From: Variovorax sp. OAS795
Lineage (GTDB): Bacteria > Pseudomonadota > Gammaproteobacteria > Burkholderiales > Burkholderiaceae_C
Assembly (NCBI RefSeq): GCF_040546685.1
Contig: NZ_JBEPOH010000001.1
Location: 5,146,001 to 5,210,000, forward strand
DNA: 64,000 bases
Reading direction: 5' to 3'
Shown here: positions 1-64,000 of the stretch, in pieces
How the letters are laid out: every line of letters starts with the position of its first letter
How positions within the stretch are numbered: position 1 is the stretch's first letter
Notes under the pieces: generated by a model
The model's input: the letters and a program-made list of their open reading frames with translations, nothing else
What the model was told of the DNA's origin: nothing
Database searches by the model: none
Translations under genes and position numbers: made by a program

Positions 1-804
1 ATGCAGCGCACGGTCGAAGTCGCGTCGCAGGGCGTGGCGTTCCGCAGCGCGAGCGATAGCGCAGCGCTAGCGCGCGGGCGCTACCTGTATGCATCGCGCG
101 GCTGCGTCGATTGCCACGGCGCAGCGGCCAATGGGCGCATGTTCCTGGACGACGGCAAGGGCATGCGCATCGCGGGGCCGAACATCAGCCCAGGCCCGGG
201 GAGCGTGGTGGCGGGCTACACGCCGGCGGACTGGGAGCGCGCCATCCGGCACGGCGTTGCGCGCAACGGGCGGCCGCTCATGATCATGCCCAGCGAGGAC
301 TACAACCGGTGGACCGACGACGACCTCGCATCGCTCGTGGCCTACCTGCGCGCCAAGGAGCCGGCGAGCGGCACGGGCGCGGTGGTCGACCTGCCGCTGC
401 CGGTGCGGGCGCTCTACGGCTTCGGCTTCATCCGCGACGCGGCGGCCAAGATCGACCATGCGTTGCCGCCCGAGCAGCCGGTGCCGGAAAGCGTGACGGT
501 GAAGCACGGCGCCTACGTGGCGAACATGTGCCTCGGCTGCCACGGCGCCAGGCTCAGCGGCGGCAAGATTCCGGGTGGCCCGCCGGACTGGCCCGCGGCC
601 TCCAACCTGACGCCGGGCGAAGGCAGCGCCATGGTGCGCTATCCCGACGCGGAAGCACTGATGGCGCTGTTCAAGACCGGCAAGCGGCCCGACGGAACGC
701 CGGTGAAGGTGATGCCTTTCGAATCGCTGCGCGAGATCAACGACACCGACGTGCGCGCGCTGCATCTCTACCTGAAGAGCTTGCCGGCAAGCCCCAGAGG
801 CTAG
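1..804 (+). CDS. Di-haem cytochrome c, 5' end cut by window edge
   Basis: The readable 267 residues hold two c-type haem sites, CVDCH near residue 35 and CLGCH near residue 177, each with candidate Met ligands downstream (MIMPSED, VMPFES). This suggests two class I cytochrome domains passing electrons in the periplasm. There is no signal peptide or membrane anchor before the first haem, so the true start very probably lies outside the window and the ATG at base 1 is internal. The dehydrogenase partner, expected upstream, cannot be seen. The gene ends 16 bases from the convergent alkB stop. The domain call is firm; the physiological partner is unknown. Confidence 0.85.
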   Translation: MQRTVEVASQGVAFRSASDSAALARGRYLYASRGCVDCHGAAANGRMFLDDGKGMRIAGPNISPGPGSVVAGYTPADWERAIRHGVARNGRPLMIMPSEDYNRWTDDDLASLVAYLRAKEPASGTGAVVDLPLPVRALYGFGFIRDAAAKIDHALPPEQPVPESVTVKHGAYVANMCLGCHGARLSGGKIPGGPPDWPAASNLTPGEGSAMVRYPDAEALMALFKTGKRPDGTPVKVMPFESLREINDTDVRALHLYLKSLPASPRG

Positions 805-820
805 CCGCGCGGCAAGCGCT

Positions 821-1480
821 TCAGCCAGCCTTGCGAAAGGTGAGATTGATGCGCCGGCTGCCCAGCAGGGCATGCGCCCGGTCTTCGAGCGGCAGCACGC
901 CGTGGTAGCGCAGCCTGTCGGGGCCGCCCCACACCACGACGTCGCCGTGCACCAGCGGAATGCGCGCGGCCTTGTCGCTGCGCGCGAGGCCTCCGAACAG
1001 AAAGGTGGCCGGCATGCCGAGCGATACCGACACGATGGGCGCAGCGTAGTCGCGCTCGTCCTTGTCCTGGTGCAGCGACAGCCGCGTGCCGGGTTCGTAG
1101 CGGTTGACCAGGCAGGCATCGGGCCGGAAGCCTTCGAAGCCCGCCTCGGCGGCCGCCGCTTGCGCGAGCCGTTCGAACACCGCCGGCATCGCAGGCCACT
1201 GCGCGCCCGTTGCGGGATCGTGCTCGCCATAGCGGTAGCCGCGCCGGTCCGAGATCCAGCCGAGACGTCCGCAGTTGGTCATGGCGACCGACATCGTGAA
1301 GCCTCCGGGGGTGACGAGATGACGGAAGCCGGCGCGCCGCTCGACCTCGCCGAGCGCCGGCAGAAGCGCGTCGGCGAAAGGCAGCGCGAACCCGCGCAAC
1401 ACGAAAGAAGCGGGGCCGATGGCCTCCTTGCCGCGCGGCGGCTCCGCATCGGGGGCATCGGAAAACAGGTCGCGCGTCAC
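821..1480 (-). CDS. alkB: AlkB, DNA alkylation-repair dioxygenase
   Basis: A 219-residue 2-oxoglutarate/Fe(II) oxygenase that oxidatively removes methyl groups such as 1-methyladenine and 3-methylcytosine from DNA and RNA. The iron ligands are visible as HQD (H137, D139) and the later H193 in RYHGV; R210 and R216 near the C-terminus match the 2-oxoglutarate-binding arginines. Length and the LSLHQDKDE / HGDVVVWGG blocks match E. coli AlkB closely. I chose the GTG at 1480: it overlaps the stop of the upstream MocR gene in a GTGA junction, so translation is probably coupled. An in-frame extension upstream is only the shadow of that gene. No Ada gene is nearby. Confidence 0.93.
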   Translation of the reverse strand: MTRDLFSDAPDAEPPRGKEAIGPASFVLRGFALPFADALLPALGEVERRAGFRHLVTPGGFTMSVAMTNCGRLGWISDRRGYRYGEHDPATGAQWPAMPAVFERLAQAAAAEAGFEGFRPDACLVNRYEPGTRLSLHQDKDERDYAAPIVSVSLGMPATFLFGGLARSDKAARIPLVHGDVVVWGGPDRLRYHGVLPLEDRAHALLGSRRINLTFRKAG

Positions 1481-2937
1481 GCCGCGATTGTCCCGCGAGG
1501 CGGCCCGTCCGGCGCGGCACCGTTCGCCTCCGCCACCAGGCGGCCGAGCGTCTGCATGGCCTTTTCGCTGTGCGCGTCCCAGGGGTGCCCGTAGTTCAGC
1601 CTGAGGCAATGGGCAAAGCCGCGGGTCGCCGAGAAGATCGGCCCCGGCGCCACGCTGATGCCGAGCTCCAGCGCCTTGCGATGGATCTCGAGCGCATTCA
1701 CCCGCTCCGGCAGCTCGACCCACAGGAAGTAGCCGCCCAGCGGCCGCGTGGCCCGCGTGCCCGCCGGAAAGAAATGGCCCACCGCCTGCGCGAACCCCGC
1801 CTGCTGCATGGCCAGCGCCTGGCGCAGCTTGCGCAGGTGTTTGTCGAGCCCGCCCTTTTCCAGGTAAGCCGCCAGCGCGAGCTGCGCGGGCACCGAGGTG
1901 CTGAGCGTGGTCGTCAGCTTCAGCCGCGCCACGGCGCGCGTGAAGCGCCCGGCCGATGCCCATCCGATGCGGTAGCCCGGCGCCAGGCACTTGGAGAACG
2001 ACGAGCAATGCAGCACGAGCCCCTGCGTGTCGAAGGCCTTGGCCGGCGGCGGGCGCCGGTCGCCGAAGTAGAGCTCGGCGTACACGTCGTCCTCGATCAG
2101 CGGCAGTGCATGGCGTGCCAGCAGTTCCACCAGCGCCTTCTTCTTCGCATCGGGCATCAGGCTGCCGAGCGGGTTCTGGAACGTGGTCATCAGCCAGCAG
2201 GCCTTGGGCCGGTGGGCCGCGATGGCGAGCTCCAGCGCCGCCAGGTCGATGCCTTCGCCGGGGTGCGTGGGCACCTCGATCGCGCGCAGGCCCATGCGCT
2301 CGAGCGCCTGCAGGGCCGCATAGAAGGTGGGCGACTCGACGATCACCGAATCGCCAGGGCGCGTGACCGCCGCAAGGCACAGGTTGAGCGCCTCCATCGC
2401 GCCGTTGGTGATGACGATCTCATCGGCCGGCACCTGCATGCCGTCGCCCAGGTAGCGCAGCGCGACCTGGCGGCGCAGCGCCGCGCTGCCGGGCGTGAGA
2501 TCGTCCACGGTGCTCCACGGGTCGAGCGACTTGGCGCTCGACGCCATGAACTGGCCCAGCCGCGCGAGCGGAAACAGCAGCGGGCTCGGAAAGGCCGAGC
2601 CGAACGGAATCACCTTGCGCGACATGCTGGCTTCGAGGATGTCGAACACATGGTCGCTCATGTCGAGCGACTTGGGGCCATCGCCCGGGCGAGAGGTGAG
2701 GTTGGCCTCGGGCGGCGCGTCGCGCAGCGAACCGCCGGTGACGTAGTAGCCCGAGCGGTCCCGCGCGCGCACCAGCCCGCGGGCCTCCAGCAGGTAGTAG
2801 GCCTGGAACACCGTGGAGGGGCTCACGCCGCGGCTCTCGCCGGTATGCCGCACCGACGGCAGGCGGTCGCCCGGCTTCAGCGTGCCGTGGCGGATCGACG
2901 CCTCGATGTCGGCAGCCAAGGCTTCGTAGCGCTTCAT
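1477..2937 (-). CDS. MocR/YdcR-type regulator (GntR HTH plus aminotransferase fold)
   Basis: A 486-residue protein with an N-terminal GntR winged helix (residues about 1-75, MKRYEALAADIEASIRHG...) fused to a fold-type I aminotransferase-like domain (about 110-480). The PLP lysine is in CSSFSKCLAPGYR, near residue 316. MocR proteins sense PLP or an amino compound and control nearby, often divergent, genes. The ATG at 2937 starts exactly where the HTH begins and follows an AGAGG ribosome site; a 31-residue upstream extension looks non-native. It forms a two-gene unit with alkB and is divergent from the DUF2970-cytochrome unit, which may be its target. The ligand is unknown. Confidence 0.88.
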   Translation of the reverse strand: MKRYEALAADIEASIRHGTLKPGDRLPSVRHTGESRGVSPSTVFQAYYLLEARGLVRARDRSGYYVTGGSLRDAPPEANLTSRPGDGPKSLDMSDHVFDILEASMSRKVIPFGSAFPSPLLFPLARLGQFMASSAKSLDPWSTVDDLTPGSAALRRQVALRYLGDGMQVPADEIVITNGAMEALNLCLAAVTRPGDSVIVESPTFYAALQALERMGLRAIEVPTHPGEGIDLAALELAIAAHRPKACWLMTTFQNPLGSLMPDAKKKALVELLARHALPLIEDDVYAELYFGDRRPPPAKAFDTQGLVLHCSSFSKCLAPGYRIGWASAGRFTRAVARLKLTTTLSTSVPAQLALAAYLEKGGLDKHLRKLRQALAMQQAGFAQAVGHFFPAGTRATRPLGGYFLWVELPERVNALEIHRKALELGISVAPGPIFSATRGFAHCLRLNYGHPWDAHSEKAMQTLGRLVAEANGAAPDGPPRGTIAA

Positions 2938-3039
2938 TTCAGGATGCACCTCTTTCGGTGGGGGAGACTTTATCTGCTCCGGTGATTCAGCTCGAATCTG
3001 CATCTGTTTTTTTTGGACCGGATGCGGCACAGTCGGTGC

Positions 3040-3228
3040 ATGTCCAATTTCATGCGCGCTGTACGCGCGGTTCTCTGGAGTTTCATCGGGCTGGGCGGCC
3101 GCCGCGCGGATGCCGACCGGCGCACGGAACAGGTCGGCGTGCTGCCGCTGATCGGCGTGGCGCTGGTGCTCGTGCTGCTGCTCATCGCGGGGCTGCTGGC
3201 GCTCGCGCGTTTCGCGGCCGGCACATGA
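3040..3228 (+). CDS. DUF2970 family small membrane protein
   Basis: A 62-residue protein with an N-terminal amphipathic stretch (AVRAVLWSFIGLGG), a short charged segment, and one C-terminal transmembrane helix rich in Val/Leu (about residues 36-58). This is the layout of DUF2970 proteins, common in Burkholderiales and of unknown function. The first ATG at 3040 is used; ATG at 3052 is an alternative. Its stop overlaps the next cytochrome start (ATGA at 3225-3228), so the two are translationally coupled. That suggests, but does not prove, a role in membrane electron transport or cytochrome assembly. Confidence 0.75.
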   Translation: MSNFMRAVRAVLWSFIGLGGRRADADRRTEQVGVLPLIGVALVLVLLLIAGLLALARFAAGT

Positions 3229-3929
3229 GGAAGGCTCTCCTCCGGCTCGCAGGCATCGCGCTGCTTGCGCTGCTCGGCCACGGAATCGCGGCCGCCGCGG
3301 GTTCCGCGAGCGACATCGAGCGGCGCGTGGCCGCCTGCATCGCGTGCCACGGACGCGAAGGCGCCACCACCAATGCGGGCTACTTTCCGCGCCTTTCGGG
3401 CAAGCCCGCAGGCTACCTGTTCAACCAGCTGCGGAGCTTTCGCGACGGCCGGCGCTTCAACGCCGACATGACCTACATGGTGCAGCACCTCTCCGACGCC
3501 TACCTGATGGAAATGGCCGAGTACTTCGCGGGGCTGGACCTGCCCTACCCGCCGGTGCCGCCCGCCAGCGACGCTCCGCCCGCGCAGCTGGCGCGCGGCC
3601 GGCAGCTGGCGCTGGAAGGCGATGCCGCGCGCGGCATTCCGGCCTGCGTGCAATGCCACGGCGCCGCGCTCACCGGCGTGCAGCCGGCAATTCCGGGCCT
3701 GCTCGGCCTGCCGCGGCTCTACGTGTCCTCGCAACTCGGTGCCTGGCTCACCAGCGAGCGGCATGCGCTGGCGCCCGACTGCATGGCCGACATCGGACGC
3801 CGCATGACCACCGCCGACATCAACGCCGTGGCCAGCTGGCTCGCGGTGCAGCCCATGCCGGCCGATCCGAAGCCCGCCGCATTGCTGCCTGCGCCGCTGC
3901 CGATGGCCTGCGGGGGCATGCCGAAATGA
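3225..3929 (+). CDS. Cytochrome c4-like di-haem protein
   Basis: A 234-residue exported protein: a hydrophobic signal peptide (residues 1-25, ending near AAAAG) followed by two c-type haem domains with CIACH near residue 39 and CVQCH near residue 143. The spacing and the blocks after each haem resemble cytochrome c4, a periplasmic di-haem electron carrier. Start ATG overlaps the DUF2970 stop by four bases, and the three-haem cytochrome gene follows after seven bases, so this is one operon. The terminal oxidase or dehydrogenase it serves is not in the window. Confidence 0.88.
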   Translation: MRKALLRLAGIALLALLGHGIAAAAGSASDIERRVAACIACHGREGATTNAGYFPRLSGKPAGYLFNQLRSFRDGRRFNADMTYMVQHLSDAYLMEMAEYFAGLDLPYPPVPPASDAPPAQLARGRQLALEGDAARGIPACVQCHGAALTGVQPAIPGLLGLPRLYVSSQLGAWLTSERHALAPDCMADIGRRMTTADINAVASWLAVQPMPADPKPAALLPAPLPMACGGMPK

Positions 3930-3936
3930 GGCGCCC

Positions 3937-5223
3937 ATGAGAAAGCTGCGCACCCTCGGCTGGACGCTGCTCGCGCTGGTCCTCGTGCTCGGCGCCGCGG
4001 CCGCCGTGATCGCCGCGCTGAACCTGCGGGGCGAAGACCCGCTGCCGGAACGAGCCGCGGCCTTCGATGCCACGCCCCAACTGGTCGAACGCGGCCGCTA
4101 TCTTGCGTTGGCCGGCAACTGCGCGGGCTGCCACACCACGCGCGGCGGCCAGCCCTACGCGGGCGGGTTGCCGATCGAGACGCCTTTCGGCACCGTCTAT
4201 TCGAGCAATCTCACGCCCGATGCAAACGCCGGCATCGGCGGCTGGAGCAGCGCGCATTTCTGGCGCGCGATGCACAACGGCCGCAGCAAGGACGGACGGC
4301 TGCTCTACCCCGCTTTCCCCTACCCGAACTTCACGCAGGTGACGCGCGAAGACTCGGACGCCATCTACGCCTACCTGCGCAGCGTGCCCGCAGCGCCGGT
4401 GCCGAACCTGGCGCACCGGCTGCGCTTTCCCTACGACACGCAGGCCGCGCTGGCAGTATGGCGCGCCCTTTCCTTCAAGCCCGAGCCCTTCGTGGCCAAC
4501 GCGGGCAAGCCGGCCGAATGGAATCGCGGCGCCTACCTGGTCGGCGGCCTCGGCCATTGCATTGCGTGCCACGGCAGCCGCGACTCGCTCGGCGCCACGC
4601 AGGCGAACCTGGGCCTTTCCGGCGGACTGATCGCGGTGGAGAACTGGTACGCCCCATCGCTCGCCGACCCGCACCAGGCGGGCGTGGCCGACTGGCCCAC
4701 GGGTGAAGTGGTCGCGCTGCTGAAGACCGGCACCGCGCCCCGTGCCTCGGTCATGGGGCCGATGGCCGAGGTGGTGTTTCGCAGCACCCAGTACCTGAGC
4801 GATGCTGACTTGGCCGCGATGGCCAGCTACCTGAAAGACCTGCCCGGCGTGCCGGCGCAGGCCACGGCGCATCCTTCCCTGGCGCCTGCGCGCCGCGATG
4901 CCGGCACGATGGCACGCGGGCAGAAGATCTACGACCAGCGCTGCGCCTATTGCCACGGCGACCAGGGCCAGGGCGCGCCGGGCGCGTTTCCGCCGCTGGC
5001 CGGCAACCGCGCCGTGAACATGGCGCAGACGGCGAACCTCGTCCAGGTGATCGCGCACGGCGGCTACCTGCCGTCCACCGCGGGCAATCCGCGGCCCTAC
5101 GGCATGCCGCCTTTCGGCCAGGTGCTCGATGCCGCCGACGTGGCCGCGGTGCTCACCTTCATTCGCGGGTCGTGGGGCAACGACAGCCCGCCCGTGACGC
5201 TGCTCGACACGATGCGGCGTTGA
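3937..5223 (+). CDS. Membrane-anchored tri-haem cytochrome c (dehydrogenase subunit type)
   Basis: A 428-residue protein with an uncleaved-looking N-terminal transmembrane helix (about residues 7-30) and three haem sites: CAGCH near 63, CIACH near 206 and CAYCH near 339. This three-haem arrangement is that of the cytochrome subunit of membrane alcohol, gluconate or aldehyde dehydrogenases, which carry electrons from the periplasmic flavo-, quino- or molybdo-enzyme to ubiquinone or an oxidase. No catalytic subunit is adjacent downstream. With the c4-like gene and the partial cytochrome at 1-804 it makes three cytochromes in 5 kb, interrupted by alkB-mocR. Confidence 0.88.
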   Translation: MRKLRTLGWTLLALVLVLGAAAAVIAALNLRGEDPLPERAAAFDATPQLVERGRYLALAGNCAGCHTTRGGQPYAGGLPIETPFGTVYSSNLTPDANAGIGGWSSAHFWRAMHNGRSKDGRLLYPAFPYPNFTQVTREDSDAIYAYLRSVPAAPVPNLAHRLRFPYDTQAALAVWRALSFKPEPFVANAGKPAEWNRGAYLVGGLGHCIACHGSRDSLGATQANLGLSGGLIAVENWYAPSLADPHQAGVADWPTGEVVALLKTGTAPRASVMGPMAEVVFRSTQYLSDADLAAMASYLKDLPGVPAQATAHPSLAPARRDAGTMARGQKIYDQRCAYCHGDQGQGAPGAFPPLAGNRAVNMAQTANLVQVIAHGGYLPSTAGNPRPYGMPPFGQVLDAADVAAVLTFIRGSWGNDSPPVTLLDTMRR

Positions 5224-5360
5224 GCCGGCCCCGGCGCCACGGCACGGGCGAGCCTTTGCGCTTCGGGAAGTCCCGATGCGGCATCGATCCGGTTTCCTGT
5301 TCCAATTCTTGCGGGAGTTGTCTGGGTGCCGAAGAATGCGCCGCTCGCAGGAGAGCGACC

Positions 5361-5609
5361 TTGAACCTTCCCGATACGAATTTCTCGCACGCCAGCGTCG
5401 AACGCCTGGGCGACTACGAGTTGCCGGACCCGCCGCCGCATGCGACCCCTTCAACCGCCCAGTTCCAGGACCCTTCCGGCGAAGAGAACTTTGCCCTCGC
5501 CTGGTGGCTGTGGATGGATGAAATGGGCAAGGGCATGCTGCGGCAATACGACAACTGGCGGGAGCTGTACCTGGGCCCACCGGCCCGGCGTCCGCCGCAA
5601 GACCGCTGA
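5361..5609 (+). CDS. Small hypothetical protein, 82 residues
   Basis: I do not recognise a family. The TTG start at 5361 is preceded by a good ribosome site (CAGGAGAG, seven bases away), which decides the start. The product is soluble and acidic, with a Pro-rich stretch (YELPDPPPHATP) and an aromatic segment LAWWLWMDEMG. It has no signal peptide or transmembrane helix. It lies alone, 137 bases after the tri-haem cytochrome and convergent with the phosphoesterase gene. Codon use matches its neighbours, so it is probably real. Confidence 0.55.
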   Translation: MNLPDTNFSHASVERLGDYELPDPPPHATPSTAQFQDPSGEENFALAWWLWMDEMGKGMLRQYDNWRELYLGPPARRPPQDR

Positions 5610-5612
5610 GGC

Positions 5613-5630
5613 GCGGCCTGCTCAGGCCGC
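5613..5630. terminator. Hairpin at the convergent gene ends
   Basis: A perfect 7-bp inverted repeat, GCGGCCT then four bases then AGGCCGC, sits across the stop codons of the two convergent genes. There is no T-run, so it could serve both strands weakly or simply fold in the mRNA ends. Confidence 0.35.
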
Positions 5631-6491
5631 CATGGGCTCGCGCGGCGCGCCGGCCTTGGCGGACGCGGTCATGTGCCGCGCCCAATCGATGATCTCCAGC
5701 GTGCCGTCGGCATGCTCGGCCAGCGCCGTGAGGCTTTCGACCCAGTCGCCGTCGTTGCAGTAGAGGATGCCGTCGATGTCGCGCATCTCGGCATGGTGGA
5801 TGTGGCCGCAGACCACGCCCTGCACGCCGCGCTTGCGGGCCTCGCGCGCCACGGCATTCTCGAAATCGCCCACGTAGCTCACGGCCCGCTTGACCTTGCC
5901 CTTGAGGTACTTGGAGAGCGACCAGTACGGCAGCCCCATGCGGGCCCGCAGCGAATTGAGGTGGCGGTTGAGCTTGAGGGTGAATTCATAGAGCGAATCG
6001 CCCACGTGCGCGAGCCACTTCGCGCACTGGATCACGCCGTCGAACAGGTCGCCGTGGATGATCCAGAGCTTGCGCCCGTCGGCCGTCTCGTGGATCCATT
6101 CCTCGGCCACGTCGATGCCGCCGAAGTTGTGGTGCAGGTACTTGCGCGCGAACTCGTCATGGTTGCCCGGGATGAAGATCACGCGCGTGCCCTTGCGCGC
6201 CTTGCGCAGCAGTTTCTGGATCACGTCGTTGTGCGCCTGCGGCCAGTACCAGTGCCGCTTGAGCTGCCAGCCGTCGATGATGTCACCGGCCAGGAACAGG
6301 GTCTCGCACTCGGTGTGCTTCAGGAAGTCGAGCAGCGCGCGGGCCTGGCAGCCGGGCGTGCCCAGGTGCAGGTCCGAGATCCAGAGGGTGCGAAAGCGAA
6401 GGGGCGGCCGCGCCGGATCGTCGTCCTCCGGCTCGTGGGCCCGGGTCGCGGTGTCGCGCCATGCGCGGAGGAAAGCATCGTCGCGTTGCAT
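5622..6491 (-). CDS. UDP-2,3-diacylglucosamine diphosphatase-like metallophosphoesterase
   Basis: A 289-residue calcineurin-type phosphoesterase. Metal-binding blocks in order: DLHLG (D40, H42), GDIIDGW (D70), GNHDE (N110-H111), IHGD and GHIHH. The closest named relatives are LpxH and LpxH2, which cleave UDP-2,3-diacylglucosamine to lipid X in lipid A synthesis. It is about 50 residues longer than E. coli LpxH, with a charged N-terminal extension, so it may be the LpxH2-like paralogue of uncertain activity. I use the ATG at 6491; a GTG at 6509 is possible, and neither has a clear ribosome site. It follows dmeF on the same strand. Confidence 0.8.
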   Translation of the reverse strand: MQRDDAFLRAWRDTATRAHEPEDDDPARPPLRFRTLWISDLHLGTPGCQARALLDFLKHTECETLFLAGDIIDGWQLKRHWYWPQAHNDVIQKLLRKARKGTRVIFIPGNHDEFARKYLHHNFGGIDVAEEWIHETADGRKLWIIHGDLFDGVIQCAKWLAHVGDSLYEFTLKLNRHLNSLRARMGLPYWSLSKYLKGKVKRAVSYVGDFENAVAREARKRGVQGVVCGHIHHAEMRDIDGILYCNDGDWVESLTALAEHADGTLEIIDWARHMTASAKAGAPREPMAA

Positions 6492-6585
6492 GGACGGGTA
6501 GGCTCGCACCGCCGCGTGACGGCGCCATGGCGATCCTGTGACACCCCGGTGACGCGTGGCGCACGGGCAACGCGCTGCAACGGGT

Positions 6586-7545
6586 TCAGTGTCCGCAGCG
6601 CTGGATTTCCACCGTGGAGTGGCGGATCTCCTCGTGCATCGAGAAACAGGCGCGCACCTCGTCGGCCGACAGCGTGAGGGAATGCGTCACCACCGTGAGC
6701 GCGCAGGCATACGCCTCGCGGCCCACGCGCCACACGTGCAGGTCGGCCACGCGGGTTTCCGAATCGGCCAGCAGGGTCTCCACGCCTTCGCGGATCTCGG
6801 CCGTGACGGGATGGTCCATCTCGCGGTCGAGCAGCACGCGGCCGGTTTCCTTGAGCAGGCCCTTGGCCCAGACGGCGACCAGCACCGCGCCGACGATGCC
6901 CATCGCCGGGTCGAGCCAGGCCCAGCCGAAGAACCAGCCGCCGAGCAGCGCCGCGATCGCCAGCACCGAGGTCGCGGCATCGGCCACCACGTGCAGGTAG
7001 GCGGAGCGCAGGTTCAGGTCGTGGCCGTGCGAATGGCCGTGATCGTGTGCCGAGTGCGCATGGCCGTGGTCGTGACCATGCCCGTGGTGGTGCGCCGAGC
7101 CCAGCAGCCGCGCGCAGACCAGGTTGACCACGAGCCCGAGCACCGCCACGGCCACGGCTTCGCGGTAGTGGATGGCCGAGGGCGAGAGCAGCCGTTCGAT
7201 GGAGCCGACCACCATCAGCGCCGCAACGCCCAGCAGCATCAGTGCGCTCGCGAAGCCGCCCAGCACCTCGATCTTCCAGGTGCCGAAGGCAAAGCGAGGA
7301 TCGCGCGCATAGCGCCTGGCCGCCGCATAGGCGAAGGCACTCAGGCCGATGGCCAGTGCGTGCGAGCTCATGTGCCAGCCGTCGGCCAGCAGTGCCATCG
7401 AGTTGAACCACCAGCCCGCGCCGATCTCGATCCCCATCGCGGCGAGGGTGATCCACATCACGAGGCGCGTGCTGCGCTCGGCCTTTTCGTTGCCTGCGCC
7501 GAAGTGGTGGTCGTGCTGCCAGGCACGGAGGTCATGGGTGTGCAT
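6586..7545 (-). CDS. dmeF: DmeF, Co(II)/Ni(II) cation-diffusion exporter
   Basis: A 319-residue CDF-family inner-membrane metal/proton antiporter with six predicted helices. The start MHTHDLRAWQHDHHF and the block LLADGWHMSSHALAIG are typical of DmeF, which exports cobalt and nickel. The predicted intramembrane metal site pairs H58/H62 in helix 2 with H185/D189 in helix 5 (HxxxH rather than the zinc-type HxxxD). Residues about 151-177 form a loop dominated by His, a metal-binding loop. No regulator such as DmeR precedes it; ruvB ends six bases upstream on the same strand, so it may be cotranscribed with ruvB. Confidence 0.9.
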   Translation of the reverse strand: MHTHDLRAWQHDHHFGAGNEKAERSTRLVMWITLAAMGIEIGAGWWFNSMALLADGWHMSSHALAIGLSAFAYAAARRYARDPRFAFGTWKIEVLGGFASALMLLGVAALMVVGSIERLLSPSAIHYREAVAVAVLGLVVNLVCARLLGSAHHHGHGHDHGHAHSAHDHGHSHGHDLNLRSAYLHVVADAATSVLAIAALLGGWFFGWAWLDPAMGIVGAVLVAVWAKGLLKETGRVLLDREMDHPVTAEIREGVETLLADSETRVADLHVWRVGREAYACALTVVTHSLTLSADEVRACFSMHEEIRHSTVEIQRCGH

Positions 7546-7550
7546 GGGTG

Positions 7551-8615
7551 TCAGACTCCGAAAAGATCCTGTCCGTCGGAGCGGCTCGAAGGCGGTGCCA
7601 CGCCGAGATGGCGGTAGGCCGCCAGCGTGGCGATGCGCCCGCGCGGCGTGCGCTGCAGGTAGCCCTGCTGGATCAGGTAGGGCTCGATCACGTCCTCGAT
7701 GGTGCCCGGCTCCTCGCCGATGCTGGCCGCCACGTTGTCCAAGCCCACCGGCCCGCCGTCGAAGCGGTGGATCACGGCCTCGAGCAGCTTGCGGTCCATC
7801 AGGTCGAAGCCCTGCGGATCGACGTCGAGCATGGCGAGCGCCTTGTGCGCGATCTCTTCGGTGATGCGGCCGTTGCCCTTCACCTCGGCATAGTCGCGCA
7901 CGCGGCGCAGCAGGCGGTTGGCGATGCGGGGCGTACCGCGCGAACGGCGCGCGATCTCGAAGCCGCCGGCGGTGTCGGTCTCCACCTTGAGCAGGCCGGC
8001 GCTGCGCCGCACGATGAGCGCCAGTTCTTCCGGCGTGTAGAACTCCAGCCGCGCCACGATGCCGAAGCGGTCGCGCAGCGGGTTGGTGAGCATGCCGGCA
8101 CGGGTGGTGGCGCCCACCAGCGTGAAGGGCTGCAGGTCGAGCTTGATGCTGCGCGCCGCGGGGCCTTCGCCGATCATGATGTCGATCTGGTAGTCCTCCA
8201 GCGCGGGGTAGAGGATTTCCTCGACCACCGGGCTCAGGCGGTGGATCTCGTCGATGAAGAGCACGTCGTTCGGCTCGAGGTTGGTCAGGAGCGCCGCCAG
8301 GTCCTTGGGCTTCTCGAGCACCGGCCCGGAGGTCTGGCGCAGGTTCACGCCCAGCTCGGCCGCAATGATGTGCGACAGCGTGGTCTTGCCGAGGCCCGGC
8401 GGGCCGAAGAGCAGCACGTGGTCGAGCGCTTCCTTGCGCTTGCGCGCGGCGCCGATGAAGATCTCGAGCTGCTCGCGCACCTTGGCCTGCCCGACGTATT
8501 CGTCGAGCAGCTTGGGGCGCAATGCCCGCTCGATGGCCTCTTCCTGCGGGGAAGCGGGGGCGGCGGACACCACGCGGGGCGGCGCGGGGGCGAAATCGTC
8601 GGTCTGGATGGTCAT
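7551..8615 (-). CDS. ruvB: RuvB, Holliday-junction branch-migration ATPase
   Basis: A 354-residue AAA+ motor that with RuvA drives branch migration of Holliday junctions. Walker [10 protein letters not shown] is at residues 71-79, Walker B FIDEIHRL near 121-128, the sensor region GATTRAG follows, and the C-terminal winged helix contains RTPRGR. The ATG at 8615 gives the normal length; an in-frame extension to 8735 overlaps the divergent gene and is rejected. In many bacteria ruvA and ruvB are adjacent, but here ruvA lies 7.3 kb away on the same strand. Confidence 0.97.
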
Positions 8616-8737
8616 GGGGTGAGGGGCTGCGCCGGCAAGTTTAGTCCGAGCGCACGGCGCGGGGCAGCGAGGACGCGAAGCCAATGCCCACACTGGCAGA
8701 ATGCTTCGGCCATATAACGAACGAGGGGAAGCCAAGG

Positions 8738-9340
8738 GTGTCGATCTACGAACTGAAGCCTCGGTTCCAGGCGCTGCTGCGGCCGCTGGCCGGCCGCCTG
8801 CACGCGATGGGCATCACCGCCAACCAGGTCACGGTGGCCGCGTGCGCAGTGTCGGCCGCACTCGGGCTCTGGCTCTTCTTCGCGGTGCCATCGCGCGCGG
8901 CCTTCGCGCTCGTTCCGGCCTGGATGTTCGTGCGCATGGCGTTCAACGCCATCGACGGCATGCTGGCGCGCGAGTACGGGCAGCAGAGCAAGCTGGGCGC
9001 CTTCCTCAACGAGCTGACCGACGTGGTCTCCGACGCTGCGCTGTACCTGCCTTTCGCGCTGGTGCAGCCGTTCAGCCCGTTCTGGGTCGGCACCGTCATC
9101 ATGCTGGCGGGCCTGAGCGAGTTCGCCGGCGCCCTGGGCCCCACGGTGGGCGCATCGCGCCGCTACGACGGGCCGCTCGGCAAGAGCGACCGTGCCTTCG
9201 TGTTCGGCGCGCTCGGCCTTTACGTGGCGCTGGGCTGGCCGCTGCCGGGCTGGACGGCATGGCTGATGCCCCTTGTTGCGGCGCTGGTGGCCTGGACGGT
9301 GGCCAACCGTGTCCGCCGGGCGCTGGCCGAAGCCGCTTGA
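8738..9340 (+). CDS. ynbA: YnbA-like CDP-alcohol phosphatidyltransferase
   Basis: A 200-residue membrane enzyme of the CDP-alcohol phosphotransferase family, which joins a CDP-activated lipid (or alcohol) to a second alcohol. The family motif is recognisable at about residues 71-95 (NAIDGMLAR ... GAFLNELTD), but the first and third metal-binding Asp of the usual DxxDGxxAR-GxxxDxxxD are Asn here. The DG, AR and last Asp are kept. I use the GTG at 8738, since the motif and first helix follow normally; a longer frame to 8684 lacks support. A TATAAC at 8713-8718 may be the -10 box. It heads the ynb-like operon; ynbC follows after 42 bases. The substrate is unknown. Confidence 0.82.
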
Positions 9341-9382
9341 ACCGCACACAGACAAACAAAGAGAAACAGCAACAGGGAATCA

Positions 9383-11149
9383 ATGACCGACACCGACAAA
9401 TCACGCATCCCGCAAGAGCGGCAGTTCCGCACGCACGACGGCGAATCGCTCTTCTACCGGCACTGGCCGGCCACTGGCGCTGCACGGCGCGGCGCCATCG
9501 TGCTGTTCCACCGCGGCCACGAGCATGGCGCGCGCATGGCGCACCTGGTCGACGAACTCGACCTGCCCGACTTCGACTTCTTTGCCTGGGACGCGCGCGG
9601 CCACGGCCGCTCGCCGGGCCAGCGCGGCTACAGCCCGAGCTTTGCGACCTCGGTGCGCGACGTGCAGACCTTCGTGCAGCACATCGGCGGCGCGCATGGC
9701 GTGGCGGAGCACGACATCCACGTGATCGCACAGAGCGTGGGGGCCGTGCTGGTCTCCACCTGGGCGCACGACTACGCACCCAAGGTGCGCGGGCTCACGC
9801 TGGCCTCGCCGGCCTTCAAGGTCAAGCTCTACGTGCCGTTTGCGCGCGCCGGGCTGGGGCTGATGCACAAGCTGCGCGGCCTGTTCTTCGTCAACAGCTA
9901 CGTGAAGGCGAAGTTCCTCACGCACGACCCCGAGCGCATTGCGAGCTACGAAAGCGATCCGCTGATCTCGCGGCCGATCGCCGTGAACATCCTGCTCGGC
10001 CTCTATGAAGCGGCCGACCGCGTGGTGGCCGATGCCAACGCCATCACGCTGCCTGTGCAGCTGCTGGTCTCGGGCGCGGACTGGGTGGTGCACCACAAGC
10101 CGCAGCACCAGTTCTTCGAGCGGCTGGGCAGCGCCGTCAAGACCAAGCTGGAGCTGCCGGGCTTCTTCCACGACACCCTGGGCGAAAAAGACCGCGCGCC
10201 CGCGGTCCAGGCGATTCGGGCCTTCATCCTGCAGCTGTTCGACCAGCCGACCGCGCCGGTCGACCTGCGTGCGGCGCACCTGCACGGCAACACCGCCGAC
10301 GAGTCGCGCGCACTGGCCGAGCCGCTCGCGCCACTGTCGCCGCGCGGCGCCTACTGGGCCATGACGCGCGCCGGCCTGCGCCTCGGCGGCAAGCTGTCGA
10401 GCGGCGTCGCCCTGGGCCACGCCACCGGCTTCGATTCGGGCAGCACGCTCGACTATGTCTACCGCAACCATCCTGAAGGCAAGGGGCCGCTGGGCCGCTC
10501 CATCGACAACACCTACCTGAACTCCATCGGCTGGCGCGGCATCCGGCAGCGCAAGATCCATGTCGAGGAGCTGATCCGCATCGCGATGGAACGCCTGGCC
10601 GAAATGCACCGCGAGGTGCGCGTGATGGACATTGCGGCCGGCCATGGACGCTACGTGCTCGACGCGGTGGCCGCGAGCCCCGTGAAAGCCAGCTCCATCC
10701 TGCTGCGCGACTACAGCGACATCAACGTGCGCGACGGCCGCGCGCTCATTGCCGAGAAGGGCCTGGAAGATGTCGCACAGTTCGTGCAGGCCGACGCCTT
10801 CGACCGCATCAGCCTGGCGACCGTGACGCCGCGCCCCACGCTGGCCGTGGTGTCCGGCCTCTACGAACTGTTCCCTGACAACGAGATGGTCCGGCGTTCG
10901 CTGGCGGGCGTGGGCGATGCGGTGGAAGACCGCGGCTACCTGGTCTACACCGGCCAGCCCTGGCATCCGCAGCTCGAGATGATCGCGCGCGCGCTCACCA
11001 GCCATCGCCAGGGCGAAGCCTGGGTGATGCGACGCCGCACGCAGGGCGAGATGGACCAGCTGGTGGAAGAAGCCGGCTTCCGCAAGATCGACCAGCGCGT
11101 CGACGAGTGGGGCATCTTCACCGTCTCGCTCGCGGTGCGGATGGCATGA
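9383..11149 (+). CDS. ynbC: YnbC-like alpha/beta-hydrolase fused to SAM methyltransferase
   Basis: A 588-residue two-domain protein. Residues about 10-290 are an alpha/beta hydrolase: nucleophile S118 in IAQSVG, acid D in GADWV near 234, His in FFHDTLGE near 262. This resembles monoacylglycerol lipases and lysophospholipases. Residues about 350-588 are a class I methyltransferase with the SAM glycine motif MDIAAGHGRY near 414. Length and layout match E. coli YnbC. No signal peptide or membrane helix is seen, so it likely acts at the cytoplasmic membrane face. Joined to a phospholipid operon, it could trim an acyl chain and methylate a head group; that is inference. Confidence 0.85.
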   Translation: MTDTDKSRIPQERQFRTHDGESLFYRHWPATGAARRGAIVLFHRGHEHGARMAHLVDELDLPDFDFFAWDARGHGRSPGQRGYSPSFATSVRDVQTFVQHIGGAHGVAEHDIHVIAQSVGAVLVSTWAHDYAPKVRGLTLASPAFKVKLYVPFARAGLGLMHKLRGLFFVNSYVKAKFLTHDPERIASYESDPLISRPIAVNILLGLYEAADRVVADANAITLPVQLLVSGADWVVHHKPQHQFFERLGSAVKTKLELPGFFHDTLGEKDRAPAVQAIRAFILQLFDQPTAPVDLRAAHLHGNTADESRALAEPLAPLSPRGAYWAMTRAGLRLGGKLSSGVALGHATGFDSGSTLDYVYRNHPEGKGPLGRSIDNTYLNSIGWRGIRQRKIHVEELIRIAMERLAEMHREVRVMDIAAGHGRYVLDAVAASPVKASSILLRDYSDINVRDGRALIAEKGLEDVAQFVQADAFDRISLATVTPRPTLAVVSGLYELFPDNEMVRRSLAGVGDAVEDRGYLVYTGQPWHPQLEMIARALTSHRQGEAWVMRRRTQGEMDQLVEEAGFRKIDQRVDEWGIFTVSLAVRMA

Positions 11150-11168
11150 CCCCGAGGCACGTCGCGCA

Positions 11169-12518
11169 ATGAAGCACTGGCTGGCGCAGCGCCCCTGGAA
11201 GCGGGCCGCGGCATGGCTGGTGTTCCTGGGGCCGCTGTTCTATGCGACCTACGGCCTTGCCAACTGGTGGGCCACCACGCGCGCGCAGGTGCCGTCCATG
11301 GCCTTTGCGTGGGAGCGGCAGGTGCCGTTCTGGGCCTGGACGATCTTTCCGTACTGGACCATCAACGTCTTCTACGCGCTTTCGCTCTTTCTTGCGCGCA
11401 GCAAGCACACGCTCGACCGGCATGCGCTGCGGCTCGTGAGCGCCACCCTCATTGCCTGCACCTGCTTCGTCATCTGGCCGCTGCATTTCAGTTTCGGCCA
11501 ACCGGCGGTCGAGGGCGCACCGGCCTTTCTCTTCGATGCCTTGCGCGGCTTCGACCAGCCCTACAACCAGGCGCCTTCGCTGCACATCGCGCTGGCGGTG
11601 ATCCTGTGGGACTGGTACCGGCAGTTCCTGCGCGCCGCGTGGGCAAGGTGGGTGCTGCATGTGTGGGCTTTTGCCATTTGCGCGTCGGTGCTCACGACCT
11701 GGCAGCACCACTTCATCGACATTCCCACTGGCGCGCTTCTGGGCCTGTTCTGCGTCTGGCTGTGGCCGCTGGAGCGCACGGTGTCGATGCCGCGGGCCTG
11801 GCAGTGCACGCGCGATGCGCAGCGCTGGAAGCTCGCGGGGTTCTATGCCGCCGGGGCGGCGCTGTTTCTTGCTGCCGCCCTGTATGGCGCGGGCCTGTGG
11901 CTGTGGCTCGCCTGGCCCGCGGTTTCGCTGGCGATGGTGGCACTCGGCTACATCGGTTTCGGGGCGCGTGGGTTCCAGATGAACGGCCGCGGCCGAATGG
12001 GCTGGGCCGCGCGGTGGCTTTTTGCGCCCTATCGCCTGGGCGCAGCGGTCAATGCATGGCTCTGGACACGCAAGCTGCCAGCGTCGGTCGAAGTCGTGCC
12101 TGGCCTTCGACTCGGACGCCTGCCGACGAAGGCCGAATGGATCGCGGCCGGCAAGCCCCGGCTCGTGAGCCTGTGTGCCGAACTGCAGGTGCCCGCCGGT
12201 GTGCCGCATGCGCGCTGCGTGCCGGTGCTCGACCTGACGGTACCGCCGACCGTGCGGCTGCAACGGGCGGCGGCCGTCATCGAAGCACAGCGCCGCAACA
12301 CCGAAGGCGCGCCGGTATGGGTCTGCTGCGCCCTGGGCTTTTCGCGCAGCGCCGCGGCGTCGATCGCATGGCTGGGGCGCTACGGCGCGGCAGGCGGCAT
12401 GGCGCAAGCCGAGGACGCGGTGCGCCTCGCCCGGCCGCAGATCGTGCTGCGCCCGGCCTGGCGGGTTTCGCTCGAGCCGCTGGGCACCGCTGCGCCAGCA
12501 GGGCCGCCCCATGACTGA
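11169..12518 (+). CDS. ynbD: YnbD-like PAP2 phosphatase fused to dual-specificity phosphatase
   Basis: A 449-residue membrane protein. The N-terminal 290 residues hold about eight helices with a PAP2 (lipid phosphate phosphatase) core: PSLH at 136-139 and HHFID at 180-184 with catalytic-type H181/D184. The C-terminal cytoplasmic part (about 300-449) is a dual-specificity phosphatase with the Cx5R loop CALGFSRS (nucleophile C387, R393); the usual preceding His is Cys. Two phosphatases in one chain point to removing phosphate from a lipid intermediate, as PTPMT1 does for phosphatidylglycerophosphate. It follows ynbC by 19 bases and overlaps the next gene by 8. Confidence 0.83.
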   Translation: MKHWLAQRPWKRAAAWLVFLGPLFYATYGLANWWATTRAQVPSMAFAWERQVPFWAWTIFPYWTINVFYALSLFLARSKHTLDRHALRLVSATLIACTCFVIWPLHFSFGQPAVEGAPAFLFDALRGFDQPYNQAPSLHIALAVILWDWYRQFLRAAWARWVLHVWAFAICASVLTTWQHHFIDIPTGALLGLFCVWLWPLERTVSMPRAWQCTRDAQRWKLAGFYAAGAALFLAAALYGAGLWLWLAWPAVSLAMVALGYIGFGARGFQMNGRGRMGWAARWLFAPYRLGAAVNAWLWTRKLPASVEVVPGLRLGRLPTKAEWIAAGKPRLVSLCAELQVPAGVPHARCVPVLDLTVPPTVRLQRAAAVIEAQRRNTEGAPVWVCCALGFSRSAAASIAWLGRYGAAGGMAQAEDAVRLARPQIVLRPAWRVSLEPLGTAAPAGPPHD

Positions 12519-12951
12519 CAACGAGCGCGCCACCTGCGCGGCCCTTGCCGGGCTGCTGCGCGCGGCCACGGTGCTGGCGGCGTGGGGCTTCGCGTTGATG
12601 TGCATCGCGGCGCTGGTGCTCGCGCTCACCATGCGATCGCTCTCCGCCACCGCCGCCATGAGCTTTGGCGCGGTGGTGGTGCTCGGTGCGCTCGAACGCT
12701 ATTTCGCTTTCAGGCTGCGGCTCGACCAGGCGCTGTTCGCCGACGTGGCAAGCGGCCCCATCGCATCGCTCGATGCGCTGGACAGCGCGCTCGAGCGGCT
12801 CGGCCTGCGCGATGCGCAGCCACCCGCGGCTTCCCGGCCGCTCGCCGACCGCGTGCAAGGCACCCGGCAGCTCATGCAGCGCCATGCCATCGTCGTCGCC
12901 TGCCAGAGTGCGATGTTCCTCCTTGCCTTGATGACACAGGACCTGCCGTGA
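12511..12951 (+). CDS. Unknown membrane protein inside the ynb-like operon
   Basis: A 146-residue protein I cannot assign to a family. It has two close N-terminal transmembrane helices (about residues 18-42 and 48-62), a soluble stretch of about 65 residues with alternating small and acidic residues, and a final hydrophobic segment near the C-terminus (about 125-142). Its start overlaps the ynbD stop by eight bases and its stop overlaps the acyltransferase start (GTGA), so it is translated together with lipid enzymes. It might be a scaffold or accessory subunit, or an acyl-acceptor-binding partner; nothing in the sequence decides this. Confidence 0.7.
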   Translation: MTDNERATCAALAGLLRAATVLAAWGFALMCIAALVLALTMRSLSATAAMSFGAVVVLGALERYFAFRLRLDQALFADVASGPIASLDALDSALERLGLRDAQPPAASRPLADRVQGTRQLMQRHAIVVACQSAMFLLALMTQDLP

Positions 12952-13670
12952 CCGAAGAAATCAACGACGACGAAAAAGACCAGCGCCCCGAAAGCACGGT
13001 GCTGCGCCGCGCGCTCGCCGTGGTGGCGGGCAAGCTGATCATCGGCGCGGCCGGCCTCCTGACGGGCGTTCGCGCCATCTGGAGCGGCACCACGCCCAAG
13101 GCCGAGCAGACGCTGTATTTTGCCAACCACACGAGCCACGGCGACTTCGTGCTGCTGTGGGCGACGCTTCCGCCCGACCTGCGCGCGCTGACGCGGCCGG
13201 TGGCCGGGCAGGACTACTGGATGGCTTCCAAGGTGCGCCAGTTCATCGGCGCGGACGTGTTCAACGCGCTGATGATCCGGCGCGACGGATCGGGCCAGGG
13301 CGGCAACCCGGTCGACCAGATGAAGGAGGCGCTGGAAGGCGGCGACTCCCTCATCATGTTCCCCGAGGGCACGCGCAACACCGGCGACGAGATCCTGCTG
13401 CCGCTCAAGAGCGGCCTCTTTCACCTGGCGCGCGCCTGCCCCAACGTGCGGCTGGTGCCGGTGTGGATCGAGAACCTCAAGCGCGTGCTGCCCAAGGGCA
13501 CGCTGGTGCCGATCCCGCTCGCCTGCACGGTGCGCTTCGGCACGCCCATCCGGCTGGCCGAAGGCGAAGACAAGGCCAGCTTCATTGCACGCGCACGTGC
13601 CGCCATGCTCGACCTGCGCCCCGAGTACGACCGCGTGCCGGAACAAGAAAAGGCAGCCGCCACGCCATGA
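12948..13670 (+). CDS. PlsC-like 1-acyl-glycerol-3-phosphate acyltransferase
   Basis: A 240-residue acyltransferase of the PlsC family, which acylates lysophosphatidic acid or a related acceptor to give phosphatidic acid. The catalytic HX4D is HTSHGD (H61, D66), and the substrate-binding block FPEGTR is at 138-143. One hydrophobic segment near residues 21-42 could anchor it. The GTG start at 12948 lies in a GTGA overlap with the preceding membrane protein; its own stop overlaps the cytidylyltransferase start (ATGA). Its place right before a CdsA-like gene fits a chain from lysophosphatidate to phosphatidate to CDP-diacylglycerol. E. coli ynbABCD, as I recall it, has no such gene. Confidence 0.88.
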   Translation: MTEEINDDEKDQRPESTVLRRALAVVAGKLIIGAAGLLTGVRAIWSGTTPKAEQTLYFANHTSHGDFVLLWATLPPDLRALTRPVAGQDYWMASKVRQFIGADVFNALMIRRDGSGQGGNPVDQMKEALEGGDSLIMFPEGTRNTGDEILLPLKSGLFHLARACPNVRLVPVWIENLKRVLPKGTLVPIPLACTVRFGTPIRLAEGEDKASFIARARAAMLDLRPEYDRVPEQEKAAATP

Positions 13671-14620
13671 ACATGTTGCCCTCGACCCAGACCACGCTGC
13701 AATTGTTCGGCGGTGTTGCCGGCGTGCTGATTCTTGCCTCGGCCATTGGCGCGCTGCTCAAGTGGCGCGTGGCGCAAGGCCAGCCCAACACCGTGGTCGA
13801 CAACCTCAACGCGCGCGTGAACGCGTGGTGGGTGATGGTGGCTGTGATCGGCGTTGCCTTCGCGTTCGGCAAAGGCGGCGTGATCGTGCTGTTCTACCTG
13901 ATCTCCTTCTACGCGCTGCGCGAGTTCATCAGCCTGGCCTACACCCGGCGCGGCGACCACCATGCGATTGCGGCGGCTTTCTACATCGGGCTGCCGGTCC
14001 AGTATTTTCTGGTGTGGATCGACTGGTACGGCCTCTATTCGATCTTCATTCCTGTCTATGCCTTTCTGGTGCTGCCGATCCTGGCGGCCGTGGGCGGCGA
14101 CACGCAGCGCTTTCTTGAACGCACCTCGAAGATCCAGTGGGGCCTGATGATCTGCGTGTTCTGCATCAGCCACGTGCCCGCGCTGCTCACGCTGCAGATC
14201 CCCGGCTTCGAGGGCCGCAACCTGCTGCTGATCGCCTTCCTCGTGATCGTGGTGCAGGGCAGCGACGTGCTGCAGTACGTGTGGGGCAAGCTCTTCGGCC
14301 GGCGCAAGGTGGCGCCCGAGCTCTCGCCCTCCAAGACCTGGGAAGGCCTCGTCGGCGGCGTGGCCAGCGCCACCGCACTGGGCGCCGCGCTCTACTGGGC
14401 CACGCCGTTCAACCCCTGGCAGGCCGCGCTGATGGCGCTCACGATCTGCCTCATGGGTTTCTTCGGCGGGCTCGTGATGTCGGCCATCAAGCGCGACCGC
14501 GGGGTGAAGGACTGGGGTTCGATGATCGAAGGCCACGGCGGCATGCTCGACCGGCTCGATTCGGTGATCTTCGCGGCACCGATCTATTTCCATGCGCTGC
14601 GCTACTGGTGGGTGCCGTGA
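13667..14620 (+). CDS. ynbB: YnbB/CdsA-like phosphatidate cytidylyltransferase
   Basis: A 317-residue polytopic membrane protein (about eight helices) that should condense phosphatidate with CTP to CDP-diacylglycerol. The C-terminal CDP-diglyceride synthetase signature is complete over about residues 270-297: SAIKRDRGVKDWG then EGHGGMLDRLD. It starts in an ATGA overlap with the acyltransferase and ends in a GTGA overlap with the next gene. It supplies the substrate class used by the YnbA-like enzyme at the head of the operon. It is more likely a paralogue than the housekeeping CdsA, since no rseP, dxr or bam genes are near. Confidence 0.88.
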   Translation: MNMLPSTQTTLQLFGGVAGVLILASAIGALLKWRVAQGQPNTVVDNLNARVNAWWVMVAVIGVAFAFGKGGVIVLFYLISFYALREFISLAYTRRGDHHAIAAAFYIGLPVQYFLVWIDWYGLYSIFIPVYAFLVLPILAAVGGDTQRFLERTSKIQWGLMICVFCISHVPALLTLQIPGFEGRNLLLIAFLVIVVQGSDVLQYVWGKLFGRRKVAPELSPSKTWEGLVGGVASATALGAALYWATPFNPWQAALMALTICLMGFFGGLVMSAIKRDRGVKDWGSMIEGHGGMLDRLDSVIFAAPIYFHALRYWWVP

Positions 14621-15228
14621 ACACGCGTGCCACGCCAGCAAAGGCTGTCGAGCGCGTCGCGCACGACACACCCGTCGAATGCACCACCGCCGCTTCATGG
14701 GAACGGTGGCTCAACCGGCACCATGCCGCCGCGGCGGGTGTGTGGCTGCGAATGGCGAAGAAGGACAGCGGCATTGCGTCGGTCACCCACGCGGAAGCGC
14801 TCGAAGTTGCGCTGTGCTACGGCTGGATCGACGGCCAGCGCAAGTCCGAAGACGAGCGGCACTTCCTGCAGCGCTTCACGCCGCGAACCGCGCGCAGCAC
14901 CTGGTCGAAGATCAACCGGGACAAGGCACTGAAGCTGATCGAAGAAGGCCGCATGCAGCCTGCCGGCCTGGCCGAGGTCGAGCGCGCCCGCGCCGACGGC
15001 CGCTGGGAGGCGGCTTACGACGCCCAGAGCGTTGCCACCGTGCCGCCCGACTTGCAGGCCGCCCTCGACGCGAACCCCAAGGCCGCTGCCTTCTTCGCCA
15101 AGCTCGATTCGCGCAACCGCTATGCGGTGCTGTTCCGCACGCAGGGTGCGAAGAAGCCCGAAACCCGGGCGCGGCGTATCGGGCGATTCGTGGAAATGCT
15201 GGCCAAGGGCGAGAAGCTCTATCCTTGA
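14617..15228 (+). CDS. YdeI/OmpD-associated (OmdA) family protein
   Basis: A 203-residue soluble protein with the YdeI/OmdA family features: the block CYGWIDGQRK near residue 69 and the helical C-terminal region ending in RFVEMLAKGEKLYP. Members have been linked to envelope stress and bacteriocin protection, but no biochemical activity is established. The GTG start overlaps the YnbB-like stop (GTGA), so it is coupled to the lipid operon and is its last gene; the next gene is convergent. The coupling is the only hint of a lipid-related role. Confidence 0.75.
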   Translation: MNTRATPAKAVERVAHDTPVECTTAASWERWLNRHHAAAAGVWLRMAKKDSGIASVTHAEALEVALCYGWIDGQRKSEDERHFLQRFTPRTARSTWSKINRDKALKLIEEGRMQPAGLAEVERARADGRWEAAYDAQSVATVPPDLQAALDANPKAAAFFAKLDSRNRYAVLFRTQGAKKPETRARRIGRFVEMLAKGEKLYP

Positions 15229-15243
15229 GTACCGCCGCAGGCG

Positions 15244-15864
15244 CTACGTATCCGTTCTCTGGAGCGTGTACTCGCCGGGCTTGTATGGTCCCATGGCCAC
15301 GCCGACGTCCCACAGCTTCAGCGCACCAGGCAAGACGGCCTGGCTGCCAATCTTGGCAACACCGCGTTTTCGGATTTCGCGATTGAGGCGGGACGAGAAG
15401 GACGTGATCCTGCCGAAGTCCCAGGCCTCGACCCCGCCGAGAACGTCCACGGTGTCCGACCACGCCTGTGCGCGCTTCATCGAGTTGTGGTTGGTGTGCG
15501 AGTTTTCCAGTCGCGCATCGCCCGCGGAGGCCGAGCCCAGGTACAGCTGCACCAGGCCCCAGCCATCGGCGTTGTAGCGGAATGTGGCACCACCGCAAGC
15601 CTGCGGGTTCAGGCTTACGCGGCGCGGTACGAAGGCGGGGCCCGCGCCGCGCACATACAGCTGCAGATGCACGGCATGCCACCTCCTGCCGTTGGGATAG
15701 CTGCGATCGAACTGCGCCAGCACTTCGGCCGCCGAGCGGAAACATCTCAGCGGTTGCTCGAAGTCGGACGCGAGTTCGTAGACGTCGCAGCTTTCTTCGG
15801 CGAACAGCCAAGAGAGCAGGCTGTCGTGGTCTTCCTTCGTGGCGTAGAAGTCGCAGTTGGGCAT
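15244..15864 (-). CDS. Hypothetical protein, 206 residues
   Basis: No family recognised. It starts MPNCDFYATKEDH, is soluble and rich in aromatic residues, and has a central part with repeated short hydrophobic strands (AVHLQLYVRG, GLVQLYLG), suggesting a beta-rich fold. There is no signal peptide or membrane segment. It lies between the convergent end of the ynb-like operon and ruvA, 26 bases downstream of ruvA on the same strand, so it may be transcribed with ruvA. Its base composition is slightly less GC-rich by eye than its neighbours, which may mean acquisition. Confidence 0.6.
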   Translation of the reverse strand: MPNCDFYATKEDHDSLLSWLFAEESCDVYELASDFEQPLRCFRSAAEVLAQFDRSYPNGRRWHAVHLQLYVRGAGPAFVPRRVSLNPQACGGATFRYNADGWGLVQLYLGSASAGDARLENSHTNHNSMKRAQAWSDTVDVLGGVEAWDFGRITSFSSRLNREIRKRGVAKIGSQAVLPGALKLWDVGVAMGPYKPGEYTLQRTDT

Positions 15865-15890
15865 GCCCTCGGTCCCTTGCCTGTCACGGC

Positions 15891-16463
15891 CTACTTCGCC
15901 AGCGCCTTCAGCGCCAGCTTGATGCCCTCGCTCACCGTCGCATCCTTGGGCAGCGCCTTGAGCGCGAGCGCGGCTTCCTTGTCGCTGTAGCCGAGCGCGA
16001 CCAGCGCCTGCAGGATGTCAGCCTGCGCATCGGATGCCGCATGCGCGGGCAGGCCGATGTCGGCGCCCAGCTTGCCCTTGAGCTCCAGCAGCAGGCGCTC
16101 GGCGGTCTTCTTGCCGATGCCCGGGATCTTCACGAGGCGGCCGAGCTCCTGCGTGGTGATCGCCTGCGCCAGCTCGCCCACGCTCATGCCGGAGAGCAGG
16201 CCGAGCGCGGTGCGGGGGCCCACGCCGGTGATCTTGATGAGTTGCCGAAAAGCCGCACGCTCCTCGGCGGTGCCGAAACCGTAGAGAATCTGCGCGTCCT
16301 CGCGCACCACGAAGTGCGTGAGCAGCGAAACGCGCTCCCCGGTGCCGGGCAGGTTGTAGAACGTGCTCATCGGCACATCGACCTCGTAGCCGACGCCGTT
16401 GCAGTCCACCACCACCTGCGGCGGGTTGCGCTCGGCGAGGATGCCGGTGAGTTTGCCTATCAT
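15891..16463 (-). CDS. ruvA: RuvA, Holliday-junction DNA-binding protein
   Basis: A 190-residue protein of normal length that binds the four-way junction as a tetramer and loads RuvB. It shows the N-terminal OB fold ([20 protein letters not shown]), the helix-hairpin-helix repeats ([15 protein letters not shown] and [18 protein letters not shown], about residues 77-125) and the small C-terminal RuvB-binding domain ([13 protein letters not shown]). The start is divergent from phoH with only about 20 bases between, so the promoters of each must lie within or very near the other gene. The usual neighbour ruvC is absent. Confidence 0.97.
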
Positions 16464-16483
16464 GGGTGCCCTTTTTCCTTGAA

Positions 16484-17440
16484 ATGTCCGGCGTGATTCT
16501 GCGACACACCTTTACCCCACTGAACAATTCGCGCCTCGGCCACTTGTGCGGACCGCTGGACGCGCACCTGCGCCGCATCGAAGAGGCGCTGGGCGTGAAG
16601 ATCGCGCACCGCCACGAGCAGTTCAAGGTCGAGGGGCCCAAGGCCCCGGCGCAGCGTGCCATGGACGTGCTGCAGGCCCTGTACGAAATTGCCCAGCGTT
16701 CGATCGATCCCGCCGTGGTGCAGCTCACGCTGGCGGGCGACGGCTCGATGATCGACGGCGACGAGGATGCGGCGATGCTGGTCACGCGGCGCGCCGACCT
16801 GCGCGCGCGCACGCCCACGCAGGCGCTGTACCTGGACAACATCGCCAAGCACGACATCACCTTCGGCATCGGACCGGCCGGCACCGGCAAGACCTATCTC
16901 GCCGTGGCCTGCGCCGTCGATGCGCTGGAGCGCGCCGCGGTGCAGCGCATCGTGCTCACGCGGCCGGCGGTGGAAGCGGGCGAGCGCCTGGGCTTCCTGC
17001 CCGGCGACCTGACGCAAAAGGTCGATCCCTACCTGCGCCCGCTGTACGACGCGCTCTACGACCTCATGGGCTACGAGAAGGTGCAGAAGGCCTTCGAGCG
17101 CAATGCGCTCGAGATTGCGCCGCTGGCCTTCATGCGCGGACGCACCCTGAACAATGCCTTCGTCATCCTGGACGAGGCGCAGAACACCACCGTGGAGCAG
17201 ATGAAGATGTTCCTGACGCGCATCGGCTTCGGCGCCAAGGCGGTGGTGACGGGCGACGTGAGCCAGATCGATCTGCCCAAGCAGCAGTTGAGCGGGCTGA
17301 TCGACGCCGAGCGCGTGCTCAGGCGCGTGAGCGGCATCGCGATCACGCACTTCACCAGCGCCGACGTGGTGCGGCATCCGCTGGTCGCCAAGATCGTCGA
17401 CGCCTACGACGGCCAGCGCAAGCGCGCGGGAGCGCATTGA
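16484..17440 (+). CDS. phoH: PhoH-family ATPase (YbeZ-like)
   Basis: A 318-residue PhoH/YbeZ protein, a P-loop ATPase thought to act with YbeY in RNA or ribosome metabolism. The N-terminal KH-like region covers about 1-95. Walker [10 protein letters not shown] begins near residue 130 and Walker B VILDEAQN near 227. The ATG at 16484 is used; a GTG at 16493 (VILRHTF) and an upstream GTG at 16466 are possible, and none has a strong ribosome site. ybeY starts one base after its stop, the conserved phoH-ybeY pair. It is unrelated to phosphate regulation despite the name. Confidence 0.93.
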
Positions 17441-17441
17441 C

Positions 17442-17903
17442 ATGGCGTTGGCCCAGCTTTCGCTCTCCTTGCAATTCGCGCCGCGCTTCAAGGGCATCGA
17501 ACGGCACCGCGCCGCGCTGCCGCGCCACAGCGTCGCGCGCTGGATCCGCCACGCGCTGGAGTTGGACGGCGAGATCACCGTGCGCATCGTCGATGCCGAG
17601 GAAGGCCAGCGCCTGAACCGCGAATTCCGCGGCAAGGACTACGCCACCAACGTGCTGACCTTCGACTATGCGCAGAGCCCGATGGTGATGGCCGACCTGG
17701 TGCTGTGCGCACCCGTGGTCGCCAGCGAGGCGAAAGAACAGCGCAAGACGCTGGCCGCGCATTACGCCCACCTGCTGGTGCACGGCACGCTGCATGCGCA
17801 AGGCTGGGACCACGAGACCGGCGAAGCCGACGCCGAGGAAATGGAAGCGCGCGAAATCGAGATACTGGCCGGACTTGGCATCCGCAACCCGTACGGCCGA
17901 TAG
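17442..17903 (+). CDS. ybeY: YbeY, rRNA-maturation endoribonuclease
   Basis: A 153-residue metal-dependent RNase that matures the 3' end of 16S rRNA and takes part in 70S quality control. The zinc motif is [12 protein letters not shown] (H114, H118, H124), matching HGxLHLxGYDH. The N-terminal 25 residues are longer than in E. coli. It starts one base after phoH, and the methyltransferase ATG follows its stop directly, so the three are one transcript. In many relatives a CorC-type and an lnt gene come next; they are absent here. Confidence 0.95.
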
Positions 17904-18527
17904 ATGACCTCGGCTGCCGCACCCGGCACGACAAACACAGATCCGTGGCTTGCGCGCTGGCTGGCGCTGGTCGCCGAACGCGCGGGCACCGCGCCCGTGC
18001 TCGAACTGGGCTGCGGCACGGGCCCCGACAGCGCGGTGCTCGCCGGCGCGGGACTGCATGTGGTCGGCATCGAACTGTCGGCCGAATCGGTGGCGGCCGC
18101 GCGGGCGCGGGTGCCGGAGGGCGCGGTGTTCCATTGCGGCGATTTCCGCGATCCGCCTTTTCCGCTGCCCGCGGGGGACGCGGAAGGCAGCGTGGGCGTG
18201 GTGGTCGCGAGCCTGTCGCTGCACTACTTCGCCTGGGACGAGACACTCGCGCTGGCAAGACGGATCCATGGCGTGCTTCGCCCGGGTGGCCTGCTGCTCT
18301 GCCGGTTCAATTCGGTCAACGACTGGCGCCACGGCGCCAGCGGCCCGCCCGCGGAGGGGGAGGATTCCTTCTATCGGGTGAACGGCATGCCCAAGCGCTT
18401 CTTCGACCGTGGCGCGGTGGAGCGGCTCTTTGCCGACGGCTGGCGCATGCTGCACCTCGAGGAGCTCACGGTGCACCGCTACGACGAGCCGAAGGTGCTC
18501 TGGGAAGCCGTGCTCGAGCGCAACTGA
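17904..18527 (+). CDS. Class I SAM-dependent methyltransferase, substrate unknown
   Basis: A 207-residue methyltransferase. The SAM site is LELGCGTGPDS (about residues 34-44), with acidic E57 in VGIELSAES and the motif II/III region SLSLHYFAWDE and LRPGGLLLCRFNS. The pattern is that of the general Methyltransf_11/25 group, which includes small-molecule and tellurite-resistance (TehB-like) enzymes; nothing fixes the substrate. Its ATG abuts the ybeY stop with no gap, so it belongs to the phoH-ybeY transcript, unlike the usual order in other bacteria. It is convergent with dtd. Confidence 0.82.
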   Translation: MTSAAAPGTTNTDPWLARWLALVAERAGTAPVLELGCGTGPDSAVLAGAGLHVVGIELSAESVAAARARVPEGAVFHCGDFRDPPFPLPAGDAEGSVGVVVASLSLHYFAWDETLALARRIHGVLRPGGLLLCRFNSVNDWRHGASGPPAEGEDSFYRVNGMPKRFFDRGAVERLFADGWRMLHLEELTVHRYDEPKVLWEAVLERN

Positions 18528-18539
18528 CCGACGGCGGCG

Positions 18540-18979
<440 letters not shown>

Positions 18980-18983
<4 letters not shown>

Positions 18984-19891
18984 GCCTGTTCCTCCATCTG
19001 GTTGGCGCGGGCCTCCATGCCCAGGGGCAGCAGCTGGATGGTCACGCGCAGGCCGGGCACGGCATCCATCAGCGCCTGTTCCAGTTCGTCGCGCAGGGCC
19101 GCCGCGTGCTGCAGGGTCCAGTCGCCCGGGACATGCATGTGCAGGTCGGCAAAGCGGCGCTGGCCCGCGCGGCGGGTCACCATATCGTCGAAGCGCACGC
19201 GCGCACCTTCGGGCCGGCGCGCGGCGAACTGGTCGAGCGTGGTGCGCAGCGCAGCGATGCTCTCCGCATCGAGGGCCTCGTCCATCAGGCCTTGGGAAGA
19301 TCGCCACACCAGCTTGACGCCTTCGCGCACGATGTTGAGCGCCACGCCGATGGCGAGCAGCGGATCGAGCCAGAGCCATCCGCTGAAGTGCACGGCCACG
19401 ATGCCGACCACCACGCCGGCCGAGGTCCAGACATCCGTCATGAGATGCCGCGCATCGGCTTCCAGCGCGATCGAACGGTGCGTTCGCGCCGCGCGGAACA
19501 GCGCGAAGGCCAAGGCCGCATTGAACCCCGAACTGACGATGGAAAGGCCCAGCCCCCAGCCCAGCTGCTCCAGGGGCTCAGGCGACAGCAGCCGCTGCAC
19601 CGAGACCCAGACAATGGCCGCCGCGGCGCCCACGATCAGGATGCCTTCGAAACCTGACGAGAAGTATTCGGCCTTGTGGTGGCCGTAGGGATGGTCCTCG
19701 TCGGCCGGCCGCGCCGCGATGGTCACCATCGCCAGCGCGAACATGGCGCTGGCCAGGTTGACGAACGACTCCATGGCATCCGCGATCAAGCCCATGGAGT
19801 GGGTGACGTAGCCCGCGAGTCCCTTGAGCAGGATCGTGACAAGCGCAACGACAATGGAAACGCGAAGCAGTGTCTTGGGCGTGAATGTCAT
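18980..19891 (-). CDS. Cation diffusion facilitator (FieF/YiiP-like exporter)
   Basis: A 303-residue CDF-family metal/proton antiporter, distinct from DmeF at 6586-7545. It has six predicted helices; the helix 2 site is [12 protein letters not shown] (DxxxE where YiiP has DxxxD) and the helix 5 site is DARHLMTD (HxxxD). A cytoplasmic domain with FADLHMHV follows from about residue 205. There is no His-rich loop. Iron or zinc is the likely cargo by family; the Glu at the second site could shift selectivity. It precedes dtd in a two-gene unit and is divergent from the FecR-domain gene. Confidence 0.85.
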
Positions 19892-19989
19892 TCAAAGATC
19901 GGCGCAAACAGAAAAAATGAGGCAAAAGCCGCATCTCACGATCGGATTATCCGGGGTAGGCTGAACGTGTAACGCGCTCGATTAATATT

Positions 19990-20006
19990 TGTCTCACCGC
20001 GAGACA
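19990..20006. promoter_or_regulatory. 17-bp palindrome upstream of the FecR-domain gene
   Basis: TGTCTC, five bases, then GAGACA form a perfect 6-bp inverted repeat ending 17 bases before the start codon at 20024. An AT-rich stretch (ATTAATATTT, 19981-19990) precedes it and could hold a -10 box. It might be an operator or a leader hairpin affecting the ribosome site at 20012-20016. Confidence 0.35.
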
Positions 20007-20023
20007 TTCGCAGAGGTGAAGTG

Positions 20024-20515
20024 ATGAAAAAATTCTTGAGCGTCCTGGCAGGGCTCGCCGTTTGTGCCTCAGCGGCACTGGCCCAGGCGCAGGGTGCCTC
20101 GAGTGCCGCAGCAGCCACACCGGCGGCCGAACTCCAGGCGGGCTTTCTCAAATCGGTGCGCGGCAGCGTGCAATTGCTCAGCGCCGCAGGAACCAGCCGC
20201 AACGCCAGCGCCGGCGATGCGCTGGCGGCGGTCGACCGCATCGTGACCGGGCCCGATTCTTCCGCCTCCGTGGTCTTGCGGGACGACACCACCTTGATGA
20301 TCGGCCCGTCTTCCCGCCTGGATCTGAAGGAGTTCCACTTCAATTCCACGACGCAGGAAGGTGGCCTGCTTGTTTCGCTGTTGCGCGGGTCCATGCGGAT
20401 GATCACCGGGCTGATCGGCAAGACGAACCCCGATGCGATCCGCGTGGAAACGCAGACCGCCACCATCGGCATCCGCGGCACCGATTTCATCGTGCAGGCC
20501 GACGGCCAGCCATGA
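20024..20515 (+). CDS. Exported FecR-domain protein
   Basis: A 163-residue protein with a signal peptide (MKKFLSVLAGLAVCASAALA, cut near residue 21) and a FecR/LysM-associated beta domain (about 35-163) ending in the family block IGIRGTDFIVQ. It is not a sigma-factor regulator: it has no cytoplasmic anti-sigma region and no transmembrane helix. Such periplasmic FecR proteins often pair with OmpA lipoproteins and CHASE2 cyclases. An AGAGG ribosome site seven bases upstream selects the ATG at 20024 over the GTG at 20021. The stop overlaps the OmpA-lipoprotein start (ATGA). Confidence 0.83.
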   Translation: MKKFLSVLAGLAVCASAALAQAQGASSAAAATPAAELQAGFLKSVRGSVQLLSAAGTSRNASAGDALAAVDRIVTGPDSSASVVLRDDTTLMIGPSSRLDLKEFHFNSTTQEGGLLVSLLRGSMRMITGLIGKTNPDAIRVETQTATIGIRGTDFIVQADGQP

Positions 20516-21126
20516 GCGGGTTGCAAGTCCGCGCGCTCCCCTTCCTTGCCGTCCTGATCACGGGATCCCTTGTCGCGTGTTCGGCGCCGGGCACCCGCGT
20601 GGTGCTGCTGCCGCAAGCGGACGGCAAGCCTTCTGCGGTGACCGTGCGCGTCAAGGATGGCGAAGAGATCCTCTCCAGGCCCTACCAGCGTGCGACCGCG
20701 CCGGCCGGTGCTTCAGGGGCCCCGATGGTCGACCAGGCCGACCCCGCGAAGGTGCAGTCCGAGAACAAGATCCTGTTCGATATGCGGCCGCCCGCGCCCC
20801 AGCGCTACACGGTGTATTTCGACCTTGGCAACACCACGCTCACGCCAGCGTCGCAGCAAGTGATGAACGAGGCCCTGATTGCGGCGCAGACCCGCAGCGG
20901 CAGCGACATCGTGGTGACGGGCCACACCGACACCAAGGGCGCGCTCGAACAGAACGACATGCTCTCCCGGCGGCGCGCGCAGCAAGTGGTCCAGTTGTTC
21001 GTGGAGCGGCAGTTTCCTTCGAAGCGCATCGAAGCCGTGGGCCGGGGCGAACGCGAACCCGCCGTGCCGACCGCCGACGAGGTGGACGAGCCACGCAACC
21101 GGCGCGTCACCATCGAGGTCCGGTAA
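20512..21126 (+). CDS. OmpA-family lipoprotein
   Basis: A 204-residue outer-membrane lipoprotein. The signal ends in the lipobox LVAC (acylated Cys about residue 23), and the C-terminal 105 residues are an OmpA/MotB peptidoglycan-binding domain with VYFDLGNTTLTPAS, VTGHTDTKG and the RRRAQQV helix. It tethers the outer membrane to the cell wall. It is translationally coupled to the FecR-domain gene, so the two products probably act together in the periplasm. It is convergent with tyrS. Confidence 0.87.
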   Translation: MSGLQVRALPFLAVLITGSLVACSAPGTRVVLLPQADGKPSAVTVRVKDGEEILSRPYQRATAPAGASGAPMVDQADPAKVQSENKILFDMRPPAPQRYTVYFDLGNTTLTPASQQVMNEALIAAQTRSGSDIVVTGHTDTKGALEQNDMLSRRRAQQVVQLFVERQFPSKRIEAVGRGEREPAVPTADEVDEPRNRRVTIEVR

Positions 21127-21131
21127 GGACC

Positions 21132-21159
21132 GCCGCAGGTGGCGTTTTGCCCCTGCGGC
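21132..21159. terminator. Hairpin between convergent OmpA lipoprotein and tyrS genes
   Basis: GCCGCAGG (21132-21139) pairs with CCTGCGGC (21152-21159), and GGC/GCC extend the stem inward past one bulged T to a GTTTT loop. This strong 11-bp hairpin lies in the 38-base gap between two convergent stops. It lacks a T-run on either strand, so it may end transcription poorly or with Rho. Confidence 0.5.
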
Positions 21160-21164
21160 CCGCG

Positions 21165-22397
21165 TCAGCCGAGTGACACGCGCGCGAACTTGCGCTTGCC
21201 GACCTGCACCACGTAGCGGCCGGCGGGCAGCTTGAGCGCCTTGTCGCTGATCACCACGGAATCGACGCGCACGCCGCCACCGTCGATCAGCCGGTTGCCT
21301 TCGGAGGCCGAGGGCGCCAGCCCGGCTTGCTTGAGCAGTTGCGCAATGCCCAGCGGCGCGCCCTCCAGCGACACCTCGGGAATCTCGTCCGGCACGCCGC
21401 CCTTGCTGCGATGGATGAAATCCTGCTCCGCCGCGTCGGCCGCGGCCGTGCTGTGGAAGCGCGCGGTGATTTCCTTGGCCAGGGCCACCTTCGCGTCCTT
21501 GGGATTGCGTCCGGCTGCGATCTCGGCCTTGAGCGCCTCGATCTGCGCCAGCGACTGGAAGCTCAGCAGCGTGTACCAGCGCCACATCAGTTCGTCGGAG
21601 ATCGACAGCACCTTGGCGAACATGGTGTTGGCGTCTTCGCTGATGCCGATGTAGTTGTTCTTGCTCTTGGACATCTTCTCGACGCCGTCGAGCCCCTCCA
21701 GCAGCGGCATGGTCAGGATGCACTGCGGCTCTTGCCCGTACTCCTGCTGCAGATGCCGTCCGACGAGCAGGTTGAACTTCTGGTCGGTTCCGCCGAGTTC
21801 GAGGTCGCTCTTCAAGGCCACGGAATCGTAGCCCTGCATCAGCGGGTAGAGGAATTCGTGCACCGAGATCGATTGGCCGGCCTTGAAGCGCTTGCTGAAG
21901 TCGTCGCGCTCCATCATGCGTGCCACCGTGTACTTGGCGGCCAGCTGGATCATCCCGCGAGCGCCCAGGGGGTCGCTCCACTCGGAGTTGTAGCGGATCT
22001 CGGTCTTCTCCGGGTCCAGCACGAGGCTGGCCTGCCGGTAGTAGGTCTGGGCGTTGGCCTCGATCTGCTCCCGGGTCAGGGGCGGGCGGGTGCTGTTGCG
22101 GCCCGACGGGTCGCCGATGGTCGTCGTGAAGTCGCCGATCAGGAAGATGACCTTGTGGCCGAGGTCCTGCAGCTGCCGCATCTTGTTCAGAACAACCGTA
22201 TGGCCAATGTGGATATCGGGGGCCGTGGGGTCGAGCCCCAATTTGATGCGCAGCGGGGTACCCATGGTTTCGGAGCGCTGCAGCTTGCGCACCCACTCGT
22301 CCTGCGGCAGCAGCTCGTCGGCCCCGCGGAGGGATATTTCAAGCGCTAGTCTTACACTATCGGACAGGCCATTGGATGTAACAGATGCGGGATTCAT
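21165..22397 (-). CDS. tyrS: Tyrosyl-tRNA synthetase
   Basis: A 410-residue class I synthetase that charges tRNA-Tyr. The HIGH motif is DIHIGHT (63-66), the KMSKS loop is KMSKSKNN near 241, and the C-terminal S4-like RNA-binding domain covers about 345-410 ([10 protein letters not shown]). The layout is the TyrRZ-type found in many proteobacteria. I use the ATG at 22397, which gives the family length; the open frame runs on upstream through the divergent peptidase gene, but that part is antisense. The 156-base divergent spacer contains a hairpin with a T-run. Confidence 0.96.
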
Positions 22398-22430
22398 AGG
22401 CTTTTTGGCTGATTTCCAGGTCGCCGAAGC

Positions 22431-22478
22431 TATACTCAGCCCGACTTTCAAGCGCCGGATTCTAAGCGGCGCTTTTTT
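22431..22478 (+). promoter_or_regulatory. -10-like box followed at once by an intrinsic-terminator hairpin
   Basis: TATACT (22431-22436) resembles a -10 box, though the nearest -35-like TTGGCT (22405-22410) is 20 bases away, too far for a standard promoter. Fourteen bases later AAGCGCCG (22450-22457) and CGGCGCTT (22467-22474) form a perfect 8-bp stem with a 9-base loop and a run of six T (22473-22478). No plus-strand gene precedes it for more than 1.3 kb. It therefore sits in the leader of the M23 peptidase gene and may attenuate it or yield a very short transcript. Confidence 0.45.
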
Positions 22479-22553
22479 CCGCACCGCCCTGCCGCCCCCA
22501 ACGTCCCGGGCTTTGCAGCGCGGATTCGCAGAACCTGAGCTGGAATTCAAAGT

Positions 22554-23897
22554 TTGATCAACGGCATTCTCGCCGCCGAGGAGCTCCTTGCTTCTCGCGT
22601 GGCCTATACGTTCCGGACCTACCCCAAGCAGATCACCGCGGCCATCGCGGCGGCACTGCTGAGCGCCGGAACCCTGGCGGTGGCCTCCCTGGGCCCCGAT
22701 GCGTCCGACCTCCCGGTCCAACAAGTCCTCGAAGCGACGGCTCCGCTGTCGTTCGCGGAACAGAGCGAATCGCTCGAGAACTTCAGCTTCACGCTGTTTC
22801 GCACCGACATCACCCGGTCCAGCGACACGGCCGAAGCCCTGCTGAAGCGCCTGGGCATCTCCGACCCCGCCGCCACCGCCTTCGTGCGCGGCAGCGGTGA
22901 AGCCCGCAACGCGCTGTTTGCGCGCGCCGGGCGCACGGTCACGGCCGAAGCCACGCAGCAAAACGAGCTCAAGAAGCTCAGCGCCCGCTGGATTCCCGAC
23001 GGCGACGGCGGTTTCAAGCGCTTCGTCATCGAGCGCACGCCGGCCGGCTTTGTCGCACTCACCGAACGCGACACCCTGACACCGGGCTCGCGCCTGGCCA
23101 GCGGCACCATCCGCACGTCGCTCTTTGCAGCCACCGATGACGCGCGCATTCCCGACGCGGTCGCCAGCCAGCTGGCCGACATCTTCGCCGGCGACGTCGA
23201 CGTGCGCTCGCTGCGCAAGGGCGACCGCTTTGCCGTGGTCTACGAAACCTTCGAAGCCGATGGCCAGGCGCTGCGCAGCGGCCGCGTGCTCTCGGCCGAG
23301 TTCGAGAGCGGCGGCAAGGTGCACCAGGCGGTGTGGTTCCAGCCACCGGGCCAGCAAAAGGGCAGCTACTACCGACCGAACGGCGACAGCCTGCGCAAGG
23401 CCTACCTGAGCTCGCCGGTCGAGTTCTCGCGCGTGTCGAGCGGCTTCGCGATGCGCATGCACCCGATCCTCAACAGCTGGCGCCAGCACAACGGCATCGA
23501 CTTCGCGGCGCCCACCGGCACCGCGGTGCGCAGCGTCGGCGACGGCACGGTCGATTTCGCCGGCACGCAGAACGGCTACGGCAACATCGTCATCATCAAG
23601 CACCGCAACAACCAGCAGACGGCCTACGCACACCTCAGCCGCGTCGATGTCAAGGCGGGCGACAGCGTCAGCCAGGGCCAGACGGTCGGCGCGGTGGGCT
23701 CCACCGGCTGGGCCACGGGCCCTCACCTGCACTTCGAGTTCCGCGTGAACGGCGAATACCAGGACCCCACCTCCATCGCCCAGGAAGGCGGCGCACCGAT
23801 CACCGCCGCCCTGCGCCCGGCGTTCGAACGCATCGCCGTGGGCGCCCGCACCGAACTGGCTGCGGCGTTCTCGGTCATCCAGGCCAGCGCGGACTGA
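22554..23897 (+). CDS. M23-family zinc metallopeptidase (cell-wall hydrolase)
   Basis: A 447-residue envelope protein with an N-terminal membrane anchor (about residues 23-45), a middle region of about 220 residues (Csd3/OapA-like, GDRFAVVYE), and a C-terminal LytM domain. Zinc ligands are H312 and D316 in HNGIDFAAP, and H391/H393 in HLHFEF. These enzymes cut peptidoglycan cross-links. The TTG at 22554 gives the anchor in full; a GTG at 22599 is the main alternative. It is divergent from tyrS and followed 62 bases later by anmK, so cell-wall cutting and muropeptide recycling genes lie together. Confidence 0.88.
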
Positions 23898-23959
23898 GTT
23901 CCCGCGGCCGAGCGGCAGCAGCCAGCACACCGCGCGCCGCACCGCTCACTCCCCGTTCG

Positions 23960-25099
23960 ATGCCGCCGATGGCCGACGCCGAACTGTTCATCGGGCTGAT
24001 GTCCGGCACGTCGCTCGACGGTGTCGATGGCGTGCTGGCCGAATTCTCCGGCGGCCGCATGGCTGTGCGGGCCTACGCCACTGCCTCGTTTCCCGACGCG
24101 TTGAGAGCCGAACTGCTGGCGTTGAACACGCCTGGCGACAATGAACTGCATCGAGCCGCCCTGGCCGGCAACGGCCTGGCGCGCATCTATGCCGGCGTGG
24201 TCGGCCACTTGCTGGCCGACAGCGCCACGCCCGCCGCCCACGTGATCGCCGTGGGCGCGCATGGCCAGACGGTGCGCCACCGCCCGTCGGAGTTCGACGG
24301 CGTGGGCTACACGCTGCAGATCAACAACCCTTCGCTGCTGGCCGAGCTGGCCGGCATCGACGTGGTCGCAGACTTCCGCAGCCGCGACCTCGCGGCCGGC
24401 GGCCAGGGGGCCCCCTTGGTGCCGGCCTTTCACCGGTCATTGTTCGCGCTTCCGGGCCAGTCGGTCGCGGTCCTGAACATCGGCGGCATTTCAAACCTGA
24501 GCCTGCTGCCGGCGGCCGATGCAGCGCAAGATCCGGCGGTGCTCGGATTCGACTGCGGACCGGGCAATGCCCTGATGGACCACTGGTGCCAGCTTCACAC
24601 CGGCCAGCCCTTCGATCGGGGCGGCCAGTGGGCGGCCACGGGACAGGTCCTGCCCGAGCTGCTCGCCCGTCTCAAGGCCGACCCCTACTTTGCGAAGGTC
24701 CCGCCCAAGAGCACGGGGCGCGACCTGTTCAACCCGGGCTGGCTTGCCGCCTCGCTCGGCGCCGGCGCGAACGCCGCCCCGGCCGACGTGCAAGCCACCT
24801 TGACGGAATTCACGGCCAGCGTTTGCGCAGCCGATCTCTTGCGCTACGGAAAAGACAGCAAACTGCTGATCGTCTGCGGCGGCGGCGCCTTGAACGACCA
24901 CCTGCTGGCCCGCCTGCGCGCGCACTTGCCGGGCGTCCAGGTGGACGCCTCCACGAAGCATGGACTGCCGCCCCAACAGGTCGAAGCCGCGGCCTTTGCC
25001 TGGCTGGCACGCCGCATGGTGCGCCGCGAGGCGGGCAACCTGGCCAGCGTCACGGGCGCAAGCGGTGCCCGCGTGCTCGGGGCGCTCTACCCGGCCTGA
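23960..25099 (+). CDS. anmK: Anhydro-N-acetylmuramic acid kinase
   Basis: A 379-residue sugar kinase of the ASKHA fold that opens and phosphorylates 1,6-anhydro-MurNAc to MurNAc-6-phosphate in cell-wall recycling. Seen: phosphate-binding LMSGTSLDGVDG near residue 15, HGQTVRHRP near 97, NIGGISNLS near 173, GFDCGPGNALMD near 195, and VCGGGALN near 311. The ATG at 23960 is used; a second ATG lies three codons on. It follows the M23 peptidase gene on the same strand. The neighbourhood anmK-erpA is common in beta-proteobacteria, here split by the mdtD-like gene on the other strand. Confidence 0.95.
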   Translation: MPPMADAELFIGLMSGTSLDGVDGVLAEFSGGRMAVRAYATASFPDALRAELLALNTPGDNELHRAALAGNGLARIYAGVVGHLLADSATPAAHVIAVGAHGQTVRHRPSEFDGVGYTLQINNPSLLAELAGIDVVADFRSRDLAAGGQGAPLVPAFHRSLFALPGQSVAVLNIGGISNLSLLPAADAAQDPAVLGFDCGPGNALMDHWCQLHTGQPFDRGGQWAATGQVLPELLARLKADPYFAKVPPKSTGRDLFNPGWLAASLGAGANAAPADVQATLTEFTASVCAADLLRYGKDSKLLIVCGGGALNDHLLARLRAHLPGVQVDASTKHGLPPQQVEAAAFAWLARRMVRREAGNLASVTGASGARVLGALYPA

Positions 25100-25117
25100 G
25101 CGGGACCCGTCGCTGGA

Positions 25118-26548
25118 TCAGCCCTGCCCGGAGACTTCCGGCTGCGCCGGATGCGCGGCGCGCACCTCGGCCGGCAGATGCCAGAAGATCAGGGCCGAAG
25201 CGATCGTGACCAGCCCCATGCTCGCAAAAGTCGCCTGGAACGCATCGAGCGTCTGCTTCGCCGTTTCCAGCCCGAAGACGCCGTTGTAGCCTGCCAGCAC
25301 AGCGCTGGCCACGGCCACGCCCAGGCTCATCGCAAGCATCTGCACCATCGACAGCAGGCTGTTGCCGCTGCTGGCCATGCTGCCGTCCAGGTCCTTCAGG
25401 GTGATGGTGTTCATCGCGGTGAACTGGAGCGAGTTGACCGCGCCGAATGCCAGCAATTGCAGCAGGTGCAGCGCGAGTGGTTGGTCCGGCGCCGTCAGCC
25501 CGAATGTGGCCATCGTGAGCCCCACCAGCACGGTGTTGACCACCAGCACCTTGCGGTAGCCATGGCGGGTGATCAGCGGCGTCGCGAAGCGCTTCATGGC
25601 CATGCCGGCCAAGGCGATCGGCAGCATCATGAGCCCGGCGCGAACCGGCGAATAGCCCAGCGACACCTGCAGCAGCAGCGGGACGAGAAAGGGCATGCAG
25701 CTGCTCCCGAGCCGCGAGAACAGGTTGCCGAGCAGGCCGATGCTGAGCGTCGGCACGCCGAAGAGCGAGGGCGCGAACAGCGGTTCCGGGCGTCGCGCGG
25801 CATGCAGCCAATACCCCACCACGCTCGCGAAGCCGAACACCAGCAGGACCAGCACGCTCACATGGCGCAGGCCCGAGCCGGAAACGCCGTCCAGGGCGAG
25901 CGAGATGGCCACCATGCCGAAGGCCAGCATGGCGTAGCCGCCCGCGTCGAAGCGCCGGCGGACCGCGCCGCGCAGGTCGGGCATGAACCGCAGCGTGGCG
26001 AGGCACCCTGCCAGCCCCACGGGCACGTTGATGAGAAAGATCCAGTGCCATGACGCGTATTGCACCAGCCATCCGCCCAGCGTCGGTCCGAGCAGCGGCC
26101 CGATGAGGCCCGGGATGGCGACGAAGCTCATCGCCTGCAGGAACTCGCCGCGCGGTACCGTGCGCAGCAGCGCCAGGCGCCCCACAGGCAGCAGCAAGGC
26201 GCCGCCCAGGCCTTGCACCACGCGTGCGGCCACCAGCTGCCCAACGCCGACCGACATCGCGCATAAAACCGATCCCGCCACGAACAGCAGGATGGCCGAG
26301 AAGAACACGCGCCGCGTGCCGAACCTGTCGGCGATCCAGCCCGATGCGGGGATCAGCATCGCCATGGTGAGCGCATAGGCCACCACCACCGACTGCATGC
26401 GCAGCGGGCTCTCGCCCAGGCTCGCCGCCATGGCGGGCAGCGCCGTGTTGATGATCGTGGCATCCAGCGTCTGCATGAAGAAGCCGACCGCCACGAGCCA
26501 GAGCAGGCTCTTGCGGGCCGGGTCCACGGCGGTTGCAACGGATGTCAT
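25118..26548 (-). CDS. mdtD: MdtD-like DHA2-family multidrug exporter
   Basis: A 476-residue major-facilitator protein with about 14 predicted helices (DHA2 class). The stretches FGFFMQTLDATIINTAL-like start, DRFGTRRVF loop, LGPTLGGWLVQYASWHW (motif C) and LASSGNSLLSM-like MASSGNSLLSM all resemble E. coli MdtD, a putative proton-driven exporter. The ATG at 26548 is used: a TTG at 26581 in the same frame falls inside the erpA terminator. It stands alone, without the mdtABC pump or baeSR genes seen in E. coli. Substrate unknown. Confidence 0.85.
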   Translation of the reverse strand: MTSVATAVDPARKSLLWLVAVGFFMQTLDATIINTALPAMAASLGESPLRMQSVVVAYALTMAMLIPASGWIADRFGTRRVFFSAILLFVAGSVLCAMSVGVGQLVAARVVQGLGGALLLPVGRLALLRTVPRGEFLQAMSFVAIPGLIGPLLGPTLGGWLVQYASWHWIFLINVPVGLAGCLATLRFMPDLRGAVRRRFDAGGYAMLAFGMVAISLALDGVSGSGLRHVSVLVLLVFGFASVVGYWLHAARRPEPLFAPSLFGVPTLSIGLLGNLFSRLGSSCMPFLVPLLLQVSLGYSPVRAGLMMLPIALAGMAMKRFATPLITRHGYRKVLVVNTVLVGLTMATFGLTAPDQPLALHLLQLLAFGAVNSLQFTAMNTITLKDLDGSMASSGNSLLSMVQMLAMSLGVAVASAVLAGYNGVFGLETAKQTLDAFQATFASMGLVTIASALIFWHLPAEVRAAHPAQPEVSGQG

Positions 26549-26580
26549 GGGATCGACGAGGGGCAAAACGGCAGGCAACA

Positions 26581-26604
26581 AAAAGCCGCCTCGAGGGCGG
26601 CTTC
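26581..26604 (-). terminator. Intrinsic terminator after erpA
   Basis: On the minus strand AAGCCGCC and GGCGGCTT form an 8-bp stem with a 5-base loop followed by five T. It lies about 55 bases past the erpA stop and just before the mdtD-like start, separating the two units. Confidence 0.85.
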
Positions 26605-26657
26605 AGGGCTTCTTTTCAGGCAACGAATGCCGGTGGAAGCATTGGATTTCTACAGAC

Positions 26658-27023
26658 TCAGGCCGAGAAGCTGGACCCGCAACCGCAGGTACTGGTGGCG
26701 TTCGGGTTCTTGATCACGAACTGGGCGCCTTGCAGGTCTTCCTTGTAGTCGATCTCGGCGCCGACGAGGTACTGGTAGCTCATGGCATCGATCAGCAGCG
26801 ACACACCGTTCTTGGTCATCGTGGTGTCGTCTTCGTTCGTGATCTCGTCGAAAGTGAAGCCGTACTGGAAGCCCGAGCATCCGCCGCCCTGCACGAACAC
26901 GCGCAGCTTGAGGTCGGGATTGCCTTCTTCCGCGATCAGGTCGGCCACCTTGGCGGCCGCGCTGTCGGTGAAGACGATCGGTTCGGGCATCTGGGTCTGG
27001 ATGTTTTCGGCAACGGCGCTCAT
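26658..27023 (-). CDS. erpA: ErpA, iron-sulfur cluster insertion protein
   Basis: A 121-residue A-type carrier that delivers Fe-S clusters to target enzymes, including those of isoprenoid synthesis and respiration. The three cluster-binding cysteines are C49 in GGGCSGF and C113/C115 in STCGCGSSF. Length and the start ([15 protein letters not shown]) fit beta-proteobacterial ErpA. It follows rpsI on the same strand but is separated by a strong terminator and 136 bases, so it has its own promoter. It is not IscA: no isc genes are near. Confidence 0.95.
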
Positions 27024-27159
27024 GTGGGGTAACTCCTTGAGGGCCGGACATGCGGCCAATAGACCAATGCTACTGCAATGCCGCATTCTCGGCTGGCCGG
27101 CGGCAGCGAGCACCCAAAGCAAGTGGGGTCGAACACGCCCGCGCCAAGGTGCTGCAATG

Positions 27160-27181
27160 AAAAAGCCGCCCGAAGGCGGCT
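27160..27181 (-). terminator. Intrinsic terminator of the rplM-rpsI operon
   Basis: On the minus strand AGCCGCC, a TTCG tetraloop and GGCGGCT are followed by five T. It begins about 20 bases after the rpsI stop. The stable UUCG-type loop and T-run make this a clear Rho-independent terminator. Confidence 0.92.
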
Positions 27182-27201
27182 CTTGTGCGTAGCGAACAGG
27201 A

Positions 27202-27594
27202 TCAGCGCTTGCTGAACTGCTTGCGGCGGCGTGCGGAGTGCAGGCCGACCTTCTTACGCTCGACCTCGCGCGCATCGCGGGTCACGAAGCCAGCCTGGCT
27301 CAGCACCGGCTTGAGGCTTGCATCGTAGTCGATCAGCGCACGCGTGATGCCGTGGCGCGTTGCGCCGGCCTGGCCGGACTCACCGCCACCAGCCACGTTG
27401 ACCATGACGTCGAACGTTTCGGTGTTGTTGGTCAGCACCAGGGGTTGCTTCGCGATCATGATCGAGGTTTCGCGGCCGAAGAACTCTTGGATGTCCTTGC
27501 CGTTGACCGTGATCTTGCCCGAGCCCTTTTTCAGGAAAACACGGGCGACGCTCGATTTGCGACGGCCGGTTCCATTGTTCCATTCACCAATCAT
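27202..27594 (-). CDS. rpsI: Ribosomal protein S9
   Basis: A 130-residue small-subunit protein of the usual length whose C-terminal tail reaches the P-site tRNA. Typical blocks: [29 protein letters not shown] and the basic tail [10 protein letters not shown]. The ATG at 27594 gives the family start [13 protein letters not shown]; a TTG two codons earlier is disregarded. It follows rplM by 12 bases, the conserved two-gene ribosomal operon, and ends before a strong terminator. Confidence 0.98.
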
Positions 27595-27606
27595 TCTCAA
27601 GGCTCC

Positions 27607-28038
27607 TTACAGTTCCAGCACTTTGGGCTGTTGGGCGGTATGCGGGTGCTCAGCGCCACCGTACACCTTGAGTTTCTTGATCATCGCGTAGCCGAGCGGG
27701 CCCTTGGGCAGCATGCCCTTGACAGCCTTTTCCAGGGCGCGGCCCGGGTGCTTGGATTGCATGTCGCGGAAGTTGGTCGCCGTGATACCGCCGGGATAGC
27801 CCGAGTGACGGTAGTACACCTTGTCGATCGACTTGGCGCCGGTGACGCGCAGTTGCGCGGCGTTGATGATGACGATGAAGTCACCGGTATCGACGTGAGG
27901 CGTGTAAATGGCCTTGTGTTTGCCGCGCAAACGGAGAGCAACTTCGCTGGCTACTCGTCCGAGGACCTTGTCGGTCGCGTCAATCACAAACCACTCGTGC
28001 GTCACGTCAGCGGGCTTGGCGCTGAACGTTTTGGTCAT
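27607..28038 (-). CDS. rplM: Ribosomal protein L13
   Basis: A 143-residue large-subunit assembly protein. It starts [20 protein letters not shown] and carries the family blocks [17 protein letters not shown] and [19 protein letters not shown]. It is first in the rplM-rpsI operon. A near-consensus promoter lies about 150 bases upstream, giving a long leader of roughly 140 bases that could hold autoregulatory structure, as is known for L13 operons in enterics. Confidence 0.98.
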
Positions 28039-28172
28039 GAGTTTTTCTCTTGAAAAGAGGGTTTGGCGAGCCCTTTTCCACGGTCGGCGTTCCTCTGACG
28101 GGAATCTCTTAGGTGGGTTTCACGCGCCCGCATGACGGGTGAGTGCCTTCGCCGCGGGGCTACAAAAACGCT

Positions 28173-28227
28173 GCGAAGCCCGCGATTATATGAAGAATTG
28201 GCCAAACAGCCAATCCCCGGGCTTCGC
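28173..28227. repeat. Nested inverted repeats around the rplM promoter
   Basis: Outer arms GCGAAGCCCG (28173-28182) and CGGGCTTCGC (28218-28227) are a perfect 10-bp inverted repeat. Inside them ATTGGC (28197-28202) and GCCAAT (28209-28214) form a second perfect 6-bp repeat across the -35 box. On the minus strand the outer arm is followed by GCG and five T, so the same DNA may end transcription from the protease gene whose stop is at 28234. Confidence 0.6.
28185..28213 (-). promoter_or_regulatory. Near-consensus promoter of rplM-rpsI
   Basis: Minus strand: -35 TTGGCT (28208-28213), 17-base spacer, -10 TATAAT (28185-28190, perfect consensus). Transcription would start near 28178, about 140 bases before rplM. 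The same -35 and spacing occur ahead of ahcY at 35130-35158. Confidence 0.8.
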
Positions 28228-28233
28228 AAGCCC

Positions 28234-29505
28234 TCAGCGCTGGATGCGGACCAGTTCCAGGCTCTCGTTCGTGATGCTGGCACTGGCGCGCCGGTGCGTG
28301 GCCTCGAACTTGACGATGCGCCTCAGTTCGGGGCTGTACAGGGCGGCAACGTTGAATGGTGTGCCAACGAGGGAGGCGCCCGTGCCATAGGAGGCGTAGA
28401 TCCAGCCTTGGTAGCTGATGCGCAGCACGTTGAGTTCCACGCCGTCCACGCGGGTCGTGTGTTCAGCGCCCACGGTGGCGTCGAGTTCATGCCGCAGCCG
28501 ATCGCCGGTGGTCGTCACATAGTCGAGGTGCCAGCGCATGCCGGACCGGATCTCGTCCTTCGGTGCCCAGCCGCCCGGCGGCGACGCGCTGTCGAACACG
28601 CCCCCGATCGGCGACGTGATGGACACCACCTGCCCGTTGGCCTTCTCGACCCTGCTCCCGGCGTTGAACGACAGCTCGTCGCCGGCAACCCGCTCCAACC
28701 TGTAGACCACCGGCGTCCGGTTGCCGGTCAGACGGTCGGTGCGCACGTATTCGAGCGCGTCGCCGACGCGCAGCGGCTCGTTCAGCCCGATGCCCCCCAG
28801 GTCGGCGCTGCGGCGGGCGCCGCCTTCGGGTTCACGGGCACGCGCCGCCAGCTGCGCCTGGGCGCGGGCCGGCAACTCCGCCAGGAACTCGGCCGGAATC
28901 GCGAAATTCAGGCTCCCGCCATCGCGGGCGGCGAAGGTGGTGATGCCCAGCAGGCGGCCGTCGCTGTCGAACAGCCCGCCACCACTCGACCCCGGGGTGA
29001 CCGCGGCCGTGGTCTGCAGCAGGCGCGCCTCGCCGTCGCCGCCGCGCAGGCCGGACAGGAGGCCTTCGCCCAGGGTGTTTTCCAGCCCACGCGGATTGCC
29101 GATGGCGTACACGCGCTGGCCGACGCGCGCACCGCCGGCGGGCGCCAGCGTCACCGGCGGCGCCGTGAAGTTCGCGACCCTGATCTGGCACAGGTCGCGT
29201 GCCGGATCCGGGTATTCGAGCGTGGCGCCGTAGGTGACGTTGTCTCGCTTGACCACGAAATTGCTGGCCTTGGCCAGCACGTGGCAATTGGTGACGAGGC
29301 GACCGGGCGCGATCACCACGGCGCTGCCGGCGCGCAACGGGCGCTCCTGTGCGTCGAAGGTGCGCACCGCCCAGACGCTGTCCGACAGCTTGGCGAACAG
29401 GACGTCGGGCTCCAGCGCGGCGGCGCTGCCGGCGGCCGAGGCGATCGCCAGGAAGGCGGCCGCGGGGCGCAGCCACGGCGCGGGGTTCATCGATCCCGCC
29501 TTCAT
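28234..29505 (-). CDS. Exported trypsin-like serine protease with unknown C-terminal domain
   Basis: A 423-residue protein with a signal peptide (residues about 10-31, ending AALEP). An S1C/trypsin-like domain follows with triad H75 (TNCHVL), D104 (PARDLCQI) and S174 (TPGSSGGGLF). There is no PDZ domain, so it is not a standard DegP/DegQ. Residues about 235-423 form a separate beta-rich region of unknown fold (YRLERVAGDELSF, GWAPKDEIRSG). The start overlaps the stop of the upstream lipoprotein gene (ATGA), so the two are a pair; the protease might process or regulate an envelope target. ATG at 29490 is an alternative start. Confidence 0.82.
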   Translation of the reverse strand: MKAGSMNPAPWLRPAAAFLAIASAAGSAAALEPDVLFAKLSDSVWAVRTFDAQERPLRAGSAVVIAPGRLVTNCHVLAKASNFVVKRDNVTYGATLEYPDPARDLCQIRVANFTAPPVTLAPAGGARVGQRVYAIGNPRGLENTLGEGLLSGLRGGDGEARLLQTTAAVTPGSSGGGLFDSDGRLLGITTFAARDGGSLNFAIPAEFLAELPARAQAQLAARAREPEGGARRSADLGGIGLNEPLRVGDALEYVRTDRLTGNRTPVVYRLERVAGDELSFNAGSRVEKANGQVVSITSPIGGVFDSASPPGGWAPKDEIRSGMRWHLDYVTTTGDRLRHELDATVGAEHTTRVDGVELNVLRISYQGWIYASYGTGASLVGTPFNVAALYSPELRRIVKFEATHRRASASITNESLELVRIQR

Positions 29506-30188
29506 GGCTTGGCAGGCAGCAAGCCGCGCAGGTCGTCCATCGAAACCCGGGCGTCGGGCGCAGCGGACGGCGATGGCGCTGCAAGCGCCGGTGCCGGAGC
29601 GGCCGGGGCCGCGCGCGCGACTGACACGGGAGGAGGCACCGCTGCCGGCGCAGGTGCAGGCGCCGGCACCACCGCGACGGCGCTCTTCGGCGCTGGCGCG
29701 GCCTCCATCTCGGTCGTCCCGATCTTCATGCCGGCCGTTGCCTGGTCACCGCTCTGCGCGCTGCGGTCGAAGCTGCGCACCTCGCCGAAAGTCAATTGGA
29801 TCCAGCTCGGGTAGTTGAACCCCGCCCCGGTGCCGGCGTCGATCGCCGCACCGACCACGCCGCCGATCATCACGTTGCCGACCATGCCGATGTTGGCGCG
29901 CGAGATCGCCTGGCCGCGGGCAGGCGGCTGGCCGGCCTGGGTGCATTCGATGCCGAGGTTCTCGCCCGAGCGGCGCACCGACAGGGTCTGGCCGGAGCGC
30001 ACCTCCGCATCGTTGCGGTCGTTCGAAATCCTGCACCGCGCCCCGTCGACGAGCTTGCCGGCGGGCGACAGGGTCTCGATCTTCACGTTCTGAGTCGTCC
30101 CATGCGTGACCGAGGCGCAGCCCGTCAAAATAGACAAAACACCCGCACCGACGCACAGGCCCCAAAATCGCCATCCGGCTCCTCGCAT
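29502..30188 (-). CDS. Proline/alanine-rich lipoprotein paired with the protease
   Basis: A 228-residue protein with a lipoprotein signal (lipobox LTGC, Cys about residue 24). Residues 25-145 are a compact domain with a Gly-rich, glycine-zipper-like hydrophobic stretch (GMVGNVMIGGVVGAAID). The last 80 residues are mostly Ala and Pro, a flexible spacer, ending in a short conserved-looking tail VSMDDLRGLL. No catalytic motif is visible. It is first in a two-gene unit with the serine protease; it could be its substrate, anchor or sensor. Confidence 0.7.
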   Translation of the reverse strand: MRGAGWRFWGLCVGAGVLSILTGCASVTHGTTQNVKIETLSPAGKLVDGARCRISNDRNDAEVRSGQTLSVRRSGENLGIECTQAGQPPARGQAISRANIGMVGNVMIGGVVGAAIDAGTGAGFNYPSWIQLTFGEVRSFDRSAQSGDQATAGMKIGTTEMEAAPAPKSAVAVVPAPAPAPAAVPPPVSVARAAPAAPAPALAAPSPSAAPDARVSMDDLRGLLPAKP

Positions 30189-30269
30189 TGCTGCCCCTCG
30201 TTGTTCGTTTGTAATTTAATGTAGCAGGCGAGTCTAGCGCTCCCCTTTTCACTCTTTCAGGCTCTTTCC

Positions 30270-31223
30270 ATGTTCAGTTACCGCCACGCGTTCCATGCCG
30301 GCAACCACGCCGACGTGCTCAAGCACACGGTGCTGATTGCCACCCTCGACCACCTGCTCGAAAAAGAAGCAGCGCTGACCGTCGTCGACACCCACGCCGG
30401 CGCGGGCCTGTACCGGCTCGACGGCGACTACGCCGGCACGAGCGGCGAAGCGGCCGAGGGTGTGCTGCGCCTGCTGTCGGACGAAAAAAAGGCGCCGGCT
30501 GCGCCTGCGCCAGCGGCAAAGACGGCTTCGAAAAAAGCGGCGCCCGAAGCCGAAGCCCCCTTGGCCGACGCCATTGCGCGCTACCTGAGCGTGATCCACG
30601 ACTTCAATCCCAAGGGCGGCGCCCGCATCTACCCCGGCTCGCCCTTCATCGTGCAGCACCTGCTGCGCGACCACGACAAGCTCAAGCTGTTCGAGCTGCA
30701 CCCCACCGATGCCCGCACGCTGGACGCCAACATCGCGCAGCTCGAGGCCGGCAGGCAGATCGCGGTGCTGCGGGAAGACGGCTTCGGCAGCGCCACCAAG
30801 TTCCTGCCGCCGCCGTCGCGCCGCGCGCTGGTGCTCATGGACCCGAGCTACGAGATCAAGAGCGACTACGGCCGCGTGCTCGATTTCGCGGCCGAGGCGC
30901 TCAAGCGCTTCGCGACCGGCACCTATGCCATCTGGTACCCGATCATTCCCCGGCCCGAGGCACACGACCTGCCGCGCCGGCTCAAGACCCTGGCCACCAA
31001 GGCCGGCAAGCCCTGGCTGCACGCCACGCTCACGGTCAAGTCGAGCAAGCTGATCACCAAGGAGTCGGGCGAAACCCAGCGCCCGGGGCTGCCGGCCAGC
31101 GGCATGTTCCTGATCAATCCGCCCTACACGCTGAAGCCGCTGCTGGCTGCCGCGCTGCCCCAGCTGGTGGAGCGGCTGGCCCAGGACCGCCACGCCGCGT
31201 TTTCGCTCGACGCCGGCGGCTAG
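30270..31223 (+). CDS. rlmJ: RlmJ, 23S rRNA adenine-2030 N6-methyltransferase
   Basis: A 317-residue methyltransferase acting on A2030 of 23S rRNA. It starts MFSYRHAFHAGNHADVLKH as in the family; the catalytic NPPF-type motif appears as DPSYE near residue 191, and the SAM region is VVDTHAGAGLYRL near 39. It is about 35 residues longer than E. coli RlmJ because of an Ala/Lys/Pro-rich insertion at about residues 73-98, probably a surface loop. It is divergent from the lipoprotein-protease pair and convergent with the RlpA-like gene. Confidence 0.92.
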   Translation: MFSYRHAFHAGNHADVLKHTVLIATLDHLLEKEAALTVVDTHAGAGLYRLDGDYAGTSGEAAEGVLRLLSDEKKAPAAPAPAAKTASKKAAPEAEAPLADAIARYLSVIHDFNPKGGARIYPGSPFIVQHLLRDHDKLKLFELHPTDARTLDANIAQLEAGRQIAVLREDGFGSATKFLPPPSRRALVLMDPSYEIKSDYGRVLDFAAEALKRFATGTYAIWYPIIPRPEAHDLPRRLKTLATKAGKPWLHATLTVKSSKLITKESGETQRPGLPASGMFLINPPYTLKPLLAAALPQLVERLAQDRHAAFSLDAGG

Positions 31224-31242
31224 GCTTGCGCGCCTTGTCGCC

Positions 31243-31887
31243 CTAGCGGCGGCGCCGCTGCGGCGCAGCGGCCTTGGGCGCCGCAGGGGCCGGCGCAGGC
31301 GCCTCGGCCACCTCGACCTCGGCACCGCCGCAGCGCATGCCCTCGTGGTCGACGATCGTCAAGGCCACTTGCTTGATGCCGAGCCCGATGAGCCCGATGC
31401 GCTCGGCCGCGGCACGGCTCAGGTCGATGATGCGGCCCTGCGCATAGGGCCCGCGGTCGGTGATGCGCACCAGCACCTCGCTGCCGTTGACCAGGCTCCG
31501 CACGCAGACCCGGGTATTGAACGGCAGCGTCTTGTGGGCCGCCGTCAGCGCCATCATGTCGAAGCGCTCGCCGCTTGCGGTCTTGCGCTGGTGGAACGGG
31601 ATGCCATACCAGGAGGCGCCGCCGCGCTCGAAGATCTCGCGGGGGCCATCGCCCGGCACGCCGTCGTCGGGCCCCAGTTCACCGGTGCCCGACACCGCCA
31701 GGTCGTAACGCACCGACGGCACGTTCGACCGGGCCGGCGCGCCCGGCGGAACAGCCAGCTGGCGCGCCAGGGGCAGGAGCTTCGCGTCCTCCTTGTCCGG
31801 CGGCCCGCCCTCGGTTGCCGGAGGCATGGCACAGCCAGCCAGGACGCAGGTTGCAGCCACGAGCAAGACGCGAAACGCCGCGCGCAT
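31243..31887 (-). CDS. rlpA: RlpA-like septal-ring lipoprotein (double-psi beta barrel)
   Basis: A 214-residue lipoprotein with lipobox LAGC (Cys about 19). A double-psi beta-barrel domain at about 88-185 carries GGASWYG, KTASGERFDM and VRITDRGPY; the last Asp matches the catalytic residue of RlpA lytic transglycosylases, which cut glycan lacking stem peptides at the septum. The C-terminal SPOR domain of classical RlpA is missing and replaced by a short Ala/Pro tail, so septal targeting may differ. The ATG at 31887 starts right at the signal peptide. It lies just past metF on the same strand. Confidence 0.87.
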   Translation of the reverse strand: MRAAFRVLLVAATCVLAGCAMPPATEGGPPDKEDAKLLPLARQLAVPPGAPARSNVPSVRYDLAVSGTGELGPDDGVPGDGPREIFERGGASWYGIPFHQRKTASGERFDMMALTAAHKTLPFNTRVCVRSLVNGSEVLVRITDRGPYAQGRIIDLSRAAAERIGLIGLGIKQVALTIVDHEGMRCGGAEVEVAEAPAPAPAAPKAAAPQRRRR

Positions 31888-31916
31888 CGGGCTTCCTGCG
31901 CCTGGGCGCGCCCCCT

Positions 31917-32741
31917 TCAACCGAGGCGCTCCAGTACAGCCAGCGTCGCCGTCGACTGGTTCATCGTGTAGAAATGCAGCGCCGGTGCGCCACCGTCGCG
32001 AAGGCGCGCGCACAGGTCGGTCACCACGTCCAGGCCGAAGTCCTTGATGGATGCGGTGTCGTCGCCGAAGCCCTGCAGCCGCAGCCGGATCCAGCGCGGG
32101 ATCTCGGCCCCGCAGGCATCCGAGAAGCGCATGAGCTGGGTCGAGCTGGTGATCGGCATGATGCCGGGCACGATGGGCGTGTCGATCCCGCGCTTGCGGG
32201 CCTCGTCCACGAAGCGGAAGTAGGCCTCGGGGCTGAAGAAATACTGCGTGATCGCAGAATCGGCCCCGGCCTTCACCTTGGCCGCGAAGGCCTGCATGTC
32301 GGCTTCGGGCGAGCGCGCCTGCGGATGCACCTCGGGGTAGCAGGCCACCTCGATGTGGAAGTCGCGCCCGGTCTCTTCGCGGATGAAGGCGACGAGATCG
32401 CTCGCATACAGGAATTCGCCGCCCATGCCGTAGCCGCTCGGCAGGTCGCCGCGCAAGGCCACCAGCCGCTTCACGCCCATGGCCTTGAGCTCGGCCAGCT
32501 GCTCGCGCACCGTGGCGCGCGTGGCGCCGATGCAGGAGAAGTGGCTCGCGGCGTCCACGCCTTCGGACAGGATCTCGCGCACCGCACCGAAAGTGCCCTG
32601 GTGCGTGGAGCCGCCCGCGCCGTAGGTGACCGAGCAGAACTCGGGCTTGCGCGCATACAGCTGCTGGCGCACCGCGCGCAGCTTGACCGCGCCTTCCGGC
32701 GTCTTGGTCGGGAAGAATTCGAAACTCAGTGGAAGGCGCAC
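31917..32741 (-). CDS. metF: Methylenetetrahydrofolate reductase
   Basis: A 274-residue FAD enzyme reducing methylene-THF to methyl-THF, the methyl donor for methionine. It begins VRLPLSFEFFPTKTPEG and includes the FAD and folate blocks VTYGAGGST, RGDLPSGYG and the central QYFFSPEAYFRFV. The start is a GTG at 32741, chosen for the GAGGAG ribosome site eight bases upstream and the family N-terminus. It is third in the ahcY-tlyA-metF operon, ten bases after tlyA, so the SAH riboswitch upstream of ahcY should control it. Confidence 0.95.
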   Translation of the reverse strand: MRLPLSFEFFPTKTPEGAVKLRAVRQQLYARKPEFCSVTYGAGGSTHQGTFGAVREILSEGVDAASHFSCIGATRATVREQLAELKAMGVKRLVALRGDLPSGYGMGGEFLYASDLVAFIREETGRDFHIEVACYPEVHPQARSPEADMQAFAAKVKAGADSAITQYFFSPEAYFRFVDEARKRGIDTPIVPGIMPITSSTQLMRFSDACGAEIPRWIRLRLQGFGDDTASIKDFGLDVVTDLCARLRDGGAPALHFYTMNQSTATLAVLERLG

Positions 32742-32751
32742 CTGCGTCTCC

Positions 32752-33549
32752 TCAGGAGCCGTCCGCGCGATCGGCGCGCACGGCGTGAATGAAAAACTCG
32801 CGGTTGCCGTCGCCGCCGGCAATGGGGCTGTCGAACCACGCCAGCACGCGCAGTTCGAGCGCCTCGCAGGCATCGCGCAAGCGCTTTTCGACCACCGCAT
32901 ACATCGACGCGTCGCGCACGATGCCGCCCTTGCCGACCTGCCCCGGCTGCAGCTCGAACTGCGGCTTGACCAGCATCAGCATCTGGCCGTCATCGGCCAG
33001 GAACGGCACCACCGCAGGCAGCACCAGCGTGAGCGAGATGAACGACAGGTCGCCGACGATGAGGTCGAAGCGCAGCTCGGAAGGCTCTTCGACCACTTCG
33101 CCTTCTTCCCGGAGGTCGTCCGGCGACAAGGCCCGCGCATTGACGCCCTCGATGGCGACCACGCGCTCGTCCTCGCGCAGCCGCGCATGCAGCTGCCCGT
33201 GGCCGACATCGACGCCCACCACCTTGGCCGCACCGCTTTGCAGCAGGCAGTCGGTGAAGCCGCCGGTCGACTGGCCGACGTCCAGGCACAACTTGCCGGA
33301 CGGGTCCACGCCGCTCGCCGCCAGCGCGCCTTCGAGCTTGAGCCCGCCGCGCGAGACATAGCGCGCCTCGGCCGCGTCGTCGAGCTCGAGCTCGGCGGAC
33401 TCGGGCACCTCGTCGCGATTCTTCACGACCGGGCGCCACGCGTCCGCGCTGCCGGCATCGCGCCAGCGCATGCCGCCGGCAATCAGCCGCACGGCCTGCG
33501 AGCGTGACGCGGCCATGCCGCGTTCGACCAGCAATTGATCGGCGCGCAT
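32752..33549 (-). CDS. tlyA: TlyA-family S4/FtsJ-type rRNA methyltransferase
   Basis: A 265-residue protein with an N-terminal S4 RNA-binding domain (about 1-60, MRADQLLVERGMAASRSQA) and a FtsJ-like 2'-O-methyltransferase domain (SAM block LCLDVGQSTGGFTDCLL near 88, then VGDLSFISL). TlyA methylates cytidines in 16S and 23S rRNA in mycobacteria; some homologues are called haemolysin A. Its ATG directly follows the ahcY stop, and metF follows ten bases after its own. A SAM-using enzyme placed between ahcY and metF fits a SAH-responsive operon. Confidence 0.92.
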   Translation of the reverse strand: MRADQLLVERGMAASRSQAVRLIAGGMRWRDAGSADAWRPVVKNRDEVPESAELELDDAAEARYVSRGGLKLEGALAASGVDPSGKLCLDVGQSTGGFTDCLLQSGAAKVVGVDVGHGQLHARLREDERVVAIEGVNARALSPDDLREEGEVVEEPSELRFDLIVGDLSFISLTLVLPAVVPFLADDGQMLMLVKPQFELQPGQVGKGGIVRDASMYAVVEKRLRDACEALELRVLAWFDSPIAGGDGNREFFIHAVRADRADGS

Positions 33550-34989
<1,440 letters not shown>

Positions 34990-35036
34990 GAGAACTCCAA
35001 CAAAGCTAGTTTGAAAGGTGCCACTGCGTTCGGGGG

Positions 35037-35066
35037 AAAAGACTCACCGCGAGAACAGCGGGTGAG
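35037..35066 (-). terminator. Terminator hairpin of the SAH riboswitch expression platform
   Basis: On the minus strand CTCACC(C)GC pairs with GCGGTGAG across a 7-base loop, followed by TCTTTT. Its 5' arm shares the bases CTC (35064-35066) with the pseudoknot strand of the riboswitch, so the two folds exclude each other. Confidence 0.72.
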
Positions 35067-35123
35067 CGTGGTTGCGATGTGGTCCGAGCCTCACGCCTGA
35101 TGGCGCTGCAACGCTCCTCGGAA
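35061..35123 (-). ncRNA. SAH riboswitch upstream of ahcY
   Basis: The minus-strand leader reads TTCCGAGGAGCGTTGCAGCG... and matches the S-adenosylhomocysteine riboswitch: P1 TCCGAG (35117-35122) with CTCGGA (35083-35088), the conserved GGAGCGNTGC and CAGGC..GAGGCTCGG segments, and a pseudoknot GAGCGT (35111-35116) with ACGCTC (35064-35069). The T/A pair in the pseudoknot replaces the common C/G, a compensatory change. SAH binding should hold the pseudoknot, blocking the adjacent terminator, and so turn on ahcY-tlyA-metF. Confidence 0.9.
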
Positions 35124-35129
35124 CGGCGG

Positions 35130-35158
35130 ATTGTAGACGGGCAGGCAAGGCGAGCCAA
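35130..35158 (-). promoter_or_regulatory. Promoter of the ahcY-tlyA-metF operon
   Basis: Minus strand: -35 TTGGCT (35153-35158), 17-base spacer, -10 TACAAT (35130-35135). The predicted start, near 35123, falls exactly at the 5' end of the SAH riboswitch, so the whole leader is about 135 bases long. Confidence 0.8.
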
Positions 35159-35241
35159 ACGCCGGGATATCCCACATGCCGGAAAGCACGTTTGGGCGCC
35201 GGGGCGTACATTGATTTGCTCCCAACAACGGAATTTCACCC

Positions 35242-35874
35242 ATGCGTTCCAGAATCTCCCCCGTCCTGCTGGCCTCGGCCCTCTTTCTTGGCGCCGGCGC
35301 GCCGGTCCTCGCCTTGGCGCAGGCCGCCTCCGATCCGGTGCGGATCCGCGGCACCATCGTCCGCGTCGATGCGAAGACCCTCGTGGTGCAGGACCGCGGC
35401 GGCGAGGTGGTCAGCCTGGCGCGGCCGGCCGACATGGCGGTGTCGGAGGTGTACCCGATCAAGCTGTCCGACATCAGGCAGGGCAGCTTCATCGGTACCG
35501 CCGCCATGCCGCAGGCCGACGGCACGCAGAAGGCGCTCGAAGTGGTGGTGTTCCCGGAGGCTGCGCGCGGCACCGGCGAAGGCCACCGCCCCTGGGACCT
35601 GCTGCCGCAGAGCACCATGACCAACGCCACCGTCGCCGACCTGGCCGCGGCCCCGAAGTCGGTACGCGGCGGACAGCAGCTCCGGCTGACCTACAAAGGC
35701 GGGGAAAAGACCGTCATCGTGCCGCCCGACGTGCCGGTCGTGACCTTCCGCCCGGGCAACGAGTCCCTGCTGGTCCCCGGCGCCAAGGTGCTGGTCAATG
35801 CGCAGGAAAAGAACGGCACGCCCACGGCGCTGCGCGTCACGGCCGGGCGCAACGGCTTCGCGCCGCCGATGTAG
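35242..35874 (+). CDS. Exported hypothetical protein (OB-like beta domain)
   Basis: A 210-residue periplasmic protein with a signal peptide (residues 1-27, cut after LALAQA). The first half begins IRGTIVRVDAKTLVVQDRGG, a pattern of short strands seen in DUF5666/OB-like domains that bind metals or small ligands; I cannot assign it further. The second half repeats similar strands (LRLTYKGGEKTVIVPP, GAKVLVNAQEKNG). No membrane anchor or catalytic motif is seen. It is divergent from the ahcY operon, with the riboswitch region between, and precedes the phasin gene by 140 bases. Confidence 0.72.
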   Translation: MRSRISPVLLASALFLGAGAPVLALAQAASDPVRIRGTIVRVDAKTLVVQDRGGEVVSLARPADMAVSEVYPIKLSDIRQGSFIGTAAMPQADGTQKALEVVVFPEAARGTGEGHRPWDLLPQSTMTNATVADLAAAPKSVRGGQQLRLTYKGGEKTVIVPPDVPVVTFRPGNESLLVPGAKVLVNAQEKNGTPTALRVTAGRNGFAPPM

Positions 35875-36014
35875 TCCAAGGGAAATCCCGCAGGCGAATT
35901 TGCCGCCCGGGGCACCGCGGCCGAGCCGGTGCGGCGTATCGTGGCGAGGGACTTCGCCGTCCGGCCGGTCCTCGTCATTCCCCCCGTCCACCCCGACACA
36001 GGAGATACCGCACC

Positions 36015-36527
36015 ATGGCCACTGCCAAGAAAGCCGCCGCGAATAAAACCACTGCCAGCAGCAGCAACGACGACAGCAGCAGCACCAGGGCGGAGGCCCC
36101 CAGTGCCGCCGACATGCTCAATCCGATGAAGAACCTCAAGGCCATGACCGACCGCCTGCAGGAGCTCAACCTGACCGGCGGCGCGAGCAAGCTGCTCGAG
36201 AGCGGCCAGAAGGACCTCCAGGCGCTGATGCAGGCGAATGAAAAGTCCTACCAGGGGCTGCAGACCGTGGTGCAGCGCCAGACCGAGATGATCAAGAGCG
36301 CCATTGCCGAATGGCAGACGGCCGCCAAGGAAATGCCGGGCAAGGACCCCAAGGCCAATCTCGCCAAGCTCGACGAACTCGGCCGCCAGTCGTTCCAGCG
36401 TGCCATCGACGACATCAAGGAACTCGCGAACCTTGCGGCCAAATCGCAGGCCGATGCCTTCGAGCTGGTACGCCAGCGCATCCAGGCGAATGTGGACGAA
36501 GTGACCAAGATGCTCAAGCGCAAGTAG
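36015..36527 (+). CDS. Phasin (PHB granule-coating protein)
   Basis: A 170-residue protein of the phasin family that coats polyhydroxybutyrate granules. After a low-complexity Ala/Ser/Lys start (residues 1-35) it is almost all amphipathic helix, with MKNLKAMTDRLQELNLTGG, the Gln-rich central part and FELVRQRIQANVDEVTKMLK at the end. The start at 36015 follows an AGGAGA ribosome site about ten bases upstream. A strong hairpin follows its stop. Polymer synthesis genes are not in the window. Confidence 0.88.
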   Translation: MATAKKAAANKTTASSSNDDSSSTRAEAPSAADMLNPMKNLKAMTDRLQELNLTGGASKLLESGQKDLQALMQANEKSYQGLQTVVQRQTEMIKSAIAEWQTAAKEMPGKDPKANLAKLDELGRQSFQRAIDDIKELANLAAKSQADAFELVRQRIQANVDEVTKMLKRK

Positions 36528-36536
36528 GGCGTTTTC

Positions 36537-36571
36537 GGCGGTCCGGGCGGGCGGCCCGGGACCGCCCTTCT
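36537..36571 (+). terminator. Terminator after the phasin gene
   Basis: GGCGGTCC (36537-36544) pairs with GGACCGCC (36559-36566), with GGGC/GCCC extending the stem inward; CTTCT follows. It lies ten bases past the phasin stop and separates it from prfC. Confidence 0.7.
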
Positions 36572-36603
36572 AAAATCGGGCATTCCCCTGCAGATTGCCC
36601 ACC

Positions 36604-38234
36604 TTGTCTTTTCTTGCCGAAACCCGCCGCCGCCGCACCTTCGCGATCATTTCCCACCCTGACGCCGGCAAGACCACGCTGACCGAGAAGCTGCTGCTTT
36701 TCTCCGGCGCGATCCAGATCGCGGGCTCGGTGAAGGCGCGCAAGGCCTCGCGCCATGCCACCTCAGACTGGATGGAGATCGAGAAGCAGCGCGGCATTTC
36801 GGTGGCCTCGTCCGTCATGCAGATGCTGTACCGCGACCACGTGATCAACCTGCTCGACACGCCCGGCCACAAGGACTTCTCGGAAGACACCTACCGCGTT
36901 CTCACCGCCGTGGACTCGGCGCTGATGGTGATCGATGCGGCCAACGGTGTCGAGGCGCAGACGCGCCGGCTGATCGAGGTCTGCCGGCAGCGCGACACGC
37001 CCCATCATCACCTTCGTCAACAAGATGGACCGCGAAGTGCGCGAGCCGCTCGACATCCTGGACGAGGTGGAGCGCGAGCTCGGCATGCCCTGCGTGCCGA
37101 TGACCTGGCCCGTGGGCCAGGGCAAGAGCTTCCGCGGCATCATGAACCTGCGCACCCAGGCGATGACGGTGTTCGAGTCGGGCAGCGAGCGGCTGCCGCA
37201 GGACTTCGAGACGATTCCGCTGACCGGGCGCGACACGCTCACCCAACGCTTCGGCGCCGATTTCGACGCCGCCATGGACAGCATGGAGCTGGCCACCGGC
37301 GCCTCGCCCACCTGGGACCGCGAGGCTTTCCTGGCCGGCAAGCAGACGCCGGTGTTCTTCGGCTCCGGCGTGAACAACTTCGGCGTGATGGAAGTGCTCG
37401 AGGCGCTGGTCGACCTTGCGCCCTCGCCACAGTCGCGCACCAGCACCACCATGGTCAACCGCCAGCCGGTGGTCAAGGAGATCCGGCCCGAGGACAAGGA
37501 TTTTGCGGGCGTGGTCTTCAAGGTGCAGGCCAACATGGACGCCAACCACCGCGACCGCATCGCCTTCGTGCGCATGGCCTCGGGCAAGTACACGCCGGGC
37601 ATGAAGCTCAAGGTGCAGCGCACCTCCAAGGAGCTGCGGCCCACCAGCGTGGTCACCTTCATGAGCCAGCGCCGCGAGGCGGTCGAAGAGGCCTATGCGG
37701 GCGACATCGTGGGCTTCACCACGCATGGCGGCGTGCAGCTCGGCGACACCATCACCGACGGTGCGAGCCTGCAGTTCACCGGCCTGCCCTTCTTCGCGCC
37801 CGAGCTTTTCATGACCGTGATCCTGAAGAACCCGCTGCGCACCAAGCAACTGCAGCAAGGCCTCGCGCAGCTTGGCGAGGAAGGCGCGATCCAGGTGTTC
37901 CGCCCCGAGATCGGCGGGCCCATGTTGCTGGGCGCCGTGGGGCAGCTGCAGTTCGAAGTGGTCCAGCACCGGCTGAAGGCCGAGTACGACGCCGATGTGC
38001 GGGCTCGAAGCCTGCCAGTACACCGGCGCACGATGGATCACGGCCGATTCGCCGGCCGAGCTGCGCGAGTTCGTCAACGCCTACCCGCAGCGCATGGCCA
38101 AGGACGCGGCCGACACGCTCGCCTTCCTGTGCACTTCGCCCTACGACGTGCGTCTGGCGCAGGAGCGCTTTCCGAAGATCCATTTCCATCCGCTGCGCGA
38201 GCACGCGGGGTTGGCGCTGCAGAGTGCCGGCTGA
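36604..38234 (+). pseudogene. prfC: Peptide chain release factor 3, with two +1 frameshifts
   Basis: RF3 is the GTPase that recycles RF1/RF2 after termination. Reading three frames in turn restores a 542-residue protein typical of the family: the G domain with [13 protein letters not shown] and [15 protein letters not shown], then [20 protein letters not shown], domain II and the C-terminal [20 protein letters not shown]. The first break is an extra C in a run of four (37000-37003, [12 protein letters not shown]); the second an extra G in a run of three (38001-38003, DVR-LEACQY). The rest is intact with no stop codons, so either the gene decayed very recently or the bases are sequencing errors in homopolymers. 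TTG at 36604 is the likely start. Confidence 0.85.
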
Positions 38235-38241
38235 GCGAGGC

Positions 38242-39078
38242 ATGCGCCAGCCGGATCCGCTGCCCTCGTCGCCCACCCATCTGCTGCCGCTGCCGCAATG
38301 GGCGGCGACTGCGCGCAACAATCTCATCGGCGTCTTCACCGACATCGACGACACGCTCACCACCGAAGGCGCCATCACCCCCGATGCGCTGGACGCCCTC
38401 GCCCACCTGAAGGCCGCCGGCCTTCACGTCGTGGCGATCACCGGCCGCCCCGTGGGTTGGAGCGTGCCCTTCGTCACTGCCTGGCCGGTGGATTCGATCG
38501 TCGCGGAGAACGGTGCCGTCGCCCTGCTGCCGCTGCCCGGCGGCACGCTGCAGAAGCGCTACCAGCAGGATGCGGCGACACGCGCCGCCAATTTCAACCG
38601 GATGCAGCAGGTGCTGGCGCGCATCGAGCGAGAGATTCCGGGCGCGCGGCGCGCCACCGACTCGCCGGGCCGGGAGACCGACATCGCCATCGACCACAGC
38701 GAGTTCACCCGGTTGAGCGAAGACACCATCGCAAGCGTCGTCGCGCTGATGCGCAGCGAAGGCATGCACGCCACCGTGAGCAGCATCCACATCAACGGCT
38801 GGTACGGCGACAACGACAAGCTCGAGGGTGCGCGCTGGATCGTGCGAGAGCTCTGGGGCCGCAGGCTCGACGCCGAGATCGACCGCTGGGCCTACGTGGG
38901 CGACTCCACCAACGACCAGCTGATGTTCCGCAGCTTCGCCCACAGCATCGGCGTGGCGAACGTGGCGCGCTTCGTGCCCCAATTGGAGCACCTGCCGCGC
39001 TACGTGACCGAGGGCGAGCGCGGCGCGGGCTTTGCCGAAGCGGCGCGCGCCATCCTGTCAAGCCGCATCCCGCGGTGA
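38242..39078 (+). CDS. HAD-IIB family sugar-phosphatase-like hydrolase
   Basis: A 278-residue HAD phosphatase. Motif I is [12 protein letters not shown] (nucleophile Asp about residue 32), motif II AITGRP near 68, the cap region follows from about 90 to 200, and motif IV is [12 protein letters not shown] near 232. The type IIB cap suggests a sugar phosphate or mannosyl-3-phosphoglycerate-like substrate; which one is not clear. The ATG at 38242 has a GCGAGG site and lies seven bases after the prfC stop. A long frame joining prfC to this gene is an artefact of the prfC frameshift. Confidence 0.85.
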
Positions 39079-39099
39079 CCGGCAGCGCGCCCTCCATCG

Positions 39100-40068
39100 T
39101 CAGTTCGGCTTCGCCAGCCCCAGCTTCTCGATCAGCGCCTTCTCGCGCAGGAAGGTGTCCTGTGCAAACCTGGTGTAGGTTTCGGAGCTCATGTAGTTGG
39201 GCAGCATGTCGTAGCGGCCGAGCGACGCCACGTAGCTCGGCTCTTCCATGGCCTGCTTGAACGCGTCGTGCAGCTTCTTCACCACCTCGGGCGGCGTACC
39301 GCGGGGGGCGCCGATTCCGAACGGCGAGTTCTGCACGGTGTCGTAGCCCAGTTCCTTCAGCGTGGGTGCATCGGGGAACTTGGCCAGGCGCTTCTCGCCC
39401 CAGGTGTTCAGCACGCGCAGTTTGCCGGCCTCGACCTGCGGTGCGAAGCCGGTGCTGTCGGCGGCGGCCATGAGCTGGCCGCTGACCACCGCGAGCATCA
39501 GGTCGGCACTGCCCTTGTAGGGCACGTGCTGCAACTCGATGCCGGCCTTCTGGGCAATGATTTCGGTCGTCAGGTGCGGGCTGGTCAGCGTGCCGGTGGA
39601 GCCGTAGGTGAGCTTGCCGGGGTTGGCCTTGGCATAGGCAACGAAGTCGGCCCAGGTCTTGAAGGGACTGCTGGCCGGCACCACGATGCCGAAGGCGTAG
39701 CCCGTCACGTTGATGACGTAGGTGATGTCCTTGAGCGGGTCCCAGTTGATCTTGGTGGTGTAGCCGAGGCGGAACACGCCGAGCGGAATCTGAGCGATGG
39801 TGTAGCCGTCGGGCTGCGACGTTTGCAGCGCCTGCGCCGGCAGCGTGCCGCCGGCGCCGGGCTTGTTGTCGACGATCACGGGCTGGCCGATGATCTTGCT
39901 CGCGTTGTCGGCAAGCTGGCGCATCGTGATGTCGGTGGGGCCGCCCGCGGGGAAAGCGATGACCAGCTTGATCGGCTTCGAAGGAAAGGCCTGCGCGAGC
40001 GCCGCGAATGGCGAAAGGAGCCCGCAAGCGGCGAGCGTGGCGGCACAAAGAATGGATCGGCGGGACAT
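39100..40068 (-). CDS. Bug/TctC-type periplasmic solute receptor
   Basis: A 322-residue tripartite-tricarboxylate-transporter receptor of the Bug family, which is greatly expanded in Burkholderiales. It has a signal peptide (MSRRSILCAATLAACGLLSP..., cut near residue 27), then FPSKPIKLVIAFPAGGPTDI and VDNKPGAGGTLPAQ, the ligand-gripping loops, and VPYKGSADLM. Bug proteins bind carboxylates or amides. No tctA/tctB membrane genes are near, so it is an orphan receptor. The ATG at 40068 begins the signal peptide; a longer frame is not supported. Confidence 0.9.
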   Translation of the reverse strand: MSRRSILCAATLAACGLLSPFAALAQAFPSKPIKLVIAFPAGGPTDITMRQLADNASKIIGQPVIVDNKPGAGGTLPAQALQTSQPDGYTIAQIPLGVFRLGYTTKINWDPLKDITYVINVTGYAFGIVVPASSPFKTWADFVAYAKANPGKLTYGSTGTLTSPHLTTEIIAQKAGIELQHVPYKGSADLMLAVVSGQLMAAADSTGFAPQVEAGKLRVLNTWGEKRLAKFPDAPTLKELGYDTVQNSPFGIGAPRGTPPEVVKKLHDAFKQAMEEPSYVASLGRYDMLPNYMSSETYTRFAQDTFLREKALIEKLGLAKPN

Positions 40069-40187
40069 GGATGGCTCCAGAAACGGGGGGGAAAACGCGC
40101 ATTGGGCCTTGGCCCTTCCCTCGAGGCAATCGGTGCTCACCCGACTCGTGTCGCGCAGGCGGCTCCACGGTGCGGCTCATCTGCGCT

Positions 40188-41234
40188 TCAGCCGCCGACC
40201 GATCGAAAACCTTCCAGCACATTGACCGCGTTGACACCCACCTCGGCCACCGCGTAGCCGCCCTCGAACACGAAGACCGTGGGCAGGCCGGCGCGCGCCA
40301 GGTCTTCGCCCATGCGCAGGTAGTCGCCGCTCTGGAGGCGGAAGCCCGCGACCGGGTCGCCTTCGAAAGTGTCGACGCCGAGCGATACGACCAGCGCCCC
40401 CGCGCCCACCGCGGCGATGCCGCCGAGCGCCGCCTCCAGCGCCGCGCGCCACGCTGCAAAGTCGGTGCCGCGCGCCAACGGCAGGTTGTGATTGAAGCCG
40501 AGCCCGGCCCCCGCGCCGCGCTCGTCGGCATGGCCGAGGTAGTACGGGTAGTCGGTCATCGGGTCCCCATGCAGGCTCGCAAAGTGCACATCGCTGCGCT
40601 CGTAGAAGATGGCCTGGGTGCCGTTGCCGTGGTGGTAGTCCACGTCGAGCACCGCCACCCGTTCCACCCCCGCATCGCGCAGCGCCTGTGCGGCCACCGC
40701 AGCGTTGTTGATGAAGCAATAGCCGCCGAAAAAGTCGGCGCCTGCATGGTGCCCGGGCGGCCGCGTGAGCGCAAAGGCCGCGCGCTCGCCGCCGATGACG
40801 CGCTGCGCCGCGGTCCACGCACAGGCCGCGCCGTGGCGCGCCGCGGCCCAGCTGCCGGCCATCAGCGGCGTGCCCGCGTCGAACGCGAACAGGCCCATGC
40901 GTGCGGGAAAGCTTCGGGGCAGCACATCGGTGCGCATGCCGCGCACGGGCCAGTACGAAGGCAGCGCGTCGCGCGACACGTTGGCCGGATCGAGTGCGAC
41001 CCATTCGTTCCACGCGTGCGCGATGAAGTCCAGGTAGCGCGGTGCATGCACCCTGGCCAGCAGCGCCTCTTCGAAGGCATCGGGCGACTGCACCGGACCG
41101 AGGCCGCGGCGCTCCAACTCGAGCTTCACATGGTCGACGCGCGCGGGCACCTCGAAGCACGGCACCAGTTCGCCGCGGAACATCTCGACTTTGCCCTGGT
41201 GCAATGCGTGCCGGTCGTTGTAGATGGTGAGCAT
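40188..41234 (-). CDS. Histone-deacetylase-family acetylpolyamine amidohydrolase
   Basis: A 348-residue zinc deacetylase of the arginase/deacetylase fold. It opens MLTIYNDRHALHQGKVEMF, close to bacterial acetylpolyamine amidohydrolases. Zinc and catalytic blocks: RPPGHHAG near 152, DVDYHHGNGTQ near 196 (Asp and His ligands), SLGVDTFEGDP near 286 and EGGYAV near 326. It likely deacetylates acetylputrescine or a related amide. It follows the ornithine cyclodeaminase gene by seven bases, which fits ornithine/polyamine breakdown. The ATG at 41234 matches the family start. Confidence 0.87.
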   Translation of the reverse strand: MLTIYNDRHALHQGKVEMFRGELVPCFEVPARVDHVKLELERRGLGPVQSPDAFEEALLARVHAPRYLDFIAHAWNEWVALDPANVSRDALPSYWPVRGMRTDVLPRSFPARMGLFAFDAGTPLMAGSWAAARHGAACAWTAAQRVIGGERAAFALTRPPGHHAGADFFGGYCFINNAAVAAQALRDAGVERVAVLDVDYHHGNGTQAIFYERSDVHFASLHGDPMTDYPYYLGHADERGAGAGLGFNHNLPLARGTDFAAWRAALEAALGGIAAVGAGALVVSLGVDTFEGDPVAGFRLQSGDYLRMGEDLARAGLPTVFVFEGGYAVAEVGVNAVNVLEGFRSVGG

Positions 41235-41241
41235 GCCGTCA

Positions 41242-42291
41242 TCATGCCGCACGCCGCAGCACCGCCCGGCGCCGGCCGGAGGCGGTCAGGCCGAACAGGT
41301 CCTTCGGGTCGTCCAGCTCGGGCACGAGCGCAATCTGCTGGCCGATGCCGCGCTCGATGGCGAGCTGGTGGATGTAGCGCAGCGCCGTGTAGTCCTCCAG
41401 CGCGAAGCCGACCGAATCGAACACGGTGACCTGGTCCGCGCTCTCGCGTCCGGGCACCTTGCCGAGCAGCACTTCCCAGAGCTCGTGCACCGGAAAACCA
41501 GCCGGCAGCTGTTGGATCTCACCCTCGACGCGGGTCTGCGGCTCGTACTCCACGAACACGCGCGCCAGGCGCAGCACGTCGGGGTGCAGCTCGGTCTTGC
41601 CGGGCGAATCGCCGCCCACGGCATTGATGTGCATGCCCGGCTCGATCATCCCGGGCGCAAGCACCGTGGCATGGCCCTGGTGCGCCGTGACGGTGGTGAC
41701 GATGTCCGCACCGCGCACCGCCTCGGCGATCGAGGATGCGCGCACCACGTCGAGCGGCGTGCAGGCGGAAAGATGGCGCACCAGCTTGTCGGTGGCGCGC
41801 GGGTCGATGTCGAACACGCGCACCTCCTCGATGCCCAGCAGCGCATGGAACGCCAGGGCCTGGAACTCGCTCTGCGACCCGTTGCCGATCAGCGCCAGGC
41901 TGCGCGAACCCGGGCGTGCCAGGGCCTGCGCCGCCATGGCCGAGGTGGCGGCGGTGCGCAGCGCGGTGGTGAGCGTGAGCTCCGACAGCAGCACGGGGTA
42001 CCCCGTGTCGACCTCGGCCAGCACGCCGAAGGCCATGACGGTCGGCAGCCCGACGTCGGTGTTGTGCGGATGCCCGTTGACGTACTTGAAGGCATAGGCG
42101 CCATCGTCGGCCACCGGCATGAGCTCGATCACGCCAAGATGCGAGTGGCTGGCCACGCGCGCTTTCTTGTCGAACTCGCGCCAGCGCATGAAATCGTCGC
42201 GCAGCGCATCGGCCAGGGCCTTGAGGAATTCCGGAACGCCGGTTTCGTCCACCAGGCGAACCAGGCTGTGAACATCGATGAAGCGGGTCAT
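41242..42291 (-). CDS. Ornithine cyclodeaminase
   Basis: A 349-residue NAD-dependent enzyme of the OCD/mu-crystallin family; by family it turns L-ornithine into L-proline and ammonia. The Rossmann segment is SLALIGNGSQSEFQALAF near residue 130, with FDIDPRATDKL after it; VNGHPHNTDVGLPTVMAFG and GGDSPGKTELHPDVL are typical of the true OCD subgroup rather than alanine dehydrogenase. It is first in a unit with the deacetylase gene. Together they could carry acetylated polyamine or ornithine nitrogen to proline. Confidence 0.88.
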   Translation of the reverse strand: MTRFIDVHSLVRLVDETGVPEFLKALADALRDDFMRWREFDKKARVASHSHLGVIELMPVADDGAYAFKYVNGHPHNTDVGLPTVMAFGVLAEVDTGYPVLLSELTLTTALRTAATSAMAAQALARPGSRSLALIGNGSQSEFQALAFHALLGIEEVRVFDIDPRATDKLVRHLSACTPLDVVRASSIAEAVRGADIVTTVTAHQGHATVLAPGMIEPGMHINAVGGDSPGKTELHPDVLRLARVFVEYEPQTRVEGEIQQLPAGFPVHELWEVLLGKVPGRESADQVTVFDSVGFALEDYTALRYIHQLAIERGIGQQIALVPELDDPKDLFGLTASGRRRAVLRRAA

Positions 42292-42411
42292 GACATGGCT
42301 CCTTGCGTAGCCCGGCACGGCGCTCACCCCTTCATCGGTCCATTCACTCCACCATGGCTGATCCAGGATGCGCCTGCGCCAGGGGTCCGGGCCATTGTGC
42401 GCCTGCCTGCA

Positions 42412-48255
<5,844 letters not shown>

Positions 48256-48427
48256 GAGTGCCTTGGGGGGTGGGGCAAACATTCTAGGGAGAGCTTGGTG
48301 ACGCAATCGTGCAGTGCTTCACATGGTCTGCGGCATCGCAGGGGTTTGTACGGATTCGGCTCCAGACACTTTATGTAACAAATAGCACCTTTGCATACAT
48401 CCAATCCCTGATCTCCGGAAGTCATTC

Positions 48428-49534
48428 ATGAAAAAGCTGCACGTGCTTTGCGCCGCCCTGCTGTCGCTCGCCGCCACGGCCGCGCCGGCCCAGATCCTCA
48501 TCGGCCAGACGGCCGGCATCACCGGCTCGGTGGCCGCGGGCGTCAATGAAACCATCGCCGGCTCCCAGCTGGTGATCGACGCCGTGAACGCGCAAGGCGG
48601 CATCCACGGCGAAAAGATCGAAGTGCTGCGCATGGACGACGGCTTCGACGTCAAGCGCGCGAGCGAGAACGCCCGCGTGCTGATCGAAGACAAGAAGGTG
48701 GCGGCGCTCTTCATGAGCCGCGGCACGCCGCACTCGCAAGCCATCATTCCCTGGCTGGACAAGTACGACGTGGCCCTGGTCGGCCCCTCGACCGGCGCCA
48801 TGGCGCTGCACAAGCCGGTGCAAAAGCATGTGTTCAACGTGCGCGCCACCTACCAGCGCGAAGCCGAGAAGGCGGTCCAGCACCTGCTGACCACCGGGAT
48901 CGCGCGCATCGCGGTGGTGTACGTGACCGACTCCTTCGGCCAGGACGCGCTCGAAGGAGCCATGACCGGCTTCGCCAAGGCACAGGCCAAACCCGTGGTC
49001 ACCGTGCCCGCCGACCGCGAAAAGCCCGACTACAAGGCCATCGTGCCGACCATCAAGGAGGCCAATGCCCAGGCGGTGCTGTGGATCGGCTCGGGCACGG
49101 CGGTGGTCGAGGGCATCAAGGCGCTGCGTGCCTCGGGTTCGTTCGCACAGGTCGTCACCTTGTCGAACAATGCCTCGTCGGGCTTCATCAAGCAGCTGGG
49201 TGAAGCGAGCAAGGGCGTGATCGTGACGCAGGTGTTCCCGAACGAGCGCTCCATCAGCTACCCGATGGTGAAGGAGGCGCTGGCGCTGGCACAGGCCAAG
49301 GGCCAGGCTGAACTCTCACCGGCCGCCCTCGAGGGCTTTGCCGCGGCCAAGGTGCTGGTGGAGGCGCTGCGCCGCGCCGGACCCCGGCCCACGCGCGCCA
49401 AGGTGCTTGCGGCGCTGGACAGCATGCGCGCCTACGATCTCGGCGGCCTGGAGGTGAGCTATTCGCCGCAGGACCATTCGGGCATCGATTTCGCCGACCT
49501 GGCGATCATCAGCGACGGCCGCTTCAAGCGCTAG
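48428..49534 (+). CDS. Branched-chain-amino-acid-type ABC receptor
   Basis: A 368-residue periplasmic binding protein of the LivJ-like class. A signal peptide (MKKLHVLCAALLSLAATAAPA, residues 1-21) is followed by ILIGQTAGITGSVAAGV and the two-lobe pattern with VNAQGGIHGEKIEVL and FGQDALEGAM. Despite the family name, such receptors in Burkholderiales bind many ligands, including aromatic acids. The permease and ATPase genes are not near, so it is an orphan. It is divergent from uvrA with 172 bases between; GGAAG lies just upstream of the ATG. I see nothing definite in that spacer. Confidence 0.88.
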   Translation: MKKLHVLCAALLSLAATAAPAQILIGQTAGITGSVAAGVNETIAGSQLVIDAVNAQGGIHGEKIEVLRMDDGFDVKRASENARVLIEDKKVAALFMSRGTPHSQAIIPWLDKYDVALVGPSTGAMALHKPVQKHVFNVRATYQREAEKAVQHLLTTGIARIAVVYVTDSFGQDALEGAMTGFAKAQAKPVVTVPADREKPDYKAIVPTIKEANAQAVLWIGSGTAVVEGIKALRASGSFAQVVTLSNNASSGFIKQLGEASKGVIVTQVFPNERSISYPMVKEALALAQAKGQAELSPAALEGFAAAKVLVEALRRAGPRPTRAKVLAALDSMRAYDLGGLEVSYSPQDHSGIDFADLAIISDGRFKR

Positions 49535-49564
49535 CGCTGCCGCGCTGCGCTGCGCTTGGCCCGC

Positions 49565-49711
49565 TTACTTGGGCGCGGCGGCCGGCGCTGGCTCGTGCGC
49601 CGCGTCGACGCCGTGCTTCTCGCCCGACATGTCGATCTTGTCTCCGCCCTTGGAGATGACGAAAAGAGCAACGGCGGCGAAGACGATGAAGCCGACAACG
49701 AGTTTCCACAT
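49565..49711 (-). CDS. Small single-helix membrane protein, 48 residues
   Basis: A short gene starting MWKLVVGFIVFAAVALFVIS, one transmembrane helix (about residues 3-20), then KGGDKIDMSGEKHGVD and an Ala/Pro tail. The ATG at 49711 has a good AGGAG ribosome site eight bases upstream. Codon use is normal (high GC third positions), which supports real coding. It follows the terminator of the MHS transporter gene, so it probably has its own promoter in the 121-base gap. I do not recognise a family; the layout suits a small inner-membrane accessory subunit. Confidence 0.7.
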   Translation of the reverse strand: MWKLVVGFIVFAAVALFVISKGGDKIDMSGEKHGVDAAHEPAPAAAPK

Positions 49712-49752
49712 GGGGTATGTCTCCTGAAGATGTGAGGATGCGAGAGTTCAAG

Positions 49753-49790
49753 AAAAGGGCCTCATGCCGGACGGCATGAAGCCCCTTTGT
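49753..49790 (-). terminator. Terminator after the MHS transporter gene
   Basis: On the minus strand GGGC(T)TCATGCC, a 4-base loop and GGCATGA(G)GCCC form a long stem followed by TTTTCTT. It begins about 45 bases after the transporter stop. Confidence 0.82.
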
Positions 49791-49832
49791 TGAACGGAGG
49801 AGCGGCTCCCGCCGCCTCCTCCAGGCCTTCGA

Positions 49833-51527
49833 TCAGTCGTTCGCGTAGATGTCGACGTCCTTGGTCTCGCGGATGAACAGCGTACCCACCACCAGCGTGA
49901 TGCCGGCGATGATGATCGGGTACCAGAGGCCGTTGTACATGTTGCCGGTCGAGGCCACGATGGCGAAGGCGGTGGTCGGCAGCAGGCCGCCGAACCAGCC
50001 GTTGCCGATGTGGTACGGCAGGCTCATCGACGTGTAGCGGATGCGCGTCGGGAAGAGCTCGACCAGCATGGCCGCGATCGGGCCGTAGACCATGGTCACC
50101 AGCAGCACCAGCCAGAACAGCAGGAGAATCGTCAGCACCTTGTTGATCTTCGCCGGGTCGGCCTTGGGCGGATAGCCTGCAACCTTCAGGTCTTCGGCCA
50201 CGCCCTTCTTGAAGGCGGCGATTTCCTTGGCGGAGTTTTCGTCGAACTTGAGGTTCACGACATTGCCGACCGGTGCCTCGATTGCCTTGGTGCCGATCTT
50301 CACGACGGCCTTCGAACCGGGCGCGCCGGCCACGTTCTCATAGCTCACCGAGTTCTGCACGAGGTAGCGCTTGGCGATGTCGCACGAGCTGCGGAAGTCG
50401 ATCTCGCGGGCCACGGGGTTGCCCTGGAACGAGCAGGTGGCCGGGTCCGCCGTCACCGTGACGCCGGCCGTGGCCTGCGCCTTGGCCAGGTCGGGGTTGG
50501 CGGCCTCGGTCAGCATCTTGAAGACCGGGAAGTAGGTGACCACGGCCAGCAGGCAGCCGGCCATGATGATCGGCTTGCGGCCGATCTTGTCGGACAGCGT
50601 GCCGAAGACCACGAAGAACGGCGTGCCGAGCAGGAGCGCCGCGGCGATCATCAGGTTGGCGGTGGTCGCATCGACCTTGAGCTGTTGCGTCAGGAAGAAC
50701 AGCGCGTAGAACTGGCCCGAATACCAGACCACGGCCTGGCCTGCCGTGAGGCCGACCAGCGCCAGGATCACGATCTTCAGGTTCTTCCACTCGCCGAACG
50801 ACTCGGACAGCGGCGCCTTCGAGGTCTTGCCCTCGGCCTTCATCTTCTGGAATGCGGGCGATTCGCTCAGCGACAGGCGGATCCACACCGAGATGCCGAG
50901 AAGCGCGATGGAAACAAGGAACGGCACGCGCCAGCCCCACTCGCCGAACGCCTGTTCGCCGAGCCAGGTGCGCACGCCCAGGATCACCAGCAGGCTCAGG
51001 AACAGCCCGAGCGTGGCAGTGGTCTGGATCCACGAGGTGTAGGCGCCGCGCTTGCCGTGCGGCGAATGCTCGGCCACGTAGGTGGCGGCACCGCCGTACT
51101 CGCCGCCGAGCGCGAGGCCCTGCAGCATGCGCAATGCGATCAGGATCACCGGCGCCGCGACGCCGATGGTGGCGTAGCTCGGCAACAGGCCGACGATGAA
51201 GGTCGACAGGCCCATGATCAGGATCGTGACCAGGAAGGTGTACTTGCGCCCGATCATGTCGCCGAGCCGGCCGAACACGATGGCGCCGAACGGCCGCACC
51301 AGGAAGCCGGCGGCAAATGCCAAGAGCGCGAAGATGAAAGCGGCGCCCGCATCGAGGCCGCTGAAGAACTGTTTCGCGATGATCGCGGCGAGCGATCCGT
51401 AGAGGTAGAAGTCGTACCACTCGAACACCGTGCCAAGGGAGGAAGCGAAGATGACCTTCTTTTCCTCCGCGGACATGGGCCGGGGGGCCGGGTGCGGCAT
51501 CCCCCTCGAATCCAGTGTTGCTGCCAT
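49833..51527 (-). CDS. MHS-family metabolite:proton symporter with large loop insertion
   Basis: A 564-residue major-facilitator protein of the metabolite:H+ symporter group (relatives of ProP, ShiA, KgtP). Typical blocks: SLGTVFEWYDFYLYGSLA, RPFGAIVFGRLGDMIGRK, LQGLALGGEYGGAATYVAEH. It is about 110 residues longer than usual: between helices near residues 390 and 500 it has a soluble stretch (TVTADPATCSFQGNPV ... FKKGVAEDLKVAGYPP) with two Cys that could form a disulfide in a periplasmic loop. The ATG at 51527 has a GGAGA site. Substrate unknown. Confidence 0.88.
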   Translation of the reverse strand: MAATLDSRGMPHPAPRPMSAEEKKVIFASSLGTVFEWYDFYLYGSLAAIIAKQFFSGLDAGAAFIFALLAFAAGFLVRPFGAIVFGRLGDMIGRKYTFLVTILIMGLSTFIVGLLPSYATIGVAAPVILIALRMLQGLALGGEYGGAATYVAEHSPHGKRGAYTSWIQTTATLGLFLSLLVILGVRTWLGEQAFGEWGWRVPFLVSIALLGISVWIRLSLSESPAFQKMKAEGKTSKAPLSESFGEWKNLKIVILALVGLTAGQAVVWYSGQFYALFFLTQQLKVDATTANLMIAAALLLGTPFFVVFGTLSDKIGRKPIIMAGCLLAVVTYFPVFKMLTEAANPDLAKAQATAGVTVTADPATCSFQGNPVAREIDFRSSCDIAKRYLVQNSVSYENVAGAPGSKAVVKIGTKAIEAPVGNVVNLKFDENSAKEIAAFKKGVAEDLKVAGYPPKADPAKINKVLTILLLFWLVLLVTMVYGPIAAMLVELFPTRIRYTSMSLPYHIGNGWFGGLLPTTAFAIVASTGNMYNGLWYPIIIAGITLVVGTLFIRETKDVDIYAND

Positions 51528-51690
51528 ATGCGTCGTCTCCTGTGTATGCGTTCGTTCGGCCCCGGCATTCGGGACCGTGACGCATTCTTGGAGCCGCGAC
51601 TGACCCGAGCCTTTCGCGAAACTGAACCGACGCTTACGAATTAAGGTGAAACCCGCGGGACTCGTTTCAGCTTGTAAGAAATCGGCGGGT

Positions 51691-52338
51691 TCATCCGTTT
51701 TTGCTGCTTCGCAGCATGGACGGCCGCTGGTCCGCGCCGGCCCATTGCGGCCCCTCGAACCACGCATCGCCGCCGAGATAGCCGCGCAGCATCGCCAGGC
51801 CGTCGAAGCCCCAGAACAGACGGCCGTCGACCACGCAGGCCGGGGTTCCGAAGACGCCGAGCTGCAGCGCCTCGTCGGTATTGCGCTTGAGCAGCGCCTT
51901 GTTCTCGTCCCCGTTCATGTCGCGCCTGGGCGCCAGCTGCGTGGCGAGCGCAGCCAGGCGCGTGGCATCGCCCGCTTCCTGGCCGCCGCGCCACACATGG
52001 CGGAAGATCGCCTCGGCCACGTGGCGGCTGATGCTGCCGTCGTCCGAGGTCGCGAGCGCCAGCCGCAGGTGCGGAAGCGGGTTGTAGGGGTGGGAGGCCG
52101 GCATCTCGATCTCGATGCCGTTGGCATGGCCGAGCCACAGCACATGCCGGTAGGTCCAGCTGCGCTTGGCCGGGATCTCGGCCGGGCCGAGCTGGCCGTG
52201 GTGCTTGAGGATCGCGCCGAGCAGCACGGGTTTGTAGGCCACGCTGTAGCTCAGGCCTTCGAGCGCCTCGGGAATGTGCTCGAAGGCCAGGTGCGCGTAA
52301 GGCGAGATGAAGTCCAGGTAGAAGTCGATGTGCTTCAT
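51691..52338 (-). CDS. DsbA-like 2-hydroxychromene-2-carboxylate isomerase family protein
   Basis: A 215-residue glutathione-dependent isomerase-type protein with a thioredoxin fold. It begins MKHIDFYLDFISPYAHLAFE, the kappa-class GST/HCCA isomerase signature with Ser at the active position rather than a CxxC pair. The later GVFGTPACVVDGRLFWGFD block contains the cis-Pro loop. HCCA isomerases act in naphthalene breakdown, but many members have other roles. The start overlaps the DUF1289 stop by four bases (ATGA). It is last of a coupled series mvaB - YbaK - DUF1289 - this gene. Confidence 0.85.
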   Translation of the reverse strand: MKHIDFYLDFISPYAHLAFEHIPEALEGLSYSVAYKPVLLGAILKHHGQLGPAEIPAKRSWTYRHVLWLGHANGIEIEMPASHPYNPLPHLRLALATSDDGSISRHVAEAIFRHVWRGGQEAGDATRLAALATQLAPRRDMNGDENKALLKRNTDEALQLGVFGTPACVVDGRLFWGFDGLAMLRGYLGGDAWFEGPQWAGADQRPSMLRSSKNG

Positions 52339-52604
52339 GCGTGCGTGTCTCCTGATTCCTCGGGGATGCGCCAGATGCCGGCGCGTGCGCGCAACTCTAT
52401 CGCGTGCCACACGCCGCGCCGCGCCTCGTCTTCCATCTTGCTCCAGCCCGCGATCTCGGGGATGGTGCGCAGGCATCCTTCGCAGAAGCCGCTCAGCCGG
52501 TCCATGCGGCAGACCGAGGTGCAGGGCGAAGGCACGGCGTCACCGGCCGCGCGCTGCACGGCAGCGGCCCGTTCGGCCAGCGTTTGCGCGTCGTCGAAAT
52601 TCAC
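52335..52604 (-). CDS. DUF1289 domain protein
   Basis: An 89-residue protein with the DUF1289 core PSPCTSVCRMDRLSGFCEGC followed by LRTIPEIAGW; four cysteines (CxxxC and CxxC) probably bind a metal. Function unknown. GTG start at 52604 overlaps the YbaK-type stop (GTGA), and its stop overlaps the isomerase start (ATGA), so it is translated as part of a three-gene chain. Confidence 0.85.
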   Translation of the reverse strand: MNFDDAQTLAERAAAVQRAAGDAVPSPCTSVCRMDRLSGFCEGCLRTIPEIAGWSKMEDEARRGVWHAIELRARAGIWRIPEESGDTHA

Positions 52605-53089
52605 ACCACGTCCGCCACGGGCGCGCCGGTGAGCTTCTCGAGGTCTTGCGGACGCAGCTGGAACACCGCATGCGGATGGCCCGCGGCGGCCCAGATCTCT
52701 TCGAAGCGGAACAGCTCGCGGTCGATCAGCACCACCGGCGGCGTGGCATGCGCCACCGGCGACACGCCGCCGATGGTGAAGCCGGTGCGCGCCTTGACGA
52801 ATTCGGCGTCGGCGCGGCCGGTCTTGCCGACCAGCGCATCGACCTTTTTTTCGTCGACGCGCTTGTCGCCCGAGGTGATGACCAGCACCGCCGCGTCGTC
52901 GCTCTTGCGCCGGAAGATGATGCTCTTGGCGATCTGCCCGACCAAGATGCCGAGCGCGTCGGCCGCCTGCTGCGCGGTGCGGCAGGCGTCGTCGAGCATG
53001 CGCGGGGAATGGGGGTGGCCGGCGTCCTGCAGCATGCGTGAAACACGCTGCACGCCTTCGGGGAGTGCTTGAAGTTCAGCGCCGCACAT
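52601..53089 (-). CDS. YbaK/EbsC-family aminoacyl-tRNA deacylase
   Basis: A 162-residue YbaK/ProX-type protein. This family hydrolyses mischarged tRNAs such as Cys-tRNA-Pro or Ala-tRNA-Pro. Seen are AKSIIFRRKSDDAAVLVITSG-type strands with the catalytic-type Lys (IAKSIIF), the loop TIGGVSPVAHATP and VVLIDREL. The loop sequence is of the EbsC/PA2301 branch, so the exact tRNA is uncertain. ATG at 53089 is preferred; GTG at 53092 also exists. It begins 31 bases after mvaB. Confidence 0.83.
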   Translation of the reverse strand: MCGAELQALPEGVQRVSRMLQDAGHPHSPRMLDDACRTAQQAADALGILVGQIAKSIIFRRKSDDAAVLVITSGDKRVDEKKVDALVGKTGRADAEFVKARTGFTIGGVSPVAHATPPVVLIDRELFRFEEIWAAAGHPHAVFQLRPQDLEKLTGAPVADVV

Positions 53090-53120
53090 CACAAGGCCCC
53101 CAGTGTTTGGCGGGCGCTCA

Positions 53121-54041
53121 TCAGCCGGCCCGCTTGGTGCGGAGCGCCTTCGACGCCCGCGAGTTCGGCTCGCGCCCCAAGGCCTCGCTGATGTACACGC
53201 CCGCGTCGATCAACTTGTCGAGATCGATGCCGGTCTCGATGCCCATGCCGTGCAGCATGTAGACCACGTCCTCGGTCGCCACGTTGCCCGTCGCGCCCTT
53301 GGCGTAGGGGCAGCCGCCCAGGCCGGCGGAGGACGACTGGAAGTTCCAGACCCCGAGCTCCAGCGAGGCCAGGGTGTTGACCAGCGCCTGGCCGTAGGTG
53401 TCGTGATAGTGGCCAGAGATGTGGTCCACGCCGAAGTGCGCCAGCGTGGCCTCGATGGCGGCCCGCACCTTGCGCGGCGTGCCCACGCCGATGGTGTCGG
53501 CCACGTCGACGCGCTGCACGCCGATGTCCTTCATCAGCTTCGCCAGCATGCCCACGCGTTCGGGGGCGACCTCGCCTTCGTAGGGACAGCCCACGGTGCA
53601 CGACATGGCGCCGCGCACGGCGATGCCCTTCTCGCGCGCCGCCGCCACCACGGGCGCGAAGCGCTCGATGCTCTCGGCGATCGAGCAGTTGATGTTCTTC
53701 TGGCTGAAGGCCTCGCTCGCGGCGCCGAACACCACGATCTCGTCGGGCCATTCCTCGCGGGGCGCGGCAATGGCGGCCTCGAAGCCCTTCATGTTGGGCG
53801 TGAGCACCGAGTAGCGCACGCCGGGCTCGCGGCGGATGCCGTGCATCACCTCGGCGTTGTCGGCCATCTGCGGCACCCACTTGGGCGACACGAAACTGGT
53901 GACCTCGATCTCTTTGAGGCCGGCGTCCTGCAGCCGGTGCACGAGGCCGATCTTGACTTCGGCCGACACCGGCTGCTTTTCATTCTGCAGCCCGTCGCGC
54001 GGGCCGACGTCGACGATCTTGACCTGGATGGGAAGCTTCAT
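53121..54041 (-). CDS. liuE: Hydroxymethylglutaryl-CoA lyase
   Basis: A 306-residue TIM-barrel lyase that splits HMG-CoA into acetyl-CoA and acetoacetate, the last step of leucine degradation. Diagnostic blocks: VDVGPRDGLQNEKQPV (metal Asp), GAMSCTVGCPYEGEV, the metal HxH in SGHYHDTYGQ, and the catalytic-Cys loop SSSAGLGGCPYAKGATGN. It lies 1.5 kb beyond mccA/liuD, separated by ghrA and a plus-strand EthD gene, so it may be a separate transcript within the liu region. Synonym mvaB. Confidence 0.95.
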   Translation of the reverse strand: MKLPIQVKIVDVGPRDGLQNEKQPVSAEVKIGLVHRLQDAGLKEIEVTSFVSPKWVPQMADNAEVMHGIRREPGVRYSVLTPNMKGFEAAIAAPREEWPDEIVVFGAASEAFSQKNINCSIAESIERFAPVVAAAREKGIAVRGAMSCTVGCPYEGEVAPERVGMLAKLMKDIGVQRVDVADTIGVGTPRKVRAAIEATLAHFGVDHISGHYHDTYGQALVNTLASLELGVWNFQSSSAGLGGCPYAKGATGNVATEDVVYMLHGMGIETGIDLDKLIDAGVYISEALGREPNSRASKALRTKRAG

Positions 54042-54083
54042 GGCACTTGCCTCGTTCTATGGAGTGGGACTGAGGGAATGAGA

Positions 54084-54142
54084 CCGGTGCGCGATTTTCG
54101 CGCGCCGGCCAAGACATCGGGGGACCCGGTGTTTTTCACCGG
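54084..54142. repeat. Two adjacent hairpins between ghrA and liuE
   Basis: CCGG-t-GCGCG-ATTTT-CGCGC-g-CCGG (54084-54108) and CCGGTG-TTTTT-CACCGG (54126-54142) are imperfect and perfect inverted repeats in the 116-base gap. On the minus strand they follow the ghrA stop and precede liuE. Neither has a clear T-run, so Rho-dependent termination, mRNA stabilisation or nothing are all possible. Confidence 0.4.
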
Positions 54143-54157
54143 CGCGACGGATGTTCG

Positions 54158-55078
54158 TCAGTAGCCCCTGGCTGGATCGACGACACCGCTCACGGGCAGG
54201 CCCTGTTCCATCGCGCGGATCTTGCCGGCGATCTGCGCAATCGATTCTTCCCGCAGCGTGCGCGCCGAGGCATGCGGCGTGACAACGATGCGGGGGTGGC
54301 GCCAGAACGGGTGATCGGCAGGCAGCGGCTCTACATGAAAGACATCGAGCGTGGCGCCCGCGAGCTGTCCGGCATCGAGCATCGGGATCAGGTCGTCTTC
54401 GACCAGGTGGGCGCCGCGCGCGATGCTGATGAGGTAGCCCCCTGGCTTGAGCTTGCCGAGCGTATCGCGGTTGAGGATGCCGCGCGTGGCCTCGGTCAGC
54501 GGCAGCAGGTTGACCAGCACGCGCGTGGACGATAGAAACTCGTCGAACTGCGCCTCGCCGCTGAACACCTTCACGCCATCGATGGCCTTGGGCGAGCGGC
54601 TCCAGCCCAGCACCGGAAACTCGAACTGCGCCACCGCCCCGGCCACGCGTTCGCCGAGCACGCCCAGCCCCATGATGCCGACGGGAAAGTCGCGCCGCAG
54701 CTTCGGCTTGCGATAGCTCCAGCGGCCCTCGCGCGCATCGGCCTCGTAGGCGTCGAATTCGCGAAAGTGGCGGATCAATGCGTGGCACACATATTCCGCC
54801 ATCTGCACCGACATGCCGGCATCGTCGAGCCGCACGATGCGCGCGTGCGCCGGCATCTTCAGCTTGAGCAGCGCATCGACGCCGGCGCCGATGTTGAAGA
54901 CGCCGCGCAGGCCGGGCTGCTCGTCGAGCAGCTGCTGGGGCGGCACCCACACGACCGCATGGTCGGCCTGGGCCGCCCCGGGCTGCCAGGCCTCGACCTG
55001 CGCATCGGGCAGTTCGGCCCTGAGGCCTTCGATCCACGGTTCGGGGCGGTTGTCGGTGAGGGAGACGATGATTTTCAT
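54158..55078 (-). CDS. ghrA: GhrA-like glyoxylate/hydroxypyruvate reductase
   Basis: A 306-residue D-2-hydroxyacid dehydrogenase. The NAD(P) site is GIMGLGVLGERVAGAV near residue 134, followed by WSRSPK (Arg/Ser favouring NADPH). Catalytic residues are R in SIARGAHLVEDD near 227, E in DVFHVEPLP near 256 and H in VTPHASA near 275. The short N-terminal part matches GhrA rather than longer SerA-type enzymes. It stands between liuE and the EthD gene with no obvious link to leucine catabolism. Confidence 0.9.
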   Translation of the reverse strand: MKIIVSLTDNRPEPWIEGLRAELPDAQVEAWQPGAAQADHAVVWVPPQQLLDEQPGLRGVFNIGAGVDALLKLKMPAHARIVRLDDAGMSVQMAEYVCHALIRHFREFDAYEADAREGRWSYRKPKLRRDFPVGIMGLGVLGERVAGAVAQFEFPVLGWSRSPKAIDGVKVFSGEAQFDEFLSSTRVLVNLLPLTEATRGILNRDTLGKLKPGGYLISIARGAHLVEDDLIPMLDAGQLAGATLDVFHVEPLPADHPFWRHPRIVVTPHASARTLREESIAQIAGKIRAMEQGLPVSGVVDPARGY

Positions 55079-55188
55079 GAATCGAATCTTATTAGGGCCG
55101 CGGCCCGGCCCACGGCTTGTCGCTCTCTGTTCCTTCTTCTATGCTCGTGCGCCAGCATCCAAGAACACACACACCAGGAGACCGAAGC

Positions 55189-55503
55189 ATGATCAAAGTC
55201 AGCGTGATGTACCCCTACACCGAAGGCGCACGGTTCGACCACGACTACTACCGCGACACGCACATGCCGCTGTTGAAGGCGCGCATGGGCGACGCCTGCA
55301 AGTCCTACACCATCGACAAGGGGCTGGCCGGCGGCGCGCCCGGAACCCCGCCGACCTACGTCGGCATGTGCCACGTGTTCTGCGACTCGGTCGAGGCGTT
55401 TCAAAGCGCGTTCGGCCCGCATGCCAAGGAAATCCTCGGCGACATCAAGAACTACACCGACCTCGCACCCGTGATGCAGATCAGCGAAGTGGTGGTGGGC
55501 TGA
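55189..55503 (+). CDS. EthD-family small protein
   Basis: A 104-residue ferredoxin-like-fold protein of the EthD family: MIKVSVMYPYTEGARFDHDYY, then HMPLLKARMG and a C-terminal DLAPVMQISEV strand. EthD is needed for ether degradation in Rhodococcus, but most homologues are uncharacterised dimeric alpha-beta barrel proteins. The AGGAG site eight bases upstream decides the ATG at 55189. It is the only plus-strand gene in this part, divergent from ghrA and convergent with mccA. Confidence 0.87.
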   Translation: MIKVSVMYPYTEGARFDHDYYRDTHMPLLKARMGDACKSYTIDKGLAGGAPGTPPTYVGMCHVFCDSVEAFQSAFGPHAKEILGDIKNYTDLAPVMQISEVVVG

Positions 55504-55516
55504 GCCGCGTCACCGC

Positions 55517-57517
55517 TCAAGCCGCCGCGGCCATCCGCAACAGCTCGTCGCCTTCGGCCACCTGCTCGCCGGGCGAGAACATCAGCTCCTCGACGGTGCC
55601 GTCGGCCGGCGCGGCGATGGTGTGCTCCATCTTCATGGCCTCCATCACCGCCAGGGGCTGGCCGCGGCTGACCTTGTCGCCGGCCTTGACCGCAAAGGAC
55701 ACCACCTTGCCGGGCATCGGCGCCGTAAGGCGGCCGCCTTCGGCATGGGTGTCGCCCGCGTGGGCCAGGCGATCGATGGCCGTGATCTTCGTGGCGCCGT
55801 TCGATGCGAACACATGGGCCGTGGCGCCATCGAGGTGCACGTTCAGCGTCTGACGCGTGCCGGCGAACTCGACCTCGAACTCGCCCGATGGAAACTGGCC
55901 GACGACCAGCGGGCCTTGCACGCCCCCCGCCTCGAGCCACAGGCCGCCGTCGCGCCTGTAGGTCAGCAGGGCGGTCTGCTCGCCGCCGCGGAACTCGAAG
56001 TCGAAGTGGCGCCGGTATTCGCCATGCGAGCGCCAGCCGTCGCGCCGCTCGAACGGGTCCGGCGCGCCGACCGGCCGCTCGGTGATCAGCGTGCGCGTGA
56101 TGGCCGCCGCGGCAGCCAGCGGCAGGCCGAGCGCTTCGCGGTCGAACAGCACGGCGCGCTCGCGTTCGATCAGCGCCGTATCGAGGTTGGCCTTGGCGAA
56201 CGACTCCGTCGCGAGGATGCCGCGCAGGAACTGCACGTTGGTCGACACGCCCACGATCTGAACCTGCGCCAGCGCCGCATCGAGCCGCGCCAGCGCCTCG
56301 GCGCGCGTGCTGCCGTGCACGATCAGCTTGGCGATCATCGAGTCGTAGAAGGTCGAGATCTCGCCGCCTTCGCGCACACCGTCGTCGATGCGCACGCGAC
56401 TGCGCTGGAAGGCCGTGGCTTGCGGCTTGCGGTACACGCGCAAGGTGCCGGTGGCCGGCAGGAAGTTGTTGTCGGGGTTCTCGGCGCAGATGCGCGCCTC
56501 GATGGCGTGGCCGTGGATCTGCAGCTCCTGCTGCTTCGCCGGAAGCGCCTCGCCCGAGGCCACGCGCAATTGCCATTCGACAAGGTCGAGGCCGGTGATC
56601 GCCTCGGTCACCGGGTGCTCGACCTGCAGCCGCGTGTTCATCTCCATGAAGAAGAAGTTCATTTCACCGCCTTCGCGCTGCTCGACGATGAACTCGACAG
56701 TCCCCGCACCCACGTAATTCACGGCGCGCGCGGCAGCCACGGCGGCTTCGCCCATCTGCTTGCGCATGGCCTCGGTCATGCCGGGCGCTGGCGCTTCCTC
56801 GAGCACCTTCTGGTGCCGGCGCTGCACCGAGCAGTCGCGCTCGAACAGGTAGACGTAGTTGCCCTGTGTGTCGCCGAACACCTGGATCTCGATGTGCCGG
56901 GGGCGCTGCACGTACTTCTCGATCAGCACCGCGTCGTCGCCGAAGCTGTTGATGGCTTCGCGCTGGCACGAGGCGAGCGCGGCCGCGAAGTCTTCGGCGC
57001 GGTCCACCGCGCGCATGCCCTTGCCGCCGCCACCCGCGCTGGCCTTGATGAGCACGGGGTAGCCGATGCGGTCTGCCTCGCGCTGCAGCAGCGACGGGTC
57101 CTGGTCGTGGCCGTGGTAGCCCGGCACCAGCGGCACGCCGGCTTTTTCCATCAGCTGCTTCGACTCGGCCTTCAGGCCCATCGCCTTGATGGCGGAGGGC
57201 GGCGGGCCGATGAAAACCAGCCCCGCGCCGGCGCAGGCCTGCGCGAACTCCTCGTTCTCGCTCAGGAAGCCGTAGCCCGGGTGCACGGCTTCGGCGCCCG
57301 TGGCCTTGGCGGCCTCGAGGATCTTTTCCCAGCGCAGGTAGCTGTCCTTGGGTGCGCTGCCGCCCAGGTGCACCGACTCGTCGCAGGCGCGCACATGGTT
57401 GGCATGCGCGTCGGCATCGGAGTAGACGGCCACGGTGCGGATGGCCATCCGGCGTGCGGTGGCGGCGACCCGGCAGGCGATCTCGCCTCGGTTGGCGATG
57501 AGGATCTTCTTAAACAT
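55517..57517 (-). CDS. liuD: Methylcrotonyl-CoA carboxylase, biotin (alpha) subunit
   Basis: A 666-residue biotin carboxylase plus biotin-carrier chain. N-terminal MFKKILIANRGEIACRV, ATP-grasp with GGGGKGMRAVDRAEDF, EMNTRLQVEHPVTE, and the C-terminal biotin site VMEAMKMEHTI with the biotinylated Lys at 629. The family also covers acetyl- and propionyl-CoA carboxylases; the neighbours (liuA, liuB, liuC) point to methylcrotonyl-CoA. Its start overlaps the DUF4126 stop by eight bases. Synonym mccA. Confidence 0.93.
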   Translation of the reverse strand: MFKKILIANRGEIACRVAATARRMAIRTVAVYSDADAHANHVRACDESVHLGGSAPKDSYLRWEKILEAAKATGAEAVHPGYGFLSENEEFAQACAGAGLVFIGPPPSAIKAMGLKAESKQLMEKAGVPLVPGYHGHDQDPSLLQREADRIGYPVLIKASAGGGGKGMRAVDRAEDFAAALASCQREAINSFGDDAVLIEKYVQRPRHIEIQVFGDTQGNYVYLFERDCSVQRRHQKVLEEAPAPGMTEAMRKQMGEAAVAAARAVNYVGAGTVEFIVEQREGGEMNFFFMEMNTRLQVEHPVTEAITGLDLVEWQLRVASGEALPAKQQELQIHGHAIEARICAENPDNNFLPATGTLRVYRKPQATAFQRSRVRIDDGVREGGEISTFYDSMIAKLIVHGSTRAEALARLDAALAQVQIVGVSTNVQFLRGILATESFAKANLDTALIERERAVLFDREALGLPLAAAAAITRTLITERPVGAPDPFERRDGWRSHGEYRRHFDFEFRGGEQTALLTYRRDGGLWLEAGGVQGPLVVGQFPSGEFEVEFAGTRQTLNVHLDGATAHVFASNGATKITAIDRLAHAGDTHAEGGRLTAPMPGKVVSFAVKAGDKVSRGQPLAVMEAMKMEHTIAAPADGTVEELMFSPGEQVAEGDELLRMAAAA

Positions 57518-58181
57518 TCGGAGTGTCTCCCGGAGGATTCTTTTTCAGTTGAAACGCAGGCGCGACGCCCGGATCGGGGCGGCCGCTGAAGATGCGGGCC
57601 ACGCGTGTGAAGAGCGCCCTGAGAAATCGCCAGCTCTTGCGGATGAGCCACACGCTGAGCACCAGCACGAGGACGAACAGCAGCAGGAACACCAGCGGAT
57701 GCGCCACCGCGAGCCACAGGCCCGCGGGCACCATGCTGTCTTCGACCAGCGATGCGCCCACGTTGGAAAACGGCTCGGGCGAGGTGTTGATGGCCGCGCG
57801 CGTGGTGGCCTTGGCGGCATGCGCCGTGGCCGCGAAACCGCCGCCCAGCAGCGCCGCCACGATGGCCATCACGCCATGGTCGGCACCGAACACGCTGGCC
57901 GCGAGCGCGGCTCCGGCGGGTATGCGGATGGCGGTGTGCACCACGTCCCACAGCGAGTCGAGGCCCGGGATCTTGTCGGCGAAAAACTCGATGAACACCA
58001 TGAACCCGCTGGCCGCGATGACGACCGGATGCGCCAACAGCTGCAGGCCACTGGGCAGCGGCACCCAGCCGAAGTAGCCGGCGAGCCCCGTCAGCAGCAC
58101 GACCAGGTACAGCCGCACGCCGCTGGCCCAGCCGATGGCGGCGGCCAGTGCGAGCAGTTGGGGCATGTCGAGCGCGTTCAT
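57510..58181 (-). CDS. DUF4126 membrane protein
   Basis: A 223-residue protein with about five transmembrane helices and the DUF4126 pattern: ASGVRLYLVVLLTGLAGYFG at the start, ADKIPGLDSLWDVVHTAIRIPAGA in the middle, and a long C-terminal helix VFLLLFVLVLVLSVWLI. Function unknown. It is embedded in the liu operon, nine bases after liuC and overlapping the liuD start by eight, so it is translated with the carboxylase. A transport or regulatory role for short branched acids is conceivable but unsupported. Confidence 0.87.
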   Translation of the reverse strand: MNALDMPQLLALAAAIGWASGVRLYLVVLLTGLAGYFGWVPLPSGLQLLAHPVVIAASGFMVFIEFFADKIPGLDSLWDVVHTAIRIPAGAALAASVFGADHGVMAIVAALLGGGFAATAHAAKATTRAAINTSPEPFSNVGASLVEDSMVPAGLWLAVAHPLVFLLLFVLVLVLSVWLIRKSWRFLRALFTRVARIFSGRPDPGVAPAFQLKKNPPGDTPNV

Positions 58182-58190
58182 CGCCTGTGC

Positions 58191-58982
58191 TCAATGGCCC
58201 AGCCACGAAGGCTTGCGTTTCTGCAGGAAGGCCTGCACGCCCTCGCGGCCCTCGTCGCTGGCGCGGATGTCCGCGATGCCTTCCACGGTCTTCGCGATCA
58301 GCGCGTCGTCGATCTCTCGCCCGTTCACGTCGGCGATCAACTGCTTGCAGGCGCGTACCGCGGCCGGGCTGGCGCCGGTGAGTGCCTTCACCAGCTCGTC
58401 GACCTTGGTGTCGAGCAGGTCGGCAGCGACGACTTCATGCACGAAGCCGATGCGGTGCGCCTCTGCGGCGGTGAAGCGCTCGGCCGTGAGGAAGTAGCGC
58501 TGCGATGCGCGGGTGCCCATCGCACGCAGGACATACGGGCTGATGGTCGCGGGCACGAGGCCGATCTTCACTTCGCTGAGGCAATAGAACGCCGTGTCCA
58601 CGCTCACCGCCATGTCGCAGGCGGCGACCAGCCCCATGCCGCCGGCATACACATCGCCCTGCACGCGCGCGATGGTGGGCTTGGGGCACTCGGCAATGGT
58701 GCGCAGCATCCCGGCCAGCTTGCCCGCATCGGCGAGGTTCTCGTCCCGCGTGTAGTCGGCCATGCGGCGCATCCAGTTGAGGTTCGCGCCCGCGCAGAAG
58801 GCCGGGCCGTTGGCGCCAAGCACGATGGCCTTCACTTGCGCCGAGGCGCCGGCTTCGGTGAAGGCCTGCGCCAGCTCGGCGATCACGACGTCGTCGAAAG
58901 CATTGCGGGCATCGGGCTGGTCGAGCCAGATGCGTGCGACCGCGCCCTCGATCGCGAGGTTCAGCTTGGTGAAAGTGCTCAT
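58191..58982 (-). CDS. liuC: Enoyl-CoA hydratase, probable methylglutaconyl-CoA hydratase
   Basis: A 263-residue crotonase-fold protein. The oxyanion blocks are FCAGANLNWMRRM near residue 64 and GDVYAGGMGLVAACD near 110; the acid position lies in SEVKIGLVPATISPYV. The Asn-Leu-Asn-Trp-Met after GA is typical of LiuC/AUH-type methylglutaconyl-CoA hydratases, which make HMG-CoA. It lies 14 bases after the carboxyltransferase gene and nine before DUF4126. Confidence 0.92.
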   Translation of the reverse strand: MSTFTKLNLAIEGAVARIWLDQPDARNAFDDVVIAELAQAFTEAGASAQVKAIVLGANGPAFCAGANLNWMRRMADYTRDENLADAGKLAGMLRTIAECPKPTIARVQGDVYAGGMGLVAACDMAVSVDTAFYCLSEVKIGLVPATISPYVLRAMGTRASQRYFLTAERFTAAEAHRIGFVHEVVAADLLDTKVDELVKALTGASPAAVRACKQLIADVNGREIDDALIAKTVEGIADIRASDEGREGVQAFLQKRKPSWLGH

Positions 58983-58996
58983 GCCGCGCCCCTTCG

Positions 58997-60618
58997 TCAC
59001 ATGCGGAAGATGCCGAACTTCGGCTCGGGAACGGGGGCATTGCGTGCCGCCGCAAGACCGAGCGCCAGCACGCGCCGCGTGTCCGCGGGATCGATGATGC
59101 CGTCGTCCCACAGCCGCGCCGTGGCGTAGTAGGGATGGCCCTGGTCTTCGTACTGCTGGCGGATCGGGGCCTTGAAGGCTTCTTCCTCTTCCTTGCTCCA
59201 GCTGCCGCCCTTGAGTTCGATGCCGTCGCGCTTCACGGTCGCCAGGACGCTCGCAGCCTGCTCGCCGCCCATCACGCTGATGCGCGCGTTGGGCCACATC
59301 CAGAGAAAGCGCGGGCTGTAGGCCCGGCCGCACATGCCGTAGTTGCCGGCACCGAAGCTGCCGCCGATGATGATGGTGAACTTGGGCACGTTGGCCGTGG
59401 CCACCGCCGTCACCATCTTGGCGCCGTGGCGCGCGATGCCTTCGTTCTCGTACTTGCGGCCCACCATGAAGCCGGTGATGTTCTGCAGGAACACCAGCGG
59501 AATCTTGCGGTGGCAGCACAGCTCGATGAAGTGCGCGCCCTTCTGCGCCGATTCGCTGAACAGGATGCCGTTGTTCGCAATGATGCCGACCGGCATGCCC
59601 TCGATCTCGGCAAAGCCGCAGACCAGCGTGGCGCCGAAGCGCTGCTTGAACTCGTGGAACTCGCTGCCATCGACGATGCGCGCAATGATCTCGCGCACGT
59701 CGAAGGGCTTGCGCGTGTCGGTCGGGATCACGCCGTAGAGCTCTTCGCGCGGGAATGCGGGCTCGCGCACCTCGGTCTTCCCGGCGACTTGCGCCGCAGC
59801 CTGCGCATTGAGATTGGCCACGGCCGAACGCGCCAGCGCCAGCGCATGCAGGTCGTTCTGCGCGAGGTGATCGACCACGCCCGACAGCCGCGTGTGCACG
59901 TCGCCACCGCCCAGGTCTTCGGCCGTGACCACCTCGCCGGTGGCCGCCTTCACGAGCGGCGGGCCGCCCAGGAAGATGGTGCCCTGGTTCTTCACGATGA
60001 TCGACTCGTCGCTCATCGCGGGCACGTAGGCGCCGCCTGCCGTGCACGAGCCCATGACCACCGCGATCTGCGGAATGCCCTGGGCGCTCATGTTGGCCTG
60101 GTTGTAGAAGATGCGGCCGAAGTGGTCGCGGTCGGGAAACACCTCGTCCTGGTTCGGCAGGTTGGCGCCGCCCGAATCCACCAGGTAGATGCAGGGCAGG
60201 CGGTTCTGCTCGGCGATCTCCTGCGCCCGCAGGTGCTTCTTGACGGTCATCGGGTAGTAGGTGCCGCCCTTCACCGTCGCGTCGTTGCAGACGATCATGC
60301 AGTCGACGCCGTTCACGCGCCCGATGCCCGCGATCAGGCCCGCGCCGGGCGCCGACTCGGCGCCCTTGGCATCGAGGTACATCGCATGCGCGGCCAGCGG
60401 CGCGATCTCGAGGAACGGCGTGCCGGGATCGAGCAGCTCGGCGACGCGGTCGCGCGGCAGCAGCTTGCCGCGCGCCGTGTGCTTGGCACGCGCGGCCTCG
60501 CCGCCGCCCTGCTCTACCTTGGCGAACTGCTTGTACAGGTCGTCGACCAGCGCGCGCATGGCGGCGGCATTGGCCTGGAAGTCGGCCGAGCGTGCATTCA
60601 ATTTCGTTTCGAGTTTGC

Positions 60619-60622
<4 letters not shown>
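58997..60622 (-). CDS. liuB: Methylcrotonyl-CoA carboxylase, carboxyltransferase (beta) subunit
   Basis: A 541-residue carboxyltransferase that moves CO2 from biotin to methylcrotonyl-CoA. Diagnostic blocks: [49 protein letters not shown] and [19 protein letters not shown]. These match MccB/LiuB rather than AccD or PccB. ATG at 60622 overlaps the stop of the acyl-CoA synthetase gene (ATGA). It works with LiuD encoded 1.5 kb downstream in the same run of genes. Confidence 0.95.
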
Positions 60623-62289
<1,667 letters not shown>

Positions 62290-62309
62290 CGTCTTGTCTC
62301 CTTGTCTTG

Positions 62310-62423
62310 CCCCCTCTCCCTTGAGGAGAGGGTTGGGGTGATGGCGCCGGCTCTTCCCGAAGCGCAGCACTCGACTCGATCGCCGCTGCCCTCACCCCCG
62401 CCCTCTCCCCAAGGGGAGAGGGA
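62310..62423. repeat. Palindromic intergenic repeat between liuA and the synthetase gene
   Basis: Arms at 62310-62343 (core CCCTCTCCCTTGAGGAGAGGG) shortened here to CTCTCCCTTGAGGAGAG, and 62390-62423 (core CTCTCCCCAAGGGGAGAG) are inverted copies, each a small palindrome followed by a GGGGTG-type tail; about 45 bases lie between. It fills most of the 160-base gap. The layout is the same as the repeat inside uvrA, so both probably belong to one dispersed family. Confidence 0.8.
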
Positions 62424-62449
62424 GCAAGAGGAGGCAGCGCATTTCATCC

Positions 62450-63622
62450 TCAGGTCGTTTCGCTGAACAATTCGCGCCCGATCAGCATCCGCCGGATCTC
62501 GCTCGTCCCCGCGCCGATCTCGTACAGCTTGGCATCGCGCCACAGCCGCTCGACCGGAAAATCCTTCGTGTAGCCCACGCCGCCCAATGCCTGGATCGCC
62601 TCGCCGGCCATCCACGTCGCCTTCTCGGCCGAGTACAGAATCGCGCCGGCCGCATCCTTGCGGAAGGTGCGCGCATGGTCGTTGCGGTCGCAGGCCTTGC
62701 CCACGGCGTACACATAGGCGCGGGTGGCCTGCCAGGTCGAATACATGTCAGCCAGCTTGCCCTGCATCAGCTGGAATTCGCCGATGCTCTGGCCGAACTG
62801 CTTGCGCTCGTGGACGAAGGGCAGCACCGCGTCCATGCAGGCGGCCATGATGCCCAGCGGGCCGCCCGAGAGCACCGCGCGCTCGTAGTCGAGCCCGCTC
62901 ATCAGCACCTTGGCGCCCATGCCCTCGCCGCCCAGCACGTTCTCTTCGGGCACTTCGCAGTTGTCGAAGAACAGCGGATAGGTGTTGGAGCCGCGCATGC
63001 CGAGCTTGTCGAGCTTGGTGCCGGCCGAGAAGCCCTTGAAGCTTTTCTCGACGATGAAGGCCGTCATGCCGCGCGCGCCCATCTCGGGTTCGGTCTTGGC
63101 ATAGATCACCAGCGTGTCGGCATCGCCGCCGTTGGTGATCCACATCTTGCCGCCGTTGAGCACGTAATAGCCGTTCTTCTTCTCGGCCTTGAGCTTCATG
63201 CTCACGACGTCGGAGCCGGCGTTGGGTTCGCTCATCGCGAGCGCGCCCACGTGTTCGCCGCTCACCAGCTTGGGCAGGTACTTTGCCTTTTGCGCCTCGC
63301 TGCCGTTGCGGTGGATCTGGTTCACGCACAGGTTGGAGTGCGCGCCGTAAGACAGGCCCACGGACGCCGAGGCGCGCGAGACTTCTTCCATGGCCACGAT
63401 GTGCGCCAGGTAGCCCAGCTCGGTGCCGCCGAACTCTTCCTTCACCGTCATGCCGTGCAGGCCGAGCTCGCCGAGCTTCTGCCAGAGGTCATGCGGGAAC
63501 AGGTTGTCGCGGTCGATTTCCGCGGCGCGCGGTGCGATCTCGTGGGCGGCAAAGTCCTGGATCGCGCTGCGCAGCGAATCGATGGTGTCGCCCAGGTCGA
63601 AGTTCAGGCCGGGATCGTGCAT
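62450..63622 (-). CDS. liuA: Isovaleryl-CoA dehydrogenase
   Basis: A 390-residue acyl-CoA dehydrogenase for isovaleryl-CoA. FAD and substrate blocks: [38 protein letters not shown], and [20 protein letters not shown]. The catalytic Glu lies in [14 protein letters not shown] near residue 247, the position used by isovaleryl-CoA dehydrogenases and not by most other members. An AGAGGAG site nine bases before the ATG at 63622 fixes the start. It is the first gene of the liu run and divergent from an AraC-type regulator. Confidence 0.95.
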
Positions 63623-63710
63623 GTGTCTTGTCTCCTCTGAGGGGGGTCGGCGCGCAGGCTTTCCACGCGGGTGGCGCTTGGCAGAAACACAGCTTACGCT
63701 TCGCGGCGCC

Positions 63711-63745
63711 GCAATTGGCGCCACAATGGTTGCAAATTGCGCCAC
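63711..63745. promoter_or_regulatory. Direct repeats in the liuA-araC spacer, probable operator
   Basis: GCAATTGGCGCCAC (63711-63724) and GCAAATTGCGCCAC (63732-63745) match at 12 of 14 positions and start exactly 21 bp apart, two helical turns. AraC-type activators commonly bind such tandem half-sites. A further inverted partial copy (GTGGCGC, 63671-63677) lies nearer liuA. The repeats end 18 bases before the regulator start, so autoregulation is also possible. Confidence 0.65.
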
Positions 63746-63763
63746 GCCCTGCCCCGACCCGCC

Positions 63764-64000
63764 ATGTCTTCTCCATCGTTCCTCCGGCCCGCCCGCGCCG
63801 TCACGCCGATGGCCTTCGTACGAGCCATCGTGCAAGGCTACGCGCACTACGGCGCCGATCCATCCGCGGCCTTGCAAGCGGCACAGATCACGCCGCGTGA
63901 ACTCGCCCGGGCCGACGCCCGGGTGACGGCCGCACAGTTCGAGACGCTGTCCGGCCATGCGATGCAGGAGCTCGACGACGAGGCGCTGGGGTGGTTCTCG
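63764..64000 (+). CDS. AraC-family regulator, N-terminal part, cut by window end
   Basis: The 79 visible residues ([20 protein letters not shown] ...) match the N-terminal 'arabinose-binding' type domain of OruR/ArgR-like AraC regulators: [19 protein letters not shown], then [19 protein letters not shown] and DDEALGWFS. The DNA-binding HTH would lie beyond the window. It is divergent from liuA across a 141-base spacer containing tandem repeats, so it probably controls the leucine/isovalerate genes. Known liu regulators (LiuR, LiuQ) belong to MerR and TetR families, so this would be a different type. Confidence 0.8.

Follow-up and report, generated by a model that had tools for sequence, protein, structure and literature searches.

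The window, the whole 64,000-nt stretch analysed here (C1:5146001-5210000), comes from a 6.09-Mb Variovorax genome and carries seven reading frames on the + strand between positions 8738 and 15228. A preliminary description of the sequence had proposed seven co-directional genes here, and all seven frames were found where it had placed them. The genes, called A to G below, and the features discussed with them are as follows.

8616..8737, no strand assigned: gap between ruvB and gene A, presumed promoter region
8738(GTG)-9340, + strand: gene A, CDP-alcohol phosphotransferase; predicted orthologue of PA2541 (arc1A) and of E. coli ynbA; signature residues N70, D73, N91 and D95
8945..8947, + strand: Asn70 codon, signature position D1 of gene A
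9008..9010, + strand: Asn91 codon, signature position D3 of gene A
9383-11149, + strand: gene B, fusion of a monoacylglycerol-lipase-like hydrolase with a class I methyltransferase; corresponds to arc1B and ynbC
11169-12518, + strand: gene C, fusion of a membrane PAP2-type domain with a dual-specificity phosphatase; corresponds to arc1C and ynbD
12511-12951, + strand: gene D, 146-aa membrane protein outside known families; corresponds to arc1D
12948(GTG)-13670, + strand: gene E, PlsC-type acyltransferase; corresponds to arc1E
13667-14620, + strand: gene F, paralogue of CDP-diacylglycerol synthase (CdsA-like); corresponds to arc1F (PA2536) and ynbB
14617(GTG)-15228, + strand: gene G, OmdA/YdeI-family protein, a genus-level addition

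Gaps of 42 bp (A/B) and 19 bp (B/C) separate the first three genes, and the remaining four of the six junctions are stop/start overlaps, as had been noted before, which we measured at 8 bp for C/D and 4 bp each for D/E, E/F and F/G. Alignment with relatives backs GTG at 8738 as the start of gene A. Upstream of it, ruvB runs on the - strand; we placed its start at the ATG at position 8615, and its domains lie within 7554-8615. A promoter scan found no sigma-70-like or other promoter-like site, the gap upstream of gene A included, and a terminator scan returned four terminator-like sites against 3.7 expected.

Pfam identifies gene A as a CDP-alcohol phosphotransferase, and its product has the fold of that family. 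Gene B combines PF12146 (Hydrolase_4) with PF12147 (Methyltransf_20), and both S118, D233 and H263 and the methyltransferase residues D416, G420, G422 and D443 are kept in 111/111 sequences; its best solved relatives are monoacylglycerol lipases (E 2.8e-25), with a weaker match to lysophospholipase L2 (34 bits, cut-off 362). The matches of gene C to PF14378, PF01569 and PF00782 all fall below the Pfam cut-offs, but C387, R393 and D355 of its phosphatase domain are kept in 108/108 sequences, and D129, S137, H139, H181 and D184 of its PAP2 domain in 107/108. A structure search whose matches all but filled up with the phosphatase domain, the PAP2 part being barely probed (model pLDDT 74.2), showed this domain to resemble DUSPs and PTPMT1; it places a CX5R active site on a dual-specificity phosphatase fold, as in PTPMT1-type lipid-phosphate phosphatases, a fold and motif that are silent on substrate. 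At one locus, L137, gene C is shortened.

Gene E matches PF01553, with H61 and D66 kept in 103/104 sequences (one has an X) and E140, G141 and R143 in 104/104. Gene F matches PF01148 (cytidylyltransferase) at 239 bits and keeps S220, K223, K275, R276, K281, D282, H290, D295, R296 and D298 in 107/107; at one position of the CdsA signature it has Glu in 99/107 sequences, a position that is Pro in the usual signature. The gene content proposed earlier therefore stands, with Pfam backing for each enzyme except the domains of C, which fall below the cut-offs but keep their residues. Gene D had no match in Pfam, NCBIfam or PADLOC. Of 107 loci, 105 have a gene D homologue after gene C, tblastn detecting 54 of these and a profile the other 51; none was found, even by profile, in L040 (E. 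coli) or L069. Among the database matches listed for gene D, those bearing an organism name are from Variovorax. A known anti-phage system was considered and rejected, PADLOC giving 0 matches for the seven proteins.

Judged by sequence and gene order, genes A-F are orthologues of arc1A-F (PA2541-PA2536) of Pseudomonas aeruginosa, and they lie in the same order. In strain PA7 (L099), tblastn gave identities of 60, 70, 50, 51 and 71% to A, B, C, E and F, and gene D was recovered by profile (E 2e-44). The PA2541 start primer of PMC8926400 matches PA7 at 21/21 bases and falls on the first base of gene A; the PA2536 deletion-junction primer matches at 18/18, just upstream of gene F. Four other primer parts have 0, 1, 1 and 1 mismatches and two have 4 and 5, the one with five mapping away from the PA7 operon and counting as no match. 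The primers place only the end genes, A and F, and the four inner genes were assigned by order; it is these primer positions together with the shared order in PA7 that lead to the orthology. The naming in the available portions of PMC8926400 is uneven (Arc1F in the methods, with expression primers for PA2541), and we use 'arc1A-F (PA2541-36)' here.

According to the accessible parts of the papers, arc1, antagonism resistance cluster 1, is induced via Gac/Rsm in P. aeruginosa, and its mutants are less fit when attacked by the B. thailandensis T6SS, with no added effect of a second deletion within the operon (PMC8926400). Five of the six products are phospholipid-related, four of them resembling phosphatidylglycerol-synthesis enzymes, and none of the single B. 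thailandensis toxins tested rescued the arc1 mutant when removed (PMC8926400). Loss of arc1A sensitises cells to V. cholerae attack, more weakly if the attacker has no active lipase TseL, and to A. baylyi armed with the lipase Tle1 only, an effect described in 2025 as auxiliary, beside arc3A (PMC12663445). PA2541 is also listed as having just one known RsmA site (PMC4066749). The cluster had been called an orphan pathway, which no longer fits an operon whose P. aeruginosa orthologue has a published anti-toxin role; the term still holds in that no lipid product of arc1 or ynbABCD is named in the portions of the literature examined (PMC8926400, PMC12663445).

The likeness to E. coli ynbABCD that had been pointed out is borne out by identities of 44, 39, 58 and 37% to ynbA, B, C and D at the MG1655 locus (L040), where neither a PlsC nor the small membrane protein was found (D also having been sought by profile). 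Going by these homologies, ynbABCD is a rearranged form of arc1 without two genes. The PlsC, the membrane protein and the YdeI protein had all been taken as additions to ynbABCD; this is correct for the YdeI protein, which is local, but the PlsC and the membrane protein are members of arc1A-F. At least 80% of ynbABCD lies in one place in 4242 of 5426 complete E. coli genomes. The main text of PMC8926400, in the form available, contains no word beginning 'ynb'.

Our survey was anchored on the fused protein B, whose methyltransferase family we found in 27 of 398 genomes sampled from the phylum, this genome included, and in 12 of 212 genera; weak matches to the family were left out (two in the phylum sample and three class-sample genomes at 19-38 bits). 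Of the 30 loci in the wider survey, the phylum sample supplied 26, a class sample of 274 genomes supplied three and E. coli K-12 one. Near B, we found A in 30 loci, C in 27, F in 27, E in 24 and G in one, that one being of the same genus, and A-B-C-E-F share direction and order in 21/30. No F was found in L059, L060 and L065 (3/30), no E in these three or in L040, L068 and L069 (6/30), and no C in L065, L066 and L068 (3/30). Gene A is opposite in direction to B in L059, L060 and L068, and E and F are reversed in L064; in gene order, L067 reads A-B-C-F-E, and L040 and L069 both read A-F-B-C. Within Pseudomonas (the best 80 of 311 loci found), 78 of 80 named loci have the A-B-C-E-F order, with D after C by tblastn or profile; the exceptions are L131, a full-length locus with B, C and D only, and L149, which ends at a contig end before A. 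An operon type specific to Variovorax was rejected on these Pseudomonas counts. The earlier reading had been made to depend on the genes staying together outside the genus, and their order was indeed found in distant families. Because the gene order recurs far beyond Variovorax, the arrangement is more than chance.

Only gene G looks like a local addition. It matches PF13376 (83.5 bits), which Pfam names OmdA, a bacteriocin-protection family, and a search of the PDB with this protein gave 0 matches. Protein B was found in 72 of 100 Variovorax genomes sampled, and among these 72 gene G is adjacent and co-directional in 51, has a non-adjacent homologue in eight (one 123 kb away and seven on another contig, for which adjacency is not judgeable in draft genomes) and no homologue found in 13. 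Nine sampled Variovorax genomes have a gene G homologue without the operon. The operon itself is flanked by ruvA and ruvB. In five operon carriers that were tested, B lies in an interval of 5.8 to 17.8 kb between these two genes, as compared with an interval of 1 to 1492 bp in eight Variovorax genomes without the operon and, elsewhere in the family, of 2 and 989 bp in two further genera.

Regulation is also expected to differ from that in Pseudomonas. A search for CsrA/RsmA (PF02599), positive in 3/14 controls including E. coli, gave 0 matches in this genome, so Gac/Rsm control as in Pseudomonas is not expected and another signal should control the operon. The motif A(N)GGA occurs in the 40 bases before gene A in 69 of 78 Pseudomonas loci and 16 of 30 others, with none in the window, counts that are hardly informative because the sites overlap the ribosome-binding site.

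The feature of the operon that we consider new lies in gene A. The signature of the family, D1xxD2GxxAR...GxxxD3xxxD4, contains eight residues termed absolutely conserved (PMC4634129), of which D1-D3 bind metal and D4 is the likely base (PMC4634129; see also PMC6506517). Gene A does not have the canonical four aspartates: D1 and D3 are Asn in 109/109 aligned sequences, and the remaining six signature residues, D2 and D4 among them, are unchanged in 109/109. This set consists of the window protein and 108 orthologues, 78 of them from Pseudomonas loci (L131 and L149 being without gene A). Of 7999 database matches to gene A that were scored, the 120 listed show the same N-D-N-D pattern, and the other three CDP-alcohol phosphotransferases of this genome are D-D-D-D. 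Having lost two of the four metal-binding aspartates, gene A may catalyse a different central reaction, or none. Decay of the gene was rejected, both Asn being invariant in the sequences compared, and is unlikely because B, C, E and F show little or no variation at the catalytic residues checked.

Another identity considered for gene A was phosphatidylinositol phosphate synthase, with which its fold agrees. In a HMMER alignment with the M. tuberculosis enzyme, R191 of gene A falls on R195 and R152 one column off R155 (the acceptor-phosphate arginines). The residue directly after D4, which is always K or R in such synthases (PMC6506517), disagrees, and the assignment was rejected: it is V96 in gene A, V or L among the 120 matches listed, and V, I, L, M or A in our alignment. 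What is new, then, is the Asn-for-Asp swap at D1 and D3 of the operon transferase, with partners that keep nearly all of their checked catalytic residues. The portions of the literature available contained no account of the Asn signature, and prior publication is possible.

The Asn-type transferase is not confined to complete operons. A gene A profile run against 150 genomes (E up to 1e-6; a small sample from one phylum) gave 25 matches in 24 genomes. These fall into 13 strong matches scoring 217-333 bits and 12 weak ones scoring 34-74 bits, the latter comprising five Asn-type and seven Asp-type enzymes. Within 1.5 kb flanks, the weak Asn-type matches have a CdsA like F in 5/5 cases and a PlsC like E in 4/5, and with longer flanks both are present in 5/5. 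For ten Asp-type enzymes (the seven weak matches and the three others of this genome), the same 1.5 kb flanks held CdsA or PlsC in 0/10. Two strong loci, L185 and L186, have A-F-E alone in genomes without B; at a third, L187, an Asn-type gene A lies outside the operon with F present and no E found, and A and F look broken there. It thus looks as if A, E and F formed a core module, extended in arc1 by B, C and D, and this suggests a distinct lipid module with arc1/ynbABCD as its elaborate form. For a lipid enzymologist, the surprise would lie in the Asn-type transferase and in its association with CdsA and PlsC.

The operon is also found more often in genomes with T6SS genes. A T6SS sheath gene is present in 19 of 27 operon-bearing genomes against 69 of 371 genomes without the methyltransferase family (Fisher p 3e-8) and, counting a genus as positive if any sampled genome has the gene, in 10 of 12 genera against 46 of 200 (p 4e-5); an Arc3A-family protein is found in 14/27 against 71/371 (p 3e-4). 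All three comparisons are uncorrected for ancestry and genome size, and eight of the 27 carriers are without a sheath gene. This genome has three sheath-family matches and an Arc3A homologue. With shared ancestry and genome size uncorrected, we treat the T6SS association as supporting evidence only.

The operon belongs to a known kind, arc1, plus a local addition. We think it probable that A-F, as an arc1-type operon, provide a dedicated line of phospholipid synthesis and remodelling apart from the housekeeping one, which helps the cell survive membrane damage by rivals, notably by lipase toxins; the idea of a dedicated phospholipid pathway had been put forward before and appears to be right. 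From homology, gene order, catalytic residues and distribution, all observed directly, and from the defence role established by others in P. aeruginosa, we infer the individual reactions, the lipid product and the role in this organism. E (PlsC) would acylate lysophosphatidate to phosphatidate, F (CdsA/YnbB) would convert this to CDP-diacylglycerol, and the Asn-type A would transfer the phosphatidyl group to some small alcohol or alcohol phosphate. The phosphatase domain of C could then strip the phosphate, with its PAP2 domain perhaps acting at the outer face on a lipid phosphate. B would deacylate a lysolipid through its lipase domain and methylate the product or the head group through its methyltransferase domain, and D would act as a partner in the membrane. 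The pathway would end in a replacement lipid able to resist phospholipases or repair their damage, with an OmdA-family gene added in Variovorax and the operon placed between ruvA and ruvB.

A broader reading, quite possible and put forward tentatively, is that the NxxD...NxxxD enzymes form a distinct class of CDP-alcohol phosphotransferases tied to their own CdsA and PlsC, running from phosphatidate through CDP-diacylglycerol to a product, with or without the arc1 lipase-methyltransferase and phosphatase. Such a class might use another metal arrangement, donor or acceptor and make an undescribed phospholipid, arc1/ynbABCD being its defence-linked form. If the Asn signature does mean different chemistry, it would be a widespread natural exception to a residue set termed absolutely conserved family-wide, and a bacterial phospholipid would be awaiting discovery.

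Among the alternatives, the operon could be chiefly one of lysophospholipid clean-up, the B lipase stripping toxin-made lysolipids and the synthesis genes rebuilding ordinary phosphatidylglycerol. The resemblance of B to monoacylglycerol lipases and, more weakly, to lysophospholipase L2 is consistent with this, as are the four phosphatidylglycerol-synthesis-like products (PMC8926400) and the lipase-toxin sensitivity on arc1A loss (PMC12663445). We nevertheless regard it as rather doubtful, given that the genome already has three other Asp-signature CDP-alcohol phosphotransferases, that the A-E-F module occurs without B and C, and that ordinary phosphatidylglycerol requires no methyltransferase.

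It is unlikely, on present evidence, that gene A is a non-catalytic binder or regulator that binds CDP-diacylglycerol (or CDP) and diverts the product of F, for example to an MPIase-type pyrophosphate-linked glycolipid, whose synthesis CdsA and YnbB can both start in E. coli. D4 is the proposed catalytic base, and for a mere binder it would be as superfluous as D2, yet both are invariant in 109/109 sequences, just as the two Asn that suggested such a role are invariant in all sequences compared. The CdsA alongside Asn-type enzymes also fits a binder, as does the rise in MPIase on YnbB overproduction, which occurs without YnbB replacing CdsA; on the other hand, deletion of ynbB alone does not significantly change MPIase (PMC6362211, as far as available), and the seven genes gave no match to a sugar-handling family.

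That these are redundant phospholipid gene copies of no special role, together by chance, is very improbable: the operon is often absent (28 of 100 Variovorax genomes sampled have no match, some of them incomplete), but conservation of order and catalytic residues across distant families and the published phenotype of arc1 loss in P. aeruginosa (PMC8926400) largely refute this reading.

The preferred reading, of a dedicated arc1-type lipid line, can be set against the systems that it resembles. Like CdsA, gene F has the C-terminal catalytic signature, but homology is confined to the C-terminal half (as stated for YnbB), and E. coli YnbB is no replacement for CdsA (PMC6362211, in the portion available). 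Compared with phosphatidylinositol phosphate synthases (RsPIPS and M. tuberculosis PgsA1) and archaetidylinositol phosphate synthase, gene A has Asn at D1 and D3; the Arg after D4 that is critical in PgsA1 (R94) is Val, and the other six operon genes have no inositol-family match. With arc1, the window shares six genes in one direction and in the order A-B-C-D-E-F; it differs in the seventh gene, OmdA, after F, in its location between ruvA and ruvB and in having no CsrA/RsmA found in the genome, and the defence role is that shown by others in P. aeruginosa. The E. coli ynbABCD cluster holds homologues of A, F, B and C in one place, in the order A-F-B-C as opposed to A-B-C-D-E-F in the window, and YnbA carries the Asn signature too. 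The uncharacterised ynbABCD is now linked to a cluster with a known defence phenotype, and this link opens the E. coli operon to test.

The operon keeps ruvA and ruvB apart (window positions 7551-16463), with a further open reading frame at its ruvA end:

7551 to about 8615, minus strand, ruvB
15244-15864, minus strand, open reading frame of 206 aa, between the operon and ruvA
15891-16463, minus strand, ruvA

In eight genomes of the genus that do not have the operon, the distance between ruvA and ruvB is at most 1492 bp. The same ruvA/ruvB site holds even the divergent operon copy of genome G740, in which gene B (the hydrolase-methyltransferase) is 65% identical. A Pfam search with the 206-aa frame gave no match.

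Several loci appear broken, split or partial. At L187, genes A (CDP-alcohol phosphotransferase) and F (CdsA-like) are apparently broken, with just remnants left between the neighbouring open frames. At loci L059 (genome G253) and L060 (genome G043), we found A, B and C (the PAP2-phosphatase) and did not find E (PlsC) or F; G043 also carries, at another locus, L190, a second Asn-type gene (Asn at D1 and D3 of the phosphotransferase signature) together with E and F, and it looks as if the module were split between L060 and L190 in this genome. The Pseudomonas locus L131 has B, C and D (the membrane protein), and its flanks yielded no A, E or F.

Five loci (L173-L176 and L184) form a second group of Asn-type CDP-alcohol phosphotransferases, with Val or Ile in place of the Arg of the 'AR' signature and Arg as the residue after D4; PlsC and CdsA homologues adjoin all five.

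Among complete E. coli genomes, the ynbABCD region was matched in 4579 of 5426, and at least 80% of it is held by 4242 of the 5426; among the matches listed, all three E. coli records have an insertion element inside the region.

In G000, the genome of the window, the T6SS sheath family is matched at three places (C1:1089651, 1876745 and 2678835), and an Arc3A-like (DUF2339) protein is encoded at C1:1922230-1925337, about 45 kb from one of these sheath matches. A whole-genome search of G000 found no CsrA/RsmA homologue, although G000 carries the operon, which in Pseudomonas is under RsmA control.
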